The notes beneath the pieces are model-generated. The model saw only the letters and a program-made list of their open reading frames with translations. It was not told where the DNA came from and did not search any database. A stretch of DNA of 64,000 nt from Microcella flavibacter (lineage in GTDB: Bacteria > Actinomycetota > Actinomycetes > Actinomycetales > Microbacteriaceae): NCBI RefSeq assembly GCF_012530535.1, contig NZ_CP051299.1, positions 434,001-498,000 of the forward strand. Reading direction: 5' to 3'. Positions within the stretch are counted from its first letter, which is position 1. Every line of letters starts with the position of its first letter. Shown piece by piece: positions 1 through 64,000 of this stretch. The translations under genes and the position numbers were made by a program.

Positions 1-1
1 G

Positions 2-1153
2 CTCGTGCTCGTGCCCGATGTGACCTTCGCGCTCGCCCTCTTCGGCGGCGTCGCGCTCACGGCCGCCGGCGAGCTGCAGGTCTCCGAGCTCTTCGCCTAC
101 TTCTTCACCGCGACCGTGCTGCGGTTCCCGATCGAGTCGATCGGCTTCCTGCTGTCGATGACCTTCGACACCCGCACGGCCGCCGACCGCTTCTTCGAGG
201 TCATGGACGAGGAGAACACGATCACCGACCCCGCAGCGCCGCTGACGATCGCGGCGCCCGAGGGTCGTCTCGCCTTCGAGGGCGTCGAATTCCGGTACCA
301 GGATGCCGCGCTCACCGAGCCCGCCACGCTCGCGCGCATCGACCTCGCCCTCGAGCCGGGCGAGACGATGGCGCTCGTCGGCATCACCGGCAGCGGCAAG
401 ACGACGCTCACGGCGCTCGCGACGCGCCTCTACGACGTCACAGGCGGGCGCGTGACGCTCGACGGCGTCGACATCCGCGACCTCAGCCGGCCCGAGCTGC
501 GGCGCCACATCGCCATGGCCTTCGAGGACGCGACGCTGTTCTCGGCGAGCGTGCGCGACAACGTGCTGCTCGGCCGCCCCGACCTGACGCTGAGCGACGA
601 CCCCGCCGACGCGGCCGAGGCCGAGCGGGTGCTCGCCGAGGCGCTCGACATCGCGCAGGCCGCCTTCGTGCACAGCCTGCCGAAGGGCGTCGACGCGATG
701 GTGGGGGAGGAGGGGCTGAGCCTCTCCGGCGGTCAGCGCCAGCGCCTCGCGCTCGCGCGCGCCGTCGCCGCCGACCCGGCCGTGCTCGTGCTCGACGACC
801 CGCTCAGCGCGCTCGACGTCGACACCGAGGCACTGGTCGAGGCGGCGCTGCGCCGCGTGCTCGCCAAGACCACGGGGCTCATCGTCGCGCACCGCCCCTC
901 GACCGTGCAGATGGCCGACCGGGTCGCGCTGCTGCAGGAGGGGCGCATCACCGACATCGGCACGCACTCCGAGCTGCTGCAGCGCAACGAGCACTACCGC
1001 TACGTCATCTCCTCCCTCGAGGACGAGGAGCTCGCGCAGATCGAGCGCCTGTCGCGCGAGAAGAAGCTCGCCGAGGAGGAGGGCCGCCGCCGCGAGGACT
1101 TCGAGCGGGAGAGCCACGTGATCGAGCGCAGGAACGGGGAGGTCAGCCGATGA
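2..1153 (+). CDS. ABC exporter half-transporter, degenerate-site subunit (5' partial)
   Basis: This is the C-terminal part of an ABC exporter with a membrane domain fused to an ATPase; the 5' end lies outside the window. The visible part begins in the last membrane segments, followed by a complete nucleotide-binding domain with Walker A GITGSGKT (nt 380-403), signature LSLSGGQ (nt 716-736) and Walker B VLVLDD (nt 782-799). The residue after the Walker B Asp is Asp where the catalytic Glu is expected. The H-loop His is present (IVAHRP). A charged tail rich in Glu, Arg and Lys ends the protein. It overlaps the next gene by 4 nt, so the two are probably co-translated and form a heterodimer. The substrate cannot be told from sequence; related actinobacterial pairs are annotated as multidrug or lipid exporters. 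Confidence 0.9.
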
Positions 1154-2958
1154 GCGTCACCGGAGTGCAGGGCGAGGAGCGCGACGACTTCACCCGCGAC
1201 GAGAGCCGCCAGATCCGCGACCGCTCGCTGCGCCTGCTCGGCTCGCTGCTGCGCCCGCGCCGCAACCGGGTCATCGTCACGATGATCGTCATCATCGTCT
1301 CGACGGCCCTGCGGGTCGCGGGCCCGGCGCTCATCGCCTTCGGCATCGAGCGCGGCCTCCCGGCCCTCGTGGACGAGAACGACTGGATGCCCCTCTCACT
1401 GATCGTCGGCGCCTACGTGCTGAGCGGCGCGGCCGGGGCGGCGCTCATCGCCGCGTACACGGTGATGAGCGCGCGGCTGAGCCAGGCCATCCTGCTGGAT
1501 CTGCGCAAGCGCGTCTTCCTGCACACCCAGCGCCTCTCCCTCGAGTTCCACGAGTCGTACACCTCGGGCCGCATCATCGCGCGCCAGACGAGCGACCTCG
1601 ACTCGATCCGCGAGCTGCTCGACTCGGGCCTCAACCAGCTCGTCTCGGGGCTGCTCTACATGGTGTTCACGGCCGTCGCGCTCGTGCTGCTCGACCCGAC
1701 GAGCGGCATCGTGCTCGCGATCGCGCTCATCCCGCTCATCGCGCTGACGCGGTGGTTCCAGGTGCGCTCGCAGACGCTGTTCCGGCAGACCCGCGTGGCC
1801 TCGGCGCGCCTCATCGTGCACTTCGTCGAGACGATGACGGGCATCCGCGCGGTGAAGGCCTTCCGCAAGGAGGGCCGCAACGCCGAGCAGTTCGGCGAGC
1901 ACGTCGAGGACTACCGGCACGCCAACGCCCGCGTCATCCAGCTGTTCGGCATCTTCGATCCCGGGCTCGTGCTCATCGCCAACGTCACCGTCGCGGCGGT
2001 GCTGCTCGTCGGCGGCTTCCGCGTGGTCGACGGCGGCCTCGCCCTCGGCACGCTGCTCGCGGTCGTGCTCTACACCCGCCGCTTCTTCGACCCCGCGGAG
2101 GAGATGGCGATGTTCTACAACTCGTACCAGTCGGCCGCCGCGGCGCTGGAGAAGATCTCGGGTGTGCTCGAGGAGGAGCCCTCCGTGCCCGACCCCACGA
2201 CGCCGATCGACCTGTGGAAGGCGCGCGGCACCGTGCACTTCGACCAGGTGCGGTTCCAGTACACCGAGGACGCGGTCATCCTGCCCGACCTCGAGCTCGA
2301 GATCCCGGCCGGGCAGACCATCGCCCTCGTCGGCACGACGGGCGCCGGCAAGTCGACGCTCGCGAAGCTCATCGCGCGCTTCTACGACCCGACCGACGGC
2401 GCGGTGACGCTCGACGGCGTCGACCTGCGCAAGCTGCACCCGAAGGATCTGCGGCGGGCGATCGTCATGGTCACGCAGGAGGCGTACCTGTTCTCGGGCA
2501 CCGTCGCCGACAACATCGCGCTCGGCAAGCCCGAGGCGAGCCGCGACGAGATCGTACGGGCGGCGAAGGCGGTCGGCGCGCACGCCTTCATCGAGGCGCT
2601 GCCCGACGGCTACGACACCGACGTGAACAAGCGCGGCGGCCGCGTCTCGGCCGGGCAGCGGCAGCTCGTGTCGTTCGCGCGCGCCTTCCTCGCCGACCCG
2701 GTCGTGCTCATCCTCGACGAGGCGACCGCCTCGCTCGACATCCCGAGCGAGCGTCTCGTGCAGCAGGGTCTGCAGACCCTCCTCGCCGACCGCACGGCCG
2801 TCATCATCGCCCACCGCCTCTCGACGGTGGCGATCGCCGACCGGGTGCTCGTCATGGAGCACGGCCGCATCATCGAGGACGGCACGCCCGTCGAGCTCAT
2901 CGCCGGCTCGGGCAAGTTCGCGCAGCTGCACGCGGCCTGGCGCGAGTCGCTCGTCTAA
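1150..2958 (+). CDS. ABC exporter half-transporter, catalytic-site subunit
   Basis: A complete ABC exporter subunit of 602 aa. The membrane domain covers about residues 40-330 and the ATPase domain about 360-600. Walker A is GTTGAGKST (from residue 395), Walker B is VLILDE with the catalytic Glu at about residue 524, and the H-loop reads IIAHRLST. The signature is VSAGQ (about residue 499) instead of LSGGQ. Paired with the upstream subunit, whose Walker B Glu is Asp, this gives one degenerate and one competent ATP site, as known for heterodimeric exporters such as TM287/288 and BmrCD. The start overlaps the upstream stop (ATGA). Confidence 0.92.
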
Positions 2959-2989
2959 CCCGCGCCGGGCATCCCGTCGTCGACCGGCC

Positions 2990-4945
2990 TCAGATGTGGC
3001 GTCGGCGACCGAAGACCATCAGCGTCCCCGACAGGAGTGCGAGGGCCGCGAGCCCGGCGAGAGCCGGTGCGCTCGCGCCCAGTGCCGAGCCGGTGCTCGC
3101 CAGGGCGTCGGGCTCAGTGCCGTTGCTCACCGGGGGCTGCTCGACGGGCGCGACGACGGGGACGACGTCGATCGTCACCGATGCTGACACCGCTCCGAGC
3201 GTCGCCGTGATGGTGTGGGGGCTCGCGGTGGGGAACGTCACCGACAGCCCGTCCACGACATCGGTGGGGACCGACGAGGTGAGGACAACGCCGCGTGTGT
3301 CGACCGCGTTGCCGAACTCGTCCTCGCCGGTGACGGTGAAGGACAGCGACCCGCCCTCGGCGACCGAGGTGGCCGACGGCGTGATCTCGAGAGAATCGGC
3401 GTCCGCGGCGACCACCGTGATGTCGAATTCGGTCGCGGGCGAGAACGGACCCCAGGTCGAGGTCGCTGTGATCGTGCAGACGCCGGCCGTCTCGAAGACC
3501 GCATCGCCCGTGAAGGGGCAGTCGCTCGAGGCGAAAGTCACGGCCGGTTGCGGCGACACCGGGTCGCCGAGGGAGTCGAGGACCGTGACGGGGGGCGTGA
3601 ACGGCTCGCCCGCCGTTGCGGTGAGGTCAGCGGGCTCAGCCGACACGGCGACCGAGCCCGCGCCCGCGGCGAAGAGCGGGGTGGTGCCCGACCCCGAGGT
3701 GTCGGTCGCGCCGGTGAACCAGGTGCCGGTGCCGTCGGGGGACGTGTTCCACGCGGTGCCGGTGGGGGGATCGGCGAGTGCGCGGAACCCTGCATCGAGC
3801 GTGGGCCCGAAGACCGTCGTCGACGGGGTCGCGTCGCTGTAGGTCAGCGTGCGGCTGTTCCCGGTGACGAGTTCGGCCGCCGGGGCCAGCGCGATGACGC
3901 CGTTGTTGGTGATCGTCGCAGGGCCGACGAACGAGGCGCCGACGGTGGGCGTCAGCTCGGAGCCGAGGATCCGCCCGGTCGCGCCCACGGTGATCGAGGT
4001 GCCGCTCGGCATTCGGAGGATCCCGGACGGGATGCGGAGGTCGCCGTCGACGACGACCGTGCCCGGGGCGCCTTGAGCGACGTTGAAACTGGACAGGCCC
4101 GGCCCGAATACCGTCGATCCGGAGCCGACTCCCGAGCTCAGGACGACCGCGCCTTCCGCGCCGATGGTGAGCGACCCTGCGCCGCCCGTCGAGACGCCGT
4201 ACGCGTCGCCCCCGCCGAGCGTGGACGCGCCGGAACCCGTGCCCGATGCCGTCAGCACGCCGCCGGTCACGGTGATGTCGGCGCCGCGGCCACCGGGCGT
4301 TCCCGCACCGCCACCGATCGCGACGCCGTAGGGCGAGGTGGTCGACGCGAAGACAGAACCGCCGGTCACTGTGACGACGCCGCCATCGCCACCTGGGTTG
4401 CCTCCTCCGTTCGCGCCCCCGATGGCGCTTCCGTACACGGCACCGCTCACCGCGGTGACGGTGCCGCCCTCGACGATGAGTTCTCCGGCGGATTGCCCGA
4501 TCCCGCCCGCGCCGATGCCGCCGCCGTAGATTCCGCCGGTAGCGAGGATCGCCCCTCCGGCCACTCGGAGTGTGGCGCCCGTGGTCAGGATGCCGGCCTG
4601 CGTGAGCGAGCCGGAGGCGTTCGTCGTGAGCAGGCCTTCCGTACCGTCCGACGGGCCGGTGATCGTGAGCTCTACGCCGGTACCGATGGCGATCGATAGG
4701 AGGGTGAGGTCGTGGGTCGTGAGATCGATGGTGGTGTCGCACGGAACCTGGAGCTCAGTGGCCGCGGCCACGATGTCGGCCCCGATCACGATGGTGTTCG
4801 GAGCGCTCGAGCAATCGGCGAGCGCGGTGGTGAGGTCGGTGATCGTCGTCACGGTCGACGTCGCCGCCGCGGCCGGGGCGACGGTCGACCCGAGAACGAG
4901 GGCGGACGTCGCGGCGAGGAGAACAACGGTTCGAGGTGCGCGCAA
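2990..4945 (-). CDS. Secreted surface protein with glycine-rich repeats, Ig-like region and LASTG sorting signal
   Basis: A putative cell-wall-anchored surface protein of 651 aa. From the chosen TTG start it has a classic signal peptide (Arg-rich start, hydrophobic core, Ala-rich cleavage region). A glycine-rich region follows with repeated VTVTGG-type blocks, resembling a right-handed beta-helix or carbohydrate-binding fold (about residues 90-300). After it come a Thr/Ser/Pro-rich part and an Ig-like region (about 530-605). The C-terminus has LASTG (about 615-619), a hydrophobic segment and GRRRHI, the layout of a sortase substrate of the LAxTG class. An upstream in-frame ATG at 5032 exists, but it would add 29 residues before the signal peptide and lies upstream of a -10-like TACACT. 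Ligand and function are unknown. Confidence 0.75.
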   Translation of the reverse strand: MRAPRTVVLLAATSALVLGSTVAPAAAATSTVTTITDLTTALADCSSAPNTIVIGADIVAAATELQVPCDTTIDLTTHDLTLLSIAIGTGVELTITGPSDGTEGLLTTNASGSLTQAGILTTGATLRVAGGAILATGGIYGGGIGAGGIGQSAGELIVEGGTVTAVSGAVYGSAIGGANGGGNPGGDGGVVTVTGGSVFASTTSPYGVAIGGGAGTPGGRGADITVTGGVLTASGTGSGASTLGGGDAYGVSTGGAGSLTIGAEGAVVLSSGVGSGSTVFGPGLSSFNVAQGAPGTVVVDGDLRIPSGILRMPSGTSITVGATGRILGSELTPTVGASFVGPATITNNGVIALAPAAELVTGNSRTLTYSDATPSTTVFGPTLDAGFRALADPPTGTAWNTSPDGTGTWFTGATDTSGSGTTPLFAAGAGSVAVSAEPADLTATAGEPFTPPVTVLDSLGDPVSPQPAVTFASSDCPFTGDAVFETAGVCTITATSTWGPFSPATEFDITVVAADADSLEITPSATSVAEGGSLSFTVTGEDEFGNAVDTRGVVLTSSVPTDVVDGLSVTFPTASPHTITATLGAVSASVTIDVVPVVAPVEQPPVSNGTEPDALASTGSALGASAPALAGLAALALLSGTLMVFGRRRHI

Positions 4946-5071
4946 GGGGGGTCCCGTCGTCGGCGACAAGTGTCGGAGAGCCTCAGTGTAAGCAGGGGGA
5001 GTGCCGTAATGACAGCACGGGATCGCCCGCATGCAAAGGGCGGCTGCAGGATGCCCGGCGCGAGCCGCGCG

Positions 5072-5437
5072 TCAGCCCACGCCCTCCGGCGCCCAGCGGC
5101 ACGCCGCGAGGTCGAGGCGGTAGGCGTCGGGCTCGCCGCGCGGGCCCCGCCACCGGAGCGGAGTGGACTCGCGCTCGTAGTGCTCGAGCGCCGCGGCCTC
5201 GTGGCCGGCGGGAGGGCGCGCGTCGGCGCGCACGACCCGCCACCACGGCAGGCTCGAGCCCTCGCCGGCCATGACGCGGCCGACCGCCCGGGCTCCGCGG
5301 GAGCCGAGGGCGGCGGCGACGTCTCCGTAGGTCATGACGCGGCCGGAGGGGATCTCGGCGACGACGACCAGCACGGCGCCGCCGAAATCGAGCGGCGCGG
5401 GTGCGTCGTCGCGCGCGGGCTGCGGGCGGGCATCCAT
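5072..5437 (-). CDS. Alkyltransferase-like (ATL) DNA-binding protein, MGMT family
   Basis: This small protein (121 aa) matches the DNA-binding domain of O6-alkylguanine alkyltransferases: IPSGRVMTYGDVA, then ARAVG carrying the arginine finger, then a PWWRVV motif. In active MGMT/Ogt the last motif is PCHRV, with the alkyl-accepting Cys. Here Cys is Trp and the next His is also Trp, so it cannot remove alkyl groups. The family is known to bind alkylated guanines and hand them to nucleotide excision repair. The gene lies downstream of the acetyltransferase on the same strand, 39 nt away, and is probably co-transcribed. Confidence 0.88.
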   Translation of the reverse strand: MDARPQPARDDAPAPLDFGGAVLVVVAEIPSGRVMTYGDVAAALGSRGARAVGRVMAGEGSSLPWWRVVRADARPPAGHEAAALEHYERESTPLRWRGPRGEPDAYRLDLAACRWAPEGVG

Positions 5438-5476
5438 CGCAGGGGAGGGGCGGAGGGGCGAGCGGGAGCGGCGGCG

Positions 5477-5929
5477 CTAGATGCCCAGCGAGCCGATCTT
5501 CTCGCCGTACTCGGTCTCGCCGACCTCGACGAAGCCGAGGCGCTGGAAGAAGGCGCCGGGGCCGTCGTCGCCGGTCTCCCAGATGACGGTGATCGCGTCG
5601 AAGCCGCGCGACTTTGCCTCGGCGGCGAGCTCGTGCACGGCGAAGCGGCCGACCCCCTGGCCCTGCTTGGTGGCGTCGACGTTCACCCGCCAGATGCAGG
5701 CGCGGAACTCGGGGCGGTCGTGCTCGGCGTCGAAGTTGCCGCGGATGAAGCCGACCACCTCGTCGCCGCGCAGGACGACGCGGGCCCAGGTGGTGGTCGG
5801 ATTGAGGTACGCGTCGGCCGCCGAGTACGAGACGGGCGTGACGTACTGCTCCTGCCCGGGGCGCAGGGTGAGGCCGTTGGCCGCCACGATGGTCTTCGCC
5901 GACAGCTCTTCCAGCCGCAGTTCGCTCAT
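5477..5929 (-). CDS. GNAT family N-acetyltransferase
   Basis: A GNAT-fold acetyltransferase of 150 aa. The acetyl-CoA binding loop is visible as KQGQGVGRF (Q-x-x-G-x-G), preceded by the beta-4 strand IWRVNVD. The C-terminal part, with FFQRLGF, is typical of the fold. It resembles the BltD/PaiA-type diamine acetyltransferases, but the substrate cannot be assigned. A -10-like TAGCCT (minus strand, 5936-5941) ends 6 nt before the ATG, so the transcript may be leaderless. The gene is divergent from icd. Confidence 0.85.
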   Translation of the reverse strand: MSELRLEELSAKTIVAANGLTLRPGQEQYVTPVSYSAADAYLNPTTTWARVVLRGDEVVGFIRGNFDAEHDRPEFRACIWRVNVDATKQGQGVGRFAVHELAAEAKSRGFDAITVIWETGDDGPGAFFQRLGFVEVGETEYGEKIGSLGI

Positions 5930-5972
5930 GTCCTCAGGCTATCGAGATCCCCGCGGACGGGGGCGGGAGATT

Positions 5973-6011
5973 TATCTCGATATCGAGATACCTCGGGCGA
6001 GCCGCTAGACT
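5973..6011 (+). promoter_or_regulatory. icd promoter with an 18-bp palindromic operator
   Basis: A perfect palindrome TATCTCGATATCGAGATA lies at 5973-5990. It covers a -35-like TCGAGA (5983-5988), which stands 17 nt from a -10-like TAGACT (6006-6011) upstream of icd. A repressor bound there would block the promoter. The half-site is compatible with MarR/PecS-type (TamR-like) or other winged-helix regulators; this assignment is inference. The site lies between divergent genes and could also affect the acetyltransferase. Confidence 0.65.
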
Positions 6012-6056
6012 TCTGCGGGCTCCGCCGCAGGTGCGACGGACACCAGAAAGGACCCC

Positions 6057-7271
6057 GTGCAGAAGATCAAGGTCGAAGGAACGGTCGTCGAGCTCGACGG
6101 CGATGAGATGACCCGCATCATCTGGCAGTTCATCAAGGACCGCCTCATCCACCCGTACCTCGACGTCACGCTCGAGTACTACGACCTCGGAATCCAGCAC
6201 CGCGACGAGACCGACGACCAGGTCACGATCGACGCGGCGCACGCCATCCAGAAGCACGGCGTCGGCGTCAAGTGCGCCACCATCACGCCCGACGAGGCGC
6301 GCGTCGAGGAGTTCGGCCTCAAGAAGATGTGGCGCAGCCCGAACGGCACGATCCGCAACATCCTCGGCGGCGTGATCTTCCGCGAGCCGATCATCATCTC
6401 GAACATCCCCCGCCTCGTGCCGGGCTGGAACAAGCCGATCATCATCGGCCGTCACGCCTTCGGCGACCAGTACCGCGCCACCGACTTCCTGTTCAAGGGC
6501 GAGGGCACGCTGACCGTCGAGTTCACCCCGAAGGACGGCGGCGAGGCCCAGAAGTTCGAGGTCTACCAGTCGCCCGGCGACGGCATCGCGCAGGTGCAGT
6601 ACAACCTCGACGCCTCGATCATCGACTTCGCGCGGGCCTCGCTCAACTACGGCCTCTCGCGCAACTACCCGGTGTACCTCTCGACGAAGAACACCATCCT
6701 CAAGGCCTACGACGGCCGCTTCAAGGATCTGTTCCAGGAGATCTACGAGAACGAGTTCAAGGACAAGTTCGAGGCCGCCGGCATCACCTACGAGCACCGC
6801 CTCATCGACGACATGGTCGCGAGCGCGATGAAGTGGGAGGGCGGCTACGTCTGGGCCTGCAAGAACTACGACGGCGACGTGCAGAGCGACACCGTGGCCC
6901 AGGGCTTCGGCTCGCTCGGCCTCATGACCAGCGTGCTCACGACGCCCGACGGCAGGATCGTCGAGGCCGAGGCGGCGCACGGCACGGTCACGCGCCACTA
7001 CCGTCAGCACCAGCAGGGCAAGCCGACGTCGACCAACCCGATCGCGTCGATCTTCGCCTGGACCCGCGGGCTCATGCACCGCGGCAAGCTCGACGGCAAC
7101 GCCGAGCTCATCACCTTCGCCGAGACCCTCGAGGACGTCGTCATCACGACCGTCGAGAGCGGCAAGATGACGAAGGACCTCGCGCTGCTCGTCGGCCCCG
7201 ACCAGCAGTGGCTCACCACCGAGGCCTTCCTCGAGGCCCTCGACGAGAACCTGCAGCAGCGCCTGGCCTAG
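6057..7271 (+). CDS. icd: NADP-dependent isocitrate dehydrogenase
   Basis: This TCA-cycle enzyme oxidatively decarboxylates isocitrate to 2-oxoglutarate and makes NADPH. The sequence is of the eukaryote-like homodimeric class (404 aa). It has the isocitrate-binding SPNGTIRN at residues 94-101, the Arg in [13 protein letters not shown] near residue 132, and the C-terminal [12 protein letters not shown] coenzyme region. The start is GTG at 6057, with AGAAAGGA (6045-6052) as ribosome-binding site. The gene is monocistronic and ends before a strong hairpin. Its promoter carries an 18-bp palindrome, so it is probably under specific transcriptional control. Confidence 0.97.
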
Positions 7272-7311
7272 CGCCGAGCGCGCGGTCGTCGACGACGGCC
7301 GCCAGAACGAG

Positions 7312-7342
7312 GGATGCCCGCGACGACTCGTCGCGGGCATCC
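7312..7342. terminator. Bidirectional hairpin terminator between icd and hsp20
   Basis: The arms GGATGCCCGCGACGA (7312-7326) and TCGTCGCGGGCATCC (7328-7342) are exact reverse complements. The real hairpin probably has a 12-bp stem and a 7-nt loop. It lies between two convergent genes and can serve both. Only a weak T-run follows, as is usual in high-GC actinobacteria. Confidence 0.75.
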
Positions 7343-7364
7343 TGCGTTCTCGGCAGAGGGCGGG

Positions 7365-7787
7365 CTAGGCCGAGACCTCCGCGCGATCCTGGGTCGTGGC
7401 GACGCTGATCTTGCGCGGCTTCGCCTTCTCGACCACGGGGATCATGACGCTCAGCACGCCGTTCTCGTAGTGCGCCGAGATGCCCTCGGTGTCGATGTCG
7501 TTGCCGAGGGTGAGCTGGCGCAGGAACGAGCCGGCGGGGCGCTCACGGGTGAGCCACTGCACGCCCTCCTGCGAGCGCGGGGTGCGCTCGGCGCGGATCG
7601 TCAGCAGCTGCCCGTCGACGTCGACGTCGACCGAGCCCGGGTCGATGCCGGGCAGATCGGCGCTGAGCACGAAGTGGTCGCCGTCGCGGTAGAGGTCCAT
7701 GGGCATGAGACGCGGGCTCTCGCGCCGGTCGAGCAGGCTGCCGGCCATGCGGTCGAACTCGCGGAACGGGTCGAAGAGCATCGACAT
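7365..7787 (-). CDS. Hsp20/alpha-crystallin family small heat-shock protein
   Basis: An ATP-independent holdase chaperone of 140 aa that binds unfolding proteins in the cytosol. The alpha-crystallin domain runs from about residue 30 to 125. It includes the strand VLSADLPGI, the VDVDVDGQLLTIRAER block and the hallmark YENGVLSVMIPV (A-x-x-x-G-V-L-like) near residue 107. A short tail with KPRKISV provides the I-x-V-type oligomerisation contact. The upstream region holds a promoter overlapped by a CIRCE element and followed by a HAIR element, so expression should be heat-induced through both HrcA and HspR. Confidence 0.95.
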   Translation of the reverse strand: MSMLFDPFREFDRMAGSLLDRRESPRLMPMDLYRDGDHFVLSADLPGIDPGSVDVDVDGQLLTIRAERTPRSQEGVQWLTRERPAGSFLRQLTLGNDIDTEGISAHYENGVLSVMIPVVEKAKPRKISVATTQDRAEVSA

Positions 7788-7837
7788 GGGGATCGTCCTC
7801 CTGGGTGACTGCCGCCCTCGCGGGCGGGGTTCCGAGA

Positions 7838-7858
7838 GTTGAGTCGGGGCGACTCAAC
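7838..7858 (-). promoter_or_regulatory. HAIR element (HspR operator) of hsp20
   Basis: GTTGAGT-N7-ACTCAAC is an exact inverted repeat. It matches the HspR-associated inverted repeat CTTGAGT-N7-ACTCAAG except for the outermost base pair. It lies just downstream of the hsp20 -10 box, where HspR binding would repress transcription. Confidence 0.88.
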
Positions 7859-7865
7859 TGCGGAT

Positions 7866-7895
7866 AAATTAGCACTCGACCCGCGAGAGTGCCAG
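7866..7895 (-). promoter_or_regulatory. hsp20 promoter overlapped by a CIRCE element (HrcA operator)
   Basis: On the minus strand TGGCAC (7889-7894) and TAATTT (7866-7871) form a -35/-10 pair with a 17-nt spacer. The CIRCE element TTAGCACTC-N9-GAGTGCCAG (7869-7895, plus-strand reading) covers both boxes. This is the HrcA operator; its right arm differs from the consensus in two bases. It occurs in nearly the same form upstream of groL at 62218. Confidence 0.9.
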
Positions 7896-7956
7896 CCCCC
7901 GCCGAGTACGTTCGTGCAGGGCGAACGGATGCCCCGCCGAGGCCGCCCGAGGGTGC

Positions 7957-9426
7957 TCAGTACCCCGCGAAGTAGTCCGTGCGCACGCGCTTCGCGCCGG
8001 CGGCGCGCAGGGCCGAGGCGCCCGCGGCGACCACGGCGGGGGAGCCCGAGACGTAGCCCCGGCGCTGCCCGATGTCGGGCACGTGCTCGCGCAGGGCATC
8101 CACCGTCAGCGCATCGCGATCGAGCACGACGATGCGCGCCCCCGCCTGCTCGAGCGTCTCGCGGTAGAGGTGCTCGTCGGGGCTCGAGGGCACGAGCACG
8201 GCGACGACGTCGCGCTGCTCGCCGCGGTGCGCGAGCTCGGCGAGCTGGCTCACGAAGGGGGTCACGCCGATGCCGCCCGCGACGAGCACCAACGGCGTCG
8301 CGGCATCCTTCGGCAGCACGAAGTCGCCGCTCACCTGCGTGGCGCGCACGAGCGAGCCCGGCTCGAGGGCGGCGAGCTCGCGCTTGAAGGACGAGCCCTC
8401 GGCGAGCATCCGGGTGCCGATGGCGACGTGCTCGGCGGACGGGGCCGAGGCGATGGAGAAGATGCGGCGGGTGCCGCGCACGTCGGCCTTGTGCGGCAGG
8501 TGCAGCTCGAGCCACTGGCCCGCCTCGAACGGCACCGGGCGGGTCGGGGTGAAGCGCAGCTCGACCGCGGAGTCGGAGAGGGGGCGCGAGTCGACGAGGC
8601 GCAGCGCGAAGCCGCGGCGGCGCGAGACCGCGAAACCGACGAGGTTGCCGACGACGAGGGCGAGCTCGGGGGAGTTCGCGAGCAGGAACGGGCCGACCGG
8701 CTGCGCGAAGGGCAGGAAGATGAGCAGGCCCGCGACGGCGGCGACGAGCACCTGCTGCCACCGCCGGGGCGGGAGGGTGAGGGGCTCGGTGAGCATGTAG
8801 CCGGCGAGGAACACCACGGGCGTCAGCAGCACAGCGTTCTGCAGCACGTCGAGCGCGGGCAGGCCGACCGCGATGCCGCGGCCCACGTACACGACGACCG
8901 CGACGGCGACGAAGACGACGCCGATCTCGAGCCGGCGCGTGCGGTCGAGCAGCAGCAGCGCGCCGATCGCGACCACCGGCAGCATCGCGGCGGTGCCGAT
9001 CCACCAGATGCCGACGGTGAGGCCGAAGAAGCCCGCGATGAGGACACCGGTCGCCGCGGGGTTGAGCAGGTGCCGCCCGCGCCAGACGAGCAGGTACTTC
9101 GACAGCGCGGCGAGGACTCCGGCGGCGGCGGCGCCGACGAGGCTCATGGTCGTGGCCTGCGGCGGCACGAGGCAGGCGATGATGAGCGCGGTGATGACGC
9201 TCGACTCGCGATGCGGCACGACGCGCGCGAGGCGCGCCGCGACCTCGTTCGCGCCGATCGTGGCGACGAGCACCACGCCGGTGACGCCGAGCAGGCCGAG
9301 CGGGTCGACCCCGATGATCCCGACGGCGCCGAGCACGACGCCCATGACGATGACGGCGGCGAGGGCGCCGACCGTGAGGCGGTACATGCTGACGCGGCCC
9401 GTGACGGCGTCGATCGCGGCTCTCAT
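7957..9426 (-). CDS. RnfD/NqrB-like membrane domain fused to a ferredoxin/flavodoxin-reductase domain
   Basis: A 489-aa fusion. Residues about 15-275 form a polytopic membrane domain of the RnfD/NqrB type, with HLLNPAATG corresponding to the family's FNPA region. Residues about 285-489 form an FNR-type reductase with RRIFSIASAP (FAD contact), VAGGIGVTPF (NAD(P) contact) and an aromatic C-terminus. I see no clear SGAT flavinylation motif in the membrane half. The likely job is to pass electrons from cytosolic NAD(P)H across the membrane. The gene overlaps apbE by 4 nt and follows it and the FMN-binding lipoprotein in one operon, so the lipoprotein's flavin is the probable acceptor. The final electron acceptor is unknown. 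Confidence 0.85.
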   Translation of the reverse strand: MRAAIDAVTGRVSMYRLTVGALAAVIVMGVVLGAVGIIGVDPLGLLGVTGVVLVATIGANEVAARLARVVPHRESSVITALIIACLVPPQATTMSLVGAAAAGVLAALSKYLLVWRGRHLLNPAATGVLIAGFFGLTVGIWWIGTAAMLPVVAIGALLLLDRTRRLEIGVVFVAVAVVVYVGRGIAVGLPALDVLQNAVLLTPVVFLAGYMLTEPLTLPPRRWQQVLVAAVAGLLIFLPFAQPVGPFLLANSPELALVVGNLVGFAVSRRRGFALRLVDSRPLSDSAVELRFTPTRPVPFEAGQWLELHLPHKADVRGTRRIFSIASAPSAEHVAIGTRMLAEGSSFKRELAALEPGSLVRATQVSGDFVLPKDAATPLVLVAGGIGVTPFVSQLAELAHRGEQRDVVAVLVPSSPDEHLYRETLEQAGARIVVLDRDALTVDALREHVPDIGQRRGYVSGSPAVVAAGASALRAAGAKRVRTDYFAGY

Positions 9427-10334
9427 CGGAACAGCTCACCCTTCCAGTCGGCGCTCGACTCGATCGAGCCGTCCGAGAGCATCCTCACCCATGCGACGCC
9501 CAGCCGGTCGCCGATCGCGTGCGGATCGCCGAGCAGCAGCGCGGTGGCCGCCCCGTCGGCCACGAGCGCCGAGTCGGCGACCGCGAAGGTGCCGATCACG
9601 CCCTCGTCGATCGGGCGGCCGGTGACGGCGTCGACGATGTGGTGCAGGCCCGCGCCCCAGCGGCGGCGATCGAGCGCGCTCGCGCACAGGGCGCGGCCGT
9701 CGGCGAGCTCGACGACGCCGATCGCCTTGGCCGGGTTGGCCGGGTTCTGCAGCGCGACGCGCAGCCCCGCACCGCCCCAGGCGCGCAGGTCGCCGCTCGC
9801 GTCCACGATCGGGTCGACCACGTCGTGCTCGCGCAGCACCTCGCCGACGAGGTCGACGAGCAAGCCCTTGCCCGCGGCGCCGACGTCGAGCGTCACCGGG
9901 GCGACGGCGTCGAGCCGCAGATCGCCGTCGGCGGAGCGCACGAGCGTGATCGCGTCCTCCCACACGGGCGCCGCGAGCGGCGGGCCCGAGGGTTCGAGCC
10001 GGTAGGCGGCGTCGTAGCCGAGGCGCTCGAGCGAGGCTCCGACGAGCGGGCTCATGCGGCCGCCGGTGAGGGCGTAGAGCTGCTCGTACAGGCCGAGCAG
10101 CGGTGCGGCATCCTGCGGCAGCGGCCACGAGCCGGGGGCGGCGGCGATGCGGGCGACGAGGGAGTCGTCACGGAACCGCGACCAGTCGGCGTCGAAGCGC
10201 GCGATGCGCCGGGCGACCGCCGCGCGCGCCTCGGCGGGGATGCCGCCGGGGGCCTCGATCGACCAGGGGACGCCGATCGCCTCGAACGTCCAGGCCTCAT
10301 CGACCGGGGCCGAGGCCTCAGCCGACGAGAGCAT
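9423..10334 (-). CDS. apbE: FAD:protein FMN transferase (ApbE)
   Basis: ApbE transfers FMN from FAD to a Thr or Ser of target proteins outside the cytoplasm. The 303-aa sequence shows the family pattern: RFDADWSRF near the start, LDVGAAGKG (catalytic, magnesium-binding loop), VDASGDLRAWG, and the late motif HHIVDAVTGRP. No signal peptide or lipobox is visible, so it lacks an obvious export signal even though its likely target is a lipoprotein. It overlaps the FMN-binding lipoprotein gene by 17 nt and the RnfD-like gene by 4 nt, so the three proteins are almost certainly co-expressed. Confidence 0.93.
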   Translation of the reverse strand: MLSSAEASAPVDEAWTFEAIGVPWSIEAPGGIPAEARAAVARRIARFDADWSRFRDDSLVARIAAAPGSWPLPQDAAPLLGLYEQLYALTGGRMSPLVGASLERLGYDAAYRLEPSGPPLAAPVWEDAITLVRSADGDLRLDAVAPVTLDVGAAGKGLLVDLVGEVLREHDVVDPIVDASGDLRAWGGAGLRVALQNPANPAKAIGVVELADGRALCASALDRRRWGAGLHHIVDAVTGRPIDEGVIGTFAVADSALVADGAATALLLGDPHAIGDRLGVAWVRMLSDGSIESSADWKGELFR

Positions 10335-10758
10335 CCGCCTTGATCGCCTCGAGGGCCTCGAGGAACCCGCCGCTCGTGAGCGACGAGCCCGCGACCCGGG
10401 TGACCTGCAGCTCGTCGATGTCCTTGCCGACGACCTCGGCCTCGATGCCGCCGACGAACTGGTCCTGGTAGTACTGCGTCGTCGAGTTGCTGCCGCCGGG
10501 CGTCACCGCCACGGCCGTCACGATGTCGCCCTCGAGGGTGAGCTGCACGATGACCGACTCGGTGCCGTTCGGCGACTGGTAGGCGCCGCTCGCGCTGTAC
10601 TCGCCGTCGGTGTACTCGGCCGAGGTGTCGGCGGGGCCGGCGGGCCCCTCGGCGGCCGCATCGCCCGCCGCCGAGCATCCGGCGAGCGTGCCGAGCAGGG
10701 CGAAGGATGCCGCTGCCGCGGACGCGGGAGCGGAGAACGAGCGGGCGCGAGAGGTCAT
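10318..10758 (-). CDS. FMN-binding domain lipoprotein, likely flavinylation target
   Basis: A small secreted lipoprotein (146 aa). The signal peptide ends in the lipobox LAGC. The mature part is an FMN-binding (NqrC/RnfG-like) domain with VIVQLTLEGDIVTAVAV and the C-terminal SSLTSGGFLEAL; the Thr there is the expected FMN attachment residue. The start is the ATG at 10758, with GGAAG five bases upstream on the minus strand. The first gene of a three-gene operon with apbE and the RnfD-FNR fusion, it probably carries electrons on the outer face of the membrane. Confidence 0.88.
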   Translation of the reverse strand: MTSRARSFSAPASAAAASFALLGTLAGCSAAGDAAAEGPAGPADTSAEYTDGEYSASGAYQSPNGTESVIVQLTLEGDIVTAVAVTPGGSNSTTQYYQDQFVGGIEAEVVGKDIDELQVTRVAGSSLTSGGFLEALEAIKADALVG

Positions 10759-10826
10759 GGGGTCTTCCGGAGGAGGTCGTGGGCGTCGATGCGGGGCGAG
10801 GGCGACGTGATCAGCATCCCGACGCC

Positions 10827-10971
10827 CGGTGGGTATTCGCTGTGCTCGGTGGGAGCGATTGCTGCACGGTCGATGCGAGGCGCCGAGGATTCGGTGGATA
10901 CCCCGGTGGACGCAGAGTTCACCCGGTGGAAACAGAAAGGGTTGTCTACCCGCTTTCGGGGGGCTTATGGT
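10827..10971 (+). promoter_or_regulatory. Upstream region of the subtilase gene: five CGGTGG direct repeats and a promoter
   Basis: CGGTGG occurs five times in the same orientation (10827, 10847, 10892, 10904 and 10924). Directly downstream lie a -35-like TTGTCT (10942-10947) and a -10-like TATGGT (10966-10971) with an 18-nt spacer. The arrangement looks like an array of activator sites ending next to a promoter. The regulator is unknown. The rest of the 280-bp gap, towards the FMN lipoprotein gene, shows nothing else. Confidence 0.5.
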
Positions 10972-11041
10972 GAGGCCACCACCCGAGCCCGACGACGACG
11001 TCGGGCCGTTCACGCCCTCCACGAGAAGGATGCACACCGCT

Positions 11042-14000
11042 GTGACACTAAGGGAGAGCCGCTCGTCGGCCCAGCACCGTCCACACCGTCCGCTCGCCCG
11101 AACCGCCGCAGCAGCCGCCACCGCGGCGCTCGTGGCCGCGAGCCTGCTGACGGGCACCGCCGCGAACGCGGCCCCCGGCGCTCCGGGAACCGGGGTCGGC
11201 GCGATCGACTTCGAGGCCGGGCGCTACATCGTGACGCTCGCCGAGCCGGCGGTCGCCGCCTACGAGGGCGGCGTGCCGGGCATCCCCGCCACCGCCCCCG
11301 AGGAGGGCGAGCAGCTCGAGGCCCGCCGCGCCCCCGTCGCCGACTACCGCTCGCACCTGCAGCAGAAGCAGCAGGAGGTCGCGGCCGAGGCCGACGTCAC
11401 CATCGACTCCTCGTACACCGTCGCGATCAACGCCTTCGCCGCCGAGCTCACCGCCGAGCAGGCGGCCGCGCTCATCACGAGCCGCGACGTGCTGCAGGTC
11501 GTGCCCGACGAGATGAAGCAGATCCAGGCCGAGACCGGCACCGAGTTCCTCGGGCTGGACGGCCCGGGCGGCGTCTGGGAGGCCGTCGGCGGCGCCGAGA
11601 CCGCCGGGGAGGGCGTCGTCGTCGGGATCCTCGACACCGGCATCGCCCCCGAGAACCCGTCCTTCGCCGGTGAGGCGCTCGGCACCGCGCCGGGCTCCGA
11701 GCCCTACCTCGACGGCAGCAGCATCGTCTTCGAGAAGAGCGACGGCGGCACCTTCGTCGGCGAGTGCGTCGAGGGCGTGCAGTTCAGCGCCGACGACTGC
11801 TCGACCAAGATCGTCAGCGCGCGCTACTTCGTCGACGGCTTCGGTGCGAACCGCATCGGCGACGCCAGCACCGGCCCCGGCGAGTTCCTCTCGCCCCGCG
11901 ACGGCGACGGCCACGGCTCGCACACCGGCGGCACCGCCGCGGGCAACCACCGCGTCGGCACGACCGTGAGCGGCATCGACTTCGGCCCGATCTCGGGCGT
12001 CGCCCCCGCCGCCAAGGTCGCCTCGTACAAGGTCTGCTGGAACGGTCCCGACGCGACGGTCACCACCGACGACGGATGCGCGACGAGCGACCTGCTCGCC
12101 GGCATCGACCAGGCCGTGCTCGACGGCGTCGACGTCATCAACTACTCGATCGGCGGCGGCGCGGCCACCACCACGTACTCGCCCACCGACGACGCCTTCC
12201 TCGGCGCCGCCGCGGCCGGCGTGTTCGTGGCCGCCTCGGCCGGCAACTCCGGCCCCGGCGCGTCCACGCTCGACAACGCGAGCCCGTGGATCACGACGGT
12301 CGCCGCGAGCACCATCCCCGCGTACCAGGGCACGGTCACGCTCGGTGACGGGCAGGCCTTCGCGGGAGCATCCATCACGGTCGACATGTCGGAGGACGCT
12401 GAGCCGCTCACCGGACCGCTCGTCCCGTCGCGCACCCTGGCGGCGGCCGGCGCGCCCGACCCGGAGCTCTGCGGACCGGGCACGCTCGACCCCGCGCTCG
12501 TGAGCGAGGGCGACATCGTGCTCTGCGAGCGCGGCGTCTACGACCGCGTCGCCAAGTCGGCCGAGGTCGCCCGCGTGGGCGGCGCCGGCATGGTGCTCGT
12601 CAACGTGACCCCCGGATCGGTGGACACCGACACGCACAGCGTGCCGACCGTGCACCTCGACGCCGTCTACTACGACGAGGTCACCGCCTACGCCGCCACC
12701 GAGGGCGCCACGGCGACCCTCACGGCGGGCAACTCGACCGACGTCGTGACCCCGGTGCCCCAGGTCGCCGGCTTCTCGTCGCGCGGCCCGGTGCTCGCCG
12801 ACGGCAGCGACATCCTCAAGCCCGACATCTCGGCGCCCGGCGTCTCGATCCTCGCCGCGGTCTCCAACCGCGAGGGGGAGGACCCGGCCTTCGGGTTCCT
12901 CAGCGGCACCTCGATGTCGTCGCCGCACATCGCGGGCCTCGCGGCCCTCTACCTCGGTGAGCGCCCGACCGCGACGCCCGCCGAGATCAAGTCGGCCATC
13001 ATGACGACGGCGTACGACACGCTCGCCGCCGACGGCTCGACCGTGACCGACCCCTTCACCCAGGGTGCCGGCCATGCCGACCCGACCCGCTTCTTCGAGC
13101 CGGGCCTGGTCTACCTCAACGGCGTTCCCGACTGGCTCGGCTACCTGCAGGGCATCGGCTACGACGCCGGCGTCGAGCCGATCGACGGCAGCGACCTCAA
13201 CCTCGCCTCGATCGCCGTAGGTACGCTCACGGCGCCCGAGCAGGTCACCCGCACGGTGACGGCCACGCAGGCCGGCACCTTCGAGGCCAGCATCCAGGGC
13301 CTCGCGGGCATCGAGGCGACCGTCGAGCCCTCGACGCTCACCTTCGGCGCCGCGGGCGAATCGCAGGAGTTCACCGTCACCTTCGCCCGCACCGATGCGG
13401 CGCTCGACGCGTACGCCTCGGGCTCGCTCACCTGGGCGTCGGGCGAGACGACGGTGCGCAGCCCGATCGTCGTGCAGCCCGTCACGATCGTGGCCCCGGC
13501 CGCGGTCGAGGGCGAGGGCACGACGGGCTCGGTGGACATCGCGGTGACCCCCGGCGGCACGGGCGACATCGCCCTGTCGACGACGGGCCTCTCGCTCGGC
13601 GAGCGCCTGCCGAACGCGACCGACCCGGAGGCCGAGAACTCGGGCTCCGGCGTCACCGGCGACTTCGCGGAGTACGTGGTGACCGTGCCGGAGGGGTCGG
13701 CGTTCACGCGCTTCGACCTCGACTCGGCCGATGACATCGCCGACCTCGACCTCATCGTCTACCAGCTCGACGCCGCCGGCACCCCCATCGCGGGGTGGCA
13801 GTCGGCGACGGGCTCGGCCGATGAGCGGATCGACCTGGTCGAGCCGGCGGCGGCCGACTACGCCGTCTTCGTCGACGTCTACTCGGCAGCGACCGAGACG
13901 GCCTGGGACATGACCGTCACCTCGATCGTCGAGGGGGGCGCCCCGCTCGCCCTCGACCCGGCCGTCATCGCCGGCGTGCAGGGCGAGGAGTCGATCGTCA

Positions 14001-14440
14001 CCGCCTCGTGGGCCGACCTCGAGGCGCAGAGCACCTACCTCGGCCTGGTGCGCTACGGCGACACCGGCGCCGCGACCACGGTGCAGGTCGAGACGGGCGA
14101 CGCCCCGGAGGAGCCCGTCGCGCCGGTCGCGCTCGTGGCCCCCTCCGTCAGCGGCGACGCGAAGCCCGGCCGCGTGCTCACCGCCGATCCCGGCGAGTGG
14201 GACGTCGAGGGCCTGACGTTCACCTACCAGTGGCAGGCCGACGGCGAGGACATCCGCCGGGCGACCGGGTCGACCTACCGGGTGACCGGCGGCGACAAGG
14301 GCGACGTCATCACCGTCGTCGTCACCGCCTCGAAGGAGGGGCTGCCCGACGGCACCGCCACCAGCGAGGGCGTCGAGGTCGGCAAGCCGGGCAAGCCCGG
14401 CAAGCCCGGGCCGAAGGGCGGCGAGCGCGTGATCGACTGA
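11042..14440 (+). CDS. Secreted subtilisin-like serine protease (S8) with PA insert and collagen-like tail
   Basis: An extracellular protease of 1132 aa. A long signal peptide is followed by an I9-like propeptide (RYIVTLAEP). The S8 catalytic domain has Asp198 (ILDTG), His291 (DGHGSH) and Ser624 (GTSMSSPHIAG); a PA-type region sits between His and Ser. After it come a fibronectin-like region, a beta-sandwich resembling a bacterial pre-peptidase domain, and an Ig-like repeat (FTYQWQADG). The C-terminus is collagen-like (GKPGKPGKPGPKGG) with no sorting signal. The GTG start at 11042 was chosen because GAGAAGGA lies 11 nt upstream; ATG 11030 is possible but overlaps that site. The gene is monocistronic, with a promoter at 10942-10971 and a hairpin terminator downstream. 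Confidence 0.93.
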   Translation: MTLRESRSSAQHRPHRPLARTAAAAATAALVAASLLTGTAANAAPGAPGTGVGAIDFEAGRYIVTLAEPAVAAYEGGVPGIPATAPEEGEQLEARRAPVADYRSHLQQKQQEVAAEADVTIDSSYTVAINAFAAELTAEQAAALITSRDVLQVVPDEMKQIQAETGTEFLGLDGPGGVWEAVGGAETAGEGVVVGILDTGIAPENPSFAGEALGTAPGSEPYLDGSSIVFEKSDGGTFVGECVEGVQFSADDCSTKIVSARYFVDGFGANRIGDASTGPGEFLSPRDGDGHGSHTGGTAAGNHRVGTTVSGIDFGPISGVAPAAKVASYKVCWNGPDATVTTDDGCATSDLLAGIDQAVLDGVDVINYSIGGGAATTTYSPTDDAFLGAAAAGVFVAASAGNSGPGASTLDNASPWITTVAASTIPAYQGTVTLGDGQAFAGASITVDMSEDAEPLTGPLVPSRTLAAAGAPDPELCGPGTLDPALVSEGDIVLCERGVYDRVAKSAEVARVGGAGMVLVNVTPGSVDTDTHSVPTVHLDAVYYDEVTAYAATEGATATLTAGNSTDVVTPVPQVAGFSSRGPVLADGSDILKPDISAPGVSILAAVSNREGEDPAFGFLSGTSMSSPHIAGLAALYLGERPTATPAEIKSAIMTTAYDTLAADGSTVTDPFTQGAGHADPTRFFEPGLVYLNGVPDWLGYLQGIGYDAGVEPIDGSDLNLASIAVGTLTAPEQVTRTVTATQAGTFEASIQGLAGIEATVEPSTLTFGAAGESQEFTVTFARTDAALDAYASGSLTWASGETTVRSPIVVQPVTIVAPAAVEGEGTTGSVDIAVTPGGTGDIALSTTGLSLGERLPNATDPEAENSGSGVTGDFAEYVVTVPEGSAFTRFDLDSADDIADLDLIVYQLDAAGTPIAGWQSATGSADERIDLVEPAAADYAVFVDVYSAATETAWDMTVTSIVEGGAPLALDPAVIAGVQGEESIVTASWADLEAQSTYLGLVRYGDTGAATTVQVETGDAPEEPVAPVALVAPSVSGDAKPGRVLTADPGEWDVEGLTFTYQWQADGEDIRRATGSTYRVTGGDKGDVITVVVTASKEGLPDGTATSEGVEVGKPGKPGKPGPKGGERVID

Positions 14441-14460
14441 TCACCGCGCCCATGACCGCG

Positions 14461-14539
14461 GCGGGGTCGTGATCGTCTTCTCGACCCCGCCGTCACGGCA
14501 GCGGCCCGCATCCTTGTTCAGGGGGATGCGGGCCGCTGC
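14461..14539. terminator. Tandem hairpins between the subtilase gene and the DUF1349 gene
   Basis: The first hairpin is GCGGGGTCG (14461-14469) with CGACCCCGC (14482-14490). The second and stronger is GCAGCGGCCCGCATCC (14498-14513) with its exact complement at 14524-14539 and a 10-nt loop. They lie between convergent genes and probably terminate both transcripts. Confidence 0.75.
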
Positions 14540-14602
14540 GCTGCGCCGACCGGTGGCGCCGGCGGCGGGACGGGCCCGTCCGGCGACGCCCCGCGGGACA
14601 GC

Positions 14603-15256
14603 TCAGGAGGGCGGAGCGGCGTGCAGCTCGAGATCGGGCGCGGTCTCGCGCCAGTCGAGGAACCGCACCGCGAAGCCCGCGCGGGTGGGGCCGCAGAGCA
14701 TGGGCCCGATGCGGGCATCCCCCTCGGGGAACCGGGCGACCCGCACGAGGCGCCAGTCGTCCGCGCTCGCAGGGGCCGCGCCGTCGGGGGCCGCGGCGTC
14801 AGGGGTCGCGGCGTCCGCATCGAGCGGGCGCGACCGGGCGCGGATCACGACGGCGTCGGCGATGCGGGATGCCCGCACCGTGACCGCCCGTCCCGTCCAG
14901 TCGTCGACGCGCCCCGTCGACCAGTCGCTCGCGCCCAGGGTGACGACGGCGCCCAGCTGCGGGTGCCCGTCGCTCTGCTCGACGCCCGCCTTGATCCAGG
15001 TGGCGTCGTCGACGACGATGACCAGTCCCGCCTGATCGAACTCGCCGGTGAAGCCCTCGAGCGCGAAGGTCACCTCCACGGCGGTGCCCGGAGCCCACGG
15101 CGCGAGCAGCCCGTGCCCGTCCTCGTGCCGGAACCCGTAGGCGGTGTCGCGCCACCAGTCGCTGCCATCGACGGCCTCGACCACGAGCGATCCCTCGGCG
15201 TCGAGCGCGGCGGCCGCGGGCTCACGCGTCCAGGAGCCGCGCGACCAGTCGGTCAT
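14603..15256 (-). CDS. DUF1349 domain protein
   Basis: A cytosolic protein of 217 aa of the DUF1349 family, a concanavalin-like beta-sandwich. Family-like features are DWWRDTAYGF, GEFDQAGLVI and DDATWIKAGVE in the first half and GPMLCGPTRAGFAVRFLDW near the end. An Ala/Asp-rich insert (about residues 145-165) breaks the domain. No signal peptide is seen. Its ATG overlaps the nagA stop by 4 nt, so it is translationally coupled to amino-sugar catabolism. The molecular function of the family is not known; sugar binding is plausible from the fold. Confidence 0.82.
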   Translation of the reverse strand: MTDWSRGSWTREPAAAALDAEGSLVVEAVDGSDWWRDTAYGFRHEDGHGLLAPWAPGTAVEVTFALEGFTGEFDQAGLVIVVDDATWIKAGVEQSDGHPQLGAVVTLGASDWSTGRVDDWTGRAVTVRASRIADAVVIRARSRPLDADAATPDAAAPDGAAPASADDWRLVRVARFPEGDARIGPMLCGPTRAGFAVRFLDWRETAPDLELHAAPPS

Positions 15257-16425
15257 GACGCGCTCGCCTCGACGGACTCGGCGACCGGTGCGGGGCCGAC
15301 CTCGACGCCCGCGGCCCACACCCGCTCGACCCGCCAGCCCTCGGCGAGCACGACGACGTCGGCGGCGAAGCCCGCGGCGAGCATCCCCCACTCGCCCTCG
15401 CGGCCGAGCACGCAGGCGGGCGTCGCGGTGAGCGCGCGCACGGCGGCCGTCTCGTCGACGTCGGCGACCTCGATCGCGGTGCGCAGCGCGACGTCCTGCG
15501 TGAGGGTCGAGCCGGCGATCGTCGAGGTGCCGTTGAGCAGCGCGATGCCGTTCTGCACGGTGACGTTGAGCGAGCCGAGCCGGTAGAAGCCGTCGGCGCC
15601 GCCCGCCGCGGCCATCGCGTCGGTCACGAGGGCGACCCGGCCGGGCGCGGCGCGGAACACCATCTGCGTCACCGAGGGGTGCACGTGCACGCCGTCGACG
15701 ACGAGCTCGAGCGTCACGCGGTCGTCGTCGAAGGCGGAGGGGATCGGCCCCGGTTCGCGGTGGTGGATGCCCGGCATCGCGTTGAACACGTGGGTCAGCA
15801 GGCGCGCCCCCGCATCGAAGGCCGCGCGCGTCACGTGCTCGCCCGCCTCGGTGTGCCCGACCGCGACGATGACCCCGGCCGCGACGAAGCGCTCGATCGC
15901 GTCGAGGGCGCCGGGCAGCTCGGGCGCGACGGTGACCTGCACGAGGGATCCGCCGGCGGCGTCGAGCAGGGTCTCGACGAGCTCGGGATCGGGCTCGACG
16001 AGGTACTCCTGCGCGTGCGCGCCGCGCCGGGCGACCGCGAGGAAGGGGCCCTCGAGGTGCGATCCGATGATGGTTGAGTCGGCGGCGGCCAGCGCGGCGA
16101 CGGCGCGCAGGCCGGCGACGATCGTCTCGACCGGGTTGGCGACGAGCGAGATCACCGAGCGCGTCGTGCCGTGCGCCCGGTGCACGGCGAGGGCCGCGCG
16201 GATCTCGTCGGGCCCGTTGTCGTAGGCCGCGCCGCCGCCGCCGTGCGCGTGCAGGTCGATGAACCCGGGGGTCAGGGTGCGGCCGGTCACGTCGAGGACG
16301 ACGTCCGCTGCGGGAGGGGGATCCGTGCCGACGGCGGCGATGCGGTCGCCGTCCAGCAGCAGCCAGCCGTCGCGGCGGCCGTCGGCGTCGAGCAGGCTGC
16401 CGCCCGCGAGCAGGGTGGTGGTCAC
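15253..16425 (-). CDS. nagA: N-acetylglucosamine-6-phosphate deacetylase
   Basis: NagA removes the acetyl group from GlcNAc-6-P in amino-sugar and cell-wall recycling. The sequence (390 aa) has the amidohydrolase metal and active-site motifs HAHGGGG, HLEGPF, VGHTEAG, HVFNAM and VTDAMAA in order. The start is GTG at 16425, directly behind a near-perfect ribosome-binding site AGGAGG (minus strand, 16430-16435). The gene follows purU with an 8-nt gap and overlaps the DUF1349 gene, so the three probably form one transcript. Confidence 0.95.
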   Translation of the reverse strand: MTTTLLAGGSLLDADGRRDGWLLLDGDRIAAVGTDPPPAADVVLDVTGRTLTPGFIDLHAHGGGGAAYDNGPDEIRAALAVHRAHGTTRSVISLVANPVETIVAGLRAVAALAAADSTIIGSHLEGPFLAVARRGAHAQEYLVEPDPELVETLLDAAGGSLVQVTVAPELPGALDAIERFVAAGVIVAVGHTEAGEHVTRAAFDAGARLLTHVFNAMPGIHHREPGPIPSAFDDDRVTLELVVDGVHVHPSVTQMVFRAAPGRVALVTDAMAAAGGADGFYRLGSLNVTVQNGIALLNGTSTIAGSTLTQDVALRTAIEVADVDETAAVRALTATPACVLGREGEWGMLAAGFAADVVVLAEGWRVERVWAAGVEVGPAPVAESVEASAS

Positions 16426-16433
16426 GATGCCTC

Positions 16434-17291
16434 CTACTTGAAGATGATCGTGCGGTGGCCGTCGAGCAGCACGCGGTCCTCGGCGAACCAGCGCACGGCC
16501 TGGCTGAGGGTGCGGCTCTCCTCGTCCTGACCGATGGCGACGAGCTCGGCGGGCGAGCGGGTGTGGTCGACCCGCACGACGTTCTGCTCGATGATCGGGC
16601 CCTCGTCGAGGTCGCTCGTGACGAAGTGCGCGGTGGCGCCGATGAGCTTCACGCCGCGCGCGTGCGCCTGCTTGTACGGGTTCGCGCCCTTGAAGCCGGG
16701 CAGGAACGAGTGGTGGATGTTGATGATGCGCCCCTCGAGCGCGGCGCACAGCTCGGGGGAGAGGATCTGCATGTAGCGGGCGAGCACGACGAGCTCGATG
16801 TCGTGCTGCTCGACCACCTCGAGCACGCGCGCCTCGAAGGCGGCCTTCTGCTCGGCGCCGACGACGGGGTGCGACTCGAAGGGCACGCCGTAGAAGCTCG
16901 CGAGCTCGCCGAGGTCGGGGTGGTTGCCCATGACGAGCGGGATCTCGGCCGGCAGCTGCCCGGCGCGCTGGCGGAACAGCAGGTCGTTGAGGCAGTGCCC
17001 GGCCTTGGAGACGAGCACGAGCGTGCGCAGCGGGCGCCCGACGCGGTCGATGCGGCAGCTCATGCCGTAGCGCTCGACGATGGGGGCGAGCGCGCGCTCC
17101 ATGCCGGCGTGGTCGGTCTCGGTCTCGGTCTGCAGCCGCAGGAAGAAGCGGCCGGACTCGAGGCTCGAGAACTGCTGCAGCTCGGTGATGTTGCCCTGCG
17201 CCTCGACGATCGCGCCCGTGACCGCGTGCACGATGCCGGGCTGATCGGCGCAGACGAGGGTGACGATCCAGTGGTTCGGGTTCTCGCTCAC
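16434..17291 (-). CDS. purU: Formyltetrahydrofolate deformylase
   Basis: PurU hydrolyses 10-formyl-THF to formate and THF, balancing one-carbon pools. The 285-aa protein has an N-terminal ACT domain (about residues 8-80) and a GART-like hydrolase domain with NIHHSFLPGFKGANPY (Asn191, His193) and SDLDEGP (Asp229), the known N-H-D triad. A -10-like TAGGCT (minus strand, 17298-17303) ends 6 nt before the GTG start and no ribosome-binding site is seen, so the mRNA is probably leaderless. nagA follows directly. The one-carbon genes glyA and folD lie 3 kb away under a ZTP riboswitch. Confidence 0.95.
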   Translation of the reverse strand: MSENPNHWIVTLVCADQPGIVHAVTGAIVEAQGNITELQQFSSLESGRFFLRLQTETETDHAGMERALAPIVERYGMSCRIDRVGRPLRTLVLVSKAGHCLNDLLFRQRAGQLPAEIPLVMGNHPDLGELASFYGVPFESHPVVGAEQKAAFEARVLEVVEQHDIELVVLARYMQILSPELCAALEGRIINIHHSFLPGFKGANPYKQAHARGVKLIGATAHFVTSDLDEGPIIEQNVVRVDHTRSPAELVAIGQDEESRTLSQAVRWFAEDRVLLDGHRTIIFK

Positions 17292-17338
17292 GGAATCAGC
17301 CTAGGCCTGCGCGCGCGGGCGGCCGCGCGGCACGGCGG

Positions 17339-17370
17339 TACGATCGTCGGTGGCGACTCGAATCGATTCG
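17339..17370 (+). promoter_or_regulatory. Possible promoter and operator of the MFS gene
   Basis: A -10-like TACGAT (17339-17344) is followed after 14 nt by the perfect 12-bp palindrome CGAATCGATTCG (17359-17370), about 50 nt before the MFS start. A palindrome just downstream of a transcription start is a typical repressor site. No -35 box and no regulator gene are visible nearby. Confidence 0.35.
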
Positions 17371-17420
17371 CCCCGGGCTCGTCGGCCCGCCACGCCGACC
17401 ACGGAAGCACTCTCATCTCC

Positions 17421-18716
17421 ATGAACCAACCCGATCGCCCCTTCCCCTGGCTCGGACTCATCACCCTCGCGACCGCGATCTTCGTCTGCGTCACGAGCGA
17501 GTTCCTGCCCACGGGCCTGCTGCCGCAGATCGCCGCCGACCTCGACGTCACCGAGGCGCAGGTCGGTCTGCTCATCACGATCTTCGCCGGCACCGTCGTC
17601 GTCACGACCGCGCCGCTCGCCGCCCTCACCCGGCGCTTCGACCGCAAGCACCTCGTCATCGTCGTGCTCATCCTCTTCGCGCTGGCGAACGTCGCCGCGG
17701 CGCTCGCCCCGAGCTACGCCTGGCTCGTCGCCGCCCGCGTGCTCGGCGGCGTCTCGCACGGGCTCTTCTGGGCGGTCGTCGGCGCCTACGCCGGCTACCT
17801 CGTGCCGAAGCACCAGATCGCCCGGGCGGTCGCGGTGACGAGCGCGGGCGGCACGACCGCCTTCGTGCTCGGCGTGCCCGCGGGCACGGCGCTCGGCACG
17901 GCCGTCGGCTGGCGCGCATCCTTCTTCGTCATCGCCGGCGTCGTCGCGGTGCTGCTGCTCATGATCGTCAAGTTCCTGCCCGCCGTCGACCACCGCCAGA
18001 CGCTCGCCACCGGCGAGATCGCGCTGCCGGCGCGGCGCGACGCGACCTTCCCCGGCGTGCTGTTCATCTGCCTGCTCGTGCTCATCGTGGTCGGCGGGCA
18101 GAACATCTTCTACACCTACATCGCGCCCTTCCTCATCGGCTCGGCCGGTTTCGCGGAGGAGAGCGTCGGCGCGCTGCTGTTCGTCTACGGCGGTGCGGGC
18201 GCGGTCGGTCTCGTGCTCGCCGGGGTCGTCGGCTCGCGCTACCCCCGGGGCGGCCTCTACGTCATGCTGCTCGTCGTCATCGGCGCGGTCCTCGTGATCG
18301 GCTCCTCGGCGGGCATCCCGGTCGTCGTCATCGTGTGCCTCGTCATCTGGGGCGCCGCGTTCGGCGGCATCCCCGCCCTGCTGCAGACGCGGCTGCTGCA
18401 CACGGCCTCGCCGCGCGTGCGCGACGTGGGCGCCGCCCTGCTGACGACCGCCTTCAACATCGGCATCGGCGGAGGGGCGGCGATCGGCGGCGCGCTCTTC
18501 GACGTCATCCCCGTGCCCTCGCTCGCCTTCGTGCAGGCGGGCGTCATCGCGCTCGGCGTCGTGCTGCTCGTCGTCGCCGACGGCCGGCGCGCCGCGGCCT
18601 CGCGCGGTGCAGCCGCGCGCGAGCGCGAGGTCGAGGTGCTGCCCGAGTACACGAGCGAGATCCCCGTGCCGCCGCAGACCGGCTCGATCCCGCGGCAGCG
18701 GCCCTCCGGGCGGTAG
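17421..18716 (+). CDS. MFS transporter, DHA1 family
   Basis: A 12-helix major facilitator of 431 aa. The start ATG is followed by a hydrophilic MNQPDRPF and helix 1. A typical inter-helix loop between helices 2 and 3 reads AALTRRFDRKHL, and motif C-like glycines occur in helix 5 (VLGVPAGTALG). It resembles AraJ/YdhP/PbuE-type exporters of sugars, nucleosides or drugs, with substrate unresolved. The C-terminal tail (about 55 residues) is hydrophilic with many Arg and Glu. The gene is single and convergent with ltrA; a weak hairpin (CCCGGCG 18731-18737 with CGCCGGG 18756-18762) lies between them. Confidence 0.9.
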   Translation: MNQPDRPFPWLGLITLATAIFVCVTSEFLPTGLLPQIAADLDVTEAQVGLLITIFAGTVVVTTAPLAALTRRFDRKHLVIVVLILFALANVAAALAPSYAWLVAARVLGGVSHGLFWAVVGAYAGYLVPKHQIARAVAVTSAGGTTAFVLGVPAGTALGTAVGWRASFFVIAGVVAVLLLMIVKFLPAVDHRQTLATGEIALPARRDATFPGVLFICLLVLIVVGGQNIFYTYIAPFLIGSAGFAEESVGALLFVYGGAGAVGLVLAGVVGSRYPRGGLYVMLLVVIGAVLVIGSSAGIPVVVIVCLVIWGAAFGGIPALLQTRLLHTASPRVRDVGAALLTTAFNIGIGGGAAIGGALFDVIPVPSLAFVQAGVIALGVVLLVVADGRRAAASRGAAAREREVEVLPEYTSEIPVPPQTGSIPRQRPSGR

Positions 18717-18795
18717 GGGCGGCGGGTCGGCCCGGCGCCGACGGTCGCGCGCGCTCGCCGGGCTGTCGCGCCCGCGGCGTCGTCGCGCCCGCGTC

Positions 18796-19995
18796 TCAGC
18801 CCCGCGAGGCCTCGCCGCGACGACGGCGCAGCGCCGTATCGACGGCCGCGGCCGCGAGCAGCACGAGCGAGGCGGCCCCGGAGAGCGCCCAGGCGGGCAC
18901 GATCGCCGCGAGGGGCAGCAGCAGGGCGACGACCACCGCGGCGCCGAGCAGCACCGCCGCGCCCGGGGCCTCGACCACGCGCCGGAACACCGCCGAGCCC
19001 ATCAGGAACAGCACCGGCCCGCCGAGCACCGTCGTGACGGCGAGCGCGCTCATGACCTCGGGCTCGCCGATCACGGTCTTGTCGGCGACGCCGGTGAGGA
19101 TGATGCCCGCCACGATGGGCACGTGCCCGTAGGCGTAGGCCGCCCGGGCCACGGCGCCCGTGCGCGAGGAGCGCTCCATGCGATCCTCGCCCTGCTGCTC
19201 GCCGCGGTCGAAGTACAGCCACCACATGCCGGCGGCCGCGAGGAACGCGCTCGCGAGCGCCGCGATGCGCGCGGGGCTCGACTCCTCCGCGACGAAGGCG
19301 AACCCGGTCACGAGGAACGACTCGCCGAGCGCGATGATGATGAAGAGGGATGCCCGCTCGGCGATGTGCGCCGCCGATACGTCCCAGCCGTCCATCGATC
19401 CGCGCCCGAGCCCCGGCAGCGCGTAGTCGGTGCGCGCCACGGCGTAGTCGACGGCGACCGCGGCGCCCCACAGCGCGACGAGCGCGACGCCGCCCAGCAG
19501 CGCTCCCGCGATCCAGGCGGCGCCGGTGAGGAGGAACCAGGCGGTGATGCGCATGAAGTCCGCGGCGACGGCGGGCTCGTGCCGCAAGGTGGCGATGATC
19601 ATGAGCAGCGAGCGCACGACCTGCAGCCCGACGTAGCCGAGGGCGAAGGCGAGCGCCCGCTCGCCCCCTGACTCCTGGATCGACGTCGAGACCACGAGGC
19701 CGGCGAACGCGAGGGCGACGACGACGATGCGGACGGGCATCCGCGCCGGATCGAGCCAGTTCGTCACCCAGGTGGTGTTCATCCACAGCCACCACACGGC
19801 CCCGATCAGGATCGCCGCGCGCACGCCGTCGAGCGGCGTGGAGACGGCGGCGACCACCTCGCTGATCTGCGTCAGGGCGAAGACGAAGACGAGGTCGAAG
19901 AAGAGCTCGACGAAGGCGACGCGATCGCCTCGCTCGCGGTCGGAGGGGCGCATCACGTTCGTGCGCATCCCGAAGCGCACCGGCGAGCTCGTCAT
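18796..19995 (-). CDS. Low temperature requirement protein A (LtrA) family membrane protein
   Basis: An integral membrane protein of 399 aa with about 10-12 helices. The N-terminal motif VAFVELFFDLVFVFALTQI and the central ERASLFIIIALGESFLVTG are hallmarks of the LtrA family. The family is linked to growth in the cold in Listeria, but its biochemical role is unknown. The start is the ATG at 19995; a GATGAT hexamer (minus strand, 20002-20007) ends 6 nt upstream, so the transcript may be leaderless. Confidence 0.9.
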   Translation of the reverse strand: MTSSPVRFGMRTNVMRPSDRERGDRVAFVELFFDLVFVFALTQISEVVAAVSTPLDGVRAAILIGAVWWLWMNTTWVTNWLDPARMPVRIVVVALAFAGLVVSTSIQESGGERALAFALGYVGLQVVRSLLMIIATLRHEPAVAADFMRITAWFLLTGAAWIAGALLGGVALVALWGAAVAVDYAVARTDYALPGLGRGSMDGWDVSAAHIAERASLFIIIALGESFLVTGFAFVAEESSPARIAALASAFLAAAGMWWLYFDRGEQQGEDRMERSSRTGAVARAAYAYGHVPIVAGIILTGVADKTVIGEPEVMSALAVTTVLGGPVLFLMGSAVFRRVVEAPGAAVLLGAAVVVALLLPLAAIVPAWALSGAASLVLLAAAAVDTALRRRRGEASRG

Positions 19996-20087
19996 GCCGC
20001 GATCATCGCACGCCGGGGGTGCGCGGCCCGCGGCGCGAGCGGGCGGGCTCCGGGCGGATGCCCTGGCTGGCGTCGGGCGCGGGCGCG

Positions 20088-20171
20088 TACACTTGACCCG
20101 TCGCGACTGGCGTTGAGATGGGGCACCATCAGGGAGCGACCGACACGGTGAGCCGCCGTCCGCCTGGGCTG
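20088..20171 (+). promoter_or_regulatory. Promoter and ZTP (pfl) riboswitch of glyA-folD
   Basis: A -10-like TACACT (20088-20093) places the transcript start near 20100. The leader then shows the ZTP riboswitch pattern. P1 is GTCGC (20100-20104) with GCGAC (20136-20140). The conserved GACTGGCG is at 20105-20112, GGGAGC at 20132-20137, and the hallmark CCGCCTGGGC at 20160-20169. The class senses ZMP/ZTP, which build up when 10-formyl-THF is short. No terminator hairpin is seen before the ribosome-binding site TGAGGAG, so control is probably translational (inference). Confidence 0.88.
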
Positions 20172-20226
20172 CTCGTCCACACACCCGCGAGCGCCCGCGC
20201 GCCCGCCAGTACCTGAGGAGCATCCC

Positions 20227-21501
20227 GTGTCCAGCCTGCCCAGTTCCTTCAACGACGCGCTCATCGACGTCGACCCCGAGATCGCCGCCGTGCTCGAGCA
20301 GGAGCTCGGCCGTCAGCGCGACACCCTCGAGATGATCGCGAGCGAGAACTTCGTCTCGCGCGCCATCCTCGAGGCGCAGGGCTCGGTGCTCACCAACAAG
20401 TACGCCGAGGGCTACCCCGGCAAGCGCTACTACGGCGGCTGCGAGTTCGTCGACATCGCCGAGAACCTCGCCATCGAGCGGGCCAAGAGCCTCTTCGGCG
20501 CCCAGTTCGCCAACGTGCAGCCCCACTCCGGCGCCTCCGCGAGCGCCGCCGTGCTGCACGCCCTCGCCCAGCCGGGCGACACCATCCTCGGCCTCGAGCT
20601 CGCCCACGGCGGCCACCTCACCCATGGCATGAAGCTCAACTTCTCGGGCAAGGTCTACAACGCCACCAGCTACGGCGTCGACCCCGAGACGATGCTCGTG
20701 GACATGGACGTCGTGCGCGCCAAGGCCCTCGAGGTCAAGCCGACGGTCATCATCGCGGGCTGGTCGGCCTACTCGCGCCAGCTCGACTTCGCCGCCTTCC
20801 GCGCCATCGCCGACGAGGTCGGCGCCAAGCTCTGGGTCGACATGGCCCACTTCGCCGGCCTCGTCGCCGCGGGCCTGCACCCCTCGCCGCTGCCCCACGC
20901 GCACGTCGTCAGCTCGACCGTGCACAAGACCCTCGCCGGCCCCCGCTCGGGCATCATCCTCAGCAACGACGAGTCGCTGTTCAAGAAGCTCAACTCGGCC
21001 GTGTTCCCGGGTCAGCAGGGCGGGCCGCTCATGCACGTCATCGCGGCGAAGGCCGTGGCGTTCAAGCTCGCGGCCCTGCCGGAGTTCGTGGAGCGCCAGG
21101 AGCGCACGATCGCCGGCGCGCGCATCCTCGCCGACCGCCTCACCCAGGATGACGCGATCGCCGCGGGCGTCAACGTGCTCACGGGCGGCACCGACGTGCA
21201 CCTCGCCCTCGTCGACCTGCGCACCTCGCCCCTCAACGGCCTCGAGGCGGAGGACCTGCTGCACGAGGTCGGCATCACCGTCAACCGCAACGGCGTGCCC
21301 TTCGACCCCCGCCCGCCGATGGTGACGAGCGGTGTGCGCATCGGCACCCCCGCGCTCGCGACCCGCGGATTCGGCGAGGAGCAGTTCACCGAGGTCGCCG
21401 ACATCATCGCGCGCACCCTCATGCCGAGCCCCGACGTCGCCGCCCTGCGCGGCCGCGTCGCGGCGCTCGCCGACGCCTTCCCCCTGTACCCGGGTCTGTG
21501 A
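20227..21501 (+). CDS. glyA: Serine hydroxymethyltransferase
   Basis: This PLP enzyme converts serine and THF to glycine and 5,10-methylene-THF. The 424-aa sequence has the N-terminal [21 protein letters not shown] (substrate and THF binding), [21 protein letters not shown], and the Schiff-base Lys234 in [13 protein letters not shown]. The start is GTG at 20227 with GAGGAG upstream. The gene sits behind a ZTP riboswitch and overlaps folD by 4 nt, so the two adjacent one-carbon steps are made together. Confidence 0.97.
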
Positions 21502-22403
21502 GCGGGGGCTCCGGGATGCCCGCCCAGCGCCTCGACGGAACCGCCACCGCCCGCACGATCAAGGCCGAGCTCACCGAGCGCGTCCGCGTGCTCGCGGGCC
21601 GCGGCATCGTGCCCGGACTCGCGACGGTGCTCGTCGGCGACGACCCCGGATCCCGGTGGTACGTCGGCGGCAAGCACAAGGACTGCGCCGAGGTCGGCAT
21701 CGCGTCGATCCGCCGCGACCTGCCGGAGTCGACGACGCAGGCCGAGCTTGAGGCCGTCATCGACGACCTCAACGCCGACCCCGCCGTCACGGGCTTCATC
21801 GTGCAGCTGCCGTTGCCGAAGCACATCGACACCGACGCGATCCTCGAGCGGGTCGACCCCGCGAAGGACGCCGACGGACTGCACCCGACGAACCTCGGCC
21901 GGCTCGTGCTGCGTGCGAGCCGCGAGATCGACACCCCGCTGCCCTGCACGCCGCGCGGAGTCATCGAGCTCGTGCAGCGCCACGGCCTCTCCTGGGACGG
22001 CCTCGACGTCGTCGTCATCGGCCGCGGCGTCACCGTCGGCCGCGCGATCGGCGCGCTGCTGACCCGGCGCGAGATCAACGCCACCGTGACGCTCACCCAC
22101 ACCGGCACCCGCGACCTGCCCGCGCACCTGCGCCGCGCCGACGTCATCGTCGCCGCCGCGGGCGTGCCCGGCATCGTCTCGGCCGCCGACGTGAAGCCCG
22201 GCGCGATCGTGCTCGACGTCGGCGTCTCGCGGGTCGTCGACGCGGAGACGGGCGAGTCGCGCATCGCGGGCGACGTGGCTGACGACGTCGCCGAGGTGGC
22301 GTCGTGGATCTCGCCGAACCCGGGCGGCGTCGGCCCCATGACCCGCGCACTGCTGCTCGCGAACGTGGTGGAGACGGCGGAGCGCGCGGCGGGCATCCAC
22401 TAG
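21498..22403 (+). CDS. folD: Bifunctional methylene-THF dehydrogenase/methenyl-THF cyclohydrolase
   Basis: FolD turns 5,10-methylene-THF into 10-formyl-THF for purine synthesis. The 301-aa protein has the catalytic YVGGKHKDC region (conserved Tyr and Lys), [29 protein letters not shown], the dinucleotide loop [13 protein letters not shown] and a C-terminal [14 protein letters not shown]. The loop usually reads GRSxxVG; here the Ser is Gly. The GTG start overlaps glyA; an ATG at 21516 is an alternative. It is under the ZTP riboswitch through glyA. Confidence 0.95.
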
Positions 22404-22444
22404 CCGGTCGGTCGACCTCCTCGGCGTGACCGGGGCGTGCACAG

Positions 22445-22517
22445 ATTCAGGAGCACGGGGTCGGAGCCCGGCGTGTTGCCGCCTGCCCGAGGCCGACGCG
22501 CCGGATGGCTCCTGCAT
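22445..22517. repeat. Palindromic intergenic element A (upstream of the ABC-F gene)
   Basis: This is a two-level inverted repeat. The outer arms are ATTCAGGAGC (22445-22454) and GCTCCTGCAT (22508-22517), with 9 of 10 paired. The inner arms are CCGGCGTGTTG (22468-22478) and CGACGCGCCGG (22494-22504), paired with two G-U wobbles. It begins with CGTGCAC just upstream. It is clearly related to element B at 24419-24493, on the other side of the ABC-F gene, although the arm sequences differ while pairing is kept. Confidence 0.7.
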
Positions 22518-22574
22518 GTCGGCGAACGAAAGCGCGGCGCCCCGCCGATGGCGTTTCGGGATGCCCGGCGCGGG

Positions 22575-22604
22575 TTGACGCCCGCGCGGGGGTTCGCGTA
22601 CCGT
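22575..22604 (+). promoter_or_regulatory. Promoter of the ABC-F gene with short leader
   Basis: TTGACG (22575-22580) and TACCGT (22599-22604) form a good -35/-10 pair with an 18-nt spacer. The leader runs from about 22611 to 22691. It contains ATG CTG ATC TGA (22615-22626), a three-codon reading frame, followed by a possible CCCGC...GCGGG stem. Such leaders can attenuate ABC-F resistance genes, but no ribosome-binding site for the mini-frame is visible. Confidence 0.6.
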
Positions 22605-22691
22605 CGACCCCGACATGCTGATCTGACGTCGACGACCATCCCGCGCCCGAGGCCCTGCCCGGCGGGATCACTGCGACTCGACGGGCATCCC

Positions 22692-24401
22692 ATGTCATCT
22701 CCCTCGTTCTCCTCGGCGGCCGCTGACGGCGCCACGACCATCGCGACCGCCGCGACCGACGCGATCATCGCGCGCGGCCTCGCCCGCTCCTTCGACCGCG
22801 GGCCCGTGCTCGACGGCGTCGACCTCGTCGTACCCGCGGGCGCGCGCATCGGTCTCATCGGCGAGAACGGGGCGGGCAAGTCGACGCTGCTGCGCATCCT
22901 CGCCGGGCTCGACCCGGCCGACGCGGGGGAGGTTTCCCGTCCCGCGCGGCTCGGCTACCTGCCGCAGGAGGTGCCCTTCGACCCGACGGCGCCGGTCGGG
23001 TCGCTCATCGACGCGGCGGTCGCGCCGCTGCGCGCGCTCGAGCGCGAGCTGGAGAGCGCGGCGGCCGGGCTGGCGGGGGAGGCCGGGCGGGCGGGGGAGG
23101 CCGGCGGCGCCGCTCCGGCGGCCGCCGCCGACCGGTACGCCGGGGCGCTCGCTGCCGCCGAACGGGTCGAGCTGTGGGGCTGGCCGGCGCGCCGGGATGC
23201 CCTGCTCGACGGGTTCGGCGTGGCGGGCATCCCGCTCAGCACGCCGCTCGGCGCCGTGTCGGGCGGGCAGCGCAGCCGGCTGGCGCTCGCGGCCCTGCTG
23301 CTGGAGCGCCCCGAGGCCCTGCTGCTCGATGAGCCCACCAACCACCTCGACGACGCCGCGGTCGCGACCCTGCGCACGGCCCTGCTCGGCTGGCGAGGAC
23401 CGGTGCTGTTCGCGAGCCACGACCGCGCCATGCTCGACGAGGCGGCGACGGCGATCGTCGACCTCGACCCGGCGCGGCGGGCGCACGGCGGGCCCGAGGG
23501 GGCGGTGGCGCAGCGCTACGGCGGCGGGTTCAGCGAGTACCTCGTCGAGAAGGCGCGCGAGCGGGAGCGCTGGGAGCAGCGCTTCGCCGAGGAGCAGCGG
23601 GAGCTCGACCGGCTGCGGGGCGGCGTCGCGGTGACGGCCCGGGCCCTCGATACCGGGCCGCGCCCGCCGCGCGACAACGACAAGTTCATCGGGCACTTCA
23701 CGGGCCGGCGCACCGAGGCGGCGACCCGCCGACGGGTGCGCAGCGCCGAGCAGCGGCTCGAACGGCTCGAGGCCGAGCAGCTGCGCAAACCTCCCGCACC
23801 GCTCACCTTCTCCGGCGTGCCGGCGGGCACGACGCCGATCACCGACGGCGTGCTCGTGCAGCTGCGCGGCGCTGCGGTGTCCGGCCGGCTCGCGCCGATC
23901 GACCTGCGCATCGGCGCGCTCGACCGCGTGCTCGTGACGGGGGCGAACGGCGCGGGCAAGTCGACGCTGCTGGCCGTGCTCGCGGGGGCGCTCGCGCACG
24001 AGGGCGTTCGGGATGCCCGGCGCGGGCTGCGCGTCGGAACACTCGAGCAGGACGCCCGCTTCGCCGACCCCTCGCGCACGCCGCGCGCCATCTACGCGGG
24101 AGCCATCGGCGAGCAGCGCGCCGCCGCCCTCCCGCTGCGCGAGCTCGGGCTCATCGCACCCGCCGACCTCGACCGCCCTGTCGGAGCGCTCTCGCTCGGC
24201 CAGCAGCGCCGGCTCGCCCTCGCGCTCGTCATCGCGCGGCCGCCGCACCTGCTGCTGCTCGACGAGCCGACGAACCACCTGTCGCTGCGGCTCGCCGGCG
24301 AGCTCGAGGCGGCGCTCGGCACCTACCCGGGCGCGGTCGTCGTGGCGTCGCACGACCGCTGGCTGCGGGCCCGGTGGGAGGGGCGAGAGGTCGCGCTCTG
24401 A
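22692..24401 (+). CDS. ABC-F family ATPase (ribosome-associated, possible antibiotic resistance factor)
   Basis: A soluble protein of 569 aa with two ATPase domains and no membrane segment. Domain 1 has GENGAGKST, the signature VSGGQRSRL and LLLDEPTNHLD. A charged interdomain linker (about residues 275-370, with KFIGHFTGRR and many Arg/Glu) follows. Domain 2 has GANGAGKST, LSLGQQRRL and LLLDEPTNHLS. ABC-F proteins act on the ribosome; the linker style resembles actinobacterial macrolide/lincosamide-type members, but the drug cannot be predicted. No clear ribosome-binding site precedes the ATG. Two related palindromic elements flank the gene. Confidence 0.9.
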   Translation: MSSPSFSSAAADGATTIATAATDAIIARGLARSFDRGPVLDGVDLVVPAGARIGLIGENGAGKSTLLRILAGLDPADAGEVSRPARLGYLPQEVPFDPTAPVGSLIDAAVAPLRALERELESAAAGLAGEAGRAGEAGGAAPAAAADRYAGALAAAERVELWGWPARRDALLDGFGVAGIPLSTPLGAVSGGQRSRLALAALLLERPEALLLDEPTNHLDDAAVATLRTALLGWRGPVLFASHDRAMLDEAATAIVDLDPARRAHGGPEGAVAQRYGGGFSEYLVEKARERERWEQRFAEEQRELDRLRGGVAVTARALDTGPRPPRDNDKFIGHFTGRRTEAATRRRVRSAEQRLERLEAEQLRKPPAPLTFSGVPAGTTPITDGVLVQLRGAAVSGRLAPIDLRIGALDRVLVTGANGAGKSTLLAVLAGALAHEGVRDARRGLRVGTLEQDARFADPSRTPRAIYAGAIGEQRAAALPLRELGLIAPADLDRPVGALSLGQQRRLALALVIARPPHLLLLDEPTNHLSLRLAGELEAALGTYPGAVVVASHDRWLRARWEGREVAL

Positions 24402-24418
24402 CCGGCTCCGTGCGCGCA

Positions 24419-24493
24419 AATGCAGGACTCAGCGGCGGGGGTTCGGTGTGTCGCCGCGTCGCCGGAGCCGACACGCCGAGCGAGTCCTGCATT
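24419..24493. repeat. Palindromic intergenic element B (downstream of the ABC-F gene)
   Basis: The outer arms AATGCAGGACTC (24419-24430) and GAGTCCTGCATT (24482-24493) are perfect complements. The inner arms TCGGTGTGTCG (24443-24453) and CGACACGCCGA (24469-24479) pair with one G-U wobble. CGTGCGCG on the left and CGTGCACG on the right extend the symmetry. It lies between the ends of two convergent genes and could also act as a terminator. It shares its architecture and much of its loop sequence with element A. Confidence 0.75.
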
Positions 24494-24555
24494 CGTGCAC
24501 GATGCGGGGGCTGCGCGTGCCGGGACGATGGCTTGAGAGGCAAGAGCCGCGCGGC

Positions 24556-26154
24556 TCAGCGGCGGCCGGTCGCGAGCCGCAGGCGCACCGGCTGGCCGGG
24601 CCGCAGCTGGGCGAGCAGGTCGAGCGCGGCATCCGTCACCACCGCGATGACGGGGTAGCCGCCGGTGACGGGCGCGTCGGGGCCGAGCACGGTGGGGGCG
24701 CCGTCGGGCGAGACCTGGATGCTCCCGGGCAGCATCCCCTCGCTGGGCAGCTCGCGCCCGACGGCCGAGGGCTCGCGCGCGAGCACCGGGCCGTCGAGCC
24801 GCACGCCCGTGCGGTCGCTGCGCGCCGAGACCGTCCACTCGGCGTCGAGCAGCGCCTGCCACGCGGCCCGCTCGAACCAGTCGCGGCGCGGACCGGGCCG
24901 CACCGCGAGCTCGACCGCGCCGTCCGTCGGCGGGTCGAGCGGCACGAGGTCGACGGCGGGCACGGGCGTCGGCGGCTCCGGGCCGAGGGGCAGCGCGTCC
25001 CCGGCGGCGAGGGGCGCCGGCCCGAGCCCGGCGAGGGTGTCGCGCGACCGCGAGCCCAGGGTGGCCGGCACGTCGACGCCGCCGCGCACGGCGAGGACGG
25101 CGCGCAGGCCGTGCTCGAGCATCCCGAGGCGCAGCTCGGCGCCGTCGCGCTCGGCGCGCACGGCGGTGCGCGGGGCGACGGGCCGGCCATCGAGGGTGAC
25201 GGGGCCGGTGCCGCCGGTGACAGCGACCCAGGCGCCCGCCGGCAGGGCGAGCACGAGGCCGCCGAGCAGCACCTCGAGGGTCGCCGCGTGCTCGGGATTG
25301 CCGACGAGGCGGTTGGCGAGCCGGTGGGCGGCGCGGTCCATGGCCCCCGCCGCTCCGACGCCGAGGTGCGCGAGGCCGGGGCGCCCGAGGTCCTGCACGA
25401 GCGTGCGCGGGCCGGGGTCGAGCACGCGCAGGGCGCGGTCGGGCGCGATCGGCGCGGGCGGAGCATCCCGCGCCGCCTCTGCCGCGGGGCCCCCGATCGA
25501 CTCGACCGGCACGAACCGCACCCGGTCGCCCGGCGCGATGAGCGCGGGCTGCTCGCGCGCCGCATCCCACAGCACCGCGTCGGTGCGCCCGATGAGCTGC
25601 CAGCCGCCGGGCGACTCGCGCGGGTAGACGCCGCAGTACTCGGCGGCGAGGGCGACCGCGCCGGCCGGCACCCGCGGCCGCGAGGTCGCGCGGCGGGGGA
25701 GTGCGGGCAGCGGGTCGGCGGCCTCTGCGTCGCTGAGCAGCGCGGCCGGGACGAGGTACGGGAACCCGGGCGCGAAGCCCGAGAACGCGCAGACCCACTC
25801 GACGGCCGCGTGCCGCTCGGCGACCTCGGCGACCGTGCACCCCCAGGCCTCGGCGACGGCCGCGAGATCCTCGCCGTCGTACTCCACGGCGATCGGGATG
25901 CTCCGCCCGCCCCGCGCACCGCGCGACCCCGCGCCGCCCTCGCCGGCGCTCGCGGTCGCACGCAACCAGTGCTCCGCGTGCCCGAGGCCGAGCACCGCCG
26001 GATCGATCCGCACGAGCACGGTGCGCGCGGCCGGCACGAGCTCGAGCACCCCCACGGGTGCATTCATGCCCCAGGCGGCATGTGCGGCGAGTGCCCCGGC
26101 GAGCGAGTCGAACTCGGCGAGCAGCGCGCGGTCGCCGGCGGGCAGCAGGCGCAT
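24556..26154 (-). CDS. pxpBC: 5-oxoprolinase subunits B and C, natural fusion (PxpB-PxpC)
   Basis: Together with PxpA this protein hydrolyses 5-oxoproline (pyroglutamate) to glutamate using ATP. Residues 1 to about 225 are PxpB (KipI-like), with FSGFAPGFPYL and PGGWQLIGRT. Residues about 235-532 are PxpC (KipA-like), with VLDPGPRTLVQDLGRPG, AAGAMDRAAHRLANRLVGN, the conserved SDRTGVRLDG, and GYPVIAVV near the end. In many bacteria these are two genes; here they are one 532-aa chain. The ATG shares one base with the pxpA stop, so the two are coupled. Confidence 0.93.
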   Translation of the reverse strand: MRLLPAGDRALLAEFDSLAGALAAHAAWGMNAPVGVLELVPAARTVLVRIDPAVLGLGHAEHWLRATASAGEGGAGSRGARGGRSIPIAVEYDGEDLAAVAEAWGCTVAEVAERHAAVEWVCAFSGFAPGFPYLVPAALLSDAEAADPLPALPRRATSRPRVPAGAVALAAEYCGVYPRESPGGWQLIGRTDAVLWDAAREQPALIAPGDRVRFVPVESIGGPAAEAARDAPPAPIAPDRALRVLDPGPRTLVQDLGRPGLAHLGVGAAGAMDRAAHRLANRLVGNPEHAATLEVLLGGLVLALPAGAWVAVTGGTGPVTLDGRPVAPRTAVRAERDGAELRLGMLEHGLRAVLAVRGGVDVPATLGSRSRDTLAGLGPAPLAAGDALPLGPEPPTPVPAVDLVPLDPPTDGAVELAVRPGPRRDWFERAAWQALLDAEWTVSARSDRTGVRLDGPVLAREPSAVGRELPSEGMLPGSIQVSPDGAPTVLGPDAPVTGGYPVIAVVTDAALDLLAQLRPGQPVRLRLATGRR

Positions 26155-26906
26155 CAGACGAGCGACTCGATCGCGATGCCGGCGTCGAGCAGCGCCGTGC
26201 GCACGGCCCGCGCGATCGCGACCGCGCCGGGGGTGTCGCCGTGCACGCAGAGCGAGCGCACGGGCAGCGCGATGAGCGACCCGTCGATCGTCTCGACGAC
26301 GCCCTCGAGGGCGAGCCGAACGGCGCGCGCGGCGATGAGATCGGGGTCGTGCAGCACCGCTCCGGGTTCGGACCTCGGCACGAGCGAGCCGTCGGCGCGG
26401 TAGGCGCGATCGGCGAAGCCCTCGGCGAGGAACGGGATGCCCGCGGCCGCGGCCGCGCGCTCGGCGGCGCTGCCGGGCATCCCCATCAGCGGTACGCCCT
26501 CCGCGGCGGCGGCATCCGCGACGACCGCGGCCCGCGCGGGATTGTGCACGATGCGGTTGTAGAGCGCGCCGTGGGGCTTCAGGTAGCGCACCCGGCCCCC
26601 GGCGGCCTCGGCCGCGGCGGTCAGGGTGGCGAGCTGCGCGCGCAGCTGCGCGGCGAGCACGGCCGGAGCGACCTCGAGATCGCGGCGGCCGAAACCCGCG
26701 CGATCGTCGTAGGAGGGGTGGGCGCCGATCGCGACGCCGTGGGCGACGGCCGACGCGCAGGCCGCGGCCATGGTCGCGGGGTCGCCGCCGTGCGCGCCGC
26801 AGGCGAGGTTCGCGCTCGTGACGAGCGGCATCATCGCCGCGTCATCGCCGACGATCGCATCGCCGTACGACTCGCCGAGGTCGCTGTTGAGATCGATCAT
26901 CGGCAT
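26154..26906 (-). CDS. pxpA: 5-oxoprolinase subunit A (LamB/YcsF family)
   Basis: This is the catalytic companion of PxpBC in pyroglutamate hydrolysis. The 250-aa protein starts with IDLNSDLGE and has SANLACGAHGGDP, GAHPSYDDRAGFGRR, YLKPHGALYN and CVHGDTPGA, the conserved order of the family. A -10-like TAGGCT (minus strand, 26913-26918) ends 6 nt before the ATG at 26906, so the operon may start with a leaderless transcript. The gene is divergent from the SOS-controlled radical SAM gene; their promoters share about 60 bp. Confidence 0.95.
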   Translation of the reverse strand: MPMIDLNSDLGESYGDAIVGDDAAMMPLVTSANLACGAHGGDPATMAAACASAVAHGVAIGAHPSYDDRAGFGRRDLEVAPAVLAAQLRAQLATLTAAAEAAGGRVRYLKPHGALYNRIVHNPARAAVVADAAAAEGVPLMGMPGSAAERAAAAAGIPFLAEGFADRAYRADGSLVPRSEPGAVLHDPDLIAARAVRLALEGVVETIDGSLIALPVRSLCVHGDTPGAVAIARAVRTALLDAGIAIESLV

Positions 26907-26932
26907 ACCGCGAGCCTAAGCCGCACCCCGGC

Positions 26933-26961
26933 TTGACAGACATTCGAACGTGTGTTCGAAT
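26933..26961 (+). promoter_or_regulatory. SOS promoter: LexA box over the -35/-10 spacer and -10 box
   Basis: The actinobacterial LexA consensus TCGAAC-N4-GTTCGA is matched perfectly at 26944-26959. A perfect -35 TTGACA lies at 26933-26938, and with a 17-nt spacer the -10 is TCGAAT (26956-26961), which overlaps the box. The start codon at 26968 then coincides with the expected transcript start. LexA binding would shut the promoter off completely. Confidence 0.93.
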
Positions 26962-26967
26962 GCTGCC

Positions 26968-28119
26968 ATGCGGTGGAGCGGGCAGACGGTGGGGGCGCAG
27001 CAGGCGGATGCCCTGCCCGAGCTCGTCGACACCGCCGCGCTCGCCCGGCGCTCGGCCCTCGAGCGCAGCGGGCTCGTGCGCACGGTGCGGCCGCCGGAGT
27101 TCGCCGGCATCACCTTTCACGAGGTGCTCGCGAAATCGGCGCTCAACCGGGTGCCCGGCGGAGGCGGCTCGCTGCCCTTCGGCCACACCGTCAATCCGTA
27201 CCGGGGCTGCACGCACGCCTGCGTGTACTGCTTCGCCCGGCCGACCCACGCCTACCTCGACCTCGACACGGGCGAGGGCTTCGACCGCGAGATCGTCGTC
27301 AAGGTGAACGTCGCCGAGGTGCTCGCGCGCGAGCTGCGCCGGCCGAGCTGGAGCCGCGACCCGGTCGCGCTCGGCACGAACACCGACCCGTACCAGCGGG
27401 CCGAGGGCCGCTACGGTCTCATGCCCGGCATCATCACGGCGCTCACCGAGAGCGGCACCCCGTTGAGCATCCTGACCAAGGGCACGCTGCTGCGCCGCGA
27501 CCTGCCGCTGCTCGCCCGGGCCCGCGAGCACGTGCCCGTCGAGCTCAGCATGTCGATCGCGATCTACGACGACGCCCTGCAGCAGTCGCTCGAGCCGGGC
27601 ACCCCCTCGACCGAGGCCCGGCTCGCCACGATCACCGCCGCCGCCGCAGCGGGCTTCGCACCGAGCGTGCTCATGATGCCGGTGCTGCCCGACCTCACCG
27701 ACACCCGCGCGCATCTCGACACGGCCTTCGAGCGCATCCGCGCCGCGGGCGCCCGCTCGGTCATGGCCTCGGCGCTGCACCTCAAGCCGGGGGTGCGCGA
27801 GTGGTACCTCGCCTGGCTCGAGCGCGAGCATCCCGCCCTCGTGCCCCGCTACCGCGAGCTCTACGCGGGCGGCCCGCACCCGCCGGCCGGCTACCGCTCG
27901 TGGCTCGCCGAGCGGGTACGGGATGCCCGACGTCGCCACGGCCTCGGCAGCAGGCCGCTCGACCCCGCCACCGGCACGGTCGCGGCCGGGGCCCCGCTGC
28001 GCACGCGCGCCCTCGCCGCCGACCCCTCGGGGCCGCACCGCGGAGTGCGGCGCGGGATGCCCGCCGACGCGTCGGCCGCCGCATCCCCGCCGGCGACGAG
28101 CCCCGGCATGCTCTTCTGA
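26968..28119 (+). CDS. Rv2578c-type radical SAM protein (spore photoproduct lyase-like), SOS-regulated
   Basis: A radical SAM protein of 383 aa with the iron-sulfur motif CTHACVYC (C-x3-C-x2-C) in NPYRGCTHACVYCFARPTH. Further family blocks are LGTNTDPYQRAEG, SILTKG, SIAIYDD and VLMMPVLPDLTD. Members are annotated as Rv2578c family or SPL-like, with unproven activity. The perfect LexA box on the promoter supports a DNA-damage role. The ATG at 26968 was chosen because the promoter places the transcript start there and no ribosome-binding site exists. The C-terminal 45 residues are low-complexity and Ala/Pro-rich. Confidence 0.92.
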   Translation: MRWSGQTVGAQQADALPELVDTAALARRSALERSGLVRTVRPPEFAGITFHEVLAKSALNRVPGGGGSLPFGHTVNPYRGCTHACVYCFARPTHAYLDLDTGEGFDREIVVKVNVAEVLARELRRPSWSRDPVALGTNTDPYQRAEGRYGLMPGIITALTESGTPLSILTKGTLLRRDLPLLARAREHVPVELSMSIAIYDDALQQSLEPGTPSTEARLATITAAAAAGFAPSVLMMPVLPDLTDTRAHLDTAFERIRAAGARSVMASALHLKPGVREWYLAWLEREHPALVPRYRELYAGGPHPPAGYRSWLAERVRDARRRHGLGSRPLDPATGTVAAGAPLRTRALAADPSGPHRGVRRGMPADASAAASPPATSPGMLF

Positions 28120-28194
28120 GCCGTCGGCCGCGCGCCCGACCGCCCCCGGCCCGCCGCCGCCCGAGGCCCGCCCGTTCGGAATAGAGTCGTGGCC

Positions 28195-28857
28195 ATGGAG
28201 ACGAGGGTGCCCGCGACGGGGTCGGTGAGACTCGCCATCCTCGACGATCACGAGCTGCTGCTCGACAGCCTCAGCACGTGGATCTCGCAGAACGCGCCCG
28301 ACTTCGACCTCGTGCTCACCGCGCCGACCTGGTTCGAGCTCGTGCAGAGCGACCAGTTCCCGACCGATCTCGTGCTGCTCGACTTCCAGCTGCAGGAGCC
28401 CGTGTCGATCGAGGCGCGCGTGCGCACCTGCCGCGCCGCGGGCGCGAAGGTCATCGTGCTGACGAGCCTCGACACCGAGGAGGCCCGCGAGCGCGCGCTC
28501 GACGCGGGTGCGGCGGCGTTCCTCTCCAAGGCGCTGCCGCTCGCCGACGTCATGGACGCCGCGCGGCAGGTCATGGGCATGCAGTCGAGCGGCGAGCCGG
28601 TGCGCGAGTGGCGCCCGCTGCCGAGCGGCGCCCGCAGGCCGCCCCGACCCAAGCTCTCGGTGAGCGAGCGCGAGGCGCTGAGCCTCTACGTCGCGGGCAT
28701 GTCGACGGCGCAGGTCGCGAGCGAGATGCACGTGCAGTACGAGACGGCGAAGACCTACCTGCGCCGCGTGCGCGAGAAGTACGCGAAGACGGGGCGCCCC
28801 GCGAGCACGAAGACCGATCTGATCAGACGAGCAGCCGAGGACGGGTACCTGCAGTAA
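28195..28857 (+). CDS. Orphan LuxR/NarL-family response regulator
   Basis: A two-domain protein of 220 aa. The receiver domain (about residues 9-125) has acidic residues in ILDDHE, the phosphoacceptor Asp in LVLLDFQL, the Thr/Ser of VLTSLD and the Lys of LSKALP. The C-terminal helix-turn-helix (about 150-215) has LSVSEREALSLYVAGMSTAQVASEM. No histidine kinase is next to it. TAGAGT (28182-28187) ends 7 nt before the ATG at 28195, suggesting a leaderless start. It runs into tdk with a TAATG stop/start overlap. Targets are unknown. Confidence 0.88.
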   Translation: METRVPATGSVRLAILDDHELLLDSLSTWISQNAPDFDLVLTAPTWFELVQSDQFPTDLVLLDFQLQEPVSIEARVRTCRAAGAKVIVLTSLDTEEARERALDAGAAAFLSKALPLADVMDAARQVMGMQSSGEPVREWRPLPSGARRPPRPKLSVSEREALSLYVAGMSTAQVASEMHVQYETAKTYLRRVREKYAKTGRPASTKTDLIRRAAEDGYLQ

Positions 28858-29525
28858 TGGCGAAACTGTACTTCCGCTACGGAGCGATGAACAGCGGCAA
28901 GAGCACGGCTCTGCTGCAGGCCGCCTACAACTACGAGGAGCGCGGGCAGAAGGTGCTGCTCGCGAAGCCGCTCATCGACACCAAGGGCGAGCAGCTCATC
29001 GTCTCGCGCCTCGGCGTCTCGCGCCCTGTCGACTTCACGATCGGCGCGAGCGACGACGTCTACGCGGTCTTCCAGCGCGAGCGCGAGGCCGAGATCCGGG
29101 CCGACGGCGTCGACGTGGCGTGCCTGCTCGTCGACGAGGCCCAGTTCTTCAGCCCGCAGCAGGTCGACGATCTGCTGCGCATCGCCATCCGCGAGGGCAT
29201 CCCGGTGCTGGCGTACGGCATCCGCACCGACTTCCAGACGGCGGCCTTCCCCGGCAGTCGCCGCCTGCTCGAGATCGCGCACTCCCTCGAGGAGCTCAAG
29301 ACGATCTGCCGCTGCGGCCGCAAGGCCGTCTTCAACGCGCGCACGATCGACGGCAAGTTCGTCTTCGACGGCGACCAGGTGGCCATCGACGGCGTCGACG
29401 TGGCCTACGAGTCGCTGTGCGGGCTCTGCTACCTCGACGAGTCGGGCGACTCGCTCGCCTCCGGCTGGAAGGCCCCGGTCGCCCTCGGCGTCGAGCCGAT
29501 GGGGCCCGACGCCGACTTCGCGTAG
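28857..29525 (+). CDS. tdk: Thymidine kinase (type II)
   Basis: Tdk phosphorylates thymidine for dTMP salvage. The 222-aa protein has the P-loop GAMNSGKSTALLQ, LLVDEAQFF (Walker B-like), YGIRTDF, and the zinc-binding pairs CRCG and CGLC of the lasso region. Its ATG shares a base with the response-regulator stop, so the two are coupled, which is an unusual pairing. Confidence 0.95.
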   Translation: MAKLYFRYGAMNSGKSTALLQAAYNYEERGQKVLLAKPLIDTKGEQLIVSRLGVSRPVDFTIGASDDVYAVFQREREAEIRADGVDVACLLVDEAQFFSPQQVDDLLRIAIREGIPVLAYGIRTDFQTAAFPGSRRLLEIAHSLEELKTICRCGRKAVFNARTIDGKFVFDGDQVAIDGVDVAYESLCGLCYLDESGDSLASGWKAPVALGVEPMGPDADFA

Positions 29526-29552
29526 CGAGATCCCCGATGCGGGATGCCCCGC

Positions 29553-30569
29553 TCAGGCGCTCTCGCGCACGACCAGCTCGGTGCCGAGCGTCAGGGGCGT
29601 CGTCGGCCGGCCGGCGATCGCCTCGAGCAGCATCCCGACCATCTCCTCGCTGATGCGCTGCCAGGGCTGGCGCATCGTGGTGAGCGGGGGCTCGTGCGTC
29701 GCGGCGAGGCCGGAGTCGTCGAAGCCCGCCACCGCGATGTCGTCGGGCACGCGCATCCCGGCCGCGCGCAGCGTCTGGATCGCCCCGGAGGCCATGAGGT
29801 CGGAGGCGGCGAAGACGGCGTCGATGCGCTCGCCGGTCGCGAGCAGGCGGGCCATCGCGGCCGCGCCGCTCTCCATGCCGTAGTCGCCCTCGACAACGAG
29901 CTCGGGCCGGAACCGGCCGCCCATCTCCTCGCGGAACCCGTCGAGCCGGTAGCGCCCGCCCGGGGTGTCCTGCGGGCCCGCGATCATCGCGATGCGCTCG
30001 TGGCCGCGATCGAGCAGGTGGCGCGTCATCGTGCGGGCCGAGCCGATCTCGTCGACCGAGACGAAGGGGGTGTCGTGCTGATGGCCGAGGGGGATGCCGC
30101 AGCACACGGTCGGGATGCCCGCGCCGAGCAGCGAGCCGAGCAGCGGGTCTGCCTCGTGCGAGGAGATGAGCATGACGCCGTCGACGTGGCCCGCGCGCAC
30201 GTAGTGCTCGATGGTCGCGCGCTCCTCGGGGGTGCCGGCGACGAGCAGTACGAGCGTCATGCGCCGCTGGGCGAGGGCGGCGGCCGCGCCGCGCAGCAGG
30301 AGCGCGAAGGTGGGGTCGTCGAACAGCAGGTGCTGCGGCTCGGTGAGCAGGAAGGCGAGCGAGTTGGCCCGCCCGGTGGCGAGGCTGCGGGCGGCGTGGT
30401 TCGCGGTGTAGCCGCTCGCGCGGATCGCCTCCTCGACCGCCTCGCGCGCCTCGGGCGAGACCCAGTGGCCGCCGTTGAGCACCCGCGAGACGGTGCCGCG
30501 CGAGACGCCGGCCGCGACGGCGATGTCGCGGATCGTGGGCCTGCGCGCGGGGGCGCTCGTCTCGGTCAC
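29553..30569 (-). CDS. LacI-family transcriptional regulator of the galactan locus
   Basis: A 338-aa LacI-type repressor. The N-terminal helix-turn-helix is TIRDIAVAAGVSRGTVSRVLNG followed by the hinge helix region. The C-terminal part is a periplasmic-binding-protein-like effector domain ending in GFDDSGLAATHEPPLTTMRQP. It is divergent from the GH42 gene, and two matching 14-bp palindromes lie between them, so galacto-oligosaccharides or a derivative are the likely inducer. A TAGAGT box (minus strand, 30577-30582) ends 7 nt before the GTG start, suggesting a leaderless mRNA. Confidence 0.93.
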   Translation of the reverse strand: MTETSAPARRPTIRDIAVAAGVSRGTVSRVLNGGHWVSPEAREAVEEAIRASGYTANHAARSLATGRANSLAFLLTEPQHLLFDDPTFALLLRGAAAALAQRRMTLVLLVAGTPEERATIEHYVRAGHVDGVMLISSHEADPLLGSLLGAGIPTVCCGIPLGHQHDTPFVSVDEIGSARTMTRHLLDRGHERIAMIAGPQDTPGGRYRLDGFREEMGGRFRPELVVEGDYGMESGAAAMARLLATGERIDAVFAASDLMASGAIQTLRAAGMRVPDDIAVAGFDDSGLAATHEPPLTTMRQPWQRISEEMVGMLLEAIAGRPTTPLTLGTELVVRESA

Positions 30570-30635
30570 GAGGGGGACTCTACCCGTCGCGGCCGCCGCG
30601 GCGATGGTCGCCCCGGTCGACGGGAGCGCACCGAC

Positions 30636-30718
30636 TGAGACCGGTCACAGTCCGGTAACGAAACCGGCGGCGCGGTGGCGGGCCGAGCATCCCGTGCCGC
30701 AGGCTGTGACCGGTCCCA
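30636..30718. promoter_or_regulatory. Two LacI-type operators upstream of the GH42 gene
   Basis: TGAGACCGGTCACA (30636-30649) and TGTGACCGGTCCCA (30705-30718) both fit the palindrome TGNGACCGGTCNCA, with centres 69 bp apart. The CG-centred palindrome is typical of LacI-family sites. A further inverted pair, CCGGT (30652-30656) and ACCGG (30663-30667), lies between them. DNA looping between the two operators is possible. Confidence 0.75.
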
Positions 30719-30738
30719 GTTCGATCCGATGGAGTGTC

Positions 30739-32814
30739 ATGAACCGCAGTACCCCCTGGCCCGCGCTGCCCGGCATCGCCTTCGGCGGCGATTACAACCC
30801 CGAGCAGTGGCCCCGCGACGTCTGGCGCGAGGACGTCGCGCTCATGCGCGAGGCCGGGGTGAACCTCGTGAGCATCGGCATCTTCTCGTGGGCGCTCATC
30901 GAGACGAGCGAGGGCGTCTTCGACTTCTCGTGGCTCGACGAGATCATCGACCTGCTGCACGAGAACGGGGTGGCCGTCGACCTGGGCACGCCCACCGCCT
31001 CGCCGCCCGCCTGGTTCTTCGCCGCGCATCCCGAGGCCCGCGTCGTGAACCGCGACGGCGTCGTCATGGGCTTCGGCTCCCGCGGCATGGCCTCGCCCTC
31101 CTCGCCCGCCTACCGCGAGGCGATCGCCCGCATCGCCGACGCCCTCGCCGCCCGCTACGCCGACCACCCGGCCGTCGTGCTGTGGCACGTGCACAACGAG
31201 TACGGCGTGCCCGTCGGCGAGGACCACTCGCCGCAGAGCGCCGCCGCCTTCCGCGTCTGGCTGCAGGAGCGCTACGGCGACCTCGACGCGCTCAACGCCG
31301 CCTGGGGCACCGCCTTCTGGGGTCAGCACTACACCGACTGGCGGCACGTCGGCACGCCGGCCGCCGCCCCCTCGACCGTCAACCCCGCGCAGAAGCTCGA
31401 CTTCGCCCGCTTCACCGACCACCAGCTGCGCGAGTGCTTCATCATCGAGCGCGAGGCCATCCGGGCGCACGCCCCGCAGCCGATCACGACGAACATGATG
31501 GCCAACCAGAGCTGGACCACCGACCTCTGGGCCTGGGGCGACGAGATGGACCTCGTCTCGGACGACCACTACCTCTGGGCCGCCGACCCCGAAGCGCACA
31601 TCGGGCTCGCGATCGCCGCCGACCTCACCCGCTCGGTCGGCCGCGGCGCCCCCTGGATGCTCATGGAGCACTCGACCTCGGCCGTCAACTGGCAGCCGCG
31701 CAACATCGCGAAGACGCCCGGCGAGATGGCGCGCAACGCGTTCAGCCACCTCGGGCGCGGAGCGGACGGCATCCTGTTCTTCCAGTGGCGCGCCGGGCGC
31801 TCGGGCGCCGAGAAGTTCCACTCGGCGATGCTGCCGCACGCCGGCACCCGCTCGCGGGTCTGGCGCGAGGTCGTCGACCTCGGCGAGAAGCTCGGCCGCC
31901 TCGGCGAGCTGCGCGGCTCGACCGTGCGCGCCGACGTCGCCATGCTGTGGGACTTCGAGTCGTTCTGGGCGCAGGATCTCGACTGGCGCCCCTCGTGCGA
32001 CGTCGACCACCGCGACCTCGTGCGCCGCTACTACGAGCGGCTCTGGCGCGACGGCCTCACGGTCGACTTCGTGCTACCGGGCGACGACCTCTCGGCCTAC
32101 CCGCTCGTCGTCGCGCCGGCGCAGTACCTGCTGACCGCGGCCGACGCGGCGAACCTCGACGAGTACGTCGCACGGGGCGGCACGCTGCTCGTGTCGTTCT
32201 TCTCGGCCGTCGTCGACGAGCACGACGCCGTGCATCCCGGCGGGTTCCTCGCGCCGCTGCACGAGGCCCTCGGCGTGCGCGTCGAGGAGCACCTGCCGCT
32301 GCGCGAGGGCGAGACCGCCGCGCTGCGCTGGCAGCACGACGGCCCGGCGATCGAGCTGCCGGCCGACGTCTGGCAGGAGGACCTCGACCCGATCGGCGCC
32401 GAGGTGATCGCCCGGTACGCCGAGGGCCCCGCCGCCGGGGGCGCGGCCATCACCCGCAACGCGCACGGCGCGGGAACGGGCTGGTACGTCAGCACCCGCC
32501 TCGACGCCGCCGCGCTGCGCCCCGTGCTCGACGCCGTCTACGCCGACGCCGGACTGCGCGCGACCGGGATGCCCGAGGGCGTCGAGCTCGTGACGCGCGA
32601 GAGCGCGGAGGCCGACTACCTCATCGCCGTCAACCACACGGCCGAGCCCGTCGAGATCCCGGTGGCGGGGGAGGAACTGCTCACGGGCACCGCCTGCACC
32701 GGTACCCTCGCGCTCGCCGCCGGGGGCGTGGCGGTCGTGCGGGCGGTGCCGGCGCGCGCCGTCCGCGCGCGCGAGACATCCCGGCCCGACGGCGCCGCGC
32801 TGTCCGTCCCCTGA
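30739..32814 (+). CDS. GH42 beta-galactosidase
   Basis: A cytosolic glycoside hydrolase of 691 aa that releases galactose from beta-galactosides and short galactans. The start region FGGDYNPEQWP is characteristic of GH42. The acid/base is Glu154 (HNEYG) and the nucleophile Glu310 (LMEHST). The trimerisation domain follows from about residue 390, then a C-terminal beta domain. No signal peptide is present. The start is ATG 30739, with GGAG four to five bases upstream. It is the first gene of a galactan operon controlled by the LacI protein encoded divergently. Confidence 0.95.
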   Translation: MNRSTPWPALPGIAFGGDYNPEQWPRDVWREDVALMREAGVNLVSIGIFSWALIETSEGVFDFSWLDEIIDLLHENGVAVDLGTPTASPPAWFFAAHPEARVVNRDGVVMGFGSRGMASPSSPAYREAIARIADALAARYADHPAVVLWHVHNEYGVPVGEDHSPQSAAAFRVWLQERYGDLDALNAAWGTAFWGQHYTDWRHVGTPAAAPSTVNPAQKLDFARFTDHQLRECFIIEREAIRAHAPQPITTNMMANQSWTTDLWAWGDEMDLVSDDHYLWAADPEAHIGLAIAADLTRSVGRGAPWMLMEHSTSAVNWQPRNIAKTPGEMARNAFSHLGRGADGILFFQWRAGRSGAEKFHSAMLPHAGTRSRVWREVVDLGEKLGRLGELRGSTVRADVAMLWDFESFWAQDLDWRPSCDVDHRDLVRRYYERLWRDGLTVDFVLPGDDLSAYPLVVAPAQYLLTAADAANLDEYVARGGTLLVSFFSAVVDEHDAVHPGGFLAPLHEALGVRVEEHLPLREGETAALRWQHDGPAIELPADVWQEDLDPIGAEVIARYAEGPAAGGAAITRNAHGAGTGWYVSTRLDAAALRPVLDAVYADAGLRATGMPEGVELVTRESAEADYLIAVNHTAEPVEIPVAGEELLTGTACTGTLALAAGGVAVVRAVPARAVRARETSRPDGAALSVP

Positions 32815-32890
32815 TCCCCGCTCCGCCCCACCATCCGCACCACCTCCCGCACCGTCCACCGCACCACTGACCGCACCACCTCACACCACC
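32815..32890 (+). other. C-rich, G-poor intercistronic segment
   Basis: This gap between the GH42 and sugar-binding genes is dominated by CACC/CCGC repeats with very few G. Similar tracts lie at about 34218-34240 and 36826-36900 in the same operon. Such C-rich, G-poor, unstructured RNA is what Rho loads on, so the segments may be sites of Rho-dependent attenuation (inference). Confidence 0.35.
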
Positions 32891-32948
32891 CGGTCGTAAC
32901 GACGCGACGCAGCCGCTTCGCGCACCGACCGCCTTCGAAAGGAACATC

Positions 32949-34172
32949 ATGCGCAAGCACGTGGCAATGGGTGCCGCCGTCGCGGCGTCCGCCCTCCTCC
33001 TCGCCGGCTGCAGCAGCCCGGCGGCCGAGACCCCCGAGGAGTCGACCGGCAGCGCCGGCGAGATCGTCATCTGGACCGACGCCGAGCGCGAGGCCGCCAT
33101 CACCGCCGCCGCCGAGGAGTTCGAGGCCGAGACCGGGGCGACGGTCACCCTCGTGCAGAAGAACTTCGAGGATCTGCGCAACGACTTCATCGCGCAGGTG
33201 CCGACCGGCGAGGGCCCCGACATCACCGTCGGTGCGCACGACTGGCTCGGTGCGCTCGTCACCGCCGGCGTCGTCGACACGATCGACCTCGGCGAGCGCG
33301 CGGCCGACTTCGAGCAGGTCGCCATCGACGCCATGACCTACGAGGGCCAGCTCTACGCGCTTCCCTACTCGCTCGAGACCATCGCCCTGCTGCAGAACAC
33401 CGCGCTCGTGGGCGACGAGGCCCCCGCCACCTGGGACGACATGATCGCCAGCGGGCTCGCCGCCGGCACCGAGCGCCCCTTCGTCATCAACACCAACGGC
33501 GAGAGCGGCGACGGCTACACGATGTACGGCCTGCAGACCTCGTTCGGTGCCCCCGTCTTCGTGCAGGACGACTCGGGCTCGTACACGACCGAGGTCGGCA
33601 TGGGCGGCGCGCAGGGCGAGGCCTTCGCGCAGTGGCTCGCCGAGAACGGCACCGCCGGCACCGGCTACCTGTCGACGACCGTCGACTACGACATCAACAA
33701 CGAGCTGTTCAACAGCGGCCAGGCGCCGTACACGATCCAGGGCCCCTGGGCGATCAGCGCCTTCCCCGACGTCGACGTCGCCGTGAACCCCATCCCCTCG
33801 GCCGGCGGCGAGACCGCCGCCCCGTTCGTGGGCGTGCAGGGCTTCTTCCTCAGCTCGCAGAGCGACAACGCGCTGCTCGCGACGGACTTCCTCGTCAACC
33901 ACCTCGCCACCGACGACGCGCAGCGCGCCCTGTACGAGGCCGACCCGCGCATCCCGGCCCTGACGGTGCTCGCCGACGAGGTCGCCAGCGACCCGATCAT
34001 CGCGGGCTTCCTCGCCTCGGCCCAGGGCGGCGTGCCCATGCCGAGCATCCCCGAGATGGGCTCGGTCTGGGACTTCTGGAACGCCGCCGAGGCGCAGATC
34101 ATCAACGGGGCCGACCCGGTGACGACCTGGAACCAGATGATCACCGACCTCGAGGCCGCGCTCGCCGGGTGA
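32949..34172 (+). CDS. Sugar ABC transporter substrate-binding lipoprotein (MalE/GanS-like)
   Basis: A 407-aa solute-binding protein anchored outside the membrane. The signal peptide ends in the lipobox LLAGC. The mature part has EIVIWTDAEREAAI, the GPDITVGAHDWLG block, LYALPYSLETIALLQN and IQGPWAISAF, as in maltodextrin/galacto-oligosaccharide binders. The start has GAAAGGAA upstream. It lies between GH42 and two permeases, so galacto-oligosaccharides are the likely ligand. Confidence 0.93.
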   Translation: MRKHVAMGAAVAASALLLAGCSSPAAETPEESTGSAGEIVIWTDAEREAAITAAAEEFEAETGATVTLVQKNFEDLRNDFIAQVPTGEGPDITVGAHDWLGALVTAGVVDTIDLGERAADFEQVAIDAMTYEGQLYALPYSLETIALLQNTALVGDEAPATWDDMIASGLAAGTERPFVINTNGESGDGYTMYGLQTSFGAPVFVQDDSGSYTTEVGMGGAQGEAFAQWLAENGTAGTGYLSTTVDYDINNELFNSGQAPYTIQGPWAISAFPDVDVAVNPIPSAGGETAAPFVGVQGFFLSSQSDNALLATDFLVNHLATDDAQRALYEADPRIPALTVLADEVASDPIIAGFLASAQGGVPMPSIPEMGSVWDFWNAAEAQIINGADPVTTWNQMITDLEAALAG

Positions 34173-34178
34173 CCTCCC

Positions 34179-34216
34179 CCCGGTGCGGGGCGGCCTCGCC
34201 GCCGCCCCGCACCGGG
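34179..34216 (+). promoter_or_regulatory. Strong intercistronic stem-loop after the sugar-binding protein gene
   Basis: CCCGGTGCGGGGCGGC (34179-34194) and its perfect complement (34201-34216) form a 16-bp stem with a 6-nt loop directly behind the stop codon. No T-run follows. As known for malE-malF, such a hairpin may protect or partly terminate the transcript, so that more binding protein than permease is made. Confidence 0.65.
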
Positions 34217-34250
34217 CTCCCGCACCACCACCCCCACGACAGGAGATGAC

Positions 34251-35854
34251 ATGACGGTGCAGCTCGACGCGCCGCGCACGACGGCGCCGATCGCCCGGCG
34301 CCCGCTGGAGCCGCGACGACGCGGATTCGGCTGGGGCTTCATCGTGAAGCTCGCGCTGCTGGCCCTCGTCAACGCGGTCGGCATCACGGTGATCCTCGCC
34401 GCGTGGCGCACCGAGGCGTGGGTCATCCTCATCGCCTCGATCGTGCTGCTCGTCATCGTCGACGCGGTCTACCTCGCGAAGCGCGCCCTGCCGCTGAAGT
34501 ACTTGCTGCCGGGCCTCAGCTTCCTCCTCATCTTCCAGATCTTCACGCTCGGCTACACCGGCTACGTCGCCTTCACGAACTACGGCTCGGGCCACGCGGG
34601 CTCGATGGAGCAGGCCGTCGAGGCCGCGCTCATCCAGGGCGAGCAGCGCGTCGAGGGCGCGGCGACCTACCCGCTGGCGATCGTGCAGCGCGGCGACGAG
34701 CTCGGCTTCGCCATCGTCGACGACGGCGGGGTGCGCGTCGGCAGCGAGCTCGAGCCCCTGAGCGAGGCGGGCGGGGCATCCCTCGACGACGACCGCCCCG
34801 TCGACGTGCCCGGCTGGGAGGTGCTGCCCCGTGCGGCGGTGCTCTCCGACCCGGAGCTGCAGGAGCGCGTCGTGAACCTGCGCGTCGCGGTGTCGGACGA
34901 CCCCGAGGACGGCTCGATCCGCACCCGCGACGGCACCTCCGGCTCGATCTACAGCTCGACCCTCTCCTGGGACGAGCAGGCGATGACCATCAGCGACAGC
35001 GAGACCGGCCTCGTCTACGCCGCCGACGACCGCGGCAACTTCGTCGCGCAGGACGGCTCGCGGCTCGCCGCCGGCTGGTACGTGCCCGTCGGCTTCGACA
35101 ACTTCGTGCGGGCCTTCACCGACACCGCTCTCGCCGCCCCGCTCTTCGAGGTCACGCTCTGGACCTTCGCCTTCGCGATCCTCACCGTGCTGTCGAGCTT
35201 CGGCCTCGGGCTGCTCTTCGCGATCATCTACAACGACCCGCGGGTGCGGGCGCGCAAGCTGCTGCGCACGCTCTTCATCCTCCCGTACGCGTTCCCGGCC
35301 TTCATGTCGGCCCTCCTCTGGCGCGGGATGCTCAACAGCGAGTTCGGCGTCATCAACGACCTCTTCTTCTTCGGCGCCGACATCAACTGGCTCGGCGACC
35401 CGTTCCTGGCGAAGTTCGCGGTGCTCTGGGTGAACCTGTGGCTGAGCTTCCCGTACTGGTTCCTGGTCTGCACGGGGGCCCTGCAGGCCCTCCCCGGAGA
35501 GACGCTCGAGGCCGCCACCATCGACGGCGCGGGCCCGTGGCGGCGCTTCCGGTCGATCATCCTGCCGCTGCTGCTCGTGTCGACCGCGCCGCTGGCGATC
35601 GCCTCCTTCGCCTTCAACTTCAACAACTTCACGATCATCTACATGCTCACCGGGGGAGGGCCGGCCTTCCCGAGCTCATCCTCCGGACTCGGCTCGACCG
35701 ACATCCTCATCTCGGCGATCTACCAGATCTCCGGCGTCGCGGGCGGCACGGCCGACTACGGCCTCGCGAGCGCCCTCTCGATCATCGTCTTCATCGTGAT
35801 CGGCGTCATCTCCGCCCTGGCCTTCCGCCAGACCCGAAAGCTCGAGGAGTACCA

Positions 35855-35858
<4 letters not shown>
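34251..35858 (+). CDS. Sugar ABC transporter permease (MalF-like)
   Basis: An inner-membrane permease of 535 aa. Three N-terminal helices are followed by a large extracytoplasmic domain (about residues 110-280, similar to the MalF P2 loop), then five or so helices. The ATPase-contact EAA motif is EAATIDGAGPWRRF, near residue 420. The last residues overlap the start of the second permease by 4 nt. It works with the upstream binding protein. Confidence 0.93.
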
Positions 35859-39626
<3,768 letters not shown>

Positions 39627-39650
39627 TGGACCGGGCGCCAGCCCGATGAC

Positions 39651-39687
39651 GAAGGGCCCGGAACCGCGATGCGGTTCCGGGCCCTTC
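39651..39687. terminator. Perfect 17-bp hairpin terminator between the GH53 gene and tRNA-Pro
   Basis: GAAGGGCCCGGAACCGC (39651-39667) pairs exactly with 39671-39687 around a 3-nt loop. It lies between the end of the galactanase gene and the 3' end of the convergent tRNA gene and probably stops both. Confidence 0.85.
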
Positions 39688-39694
39688 CGTGCTG

Positions 39695-39768
39695 TCGGGG
39701 TAACAGGATTTGAACCTGCGGCCTCGTCGTCCCGAACGACGCGCGCTACCAAGCTGCGCCATACCCCG
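39695..39768 (-). tRNA. tRNA-Pro (anticodon CGG)
   Basis: On the minus strand a full cloverleaf is found. The acceptor is CGGGGTA with TACCCCG, the D-arm GCGC/GCGC with GGTA in the loop, the anticodon stem CGTCG/CGACG with loop TTCGGGA (anticodon CGG), and the T-arm GCAGG TTCAAAT CCTGT. The length is 74 nt. The 3' CCA is not encoded. Confidence 0.95.
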
Positions 39769-39792
39769 GTGCGCCGCTTTCGCGGCAACCCG

Positions 39793-40743
39793 TCAAGAAT
39801 AGCCGATGTCGTCGGGCACCAGTGTCACGAGCACCGCTTCGGGCGGGCAGGCGAAGCGGATGGGGGCGTAGATCGAGTGCCCGAGCCCCGCGGAGACGTT
39901 CAGGTACGAGGCATGGTGGGCGTGCTGCCAGAGGCTCAGACCGCGAGCCTGGCGACGGGGGATGTCGCAGTTGGTCACGATCGCTCCGAAGCCCGGCAGG
40001 GCGACCTGGCCGCCGTGCGTGTGGCCGGCGAAGATCACGTCGGCGGCCTGGTTCGTCAGGGCGTCGAGCACCCGGCGGTACGGGGCGTGGGTGACGCCGA
40101 TGACGACGGCGGGGTCGTCGGTGTCGTCCTCGTCGAGCTCGCGCAGGGCATCCATCAGCCCTGGGAGTGCGTCGAGGCGGTCCCAGCCCCGGTGGGCGTC
40201 GTTCGTGCCCATGAACTCGATGATCGAGCCCTTGATCGTCAGCTGCGCGACGTCGTTGTTGAGCGAGTGCCAGCCGAAGCGCTCGGTGAAGAGCCGCTCC
40301 ATGGCGTCGACGTCGAGCGGGGCGGCGGTGTCGCCGTGGCCGCCCTTCGACGGTCCGGTGAGATAGCGCAGCGGGTTCTTGAACTGCGGCTCGACGTAGT
40401 CGTTCGAGCCGTTGACGAACACGCCCGGCACTCCGTCGAGCGGGGCGAGGGCCTCCGCGAGCGCCGGCAGGGCATCCCGGTGCCCCATGTTGTCGCCCGT
40501 GTTGACGACGAGGTCGGGCTCGAGCGCGGCGAGCCCGCGCACCCAGTCGATGCGATGCTGCTGCCAGGGAGCCAGGTGCAGGTCGCTGAGGTGCAGCACC
40601 CGGATCGGGTCCGCCCCGGGCGCGAGCGCGGGCACCGTCTCGCGGCGCAGGCCGTAGGCGCGGGGCTCGACGAGCGTCGCGTAGGCGGCCGCGGTCACGG
40701 CGAGGCCGAGGCCCGCCGCGACCGCGATGCCGGCTCTACTCAT
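39793..40743 (-). CDS. Membrane-anchored metallophosphoesterase
   Basis: A calcineurin-like phosphoesterase of 316 aa with an N-terminal membrane anchor. Metal-binding motifs appear in order: HLSDLHL (D-x-H), NTGDN (G-D), NGSNDY (in the place of GNHD), THAP and GHTHGGQ. The usual GNHD motif is changed to GSND, so one metal-ligand/catalytic His is lost and activity may differ. The ATG at 40743 overlaps the PBP stop by 8 nt, so it is translated together with the PBP, suggesting a cell-envelope substrate. Confidence 0.9.
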   Translation of the reverse strand: MSRAGIAVAAGLGLAVTAAAYATLVEPRAYGLRRETVPALAPGADPIRVLHLSDLHLAPWQQHRIDWVRGLAALEPDLVVNTGDNMGHRDALPALAEALAPLDGVPGVFVNGSNDYVEPQFKNPLRYLTGPSKGGHGDTAAPLDVDAMERLFTERFGWHSLNNDVAQLTIKGSIIEFMGTNDAHRGWDRLDALPGLMDALRELDEDDTDDPAVVIGVTHAPYRRVLDALTNQAADVIFAGHTHGGQVALPGFGAIVTNCDIPRRQARGLSLWQHAHHASYLNVSAGLGHSIYAPIRFACPPEAVLVTLVPDDIGYS

Positions 40744-43333
40744 CGTCGCCGCCGCCACCGTTTCCCGGAGGAGGCGTCGCGCCGCCGCCGTTGCCGCCGC
40801 CGCTGGCGCAGCTGACCTGCGACACGGCGATGGTGATGGTGGTTCCGCGGTTGGTCACGGTGCCGGGCGCGGGGTTCTGCGCGACGACGCGGCCGGCGGT
40901 GGCGGGGTCGGCGCCGGCCGGAAGTCCCTCGCAGACGACGGCGACGTTCGAGAAACCGGCGGCGGTCAGGGCCGAGCGGGCCTGGTTCTGGTCGAATCCG
41001 GGCGACACCACGTCGGGAACGCCGGCGTTCTGACCGTTGCTCGGGCGCAGCACCACGGTCTGACCGCGGGAGAGGGTCGAGCCCGGCCCCGGGTCGGTCT
41101 GGGCGACGACGCCCTCGGCGCGGTCGGAGTCGACGGGATCGCCGACCTGCACGCCGAAGCCGAGCGCCTCGAGCGCTGCACGGGCGGAGTCGATGTTCTG
41201 CCCGATGACGTTGGGCAGGGTCACGCCCGCGCCGCGCTGCAGCCGGTCGGAGGCGTCGGGCAGCGCCTGGCCGCCGTACTGCGCGTTGACGCCGCCCTGC
41301 AGGGTGCGCCAGATCTCGTGGCGGATGTTGCCGCCCAGCCCGTAGCGGCGCACGTCGATCCGCTCGATGATGTTGCCGACCCAGACGGCGGTCGAGGCGG
41401 AGGTGCTGCCGCCGACCATCCAGGTGTGCTCGGTGAGGTCGGTCGTGCCGGTCTTGCCGAACATCGGCACCCCGTCGCGCGGGTTCGAGCGGGTGCCGGT
41501 GCCGTTCGTCAGCACGCCCTCGAGGGCGAAGGTGGTCGCCGCGGCGATCTCCTGCGGGATGCCCTGTCGGCAGTCCTGCGCCTGACCGGGCAGCTCCTCA
41601 CCGTCGCGGTCGACGATGCGCTCGACGGCGTAGGGCTCGCAGAAGAGGCCGCCCGCGCCGAGGGCGGCGGATGCCGCGGCCATCGTCATCGGGGCCTGCT
41701 CGTTCGAGCCGAGCACCGCGCCCGGGGTGACGCCGAGCTCGGCGCCGTCGGCGCGGTGGACACCGAGCGCCTCCGCGGAGTCGCGGATCGCGCACTGATC
41801 CATCTGTTGCGCCATGGCGACATACGCCGTGTTAATCGATTGAACGGTCGCATTGAGGACGGTCGTCCGTGCGGGCGTCGGTCCGGCATTCGCGGGGTTG
41901 TACGCGGCGCCGCTGAAGTTTGCGCAGGAGGCCGGGAAGGATGCCTGCGGGAACGGGCGGCGGCTCGAGTTCACGACCTCGTTCAGCCCGCGACCCTCCT
42001 GCAGCCACTGCACGAGCGCGAAGATCTTGTAGGTCGATCCGGTCGGGAACCCGGTCGAGCCGCCGTACTGCTGATCGGTCGAGAAGTTCACCGTCGTCTG
42101 GTTGATGTCGGCCGGGTCGAGGCCGTAGCGCTTGTTCTGGGCCATGACCAGGATGCGGCCCGTGCCGCTCTGCACGGTGACGGCGGAGGAGCCGAGGGCG
42201 AGCTGCGTGACGTCGCTCGGCGCGACCTCCCAGATCTTGTCCTGCGCGGGCTGCTGCAGCGTCATGTTCAGGGTCGTGTAGACCTCGTACCCGCCGGTGC
42301 GCCAGTTCGCCTGACGCTCCTCGGGTGTCGCGCCGAGCGACTCGAGCTCGGGCACGAGGCGCACGACGTAGTCGCAGAAGAATTTGGCGTAGTCGTTGCC
42401 GGCGATGCAGCCGGCACGCGGGGCGGAAGGGCGCACGAAGTTCTCGTCCACGGGGATCGCCACGGCCTCGTCGTGCTCGGCCTGGGTGATGAAGCCCTCG
42501 CTGAGCATGAAGCCGAGGATGACGTTGCGACGCTCCTGGTTCGCGGCGTAGTTGTCGGGCGTGCCGAGCGACCGGGCGCCGGGCTGCTGCACGATCGCGA
42601 CGAGGCTCGCGGCCTGCGCGGGCGTCGCGTCGATCGCGTTGATGCTGAAGTACTGCTGCGCGGCTGCCTGGATGCCGTAGGTGTTGCCGCCGAAGCCCGC
42701 GATGTTGAGGTAGCCCACGAGGATCTCGTCCTTCGTGTACTCCTTCTCGAGGCTGATGGCGAGCTTCGCCTCGTTGAGCTTGCGCTCGAGGGTGCTGAGC
42801 TGGCACTCGTCGATGCCCGCGCGCTCGGCCTCGATGTCGCCGTTCGAGGAGACGATGGCCTCCTGGATGCAGACGTTCTTGATGTACTGCTGCGTCAGCG
42901 TCGAGGCGCCCTGCAGGCTGTCGCTCGTCGCGTTGTTGACCGCGGCGCGGATGATGCCCTGCGCATCCACCCCGTTGTGCTCGTAGAAGCGACGGTCCTC
43001 GCCGGCGATCGTGGCGCCGATGATGTACGGCGAGATCTCCTCCATCGACACCTCCTCGCGGTTCTGGTCGTAGACCTCGGCGATGGGGGTGTAGCCGGCG
43101 GCAGGATCGTTCGTGTTCTGGGCGAAGATCGTGTTGCGCTGCGAGAGCTCGTTGATGCGCACGTAGCTCGGCAGCGACTCGAAGATGCCGATCGTGTTGC
43201 TGGCGGCCATGCTCGTGACGGCGATGGCGGGGGTGACCATGACGGTCACGAGGAGCCCGGCGAGGGCGCTGAGCACCAGCAGACCGGTGAAGGCTCCTGC
43301 GGCGCTGGAGGCCGTCTTCTTCTGGGCAGACAT
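40736..43333 (-). CDS. Class A penicillin-binding protein (transglycosylase/transpeptidase) with PASTA domains
   Basis: A bifunctional peptidoglycan synthase of 865 aa. After one N-terminal membrane helix comes the GT51 domain with AGEDRRFYEHNGVD and GASTLTQQ. The transpeptidase domain has the active Ser433 in GSTYK, an SxN-type motif (SINTAY) and Lys627 in FGKTGTTD. Two PASTA repeats (about residues 700-835) follow, then a Gly/Pro tail. A TACCCT box (minus strand, 43341-43346) ends 7 nt before the ATG and no ribosome-binding site is visible, so the mRNA is probably leaderless. Confidence 0.95.
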   Translation of the reverse strand: MSAQKKTASSAAGAFTGLLVLSALAGLLVTVMVTPAIAVTSMAASNTIGIFESLPSYVRINELSQRNTIFAQNTNDPAAGYTPIAEVYDQNREEVSMEEISPYIIGATIAGEDRRFYEHNGVDAQGIIRAAVNNATSDSLQGASTLTQQYIKNVCIQEAIVSSNGDIEAERAGIDECQLSTLERKLNEAKLAISLEKEYTKDEILVGYLNIAGFGGNTYGIQAAAQQYFSINAIDATPAQAASLVAIVQQPGARSLGTPDNYAANQERRNVILGFMLSEGFITQAEHDEAVAIPVDENFVRPSAPRAGCIAGNDYAKFFCDYVVRLVPELESLGATPEERQANWRTGGYEVYTTLNMTLQQPAQDKIWEVAPSDVTQLALGSSAVTVQSGTGRILVMAQNKRYGLDPADINQTTVNFSTDQQYGGSTGFPTGSTYKIFALVQWLQEGRGLNEVVNSSRRPFPQASFPASCANFSGAAYNPANAGPTPARTTVLNATVQSINTAYVAMAQQMDQCAIRDSAEALGVHRADGAELGVTPGAVLGSNEQAPMTMAAASAALGAGGLFCEPYAVERIVDRDGEELPGQAQDCRQGIPQEIAAATTFALEGVLTNGTGTRSNPRDGVPMFGKTGTTDLTEHTWMVGGSTSASTAVWVGNIIERIDVRRYGLGGNIRHEIWRTLQGGVNAQYGGQALPDASDRLQRGAGVTLPNVIGQNIDSARAALEALGFGVQVGDPVDSDRAEGVVAQTDPGPGSTLSRGQTVVLRPSNGQNAGVPDVVSPGFDQNQARSALTAAGFSNVAVVCEGLPAGADPATAGRVVAQNPAPGTVTNRGTTITIAVSQVSCASGGGNGGGATPPPGNGGGGDDE

Positions 43334-43384
43334 AAGATCAAGGGTACGCGAGTTCGATGACGATCACTCTGAACGGAGCCTTTC

Positions 43385-43540
43385 GTGACCCAATGGGAGT
43401 ACTTGACGACCCCCCTGATGATCCACACGACCGCCGCCATCCTGAACAACTGGGGCGAGCAGGGCTGGGAGCTCGTGCAGGTGGTCACCGGCCCCGAGGG
43501 CGGGCTGGTCGCCTACCTCAAGCGGCCCAAGGCGGTCTGA
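43385..43540 (+). CDS. DUF4177 small protein
   Basis: A 51-residue reading frame starting with GTG and reading VTQWEYLTTPL, followed by LNNWGEQGWELVQV and ending in KRPKAV. The W-E-Y start and the GWELV block are typical of the small DUF4177 family seen beside ridA in actinobacteria. GGAG lies about six bases upstream. It ends one base before the ridA start and is divergent from the PBP gene. The function is unknown. Confidence 0.85.
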   Translation: MTQWEYLTTPLMIHTTAAILNNWGEQGWELVQVVTGPEGGLVAYLKRPKAV

Positions 43541-43541
43541 G

Positions 43542-44003
43542 GTGAGCACGATCGACGCGCGCCTCGCCGAGCTCGGCATCAGCATCCCGCCGCTGGCGAA
43601 GCCCGTCGCGGTCTACGTTCCCGCCGTGATCAGCGGCCACCACGTGTTCACCTCGGGCCAGCTGCCCTTCGTCGACGGCGCGCTGCCGGCGACCGGCAAG
43701 GTCGGCGCGGAGGTCGCGGCCGAGGACGCCGCCCGGTACGCCGGGCAGTGCGCCCTCAACGCGCTCGCCGCGGTGCAGAGCGTCATCGGCTCGCTCGACC
43801 GCATCACGCGCATCGTCAAGGTCACCGGCTTCGTCGCCTCGGCGCCCGACTTCACCGGCCAGCCCGCCGTGCTCAACGGCGCGAGCGAGCTGCTCGGCAG
43901 CATCTTCGGCGACGTCGGCGTGCACGCCCGCAGCGCCGTCGGCGTCGCGGTGCTGCCGCTCGACGCCCCGGTCGAGGTGGAGCTCGTCGTCGAGTTCGCC
44001 TGA
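43542..44003 (+). CDS. RidA/YjgF family protein
   Basis: A 153-aa member of the RidA family, whose founding members deaminate reactive enamine/imine intermediates. Features are VYVPAVISGHHVFTSGQLP, AARYAGQCALNALAAV, VKVTGFVAS and HARSAVGVAVLP, the last containing the conserved Arg needed for deaminase activity in RidA. The start is GTG directly after the DUF4177 stop. A hairpin terminator follows. Confidence 0.93.
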   Translation: MSTIDARLAELGISIPPLAKPVAVYVPAVISGHHVFTSGQLPFVDGALPATGKVGAEVAAEDAARYAGQCALNALAAVQSVIGSLDRITRIVKVTGFVASAPDFTGQPAVLNGASELLGSIFGDVGVHARSAVGVAVLPLDAPVEVELVVEFA

Positions 44004-44014
44004 CGACCGACCGC

Positions 44015-44056
44015 ACGACGAAGGGGGCCGCCCCGCAGGACGGCCTCCTTCGTCGT
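44015..44056. terminator. Hairpin terminator between ridA and acs
   Basis: ACGACGAAGG (44015-44024) pairs with CCTTCGTCGT (44047-44056), and an inner GGCCG/CGGCC extends the stem. It lies between convergent genes and can act in both directions. Confidence 0.8.
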
Positions 44057-44074
44057 CTCCGATCTCGGGATGCT

Positions 44075-46039
<1,965 letters not shown>

Positions 46040-46274
46040 CGTCATCCTTGGTCGATGTGCGGACTGAGCCTGGTAAGCCGCAACGGTGGGGGTTTACGGC
46101 TCGATCCTACGAGTCGCGGCGCTCGCGCCGGGTGCACGTCGGCGCGGTGCGATGAGCGCGCACGACGAGGCGACGAGCGGTCCGCAGGGCGCCACGAGGG
46201 GGTCTGCGACCCCGGGTGTTCGGCCCCCGAACGAGCGTCGGCACTTCGGGGGACAAATCGGGGGGCGTTTCGGC

Positions 46275-46310
46275 TTGACGTCGACCGCGTGAAGGGTGAG
46301 ACTGATCACC
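46275..46310 (+). promoter_or_regulatory. Possible promoter upstream of the Tad locus
   Basis: TTGACG (46275-46280) and GAGACT (46298-46303) stand 17 nt apart. The -10 lies inside the inverted repeat GGTGA (46295-46299) / TCACC (46306-46310), an operator-like arrangement. Further upstream, the part of the gap nearest acs holds a CCCCCGAA/TTCGGGGG inverted repeat (46224-46252) but no gene. Confidence 0.5.
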
Positions 46311-46327
46311 GTCAGCAGCAATACTGA

Positions 46328-46506
46328 CCACGCGGCGCGAACGATTCCCCCCGATCACGCGCCGCGGTGGCGGCGCCCCTGTCCCCCCCAAGTGCGGGCG
46401 CCGCCCCCCCTCTTCACCTGCATCACCCGCGACCGGCGCGGACTGCGACCCCGCAGCCCCTGCGCTCCCGCAGCCGTCGACGGCCCCTCCTCCCCAGGAG
46501 GGGCCG
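46328..46506 (+). ncRNA. Candidate structured RNA with terminal hairpin, upstream of tadA
   Basis: No convincing coding region exists here, but five hairpins follow one another. They are CCACGCGGCGCG with CGCGCCGCGGTGG (46328-46370), GGCGGCGCCC with GGGCGCCGCC (46369-46405), two copies of CTGCG-4 nt-CGCAG (46443-46456 and 46460-46473), and a perfect CGGCCCCTCCT/AGGAGGGGCCG hairpin (46481-46506). The last resembles a terminator. With the promoter at 46275-46303 this would be a transcript of about 190 nt. It could be a separate small RNA or a long tadA leader; there is no expression evidence. Confidence 0.35.
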
Positions 46507-46573
46507 TTCGTCGTCGTCCCCGGATGCCCGCTCGCGCCCGGTCCGCGCTCCCGACCTCGTCGACCATCGTCGG

Positions 46574-47680
46574 GTGCATCCCGAGCCCTTCCTCCCCGTC
46601 GACCCGCGGCACCGCCCCCCTGCCGACCCCGGGTCGCGCGCGGCGGGGCCGCCCGGCCCCGCCGGCTCCGCTCGATCCGGCGACCGCCGGCTGGAGCCGG
46701 CGGTCGCCGAGGCCCTCGGCCCGCTCGCCCCGGTCGTCGCCGACGCGGCGGCGACCGACGTCTTCGTGACGGGCGACGGCCGCGTGTGGGCCGACGCCGG
46801 CGGCGGGGCGCGGCCCGTGCCGGGCATCCGCCTCGGGGCGGAGGACGCGAGGGCGCTCGCCGTGCGCCTGATCGAGGCGGGAGGGCGGCACGTCGACGAG
46901 GCGACGCCGTGCGCCGACGTGCGGCTGGGGGAGGGGATGCGCGTGCACGTCGCCCTGCCGCCGGTCGCCTGGGCGGGCACCGCGATCTCGCTCCGCCTTC
47001 CGCGCGTGCGCCGGGTCGCGCTCGACGACGCCGGGCTGCCTCGCGTGGTCGTGGAGCGACTGCGCCGCGCGCTCCGCGAGCGCAGCACGGTGCTCGTGAC
47101 GGGGGCGACGGGCAGCGGCAAGACCACTCTGCTCGGCGCGCTGCTCTCCCTCGCCGACGAGCGCGACCGGATCGTCGTCATCGAGGACGTCGCCGAGGCG
47201 CCCATCGAGCATCCGCACGTCGTCGGCCTCGAGTGCCGGCAGGCCAACCTCGAGGGGGCGGGCGAGGTCGATCTGGCCCGCCTCGTGCGCGAGGCCCTGC
47301 GGATGCGCCCGGATCGCCTCGTTGTGGGCGAGTGCCGCGGCGCGGAGGTGCGCGAGTTCCTCGCCGCACTCAACACCGGGCACCGCGGGGGCGCCGGCAC
47401 GCTGCACGCGAACTCCCTCGCCGATGTGCCGAGCCGGCTGGAGGCCGTCGGCATGATCGCCGGCCTCGATCCGCTCGCCCTCGCCCGGCAGGCGATGAGC
47501 GGCATCGACCTCGTCGTGCATCTGCAGCGCGATGCCGCCGGCGGGCGCACCGCGGCGCTCGGCCGCTTCGTGCTGGATGCCCGTGAGCGCCTCGCCGTCG
47601 AGACGGTGCCGCTCGACGTGCCGCTCGACGTGCCGCTCGATCCGCCGTCGCCCGCGCCCGGCGACCCCGGTGCCGCATGA
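46574..47680 (+). CDS. TadA/VirB11-family pilus assembly ATPase
   Basis: A cytosolic secretion ATPase of about 368 aa that powers Tad-type pilus or pseudopilus assembly. It has Walker A GATGSGKTT (near nt 47100), an Asp-box/Walker B VVIEDVAE, the conserved RMRPDRLVVGECRG and the His-box region GHRGGAGTLHANS. The start is uncertain: GTG 46574 is the best in-frame candidate after the hairpins, with only a weak ribosome-binding site. The end contains a three-fold VPLD repeat. It overlaps the next gene by 4 nt. Confidence 0.88.
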   Translation: MHPEPFLPVDPRHRPPADPGSRAAGPPGPAGSARSGDRRLEPAVAEALGPLAPVVADAAATDVFVTGDGRVWADAGGGARPVPGIRLGAEDARALAVRLIEAGGRHVDEATPCADVRLGEGMRVHVALPPVAWAGTAISLRLPRVRRVALDDAGLPRVVVERLRRALRERSTVLVTGATGSGKTTLLGALLSLADERDRIVVIEDVAEAPIEHPHVVGLECRQANLEGAGEVDLARLVREALRMRPDRLVVGECRGAEVREFLAALNTGHRGGAGTLHANSLADVPSRLEAVGMIAGLDPLALARQAMSGIDLVVHLQRDAAGGRTAALGRFVLDARERLAVETVPLDVPLDVPLDPPSPAPGDPGAA

Positions 47681-48588
47681 GAGGCCGCGCCCCGGACCGG
47701 CCGGGGGATCTCGCGCGGCACGTCCACCGCGTCGCCGTGCTGCTCGCCGCAGGCACCGCGCCGGTCTCGGCCTGGCGATGCGTCGCCGAGGCGAGCACGC
47801 CGCCGGACCCGCGGCTCGACGGCATCGTCGCCGCGCTGGACGACGGCGCCCCCGTGGCCGAGGCGCTCGAGCGGGGGCCGGCATCGACCGACCGGGCGGC
47901 GCTCGCCGCCGCCTGGAGGGTGGCGGCGGCGAGCGGCGCCCCGCTCGCTCCGGCCCTGCGCGCCTTCGCCGGCGCCCTGCGCGACGGGGCCGCCGCCGCC
48001 CGCGACATCGAGGTCGCGCTCGCCGCCCCGCGGGCGACTGCCCGCATCGTGCAGCTGCTGCCGCTCGTCGCGGTGGGCCTGAGCCTGCTGACCGGGGCCG
48101 ACCTCGCGGCGGCGCTCGGGCATCCCCTCGGCGTCGCCTCGGCGGTGCTCGGCCTGCTGCTCATCGTGCTCGGCCGAGCCTGGATGCGCCGGCTCGTGCG
48201 GGGCGCGCACCCGCCGCCGCCGACGACCGGGCTCGCCCTCGATCTGCTCGCCGTCGCCGCGGGCGGCGGCGGATCGCCGGAGGCCGCCCGCCTGCTCGTG
48301 CAGCGCGAGCTCGAGCGCGCCGACGTGCAGCTCGGGCACGAGGCGACGGAGCTCGAGGCGCTCGTCGTGCTCTCGCGGCGCTCGGGGGCGCCGCTCGGCG
48401 AGCTGGCCCGGGCCGAGGCCGCCGAGCAGCGCCTCCTCGCGCGCGACACGGCCCGCCGCACGGCCGAACGGCTCGGGGTGCGCCTCATGCTCCCGCTCGG
48501 GGCGTGCATCCTCCCCTCCTTCTTGCTGCTCGGCGTCGTGCCCATGCTCGTGGCACTCCTCTCCTCCACAGCGCTGCCGCTGCCGTGA
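47677..48588 (+). CDS. Type II secretion F/TadB-TadC-like membrane protein
   Basis: A membrane platform protein of the Tad pilus, 303 aa. Helical GspF-like regions occur at about residues 20-105 and 190-270. Hydrophobic segments lie near residues 125-170 (two helices) and 280-300. Classical Tad loci have separate tadB and tadC; here one gene is seen. It directly follows the ATPase gene. The downstream 110-nt gap leads to the pilin-like gene. Confidence 0.82.
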   Translation: MRGRAPDRPGDLARHVHRVAVLLAAGTAPVSAWRCVAEASTPPDPRLDGIVAALDDGAPVAEALERGPASTDRAALAAAWRVAAASGAPLAPALRAFAGALRDGAAAARDIEVALAAPRATARIVQLLPLVAVGLSLLTGADLAAALGHPLGVASAVLGLLLIVLGRAWMRRLVRGAHPPPPTTGLALDLLAVAAGGGGSPEAARLLVQRELERADVQLGHEATELEALVVLSRRSGAPLGELARAEAAEQRLLARDTARRTAERLGVRLMLPLGACILPSFLLLGVVPMLVALLSSTALPLP

Positions 48589-48698
48589 TCGCCCCGGTTC
48601 CGGCTCCCGCCGCGCGCCACCCGTCCGGGCGGGCGCACACTTCCCGAACGTTCGTGCCGCACCGCCGCCCCACCGGGCTCGACAGAACAGGAACCGCC

Positions 48699-49013
48699 AT
48701 GACCCCCGCCCTCCCCCCGGCCCCGCCGCTCGCCTCCCGCGCCTCGCTCCTCTCTCTTGCGCGCCGCACTCCGCCGCGCCCGTCCTCGGCGTCGCACCGT
48801 GCGGCCGCCGGGCGATCGAGCGCGGGCCTCGTGCCGCCGCGGCTGGACCGCGCGCTCCTCACCGACGAGACGGGCGCCGCCACGGCCGAGTACGCCATCG
48901 CCACGATGGCCGCCGTCGGCTTCGCGAGCCTGCTCGTCGTCATCATGCGCAGCGACGAGGTGCGGGGCATCCTCACCGACATGGTGCGCGCGGCCCTCAC
49001 CGTCGGCGTATGA
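48699..49013 (+). CDS. DUF4244 pilin-like protein
   Basis: A 104-aa protein with a 50-residue low-complexity N-terminus followed by DETGAATAEYAIATMAAVGFASLLVVIM, a Flp-pilin-like segment of glycine, Thr-Ala-Glu-Tyr and a single hydrophobic helix. This is the DUF4244 family of actinobacterial Tad loci and is probably the major pilin subunit. AGGAA lies five bases before the ATG. Confidence 0.85.
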   Translation: MTPALPPAPPLASRASLLSLARRTPPRPSSASHRAAAGRSSAGLVPPRLDRALLTDETGAATAEYAIATMAAVGFASLLVVIMRSDEVRGILTDMVRAALTVGV

Positions 49014-49342
49014 GGGCCGGGCGCGATCGGGGCTCGGTGACGGCCGAGATCGCCGTCGCCGTGCCGGCGATCGTGCTCGTGCTGGCCGTCTGCCTCGGCG
49101 GGGTGTCGGCCGCGCTCGTGCGCGCCCAGGCGCAGGATGCCGCTGCCGTCGCCGCCCGCATGCTCGCGCGCGGCGAGCCCGAGTCGACGGCGCGCGCGCA
49201 CGTCGGCCGGGTGCTGCCCGGCGCGACCCTGGCGCTGGAGCCCGCCGACGACCTGCGCTGCGCCCGCGTCACCGCCCACCCGCGCGTGCTCGGCGTCGCG
49301 CTCGCCGTCTCGGCCCGCGCCTGCGCGCTCGGGGGCGGCTGA
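49010..49342 (+). CDS. TadE-like minor pilin
   Basis: A 110-aa protein with the TadE-type start RDRGSVTAEIAVAVPAIVLVLAVCLGG, a one-helix membrane anchor with a conserved Glu. Two Cys (in LRCARV and ARACALG) may form a disulfide outside the cell. It overlaps both neighbours by a few bases. Confidence 0.85.
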   Translation: MRAGRDRGSVTAEIAVAVPAIVLVLAVCLGGVSAALVRAQAQDAAAVAARMLARGEPESTARAHVGRVLPGATLALEPADDLRCARVTAHPRVLGVALAVSARACALGGG

Positions 49343-49659
49343 TGGCCGGGGCGCCGCTCGTCGTCGGCGCGCTCGCGGCCGTCGCCGTCGTCGGCGCCGC
49401 AGCGGTCGCGGGCGCCGGCGCGACCGCCCGGGCGCAGCAGCTTGGCCACGCGGCGGACGCGGCGGCGCTCGCCGCGGGCGACGTGCTGATCGGATGGTCG
49501 GCGGGCGAGCCCTGCGCGGCGGCCGAGCGGCTCGCGGCGGTGCACGGCGCCGCGCTGCGGGACTGCCGCATCGAGTCGAGCACGGTGATCGTGGTGGTCT
49601 CGGGGCCCGTGCTGGGCATCCCGATCGAGCGCGCCGCGCGCGCCGGGCCGCCGTCGTGA
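49342..49659 (+). CDS. TadE/TadG-like (Rv3654c-type) secreted small protein
   Basis: A 105-aa protein with an N-terminal hydrophobic helix followed by ARAQQLGHAADAAALAAGDVLIG, the block seen in Rv3654c-like proteins of actinobacterial Tad loci. Two Cys (GEPCAAAE and RDCRIES) may pair. It is the last gene of the pilus operon; its ATG overlaps the preceding stop. Confidence 0.82.
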   Translation: MAGAPLVVGALAAVAVVGAAAVAGAGATARAQQLGHAADAAALAAGDVLIGWSAGEPCAAAERLAAVHGAALRDCRIESSTVIVVVSGPVLGIPIERAARAGPPS

Positions 49660-49708
49660 GCGGCCTCCTCTGGCCCCGGCGGGTCGGCGGCCTCCGCGGA
49701 ATCCTGTG

Positions 49709-49777
49709 TATGGTGTGCCTGAATCGCGGTGCCGTCGTACCGCGCGGCCCGGGGTGCGGATCGAATCCCCCCGGGCC
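49709..49777 (+). promoter_or_regulatory. topA promoter (-10) and leader hairpin
   Basis: TATGGT (49709-49714) is a good -10 without a clear -35. The leader contains a GGCCCGGGG (49746-49754) / CCCCGGGCC (49769-49777) stem before the ribosome-binding site GGAG and the GTG start. Supercoiling-sensitive control is plausible for topA but is not shown by the sequence. Confidence 0.45.
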
Positions 49778-49798
49778 CCATCGAGATCGAGGAGTACC

Positions 49799-52738
49799 GT
49801 GCCGAGCACGAAGAAGCTGGTCATCGTCGAGTCGCCCGCGAAGGCGAAGACGATCGGCAAGTACCTGGGCGACGGGTACGAGGTGCAGGCCTCCGTCGGG
49901 CACATCCGCGACCTCGTCGAGCCCAAGAACCTCCCCGCCGAGCTGAAGAAGGGCCCGCTCGGCAAGTTCTCGATCGACGTCGACAACGGCTTCGAGCCCT
50001 ACTACGTCGTCTCCGAGGAGAAGAAGCGCACCGTCGCCGAACTCAAGCGCGCGCTCAAGAACGCCGACGAGCTCTTCCTCGCGACGGATGAGGACCGCGA
50101 GGGCGAAGCCATCGCCTGGCACCTCCTGCAGGTGCTGAAGCCGACCGTGCCGGTGAAGCGCATGGTGTTCCACGAGATCACGCCCGAGGCGATCGCCCGG
50201 GCCACCGAGTCGACCCGCGAGCTCGACACCGCCCTCGTCGACGCGCAGGAGACCCGGCGCATCCTCGACCGCCTCTACGGCTACGAGGTCAGCCCCGTGC
50301 TCTGGCGCAAGGTCGGCCCCGGCCTCAGCGCCGGTCGCGTGCAGTCCGCCGCCACCCGGCTGGTCGTCGACCGCGAGCGCGAGCGCCTCGCCTTCGTCTC
50401 GGCCTCCTACTGGGATCTCGACACCACCCTCACCCCGCTCGACGCCGACACCGCCTTCACCGCGCGCCTCAACCGGCTCGACGGCCGCAAGATCGCGAGC
50501 GGACGCGACTTCGACGATCGCGGGCAGCTGAAGGCCGAGGCCACCGTCGCGCTCGACGAGTCGGGGGCGACCTCGCTCGCCGAGGCGCTGCGCGACCCCG
50601 CCATCGACGTCGTCGTGCGCAAGGTCGAGTCGAAGCCGTACACGCGCCGGCCCGCCGCGCCGTTCACGACCTCGACGCTGCAGCAGGAGGCCGCGCGCAA
50701 GCTGCGCTTCACCGCCCGCCAGACGATGTCGGTCGCGCAGTCGCTGTACGAGAACGGCTACATCACCTACATGCGCACCGACTCGTCCTCGCTCTCGCAG
50801 CAGGCCGTTGCCGCAGCGCGCTCGCAGGCGGCCGACCTCTACGGCGCCGACACCGTTCCGGAGAAGCCCCGCACCTACGCGAGCAAGTCGAAGAACGCGC
50901 AGGAGGCCCACGAGGCCGTCCGCCCCGCCGGCGACGTGTTCCGCACGCCGAGCGCGCTCGAGGGCACGCTGCGCGGCAACGACTGGAAGCTCTACGACCT
51001 GATCTGGAAGCGCACGATCGCGAGCCAGATGGCGGATGCCCGGGGCCAGACCGCCTCGGTCACCATCGAGGCCGGACCCACCCCCTCGAGCGCCACCCCG
51101 GCCGGGGTCGTCGCCGAGTTCGCGGCGAGCGGCACCGTCATCACCTTCCGCGGCTTCCTCGCCGCCTACGAGGAGGGCCAGGACGAGGATCGCGACGCCG
51201 AGAAGACCGCCGAGCCCGCCGAGTCGAAGCTGCCGCCGCTCACCGAGGGCCAGAAGCTCGGCGTGACCGCCGTCGAGGCGAAGGGCCACGAGACCAGCCC
51301 GCCCTCGCGCTACACCGAGGCGAGCCTCGTCAAGGCGCTCGAGGAGCGCGGCATCGGCCGACCCTCCACGTACGCCGCGATCATCTCGACCATCGTCGAC
51401 CGCGGCTACGTCACCCCTCGCGGCACCGCGCTCGTCCCCAACTGGATCGCCTTCTCGGTCGTGCGCCTGCTCGAGGAGTACTTCGCCGATCTCGTCGAGT
51501 ACGACTTCACCGCCGAGATGGAATCGGACCTCGACCGCATCGCCGGGGGAGAGGCCGACCGCACCGACTGGCTGAAGGGCTTCTACTTCGGCGACGCCAC
51601 CCAGCCGGGCCTGCGGCCCGTCATCGACAACCTCGGCGAGATCGACGCGAAGGCCCTCAACTCGATGGCCATCACCGACGCCATCACCCTGCGCATCGGC
51701 AAGTACGGCCCCTACCTCGAGGTCGCCGAGGAGGGCAGCGAGACCCCGCGGCGCGTGAACCTGCCGCTCGAGCTCGCCCCCGACGAGCTCACCCCCGCCA
51801 AGGCGCAGGAGCTCATCGACGCCCCCGTCATCGGCGACCGCGTGCTCGGTCTGAACCCCGCGACCGGCAAGCAGGTCGTCGCGAAGGACGGCCGCTTCGG
51901 TCCGTACGTCACCGAGGTCGACCCCGAGCCGGAGGAGGCGGTCGACGCCGCCACCGGCGAGGTGCTCGAGACGGCTCCGGCCGACGCGTCGAGCGGGACG
52001 ACGACCGCGACCGCCACCGCGAAGAAGGCCCCGGCCCGGAAGGCGCCCGCCAAGAAGGCGGCCGCGGAGAAGCCGCGCACGGCATCCCTCTTCAAGAGCA
52101 TGGACCCGGCGACCGTCGACCTCGCGACCGCGCTCAAGCTGCTCGACCTGCCGCGCACCGTCGGCGTCGACCCCGAGAGCGGCGAGCCGATCACGGCCCA
52201 GAACGGCCGCTACGGCGCGTACCTGAAGAAGGGCACCGACACCCGCTCGCTCGACGGGGAGGACCAGATCTTCGTGATCGACCTCGCCGGAGCGCTCGCC
52301 AAGTTCGCCGAGCCCAAGTACGGCGCTCGCAAGGCCTCGAGCGCGCTCAAGGAGTTCGACGCCGACCCCGAGAGCGGCAAGCCGATCAAGGTGAAGGACG
52401 GCCGCTTCGGCCCCTACGTCACCGACGGCACGACGAACGCCACCATCCCTCGCGGGGAGGACGTCGAGTCGGTCGACTTCGAGCGCGCCGTGCAGCTGCT
52501 CGCCGACAAGCGTGCGAAGGGACCGGCCAAGAAGCCGGCCGCTCGCAAGCCCGCAGCGAAGAAGCCCGCCGCCAAGAAGCCGGCGGCCAAGAAGCCAGCC
52601 GCAGCGAAGACCGCGGCGGCGAAGACCACGGCAGCGAAGGCGACGACGACGGCCGCGAAGAAGCCGGCGGCCACGAAGCCGGCCGCCGCGAAGAAGCCGT
52701 CGGCGCGCACGACGGCCGCGACGAAGCCCGCGGAGTAG
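49799..52738 (+). CDS. topA: DNA topoisomerase I
   Basis: TopA relaxes negative supercoils. The 979-aa protein starts with the TOPRIM domain (VIVESPAKAKTIGKYLG, ATDEDREGEAIAWH). The catalytic Tyr is Tyr324 in ITYMRTDSSS. The C-terminal half has several TopA C-terminal repeat units marked by GRFGPYV/GRYGAYL. A Lys/Ala/Pro tail of about 70 residues (KKPAA repeats) ends it, as in mycobacterial and Streptomyces TopA, where it aids processivity. No zinc fingers are present. It is first in an operon with tmk and holB. Confidence 0.97.
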   Translation: MPSTKKLVIVESPAKAKTIGKYLGDGYEVQASVGHIRDLVEPKNLPAELKKGPLGKFSIDVDNGFEPYYVVSEEKKRTVAELKRALKNADELFLATDEDREGEAIAWHLLQVLKPTVPVKRMVFHEITPEAIARATESTRELDTALVDAQETRRILDRLYGYEVSPVLWRKVGPGLSAGRVQSAATRLVVDRERERLAFVSASYWDLDTTLTPLDADTAFTARLNRLDGRKIASGRDFDDRGQLKAEATVALDESGATSLAEALRDPAIDVVVRKVESKPYTRRPAAPFTTSTLQQEAARKLRFTARQTMSVAQSLYENGYITYMRTDSSSLSQQAVAAARSQAADLYGADTVPEKPRTYASKSKNAQEAHEAVRPAGDVFRTPSALEGTLRGNDWKLYDLIWKRTIASQMADARGQTASVTIEAGPTPSSATPAGVVAEFAASGTVITFRGFLAAYEEGQDEDRDAEKTAEPAESKLPPLTEGQKLGVTAVEAKGHETSPPSRYTEASLVKALEERGIGRPSTYAAIISTIVDRGYVTPRGTALVPNWIAFSVVRLLEEYFADLVEYDFTAEMESDLDRIAGGEADRTDWLKGFYFGDATQPGLRPVIDNLGEIDAKALNSMAITDAITLRIGKYGPYLEVAEEGSETPRRVNLPLELAPDELTPAKAQELIDAPVIGDRVLGLNPATGKQVVAKDGRFGPYVTEVDPEPEEAVDAATGEVLETAPADASSGTTTATATAKKAPARKAPAKKAAAEKPRTASLFKSMDPATVDLATALKLLDLPRTVGVDPESGEPITAQNGRYGAYLKKGTDTRSLDGEDQIFVIDLAGALAKFAEPKYGARKASSALKEFDADPESGKPIKVKDGRFGPYVTDGTTNATIPRGEDVESVDFERAVQLLADKRAKGPAKKPAARKPAAKKPAAKKPAAKKPAAAKTAAAKTTAAKATTTAAKKPAATKPAAAKKPSARTTAATKPAE

Positions 52739-52743
52739 GCCGC

Positions 52744-53376
52744 GTGACCGGCCTCTTCCTCACCCTCGAGGGCGGCGACGGCTCGGGCAAGAGCACCCAG
52801 TCGGCGCTGCTCACGGAATGGCTCGGCGAGCAGGGCCGCACGGTCGTGCACGCGCGCGAGCCCGGCGGCACCGAGCTCGGGCTCGAGCTGCGCGAGATCA
52901 TCCTGCACCGTCGCGGGTACATCGCCCCGCGCGCCGAGGCGCTGCTCTACGCCGCCGACCGGGCGCACAACGTGGCGACCGTCGTGCGGCCGGCGATCGA
53001 GCGCGGCGACATCGTCATCCAGGATCGCTACCTCGACTCCTCCGTCGCCTACCAGGGGGCCGGCCGCGTGCTGTCGACCGCCGAGGTTCGCGAGCTCTCG
53101 CTCTGGGCGACCGAGGGGCTGCTGCCGCACCTGACCGTGCTGCTCGACCTCGATGCGGCCACCGGCCGCGCGCGACTCGATGCGAGCCGCACCCGGTACG
53201 ACCGGCTCGAGGCGGAGGCCGAGGCGTTCCACACCCGGGTGCGCGACGCGTACCGCGAGCTGGCCGCCGCCGAGCCCGAGCGGTTTCTCGTGCTCGACGC
53301 GACCCGGCCGGTCGAGGAGCTGCAGCGGAGCATCCGGGAGCGCGTGTCGGCCCTGCTCGCTAGCCTCGCCGCATGA
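52744..53376 (+). CDS. tmk: Thymidylate kinase
   Basis: Tmk phosphorylates dTMP to dTDP. The 210-aa protein has the P-loop EGGDGSGKST, REPGGTELG, and the DRYLDSSVAYQG motif. The GTG start is five bases after the topA stop. It overlaps holB by 4 nt. Confidence 0.96.
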   Translation: MTGLFLTLEGGDGSGKSTQSALLTEWLGEQGRTVVHAREPGGTELGLELREIILHRRGYIAPRAEALLYAADRAHNVATVVRPAIERGDIVIQDRYLDSSVAYQGAGRVLSTAEVRELSLWATEGLLPHLTVLLDLDAATGRARLDASRTRYDRLEAEAEAFHTRVRDAYRELAAAEPERFLVLDATRPVEELQRSIRERVSALLASLAA

Positions 53377-54527
53377 CCGCGTGGGATGAGCTGACGGGGC
53401 AGGACGCCGCGATCGCGCTGCTGCGCGAGGCCGCCGCCGATCCGGGCGCGATGACGCACTCGTGGCTCATCACGGGCCCGCCCGGCTCGGGCCGCTCGAA
53501 CCTCGCCTACGCCTTCGCGACCGAGCTGCTGAGCGGTCTCGGCGGGGAGGACGCCGTGACGGCCGCGCAGGTCGCCGCGCGCACGCACCCCGACCTCGCC
53601 GTGCTCGCCACCGATCGGGTCATCATCTCGATCGACGAGGTGCGCCACCTCGTGCAGCAGAGCCAGTACTCGCCGAGCGTCGCCCCGTACCGCGTCATCG
53701 TCATCGAGGACGCCGATCGCATGACCGAGCGCACCTCGAACGTGCTGCTGAAGGCGCTGGAGGAGCCGCCGCCCCGCACGGTCTGGGTGCTCTGCGCGCC
53801 CAACGCGGCCGACCTCATCCCGACCATCCGCTCGCGCACCCGCAGCGTGCGCCTGCGCGTGCCGAGCGTCGCCGAGGTCGCCGATCTCCTCGTCCGCCGC
53901 GACGGCGTCGACCGCGCGCTCGCCGAGCAGGCTGCGCGCGAGTCGCAGAGCCACATCGGCATGGCGCACCGGCTGGCCACCGACGCGGATGCTCGCGAGC
54001 GCCGCGCGCGCACCCTCGACATCGCGCTCTCGGTCGCCTCGGTCTCGGGCGCCGTGACGGCGGCCGAGCAGCTCGTCTCGCTCGCCACGGCGGACGCCAA
54101 GGCCTTCACCGCCGAGCGCGAGGCCGAGGAGCGCGACGCGGCCCTGCGCTCCCTCGGCGTGGAGCCCGGCGGCACCGTGCCGCCCGCCCTGCGCAGCACC
54201 CTCAAGAACCTCGAGGAGGACCAGAAGCGCCGGGCGACCCGCTCGGTGCGAGACGGCATCGACCGCGTGCTCGTCGACCTGCTCTCCCTGCACCGCGACG
54301 TGCTCATGGTGCAGCTCGGCGCGGGCGTCGAGCTGGTCAACGAGGCGATGCGCGCGCGCATCGAGCAGGCGGCGGCCGAGCGCACCCCCGCGCTCTCGCT
54401 CGCCGCGCTCGACGCGATCTCCCAGGCCCGGCGGCGGGTCGAGGGCAACACGCCCCCGGCGCTCGCGCTCGAGGCGATGCTCATCGCGGCGAGCGGTCGG
54501 GTGCCGTCGCTAGGCTCCGCGGTGTGA
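53373..54527 (+). CDS. holB: DNA polymerase III delta' subunit
   Basis: A clamp-loader subunit of 384 aa. The AAA+ domain has a degenerate P-loop GPPGSGRS (Arg in place of Lys), as expected for non-hydrolysing delta'. It is followed by IISIDEVRHLV, VIVIEDADRMTERTSNVLLKALEEPP and the sensor region TIRSRTRSV. The zinc-binding Cys cluster usually found between the P-loop and the THPDL block is absent; no Cys occurs there. A C-terminal collar domain follows. It sits between tmk and the peptidase gene with 4-nt overlaps. Confidence 0.93.
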   Translation: MTAWDELTGQDAAIALLREAAADPGAMTHSWLITGPPGSGRSNLAYAFATELLSGLGGEDAVTAAQVAARTHPDLAVLATDRVIISIDEVRHLVQQSQYSPSVAPYRVIVIEDADRMTERTSNVLLKALEEPPPRTVWVLCAPNAADLIPTIRSRTRSVRLRVPSVAEVADLLVRRDGVDRALAEQAARESQSHIGMAHRLATDADARERRARTLDIALSVASVSGAVTAAEQLVSLATADAKAFTAEREAEERDAALRSLGVEPGGTVPPALRSTLKNLEEDQKRRATRSVRDGIDRVLVDLLSLHRDVLMVQLGAGVELVNEAMRARIEQAAAERTPALSLAALDAISQARRRVEGNTPPALALEAMLIAASGRVPSLGSAV

Positions 54528-56143
54528 GCATCCCGGCCGCCCCGCACCCCGCCCGCCGCGCATCTCGAGGCCGCCGCGCATCCCGAAGCCGTCGCGCATC
54601 CCGAGGCCGTCGCCGCACCGCGGGCCTCCTCGCCGCCCTGCTGGTGCCGGTGCTCGTGCTCACCGGCTGCGTGCCGGGCCTGCTCGACGGCATCACGGGC
54701 GCCGAGTCCTCCACGCCCACGGGCGAGGAGGTGCCCGAGAACGTGCGCCCCTACTTCAGCCAGGTGCTGCGCTGGGAGCGCTGCGGCGGGGGAGCCCAGT
54801 GCGCCACGGCCGTCGCGCCGCTCGACTGGGACAACCCGGGCGACGGCTCCGACATCGAGCTCGCCCTCGTGCGGCACCCCGCCACGGAGGAGGCGCAGGG
54901 CTCGCTCTTCGTGAACCCCGGCGGGCCGGGCGCCTCGGGCTTCGACTTCGTGCGCGACAGCGTCGATGCGGCCGTGAGCGCCGAGCTGCGCGCGCAGTAC
55001 GACGTCATCGGCTGGGACCCCCGCGGCGTCGGGCGCTCGAGCGCCGTCACCTGCTACACCGACCCGGCGCAGATGGACGAGTTCGTCTACGGCGTTCCCG
55101 AGGCGGAGGCGGGCACCCCGGAGTGGGTCGACGAGCTCACCGCGAGCGCCGTCGACTTCGCCGAGGCCTGCGCCGAGAACAGCGGGCCGCTGCTCGAGTT
55201 CGTCGACACCGACTCCACCGTGCGCGACCTCGACCTGCTGCGCTCGATCGTCGGGGACGAGACGCTCACCTACTTCGGCTACTCCTACGGCACCGAGATC
55301 GGGGCGCGGTACGCCGAGGCGTTCCCCGACCGCACCGGCCGGCTCGTGCTCGACGGCGCCACCGATCCGACGACGAGCCAGTTCGAGGTCGTGCTCGCGC
55401 AGTCCGTCGGCTTCGAGGCCGCCCTGACCACCTACATCACCGAGTGCGCCGCGGCGCGCACCTGCCCCTTCCCGACCGATACCGCGGCGGCGCTCGGCAT
55501 CGTCGAGCAGCTGTACGCGCAGCTCGACGACGAGCCCATCCCCGCCGCCGACGGCCGTCAGTTCACCGGCAGCACGCTGGACATCGCGATCGCGACGGCG
55601 CTCTACGACGAGGGCTCCTGGCCGTTCCTCAGCGACATGTTCACCGAGCTGCGCGACGGCGTCGCCGACACGGGATTCCTGCTCGCCGACTTCTACTACG
55701 GCCGCGAGGACGGCGAGTACGTCGACAACTCGCTCGAGGCCTTCATCGCCATCAACTGCCTCGACTACCCGGTCGAGCGCGACCCCGCGACGATCGTGGA
55801 GCAGAACGCGGCCATCGCCGAGGCGGCGCCGGTGACGACCGATCCGAGCCCGCTGGGCGACGTCGTCTGCCAGAACTGGCCGTACGAGTCGGATGCCGCT
55901 CTCGAGCCCGTGAGCGCCGAGGGCGCCCCGCCCATCCTCGTGGTGGGCACCACGGGCGACCCGGCGACCCCCTACGAGTGGGCCGTCTCCCTGTCGGAGC
56001 AGCTCGCGAGCGGCGTGCTGCTCACCTACGACGGCGAGGGGCACATCGCCTACGACGAGGGCGATCCCTGCATCAACGATCTCGTCGACGCCTTCCTGCT
56101 CGAGGGGGCCGTGCCGGCGGGGGCCACCGTCTGCCTCGGCTGA
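54524..56143 (+). CDS. Secreted alpha/beta-hydrolase lipoprotein (tripeptidyl aminopeptidase-like)
   Basis: A 539-aa extracellular peptidase of the actinobacterial SlpD/SlpE/Tap type. The Arg-rich N-terminus leads to the lipobox LTGC. The hydrolase fold has the oxyanion region NPGGPGASG, the nucleophile Ser in GYSYGTE, the Asp in GTTGDPATPYE and the His in GEGHIAY, with a C-terminal TAP-type region. The GTG start overlaps holB by 4 nt. The codons of the charged signal-peptide start form three 18-bp tandem repeats. Confidence 0.92.
   Translation: MSIPAAPHPARRASRGRRASRSRRASRGRRRTAGLLAALLVPVLVLTGCVPGLLDGITGAESSTPTGEEVPENVRPYFSQVLRWERCGGGAQCATAVAPLDWDNPGDGSDIELALVRHPATEEAQGSLFVNPGGPGASGFDFVRDSVDAAVSAELRAQYDVIGWDPRGVGRSSAVTCYTDPAQMDEFVYGVPEAEAGTPEWVDELTASAVDFAEACAENSGPLLEFVDTDSTVRDLDLLRSIVGDETLTYFGYSYGTEIGARYAEAFPDRTGRLVLDGATDPTTSQFEVVLAQSVGFEAALTTYITECAAARTCPFPTDTAAALGIVEQLYAQLDDEPIPAADGRQFTGSTLDIAIATALYDEGSWPFLSDMFTELRDGVADTGFLLADFYYGREDGEYVDNSLEAFIAINCLDYPVERDPATIVEQNAAIAEAAPVTTDPSPLGDVVCQNWPYESDAALEPVSAEGAPPILVVGTTGDPATPYEWAVSLSEQLASGVLLTYDGEGHIAYDEGDPCINDLVDAFLLEGAVPAGATVCLG
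54555..54608 (+). repeat. Three tandem 18-bp repeats in the signal-peptide region
   Basis: Three copies of an 18-bp unit of the form CGCGCATCCCGAGGCCGT stand head to tail, with few differences between copies. They encode repeated RRASRG/RRASRS units in the positively charged start of the lipoprotein signal peptide. They probably arose by slippage, and copy number may vary between strains. Confidence 0.75.
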
Positions 56144-56177
56144 GCGCCCCCGTCGCGAGCACCCGGTCGGCATGGGC

Positions 56178-56183
56178 TAGACT
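56178..56183 (+). promoter_or_regulatory. -10 box of the tRNA-Thr gene
   Basis: TAGACT lies 32 bases before the mature tRNA 5' end. No good -35 is visible. It fits a short 5' leader removed by RNase P. Confidence 0.5.
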
Positions 56184-56215
56184 CCATAGCCGTGCCACGG
56201 AGCGATCCGTGCCGC

Positions 56216-56291
56216 GCCGCCTTAGCTCAGTCGGCAGAGCGATTCACTCGTAATGAATAGGTCGTGGGTTCGATTCCCACAGGCGGCCCCA
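56216..56291 (+). tRNA. tRNA-Thr (anticodon CGT)
   Basis: A full cloverleaf is found: acceptor GCCGCCT/AGGCGGC, D-arm GCTC/GAGC, anticodon stem ATTCA/TGAAT with loop CTCGTAA (anticodon CGT), and T-arm GTGGG TTCGATT CCCAC. The 3' CCA is encoded. The length is 76 nt. Confidence 0.96.
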
Positions 56292-56343
56292 CTGATTCAC
56301 TCGCCGGTGTCCGACGCCCGGTCATCGGAGGAGGACCCTGCTC

Positions 56344-57318
56344 GTGCCGCCCTCCGAACGCCGCTCGCGGCTGATCACCGCCTCCGCCGCCGTCGTCACC
56401 GTCATCGCGGGCGTGGGCGTCGCCGCGCAGCACCGCGTCAACGGCGAGCTCGGGCAGCGCCTCGACGACGGCTTCACGGCCGCGCTCGTCTCCTTCACGC
56501 TGGGCCTCGTGATCCTGCTGGCGGTCATGGCGGGCAGCCGGCGCGGTCGCGCGGCCTTCCGCGGCCTCGGCGGCCGGGTGCGATCGGGCGAGCTGCGCGG
56601 GTGGATGCTGCTCGGCGGCCTCGGCGGAGCCTTCATGGTGCTCAGCCAGGGCCTCGTCGCGGGCATCCTCGGGGTGGCGATCTTCACGGTGGCGACGGTG
56701 ACCGGCCAGACCGCCGTGGGCCTGTGGATCGACGCCACCGGCTTCGCCGGCGCCCGCCGCGCGCCCGTGACCCTGCGGCGCATCCTCGGAGCGGCGCTCA
56801 CGCTCGCCGCCGTCGTCATCGCCGTGGCCCCCGAGCTCGGCGGGGCGATCCCGGTCGCGGCGCTCGTGCTGCCGCTGCTCGCGGGGCTCGGCGTCGGCGC
56901 GCAGGCCGCGGTGAACGGGCGCGTGCGCGCGGCGACGGGCTCGCCGCTCGCGGCCACGACCCTGAACTTCGTGGTGGGGGCGACGGCGCTCGCGGTCGCG
57001 ACCGCCGTGCACCTGCTCGTCTCGGGCCTGCCGGAGGCGCTGCCCGCCGAGCCGCTGCTCTACGTCGGCGGCGCGCTCGGGGCGACCTTCATCGCCATCC
57101 AGACCATCACGGTCGCCCGCATCGGGGTACTGCTGCTCGGGCTGTGCCTCGTCGCCGGGCAGCTGCTCGGCGCGCTGCTGTTCGACCTGCTCGCGCCGAT
57201 CGGCGTGCCGACGACGGCCTCGACGGCGATCGGCGCCGTGCTCACCCTCGTGGGCGTCGTCGTCACCGCCCTGCCGGCCCGACGCGCGCGCGGCGCCGCC
57301 GACCCGTCCGCCGCCTAG
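56344..57318 (+). CDS. DMT family transporter (double DUF606/YdcZ)
   Basis: A 10-helix membrane protein of 324 aa made of two similar halves. Each half has a short G-rich start followed by N-G-x(R/L): RVNGELGQ near residue 32 and AVNGRVRAATGSP near 190. This duplicated YdcZ-like design is typical of actinobacterial DMT transporters of unknown substrate. The GTG start follows a GGAGGAGG tract at a long spacing. Its stop overlaps the end of the convergent FMN-reductase gene by 4 nt. Confidence 0.87.
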   Translation: MPPSERRSRLITASAAVVTVIAGVGVAAQHRVNGELGQRLDDGFTAALVSFTLGLVILLAVMAGSRRGRAAFRGLGGRVRSGELRGWMLLGGLGGAFMVLSQGLVAGILGVAIFTVATVTGQTAVGLWIDATGFAGARRAPVTLRRILGAALTLAAVVIAVAPELGGAIPVAALVLPLLAGLGVGAQAAVNGRVRAATGSPLAATTLNFVVGATALAVATAVHLLVSGLPEALPAEPLLYVGGALGATFIAIQTITVARIGVLLLGLCLVAGQLLGALLFDLLAPIGVPTTASTAIGAVLTLVGVVVTALPARRARGAADPSAA

Positions 57319-57911
57319 AAGAACGCCGACCGCGGCTCGGGCGCGACCCGCGCGACGAGCGGCAGCGCCCGTGCGACGGCGGCGTCGATGCGCCGCGTGA
57401 TGTCGGGGTTCGAGACGCGGTAGTCGGTGAAGTCGGCGTCGCTCGCGTAGATCGCGTTCGGCAGGGTCAGCGACTGGAAGAAGCCGAACAGCGGCCGCAG
57501 CTGGTGCTCGATCATGAGACCGTGGCGCTCGCTGCCGCCCGTCGCGGCGAGCAGCACGGGGGTGCCGAGGAGCGCGTGCTGGTCGATGAAGTCGAAGAGG
57601 TGCTTGAACAGGCCGGTGAACGAGGCCCGGTACACGGGGCTCGCGACGACGAGCAGGTCGGCCGTCTCGATGCGCCGCAGCTCCTGCTCGACCGAGCTCG
57701 GCAGCGCATCCCGTCGCACCGTCCCGGCGAGCCCGGGCCCGATGCGGTCGACCTCGACGAGGTGCGTCGTCGTGCCTCCGGCGGCGCCGAGGCGGTCGCG
57801 GGCGACGGCGTCGAGCACCGCGCTCACGAGCGCGGTCGTGCGGGAGGGGGCGTGGGTGCTGCCGGAGACGCCCACGACGGCGAGCGGTCTCTCGAGGGTC
57901 TGCGCGGTCAT
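57315..57911 (-). CDS. NADPH-dependent FMN reductase (SsuE/MsuE-like)
   Basis: A flavodoxin-fold reductase of 198 aa. The FMN-phosphate loop is GVSGSTHAPSRT, and VVASPVYRASFTGLFKHLFD and LLAATGGSERHGLMIEHQLRPLF are typical of SsuE/MsuE-type enzymes, which supply reduced FMN to sulfonate monooxygenases. No monooxygenase gene is near. The ATG at 57911 is preferred: the -10-like TACCGT (minus strand, 57919-57924) ends 7 nt before it, so it is probably leaderless; GTG 57920 lies inside that box. Confidence 0.9.
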   Translation of the reverse strand: MTAQTLERPLAVVGVSGSTHAPSRTTALVSAVLDAVARDRLGAAGGTTTHLVEVDRIGPGLAGTVRRDALPSSVEQELRRIETADLLVVASPVYRASFTGLFKHLFDFIDQHALLGTPVLLAATGGSERHGLMIEHQLRPLFGFFQSLTLPNAIYASDADFTDYRVSNPDITRRIDAAVARALPLVARVAPEPRSAFF

Positions 57912-58013
57912 GCGGGCCACGGTAGGCGGCCGCGCGCGGTCGCCGTCAGCGGGCCGTCACGCGCGGCAATCCGCCGTCACAGTGCGCAACAGGCGCATCC
58001 CGAACGGTCGGGG

Positions 58014-58430
58014 CTACTCGCCCTTGAAGTCCAGCGAGAGCGAGTTCATGCAGTAGCGGTCGCCGGTGGGGGTGCCGAAGCCGTCGGGGAACACGTGGCC
58101 GAGGTGCGACCCGCAGCTCGCGCAGCGCACCTCGGTGCGCACCATGCCGAGCGAGGTGTCCTCGATCAGCTCGACCGCGTCGGGGCGCACCGACTCGTAG
58201 AAGCTCGGCCAGCCGCAGCCCGAGTCGAACTTGGTGCCGCTCTGGAACAGCTCGGCATTGCAGGCCGCGCAGGTGTAGACGCCCGCGCGGCTCTCGTCGA
58301 GCAGCTCGCCCGTCCAGGCGCGCTCGGTGCCGGCCTGGCGCAGCACCGCGTAGCGCTCCGGGCCGAGCTCGGCCAGCCACTCCTCCTCGGTCTTCTCGAC
58401 CTCGTAGGCGCCGCTCTTCTGCTCGTTCAT
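58014..58430 (-). CDS. msrB: Peptide-methionine (R)-S-oxide reductase
   Basis: MsrB repairs oxidised methionine in proteins. The 138-aa protein has the two zinc Cys pairs (CAAC and CASC), [19 protein letters not shown] and the catalytic Cys127 in DRYCMNS. GGAGGA precedes the ATG. It shares a promoter region with the divergent acetyltransferase gene. Confidence 0.97.
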
Positions 58431-58471
58431 GGGTTCCTCCCCCTCGCCCGAAGGCGGTTGATCTCCACCCC

Positions 58472-58479
58472 ATTAAACT
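58472..58479. promoter_or_regulatory. Overlapping divergent -10 boxes (msrB and acetyltransferase)
   Basis: One AT-rich octamer in a GC-rich gap provides TAAACT (58474-58479) for the plus-strand gene and TTTAAT (58472-58477, minus strand) for msrB. The plus transcript would start at the GTG itself (58487). The two transcriptions may exclude each other. Confidence 0.5.
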
Positions 58480-58486
58480 CCGAACC

Positions 58487-58954
58487 GTGCCCGACCCTTC
58501 CCTCATCGAGAAAACCTGGAGCCGGCTGACCCTCGACGAGTTCTTCGAGATCGCCTCGCTGCGCACGGCCGTGTTCTTCCTCGAGCAGCGCATCGACGAG
58601 GAGGAGCTCGACGCCCGCGACCGCGAGGAGTCGACGCAGCACCTGTGGATCCCCGACGAGCGGGGCGTCGCAGCGTACCTGCGCGTGGTCGAGAACGCGG
58701 TGCCGGCCGAGGGCGATCGGGATGCTCGGCGCCTCATCGGCCGCGTCGTCACCCGCCCCGACCGCCGCGGCGAGGGCCTCTCCAGCACCCTCATCGCCCG
58801 CGTCATCGAGCGCTTCGGCCGCGAGCCGATGGCCCTGCACTCGCAGAGCTACGTGCAGCCCCTCTACGCGCGCTTCGGCTTCGAGCCCTACGGCGAGGAG
58901 TACCTCGAGGCGGGGCTGCCGCACCGCGCGATGTACCGGGCCGCGCGCCCCTGA
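58487..58954 (+). CDS. GNAT acetyltransferase, ElaA family
   Basis: A 155-aa protein of the ElaA branch of GNAT enzymes: KTWSRLTLDEFFEIASLR, VFFLEQRI, RVVTRPDRRGEGLSSTLI (acetyl-CoA loop) and YARFGFEPYGEEYLE. The substrate is unknown. The GTG start lies 7 nt behind a -10-like TAAACT and there is no ribosome-binding site, so the transcript is probably leaderless. Confidence 0.9.
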   Translation: MPDPSLIEKTWSRLTLDEFFEIASLRTAVFFLEQRIDEEELDARDREESTQHLWIPDERGVAAYLRVVENAVPAEGDRDARRLIGRVVTRPDRRGEGLSSTLIARVIERFGREPMALHSQSYVQPLYARFGFEPYGEEYLEAGLPHRAMYRAARP

Positions 58955-59026
58955 TCGCCGCCGCCCGGATCGTGCCCGGCCGGGCCGGGCGCGCCCGAGC
59001 CGGCCCCGCTCTGGCAGGATGCGGGC

Positions 59027-60013
59027 GTGACCTCGACGGCCGAGCGGTTCCGGCGCTTCGCGCGCGAGGCGGCGCCGCGCTCGCGCACCTACGCCGCGTG
59101 GGCGGCGACGATCGCCGAGGACGACGAGCTGCTCGCCCTCATCGACACCCTCCCGCTCGCCGACCGCCAGCCCGTGCTCGTGCTCACGGCGGCGCGCTTC
59201 ACCGGACTCCGCCCGCAGGGCGACGTGCGCACCTGGCTCGAGGGGGAGTGGGACGCCGTCGCCGCCGTCGCCCGCGCGCGCTTCACGCAGACGAACGACC
59301 CGCGGCGCACCGCGCCCCTGCTCGCCGCGCTGCAGGTCATCGAGGGCCCCATCGCCCTGCTCGAGGTCGGCGCCGCGGCCGGCCTCGGCCTGCTCGTCGA
59401 CCGGTACAGCCACGAGCTCGTCGACGACGGGGGCGGGATGCACCGCCTCGACCCGCACGACGGGCCGTCGTCGCTCGTGCTGCGCACGACCCTCGGGCCG
59501 GGCGCGCCCGTGCCGCGGCGGATGCCCGAGATCGTCTGGCGCGCGGGCCTGGAGCGCAGCCCGCTGCGCCTCGACCGCGCCGAGGACGAGCGCTGGCTTC
59601 GCACGCTGATCTGGCCCGAGGAGCGGGAGCGCGCCGCGCAGCTCGACGCGGCCATCGCGATCGCGCGGGAGCACCCGCCGCACCTCGTCCCGGGCGACGC
59701 CGTCGAGGGGCTGCGCGCGCTCGCCGCGCACGCCCCGGTCGACGCGACGCTCGTGGTGTGGAGCCCCGCGGTGCTCGTCTACCTGCCTCCGGCCGATCGC
59801 ACGCGCTTCGCCGCGCTCGCCGGCGACCTCGGCGGCACGTGGATCTCGCTCGACGGGAGGCGGGTGCTGCCCGAGCTCGGCGCGCGGGCCGACGCCGTGC
59901 TGCCCCTCGACGCGGCGGCGCGCGACGACGACTTCGTGCTGAGCCGCGACGGGCATCCCCTCGCCGTCGTCTCGCCCCACGGCGACCGCATCGAGCGCTG
60001 GGTCGGCGGCTGA
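59027..60013 (+). CDS. DUF2332 domain protein
   Basis: A cytosolic protein of 328 aa of the actinobacterial DUF2332 family. Recognisable blocks are ERFRRFAREAAPRSRTY at the start, LLEVGAAAGLGLLVDRY (a glycine-rich, methyltransferase-like loop), PEIVWRAGLERSPL and VVSPHGDRIERW at the end. A Rossmann-type fold is plausible; no activity is known. A CAGGAT hexamer (59015-59020) ends 6 nt before the GTG, so it may be leaderless. Confidence 0.85.
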   Translation: MTSTAERFRRFAREAAPRSRTYAAWAATIAEDDELLALIDTLPLADRQPVLVLTAARFTGLRPQGDVRTWLEGEWDAVAAVARARFTQTNDPRRTAPLLAALQVIEGPIALLEVGAAAGLGLLVDRYSHELVDDGGGMHRLDPHDGPSSLVLRTTLGPGAPVPRRMPEIVWRAGLERSPLRLDRAEDERWLRTLIWPEERERAAQLDAAIAIAREHPPHLVPGDAVEGLRALAAHAPVDATLVVWSPAVLVYLPPADRTRFAALAGDLGGTWISLDGRRVLPELGARADAVLPLDAAARDDDFVLSRDGHPLAVVSPHGDRIERWVGG

Positions 60014-60061
60014 GCGCCGCGCCTCCGCCGCCCCGGTGGCGCGCGGCCGTACCCTGACGGG

Positions 60062-60367
60062 ATGAGCTCCCCCTCCCGCGCGACCGCCCCGGCCTCCGCC
60101 GCGGGCGACGCGGCGGCCGAGGATCGCCTCGGTGCCGTGCTGGAGTTCGAGCGGCAGTGGTGGGGCGCGGCCGGCGGCCGCAAGGAGAGCCGGATCCGGG
60201 CGGAGTTCGGCTGGAGCGCCGCCCGCTACTATCAGGTGCTGAACGCCCTGCTCGACACCGATGCCGCGCTGCGCTACGACCCCGTCCTGGTGGGTCGGCT
60301 TCGCGAGGTGCGCGCCCAGCGCGCCGAGGTCCGCCGCACGCGGCGACCCGGCGCCGGCGCCGCCTGA
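60062..60367 (+). CDS. DUF3263 protein
   Basis: A 101-aa protein. The core (about residues 25-75) reads VLEFERQWW, then RIRAEFGWSAARYYQVLNALLD, a small helix-turn-helix-like unit of the DUF3263 family. Flanks are Ala- and Arg-rich. The family is conserved next to a LytR-C gene in actinobacteria, as here. TACCCT (60050-60055) ends 6 nt before the ATG, suggesting a leaderless mRNA. DNA binding is inferred from the fold only. Confidence 0.87.
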   Translation: MSSPSRATAPASAAGDAAAEDRLGAVLEFERQWWGAAGGRKESRIRAEFGWSAARYYQVLNALLDTDAALRYDPVLVGRLREVRAQRAEVRRTRRPGAGAA

Positions 60368-60410
60368 GCGGCACGAGCGCACGCCGAACCCGGAAGGCCC
60401 ATCCCGCACC

Positions 60411-60980
60411 ATGGCGAAGTTCCCGCGCGATCGGTTCGACGAGGTGCCCGAGCACGACGGCCGCGTCGGAGCCCACCGAGCGCCGCGCGACCCCCTCGCG
60501 CGCTGGCGGGCCCTCGGCGTCGCGGCGCTCGCCACCGGACTGCTCGTCGTCGCGGGCGTCGGCGGCCTCGCGATCATCAGCGATCGCGTCAACCTCGACC
60601 TCCCCGTCTCGCTGCCCGGCGCGGGCGAGCCCGAGCCGGCCCCGACCGAGGCGCCCGTCGAGACCGCGCCGCCCGTGACCGATCCCGCGACCATCACGCT
60701 GCCCGAGGGCTTCTCGATCACCGTGCTCAACGGCTCGGGCATCACCGGTCTCGGTCAGCAGGCCGCCGACGTGCTCACGCCGCTCGGCTGGCCGGTCGGC
60801 GCCGTGACGAACGCCGCGCAGGACGACCTCGCGACCACCGTCGTGTACTACGACGACCCCACCGAGGAGGGCATCGCGCGCGGCCTCGTGCAGCTGCTCG
60901 GCGTCGGCGAGGTCGAGTTCTCGGACGCGTTTCCGGGGGCGCGGGTCACCGTCGCCGTCGGCGCGGACTACGCGGGCTGA
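60411..60980 (+). CDS. LytR C-terminal domain membrane protein
   Basis: A 189-aa protein with a cytosolic N-terminus, one membrane helix (about residues 33-57), a Pro/Thr-rich linker and an extracytoplasmic LytR-C domain (about 100-189) with ITVLNGSGITGLGQQAADVL. The domain also ends LytR-CpsA-Psr proteins but its role is unknown; a cell-wall link is likely. It follows the DUF3263 gene by 43 nt. Confidence 0.88.
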   Translation: MAKFPRDRFDEVPEHDGRVGAHRAPRDPLARWRALGVAALATGLLVVAGVGGLAIISDRVNLDLPVSLPGAGEPEPAPTEAPVETAPPVTDPATITLPEGFSITVLNGSGITGLGQQAADVLTPLGWPVGAVTNAAQDDLATTVVYYDDPTEEGIARGLVQLLGVGEVEFSDAFPGARVTVAVGADYAG

Positions 60981-61059
60981 GGCGCGGCCCGCGCGGATCC
61001 GATCTCGTCGACCGCCGCGTCGTCGCGGCACCGGGTGCCACCGGGGTTATCGTGACCGC

Positions 61060-62160
61060 ATGAGCGCCCTCCGTCACGGCAGACCGACCGACCGCAGCCC
61101 GCGCGCGCGCCGCGGCGGGGCATCCCGTCGCCTGCTCGCCCTCGCGGCGCTCGCGACCGCGTCGGGGCTGCTGGCGGGATGCACGGCTCCCGCCGCGGAG
61201 CCCGTCGCCGCCGCGCAGCCCACGCCGACCCCGACGCCCGAGTACGTCTCGACGTACGTCGAGCCGGCGGCGCCCGAGCTCGCGCCACTGACGGGGGAGC
61301 TCGTGGAGCCGGGCTCGCTCGCCCGCAGCGCCCTCGCCGCGAAGATCGACAACCACCCGCTCGCGCGCCCGCAGCTCGGGCTCGACGCCGCCGACGTGGT
61401 GTTCGAGGAGCTCGTCGAGGGCGGCCTCACGCGGTACGTCGGCGTCTGGCACTCGGACGTGCCGGCCGAGATCGGCCCGATCCGCTCGATCCGGCCGATG
61501 GATCCCGACATCATCTCCCCGCTCGGCGGCATCGTCGCCTACTCCGGCGGGCAGCAGCGCTTCGTCGACCTCATGCGCGCCACGCGCGTCTACAACGCCA
61601 TCCACGGGCAGGCCGATACGGACTCGGTGATGTTCCGCGGCTCGAACGCGCCCGCCCCGCACAACGTCATCGTGCGCGCGCCCGAGCTGCTCGCCCAGCA
61701 CGCCGACATCGCGGCGCCCGCCCAGCAGTTCTCGTTCGCGGCCGATGCCGCCTCGGCCACCGCCGCGAAGGACGGGCAGCCGATCACCTCGATGGCGATG
61801 ACCTTCGGCTCGCTCGCCACGCCGTCGTGGTCATGGGATGCCGCGAGCGCGACGTGGTTGCGCTCCATGACCGGCGGGGCGCCCGACACCGCGGCCTCGG
61901 GCGCGCGCCTCAGCGCGGTCAACGTCGTGGTGATGCGGGTGCCGGTGCAGGTCATCCAGGACATCCCGACGACGCAGATGATCGGCAGCGGCGAGGCGTG
62001 GGTCTCGTCCGGCGGCAAGATCGTGCCGGCGACCTGGTCGAAGCCCGATCAGAACACCCCGCCGCGGCTCGTCGACGCCCAGGGCGTCGCCGTGCGCCTG
62101 GCCCCCGGGACGACCTGGGTCGAGCTCGTGCCGACCGCGGGGTCGTTCAGCTTCCAGTAG
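61060..62160 (+). CDS. DUF3048 (YerB-like) lipoprotein
   Basis: A 366-aa secreted lipoprotein. The signal peptide ends in the lipobox LLAGC, followed by a Pro/Thr-rich spacer. The DUF3048 core has AAKIDNHPLARPQLGLDAADVVFEE, GLTRYVGVWHSD, GPIRSIRPMDPDI and AHNVIV-like PHNVIVRAPEL. The family is widespread in Gram-positives; its activity is unknown. TATCGT (61048-61053) ends 6 nt before the ATG with no ribosome-binding site, so the mRNA is probably leaderless. Confidence 0.88.
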   Translation: MSALRHGRPTDRSPRARRGGASRRLLALAALATASGLLAGCTAPAAEPVAAAQPTPTPTPEYVSTYVEPAAPELAPLTGELVEPGSLARSALAAKIDNHPLARPQLGLDAADVVFEELVEGGLTRYVGVWHSDVPAEIGPIRSIRPMDPDIISPLGGIVAYSGGQQRFVDLMRATRVYNAIHGQADTDSVMFRGSNAPAPHNVIVRAPELLAQHADIAAPAQQFSFAADAASATAAKDGQPITSMAMTFGSLATPSWSWDAASATWLRSMTGGAPDTAASGARLSAVNVVVMRVPVQVIQDIPTTQMIGSGEAWVSSGGKIVPATWSKPDQNTPPRLVDAQGVAVRLAPGTTWVELVPTAGSFSFQ

Positions 62161-62182
62161 CCCGGCGGCTCCCTCCCGTCGG

Positions 62183-63916
<1,734 letters not shown>

Positions 63917-63949
63917 GTCCTCGCCCCGCCGGTCACCCGGCACCGCCAG

Positions 63950-63983
63950 AACGGGGCGGCTCCCACCAGGGAGCCGCCCCGTT
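63950..63983 (+). terminator. Hairpin terminator of groL
   Basis: AACGGGGCGGCTCCC (63950-63964) pairs perfectly with 63969-63983 around a 4-nt loop, 34 bases after the groL stop. A short mixed T tract follows. Confidence 0.85.
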
Positions 63984-64000
63984 CCGCGTTCCCGGCGTCG

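Follow-up and report, generated by a model that had tools for sequence, protein, structure and literature searches.

An Nqr/Rnf-like flavinylation module in Microcella flavibacter with a predicted serine acceptor and an apparently cytosolic flavin transferase

Three overlapping genes of Microcella flavibacter, located within the 64,000-nucleotide stretch of its genome analyzed here (the window; the genome is a single 2.62 Mb contig), encode the published Nqr/Rnf-like flavinylation system (PMC8238504, PMC11334425). Judged from sequence and structure models, the module is real, conserved, and functional-looking; it belongs to a known kind but stands apart by an acceptor variant shared across the lineage and by a topology yet to be explained. 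Two traits go beyond the literature searched: a predicted serine at the flavin acceptor position, set in [ASG]GSSLT rather than [ST]GA[ST] and accompanied by a co-segregating ApbE class, and a module ApbE that carries no export signal and appears to be cytosolic. In the reading that we consider probable, the trio would form an outward electron wire, with FMN placed on Ser126 of its lipoprotein by the co-segregating cytosolic ApbE before or during Sec export. A preliminary description of this DNA had singled out the compact arrangement as deserving functional work; the arrangement is already on record under a name and with a model, and so is its lack of a membrane flavin site.

Results

Gene Order and Neighborhood

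The genes lie head to tail on the minus strand between positions 7957 and 10758 of the window and encode an FMN-binding lipoprotein as putative extracytosolic flavin carrier (10318-10758, 146 aa), a class A ApbE flavin transferase without export signal (9423-10334, 303 aa), and a fusion of a membrane domain to an FNR-type reductase (7957-9426, 489 aa), with overlaps of 17 nt between the lipoprotein and ApbE genes and 4 nt between the ApbE and fusion genes. Their initial description as an overlapping trio of FMN-binding lipoprotein, ApbE, and RnfD-like/FNR fusion is borne out by the coordinates, sequence profiles, folds, and conserved gene order.

Upstream of the trio lies a divergent S8 protease gene, whereas an Hsp20 gene (7365-7787, minus) follows directly downstream on the same strand, with isocitrate dehydrogenase next on the other strand. 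A fourth partner, suggested earlier, did not emerge when flanking genes were clustered across loci: none is conserved, Hsp20 adjoins the trio, in the same orientation, in 9 of the 39 genera of the family, and relatives of the isocitrate dehydrogenase or S8 protease occur near the trio in some loci. This proximity is apparently that of an inherited neighborhood, and all three were therefore dropped as partner candidates. No further RNF/NQR subunits were noticed among the open reading frames at 5000-14000, and promoter and terminator scans, which carry no information at this G+C content, returned no matches.

Distribution

A first contig scan yielded 80 loci, all with the fusion, 69 with the lipoprotein, and 66 with ApbE, where the misses include genes on cut contigs. 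A second set of 123 loci (L081-L123 and L146-L225), drawn from surveys, represents 39 family genera and part of the positive genomes; in these related and hence not independent loci, which include the window itself and two genomes that occur twice, lipoprotein and ApbE are each present in 119. The order lipoprotein-ApbE-fusion on one strand holds in 60/80 and 114/123 loci, respectively.

A survey of the trio across Microbacteriaceae had been proposed as a check, and with a profile of the membrane domain the module was found in 118 of 299 family genomes and 39 of 85 genera. Within the genus the profile matches 22 of 26 genomes; completeness reaches at least 90% in 19 of the genomes, and every one of these is matched. 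Across the phylum, 8 of 396 genomes, the window's own included, score below E 1e-40, out of 46 matches in all that count RnfD and other relatives among them. The fusion has its closest named relatives in Microcella. ApbE is present in 118/118 module genomes vs. 88/181 family genomes without the module (Fisher p 2e-26, kinship not taken into account); a single ApbE match is found in 66 of the 118.

Several loci have additional genes close by. A small DoxX/DoxD-like membrane protein is encoded near the module in L034, L035, L050, L061, L071, and L072 (by Pfam in L034), all loci of the other motif class described below and mostly from candidate phyla. A sensor histidine kinase is found near the module in L035, L049, L054, L060, L069, and L071 (by Pfam in L035), beside which, in a similar set of loci, a putative response regulator can be read from the sequence.

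A Membrane/Reductase Fusion without the RnfD-Type Flavin Site

The fusion comprises an RnfD/NqrB-like membrane domain devoid of the flavinylated loop (residues 1-265; 8632-9426, minus) and an FNR/NqrF-like FAD- and NAD(P)H-binding domain (residues 271-489; 7957-8616, minus). In Pfam terms the former stays below the cut-off (NQR2_RnfD_RnfE, PF03116, 19.6 bits against 27.7), as do all but 1 of 11 tested fusions of the clade, and the latter passes (NAD_binding_1, PF00175, 23.2 bits against 22). The structure model (mean pLDDT 91.8) places both halves more firmly: VIA-align 2 superposes residues 13-270 on RnfD (8ahx_D) with Z 23.5 and rmsd 2.7 over 235 aligned residues and residues 7-270 on NqrB (8a1t_B) with Z 21.9, while residues 268-488 match NqrF (7qu5) with Z 22.8. 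Aligned by hhalign to a set of RnfD proteins, the membrane-domain profile reaches a probability of 96.6 and E 5.8e-10; searched against solved chains the same sequence profile found nothing at E 1, whereas the fold comparison did match. Conserved stretches of the reductase domain include RRxFSIAS, GGIG[VI]TP, and a C-terminal DxFxG[YF].

The flavin loop kept in RnfD proteins, D[GA]Vx[AGS]A[TS]P, aligns to a gap in the fusion, and a [ST][GSA]A[ST] string turns up there in 3 of 42 fusions but is not conserved, in agreement with the early remark that the membrane half has no obvious site of this kind. Three loci have a broken fusion gene, with an internal stop in L123 and a coding region divided over two open frames in both L067 and L171, reflecting either decay or sequencing error.

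A Variant Acceptor Motif Paired with an ApbE Class

The lipoprotein carries a lipobox, L-A-G-C28 (10675-10686, minus, read from the sequence), and in the 123-locus set a lipobox follows a hydrophobic stretch in 117/117 of the lipoproteins with the GSSLT motif discussed below. Against Pfam FMN_bind it scores 15.2 bits, below the cut-off of 22 that 1 of 11 tested clade members passes; the profile of its family nevertheless matches the FMN-binding domain 8p2a with E 1.9e-16. The AF2 model (mean pLDDT 81.9) becomes ordered at about residue 50, with pLDDT above 85 in the domain that follows, for which Foldseek again gives 8p2a as the best match, weakly (E 0.019), with nothing at E 0.001.

According to passages of PMC12052999, the ApbE substrate motif is D-x-x-[ST]-G-A-[ST], with FMN on the last residue. 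At this position the window reads T-R-V-A-G-S-S and thus does not conform to the canonical form: there is no Ala before the acceptor and, in the window, no Asp at -6 either. Aligned through the profile, the site GATYTS in 8p2a falls opposite a variant motif, A-G-S-S-L-T (residues 123-128; 10375-10392, minus), and on this reading Ser126 (codon 10381-10383, minus) is the predicted FMN acceptor. The threonine acceptor assigned at the outset accordingly gives way to a serine, within a GSSLT stretch preserved in nearly all relatives: the loci of family and phylum supply 119 lipoproteins, of which 117 read [ASG]GSSLT and the remaining 2 canonical GAT. In the tests reported in the same source, serine is a poorer FMN acceptor than threonine (PMC12052999). 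The GSSLT motif was not found stated in the literature searched, which comprised main texts and mostly openly accessible papers.

Both GSSLT and GA[ST] forms are present in the 80-locus set, and each is accompanied by its own ApbE class, A being defined by RRxW...HH (with GSSLT) and B by ATSG (with GA[ST]): we count 143 pairs of GSSLT with class A, 30 of GA[ST] with class B, none crossed, and 6 unclassified. In a quick tree of 76 fusions, Actinobacteria and three Saccharibacteria share one side of a fully supported branch, all with GSSLT wherever a lipoprotein was found; GSSLT is likewise present in two Uhrbacteria and one further bacterium. Two changes between motif states suffice on this quick tree, and given so few evolutionary events the pairing amounts to co-segregation rather than proof of co-adaptation.

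The three Saccharibacteria (L017, L026, and L031) have the actinobacterial module type and branch beside it, possibly through transfer to or from Actinobacteria or through a binning error. An uncultured contig (L048:3368-5673, plus) encodes two large lipoprotein-like proteins of 450 and 310 aa with the intermediate motifs GGASLT and TGASLT.

An ApbE without Export Signal

The window's ApbE is a clear PF02424 member (E 5.6e-36, 124.9 bits against a cut-off of 25.6) and keeps the conserved stretches DVGAAGKG, CASA, HHIVD, and ADGAATAL. The genome encodes this one ApbE and no second. That it has no visible export signal, as originally noted, is upheld by the lack of an earlier in-frame start codon upstream of 10334 and by scans across the family. 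These scans, which rest on hydropathy rather than SignalP, project the ApbE start to the first strand and flag a hydrophobic 11-mer before that strand together with a lipobox rule. They detect a signal in 0/66 module ApbEs of the 80-locus set and 1/119 of the 123-locus set, where the single flag, in L153, falls on a mildly hydrophobic extension of the open frame, as compared with 24 of 31 comparison ApbEs, namely 30 from the phylum picked by best score plus that of E. coli, whose lipoprotein signal the scan detects. The notion that this trait is special to the module was rejected, since 19 of 20 family ApbEs from outside the module likewise go unflagged.

With no signal on ApbE while the lipoproteins carry a lipobox, the enzyme is predicted to be cytosolic and its substrate exported; with no second ApbE in the genome, FMN attachment probably precedes Sec export of the prelipoprotein. 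Tat export of a pre-flavinylated protein as the general route was rejected, because a Tat-like signal is present in 1 of 117 GSSLT lipoproteins. In the literature searched we found no precedent for Sec export of an FMN-bearing chain and, in main texts, no mention of a lipoprotein substrate that is exported while its ApbE stays in the cytosol.

ApbE genes are arranged differently in a few loci. In L198, L205, L206, and L221, all of genus g17, no ApbE lies between the adjoining lipoprotein and fusion genes, and two g17 genomes (G121 and G231) have an extra fusion copy adjoining an ApbE. In a Saccharibacteria contig that bears the trio, the gene of a second ApbE neighbors that of a separate FNR-type reductase (L060:7473-9485, minus).

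Discussion

Gene order, folds, conservation, the motif pairing, and the missing ApbE export signal are direct observations, and an Nqr/Rnf-like electron wire that runs one way across the membrane would accommodate them. In such a wire, electrons from cytosolic NAD(P)H would pass to the FAD of the C-terminal reductase domain, from there to a flavin bound non-covalently within the RnfD-like membrane domain, and on to the covalent FMN of the surface lipoprotein and a terminal acceptor. The lipoprotein would take its FMN on Ser126 of GSSLT, as read by the co-segregating ApbE class, with the enzyme staying in the cytosol and FMN most likely joined to the prelipoprotein no later than its passage through Sec. 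We infer the flavin content, the direction of electron flow, and the timing of flavinylation. The same path, likewise with no membrane flavin site, is given by the published model in the portions of Huang et al. (mSystems 2024) that treat this system, where the membrane/FMN-bind pair was modelled and it was proposed that the flavin of the lipoprotein may visit a site of non-covalent flavin binding in the membrane domain (PMC11334425); NAD(P)H-to-FMN direction is also proposed in the relevant passages of Meheust et al. (eLife 2021; PMC8238504). Of the earlier interpretation, the path from NAD(P)H through the FNR and RnfD-like domains to the lipoprotein thus stands on fold and conservation, together with both of its oddities, but its threonine acceptor does not.

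The proposed topology would fall if ApbE acted outside the membrane after all, reaching it by an unrecognized route or by piggy-back export and flavinylating the lipoprotein after export in textbook style. Where the substrate is extracytosolic, the ApbEs described so far are indeed mostly exported, those of cytosolic location on record having soluble substrates (both as given in passages of PMC12052999), but the near absence of signals among module ApbEs, the lack of an earlier start codon in the window, and the single ApbE of the genome make this quite unlikely; the 1/20 non-module family ApbEs that were flagged leave no exported back-up enzyme in view either. A different objection is that GSSLT marks a lost covalent attachment, with flavin held loosely or absent and ApbE serving another protein. 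The departure from the consensus motif and the shortfall of most tested clade members against FMN_bind would fit such a loss, which is, however, hard to reconcile with near-universal retention of GSSLT, its two exceptions being canonical, with ApbE kept in every module genome, and with a window genome in which the lipoprotein is the single FMN-bind protein of its kind found; we regard it as very improbable.

The last alternative concerns the far end of the chain, where electrons might instead flow inward, or the module might be a flavin-based oxidase or ferric reductase without dedicated partner, using O2, Fe(III), or quinone. It agrees with the want of a conserved fourth gene, with the use of O2 by a Streptomyces three-FMN protein (in the part of PMC12052999 that describes it), and with a VIT1 iron transporter in six published clusters (likewise for PMC8238504). 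Save for inward flow it overlaps with the outward wire rather than replacing it, and we hold it to be unlikely, if worth keeping in mind.

Extended to the lineage, the outward-wire reading would have Actinobacteria, along with a few Saccharibacteria and Uhrbacteria, use a GSSLT serine code, their own cytosolic ApbE class, and Sec export of an FMN-loaded lipoprotein. We offer this tentatively, as somewhat short of an even bet; if true, the usual order of export and then flavinylation would be reversed, and FAD export would not be needed. Should the present reading hold, the ApbE motif as now accepted would be drawn too narrowly, leaving a large set of extracytosolic flavoproteins of Actinobacteria undercounted: the published survey, in its passages on NQR/RNF-like clusters, lists 127 in 127 genomes, mainly from Actinobacteria and candidate phyla (PMC8238504), vs. 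118 of the 299 sampled genomes of one family here. It would also mean that export of a polypeptide already carrying flavin is feasible, a point of relevance to flavin supply to the bacterial surface.

Among known proteins, domain 2 of SaFMN3 (8p2a) is the best-matching solved FMN-bind domain, although its acceptor position is a Thr in GATYTS. The missing signal peptide is shared with the cytosolic ApbE of the Klebsiella soluble fumarate reductase, whose substrate stays inside, as described in part of PMC12052999, whereas the substrate here is a lipoprotein for export. With Na+-NQR and RNF (NqrB/C/F; RnfD/G) the module has homologous membrane, FMN-carrying, and reductase folds in common, yet it has no other adjacent subunits, the membrane flavin site is deleted, and its path would not loop back to the cytosol. 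Closest is the Nqr/Rnf-like system, with the same NqrB/RnfD domain fused to an NAD-binding domain, an extracytosolic FMN-bind subunit, ApbE nearby, a missing membrane flavinylation Thr, and occurrence in Actinobacteria and candidate phyla; the module described here departs from it in its predicted Ser acceptor in GSSLT instead of [ST]GA[ST], in an ApbE without export signal, and in that Pfam cut-offs miss most tested members of the window's clade.

Follow-up and report, generated by a model that had tools for sequence, protein, structure and literature searches.

A dispersed palindromic element family in Microbacteriaceae genomes nearly devoid of RAYT, with species-specific arms possibly read by a dedicated factor

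Why is an ABC-F ATPase gene in a Microcella chromosome flanked by two similar palindromic sequences, and does the pair belong to this gene? The window, that is, the whole stretch of 64,000 nucleotides that was analysed, covers C1:434001-498000 of a 2.62 Mb single-contig Microcella genome (Microbacteriaceae), and positions below refer to it unless a contig is named. As context only, the region holds folD (21498-22403, + strand; NCBIfam NF010789, 458 bits, above cut-off), the ABC-F ATPase gene (22692-24401, + strand; best NCBIfam match NF000171, below its cut-off) and, convergent with the latter, a 5-oxoprolinase subunit PxpB/PxpC-like gene (24556-26154, - strand; TIGR00724, 275.7 bits, above cut-off). 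A preliminary description had reported two related elements here that have a lead, an outer and an inner stem and an inner sequence in common. All of these parts are present where it placed them, in elements that are slightly wider, with A at 22434-22528 and B at 24409-24503.

Element A, an imperfect copy, lies 30-40 nt past the folD stop codon, and the + strand is the orientation of our covariance model R1 (66.3 bits). On this strand, its 5' outer arm (22436-22452) reads TTCAGGA where TGCAGGA is expected and pairs with mismatches to the 3' outer arm (22510-22526, with TCCTGCAT at 22510-22517). Between the arms are an inner 14-mer, CGGCGTGTTGCCGC (22469-22482), and an inner 10-mer, CGACGCGCCG (22494-22503), which pairs with the start of the 14-mer (both in alignment A3). 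Element B, a good copy (R1 match of 83.4 bits on the + strand and 37 bits on the - strand), lies directly past the ABC-F stop codon, ahead of the convergent pxpBC-like gene. Its parts, again on the + strand, are a 5' outer arm of the ATGCAGGA type (24411-24427, with TCCTGCAT on the - strand at 24420-24427), a 16-nt spacer whose length is constant and whose sequence varies (24428-24443; alignments A3 and A6; divergence between orthologues 0.38), the conserved inner blocks CGGTGTGTCGCCGC (14-mer, 24444-24457) and CGACACGCCG (10-mer, 24469-24478), and a 3' outer arm (24485-24501, with TCCTGCAT at 24485-24492). Each set of outer arms had been described as pairing with itself; this is so for B, where 12 bp pair without a mismatch, and is imperfect for A on account of TTCAGGA. 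The difference between the two sets, GGAGC/GCTCC against GGACTC/GAGTCC, is a true double change, as had been proposed. Folding z-scores on the two strands are strong for B (-5.1 and -4.6) and weak for A (about -1.4 and -1.1).

A whole-genome search with TGCAGGA-n(40-70)-TCCTGCA returned 20 matches, and none with a control pattern. One match, at C1:785810, was without the rest of the design and was counted as chance; the remaining 19 are exact copies (TGCAGGA-n57-TCCTGCA) of 70 or 71 bp that share a longer design: CGTGCACAAATGCAGGAS, spacer, CGGCGTGTCGCCGC, spacer, CGACRCGCCG, spacer, STCCTGCATTTGTGCACG. The architecture is fixed, with outer arms, spacers whose length is kept and whose sequence is not, and an inner CGGCGYGTCG hairpin, the whole element spanning ~95 bp. 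The genome-wide covariance-model search that had been proposed as a test gave 25-26 distinct copies, A and B among them. Elements A and B are therefore two of about 25 copies of a dispersed hairpin family in this genome. Clear tandem pairs (L007 and L019 here; L069, L070, L074 and L079 in the sister species, G018) join two different arm types, GATCAGGA plus TGCAGGA or TTCAGGC, and never one type twice. In the flanks of L015 and L016 of our genome, inside-out half-units (AACTCCTGCAT ... ATGCAGGAGTT) adjoin full copies and are probably remnants or another arrangement.

Folding of 25 copies from our genome was compared with shuffles, giving median z values of -5.1 and -5.2 for the two strands, with z below -2 in 23 of 25 copies on each strand, against a median of -0.48 for neighbouring 95-base flanking stretches. 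Elements A and B alone (n=2) are too few for covariation, and within our genome the outer stem did not covary above shuffles, owing to the near identity of the arm sequences. With 42 copies from our genome and G018 together, 91.1% of outer-stem cells were paired (82.0% in shuffles), 103 cells were doubly changed (44.0 in shuffles) and the covariation score was 0.278 (0.137 in shuffles), values that none of 500 shuffles reached. Double changes occurred in 11 of 17 outer pairs, and the signal was destroyed when the partner was slid by 1 to 3 columns. This covariation bears out the suggestion of selection on a folded or palindromic element and supports mutual pairing as a constraint on the arms; as the shuffles ignore relatedness, the comparison of orthologues given below weighs more. 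The inner stem is conserved in sequence, without compensation. Its changes had been called mostly G-U compatible, and an early signal in our genome that looked strong (79% versus 92.5% of inner cells paired) pointed to strand-specific RNA folding, which was not borne out: the asymmetry, absent in G018, is largely one founder column, and with that column removed 14 G-U cells on one strand stand against 10 on the other.

The sister species G018, whose ABC-F protein is 90% identical to that of our genome, carries about 26 copies, and about 17 of our copies have an orthologous G018 copy with aligned flanking genes. In 10-12 of 13 ungapped orthologous pairs, the same two outer-stem base pairs are switched on both arms, ATGCAGGA/TCCTGCAT standing against ATTCAGGC/GCCTGAAT. 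Columns 14, 19, 77 and 82 changed in 12, 11, 10 and 10 of these 13 pairs, and core columns 13, 15-18, 78-81 and 83 in none. Divergence between orthologues is 38-59% of sites in the spacers, 14% in the inner 14-mer and 6% in the inner 10-mer, and the locus-specific spacers are often still recognisable across the switch (L002/L067, L007/L074, L019/L069). The arms are constrained to a species-specific sequence common to copies across the chromosome. The direction may have been from ATGCAGGA/TCCTGCAT to ATTCAGGC/GCCTGAAT or the reverse. In one G018 copy (L068:1703), the other type is present on a single arm, and a second element type, with GATCAGGA arms, shows no switch between the species. Restriction-site avoidance was rejected as the cause, TGCAGG being about equally frequent outside the elements in both species. 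Mutational correction of palindromes could match the arms within a locus but leaves unexplained why many loci carry the same change.

The family extends well beyond these two species. The inner CGGCGTGTCG/CGACACGCCG hairpin was found in other Microcella (10 of 26 genomes, control 0), nearly always with a loop of 3-4 bases, and copies from several of them carry other outer arms, such as CTCGACCAAATGAAGGG. Matches to R1 occurred in 21 of 85 genera sampled, with a common design and arms of each genus's own. Among the matches listed, AAATGCAGGA-n-TCCTGCATTT, of nearly constant length within most genomes, is found in Homoserinibacter, Frigoribacterium, Protaetiibacter, Salinibacterium, Schumannella, Pseudolysinimonas, Rhodoglobus and others; Homoserinibacter gongjuensis alone has 38 exact copies (control 0). 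In the other genera, locus-specific complementarity continues outward from the arms, with 428 paired cells against 388.8 (sd 11.7) and none of 500 shuffles reaching this value, of which sub-families within a genome may explain part; inward pairing of the spacers did not exceed shuffles. A variant paired perfectly over 25 bp, in which the core letters differ (GTGCCGAAAATCGGACTTCTGCGGC; L104 in G265, 1501-1592), suggests further arm types that R1 hardly reaches. Among the matches listed outside Microbacteriaceae, those in Thiohalomonas, Heimdallarchaeota, Clostridium and a few others look unrelated. In the Thiohalomonas MAG (L156, L161), a different, A+T-rich and nearly perfect long palindrome fits the arm pattern near the ends of short contigs, possibly as a mobile-element end or an assembly effect. 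Taken together, these data very probably describe a real, selected family of dispersed palindromic elements.

Positions were read against gene calls from a simple codon-usage caller made for this analysis. All 51 copies in our genome and G018, a count in which orthologous sites are entered twice, are intergenic, and 48 of them lie at the 3' end of at least one gene, which agrees with the gene-end position suggested earlier. The typical distance from the stop codon is tens of bases. Gene contexts are convergent for 26 copies, codirectional for 22 (12 sense and 10 antisense to the model strand) and divergent for 3; the 103 copies of other genera divide into 36 convergent, 51 codirectional and 16 divergent, with 10 overlapping a called gene. 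Neighbour genes common to different genera gave 107 links against about 9 by rough expectation, a ratio that is indicative only, since some links are paralogues or one locus repeated; the clearest case is citrate synthase, whose gene has an element at its 3' end in six genomes. No shared driver gene was found beside the copies, the recurring families being ABC ATPases, MFS, LacI and true orthologous loci. In our genome, with dnaA at C1:101, 0.79 Mb around the expected replication terminus (G000:C1:889-1684 kb) is without copies, the nearest being at least about 0.37 Mb from that point; a rough post hoc estimate for this region is about 6e-4 with 22 loci, and G018 is not independent, as most sites are common.

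Several grounds speak against the suggestion that A and B bound a unit by which the ABC-F gene was moved, and it is rejected. Many unrelated loci carry copies, single or in tandem; A comes after folD, B after the ABC-F gene; and of 12 other Microcella genomes in which this gene is present, G018 alone has element B at the 3' end of the gene, with the orthologue of B and not that of A. Where our genome has element A, G018 has ~550 extra bases between folD and ABC-F that appear to be a gene for a small membrane protein (L253, G018 C1:1451.1-1451.8 kb). Two other Microcella genomes (L249 and L250, in G017 and G015) have palindromes with other arms, GTCGACCGAACGACGGAGAC and CAAATGACGGAG, roughly where element A would be, ~145 nt upstream of ABC-F.

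What, then, keeps the arms alike across a chromosome? Since the same two base pairs differ at orthologous sites that have kept their own spacers, the simplest account is that a putative trans-acting factor reads the arms, and the resident copies would have followed a change in its specificity. The hairpin most likely forms in single-stranded nucleic acid. In single-stranded DNA, it may offer a route for copying by a putative enzyme, in the past or still rarely; at the 3' end of transcripts from either side, it could limit read-through or protect the mRNA end. We conclude that the copies are mostly resident. As a whole, the explanation of a resident, REPIN-like family whose arms double as a hairpin and as a sequence that a putative trans factor reads is, in our judgement, evenly poised between right and wrong. 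The fuller statement, of Microbacteriaceae-wide palindromes without RAYT that have a dedicated putative recognition factor and species-specific arm 'dialects' switching in place with pairing kept, we hold a little more tentatively. Findings against the preferred explanation include the lack of any gene recurring beside the copies, the lack of strand preference, the lack of a clean target duplication and the divergent gene context of 16 of the 103 copies from other genera.

A doubtful alternative is an active or recent mobile element (a MITE or REPIN) served by a putative non-Y1 transposase and of no benefit to the cell, its position bias being the remainder of insertions after purifying selection. 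Some amplification is needed to produce 25-38 copies per genome with near-identical arms, the layout is REPIN-like, and genes and promoters are avoided. The sister species also differ in presence and absence: at L001, L004 and L006, our genome has copies that are missing from the matching G018 sites, and one site in our genome holds half a copy only where G018 has two. New insertions, however, do not yield arms changed in place at orthologous sites with spacers kept, element sites are partly common to different genera, and neither a transposase near the copies nor a Y1 enzyme was found. Comparison of occupied and empty sites between our genome and G018, where the flanks have diverged, showed no clean target duplication. 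One tandem pair of H. gongjuensis was seen by eye to be a duplication of 151 bp taking in the end of the upstream gene, and a similar pair, inverted and 2 kb apart, also has some flanking bases in common. With no clean target duplication and with local duplications that carry flanks, mobility is unproven.

It is improbable that the elements act purely as RNA, as bidirectional terminators or mRNA 3'-end stabilisers for convergent genes, the concerted arm change then tracking an RNA-binding protein. Such a role would suit copies typically tens of bases past stop codons, about half of the Microcella copies between convergent genes (26/51) and a stable fold on both strands. The lack of strand preference among codirectional copies and of G-U asymmetry beyond one column does not favour it, nor do copies between divergent genes. 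A search for intrinsic terminators (a short-loop G+C-rich stem with a T-run) found no such site within A or B, termination needs neither constant length nor a given arm sequence, and only about 25 copies serve a whole genome. Least probable is that a protein binds double-stranded DNA at two inverted half-sites of fixed spacing, for chromosome organisation or recombination and with the hairpin never forming: conserved arm sequence, constant spacing, an inner motif conserved without compensation, strand symmetry and the copy-free stretch around the expected terminus fit this, but independent half-sites require neither the locus-specific complementarity that extends outside the motif nor the joint variation of many outer-stem columns and their partners, a pattern that sub-families could mimic.

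The resemblance to REP-type repeats that had been proposed stands; the RAYT-type transposase sought with it does not, as searches for Y1/RAYT (PF01797), in which positive controls matched, returned none in our genome and one among 150 genomes of the family. The view that no described element has this pattern is upheld: no Rfam 15 family reached its gathering score for the elements, and the literature search turned up neither a paper on the motif nor one describing such repeats in Microbacteriaceae, any REP- or REPIN-type element included. No match indicated a phage or plasmid origin, a single viral-contig pattern match being A+T-rich and unrelated. The elements therefore appear to be an undescribed repeat family in about twenty genera of one actinobacterial family. 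The switch of both arms at the same sites is a natural experiment in which dispersed elements changed in concert without a known transposase, and it opens a search for the factor through its change in specificity.

Several described systems share parts of this design. ERIC, or enterobacterial intergenic repeat units, are imperfect palindromes of about 127 bp, intergenic and present in tens of copies, and we know of no dedicated transposase for them. The elements here are likewise imperfect palindromes of roughly 100 bases, intergenic and in tens of copies, and are set apart by description, with another sequence, length and phylum and with species-specific arm types. Neisseria DNA uptake sequences form inverted pairs at gene ends, with species dialects and thousands of copies; gene-end position and species-specific dialects recur here, in contrast with tens of copies, a long fixed spacing and no shown link to uptake. 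By direct inspection, the outer arms hold no GTAG tag and no short hairpin inside an arm, and integron attC core sites (RYYYAAC/GTTRRRY) were not seen in them. CGTC-tagged REPs are single tagged palindromes of 20-40 bp, interspersed and reported without a dedicated transposase (PMC3733652); the present repeats are also palindromic, interspersed and without a dedicated transposase, but are ~95 bp long, and 57 nt separate their two arms, between which lies an inner hairpin. Among described designs, the REPIN comes closest, a REP doublet of Pseudomonas and others with conserved inverted ends, a spacer kept in length, a hairpin and compensatory changes (PMC3116915). Unlike REPINs, the present elements occur in a genome that lacks RAYT and in a family where it is almost absent, their arms are not GTAG/CGTC-tagged REPs, and about 25-38 copies have arms that switched in place at orthologous sites. 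Like REPINs, they have two conserved inverted ends, a length-kept spacer, a hairpin and compensatory changes, and they are extragenic, occur in tandem clusters and comprise several types per genome (PMC3116915).
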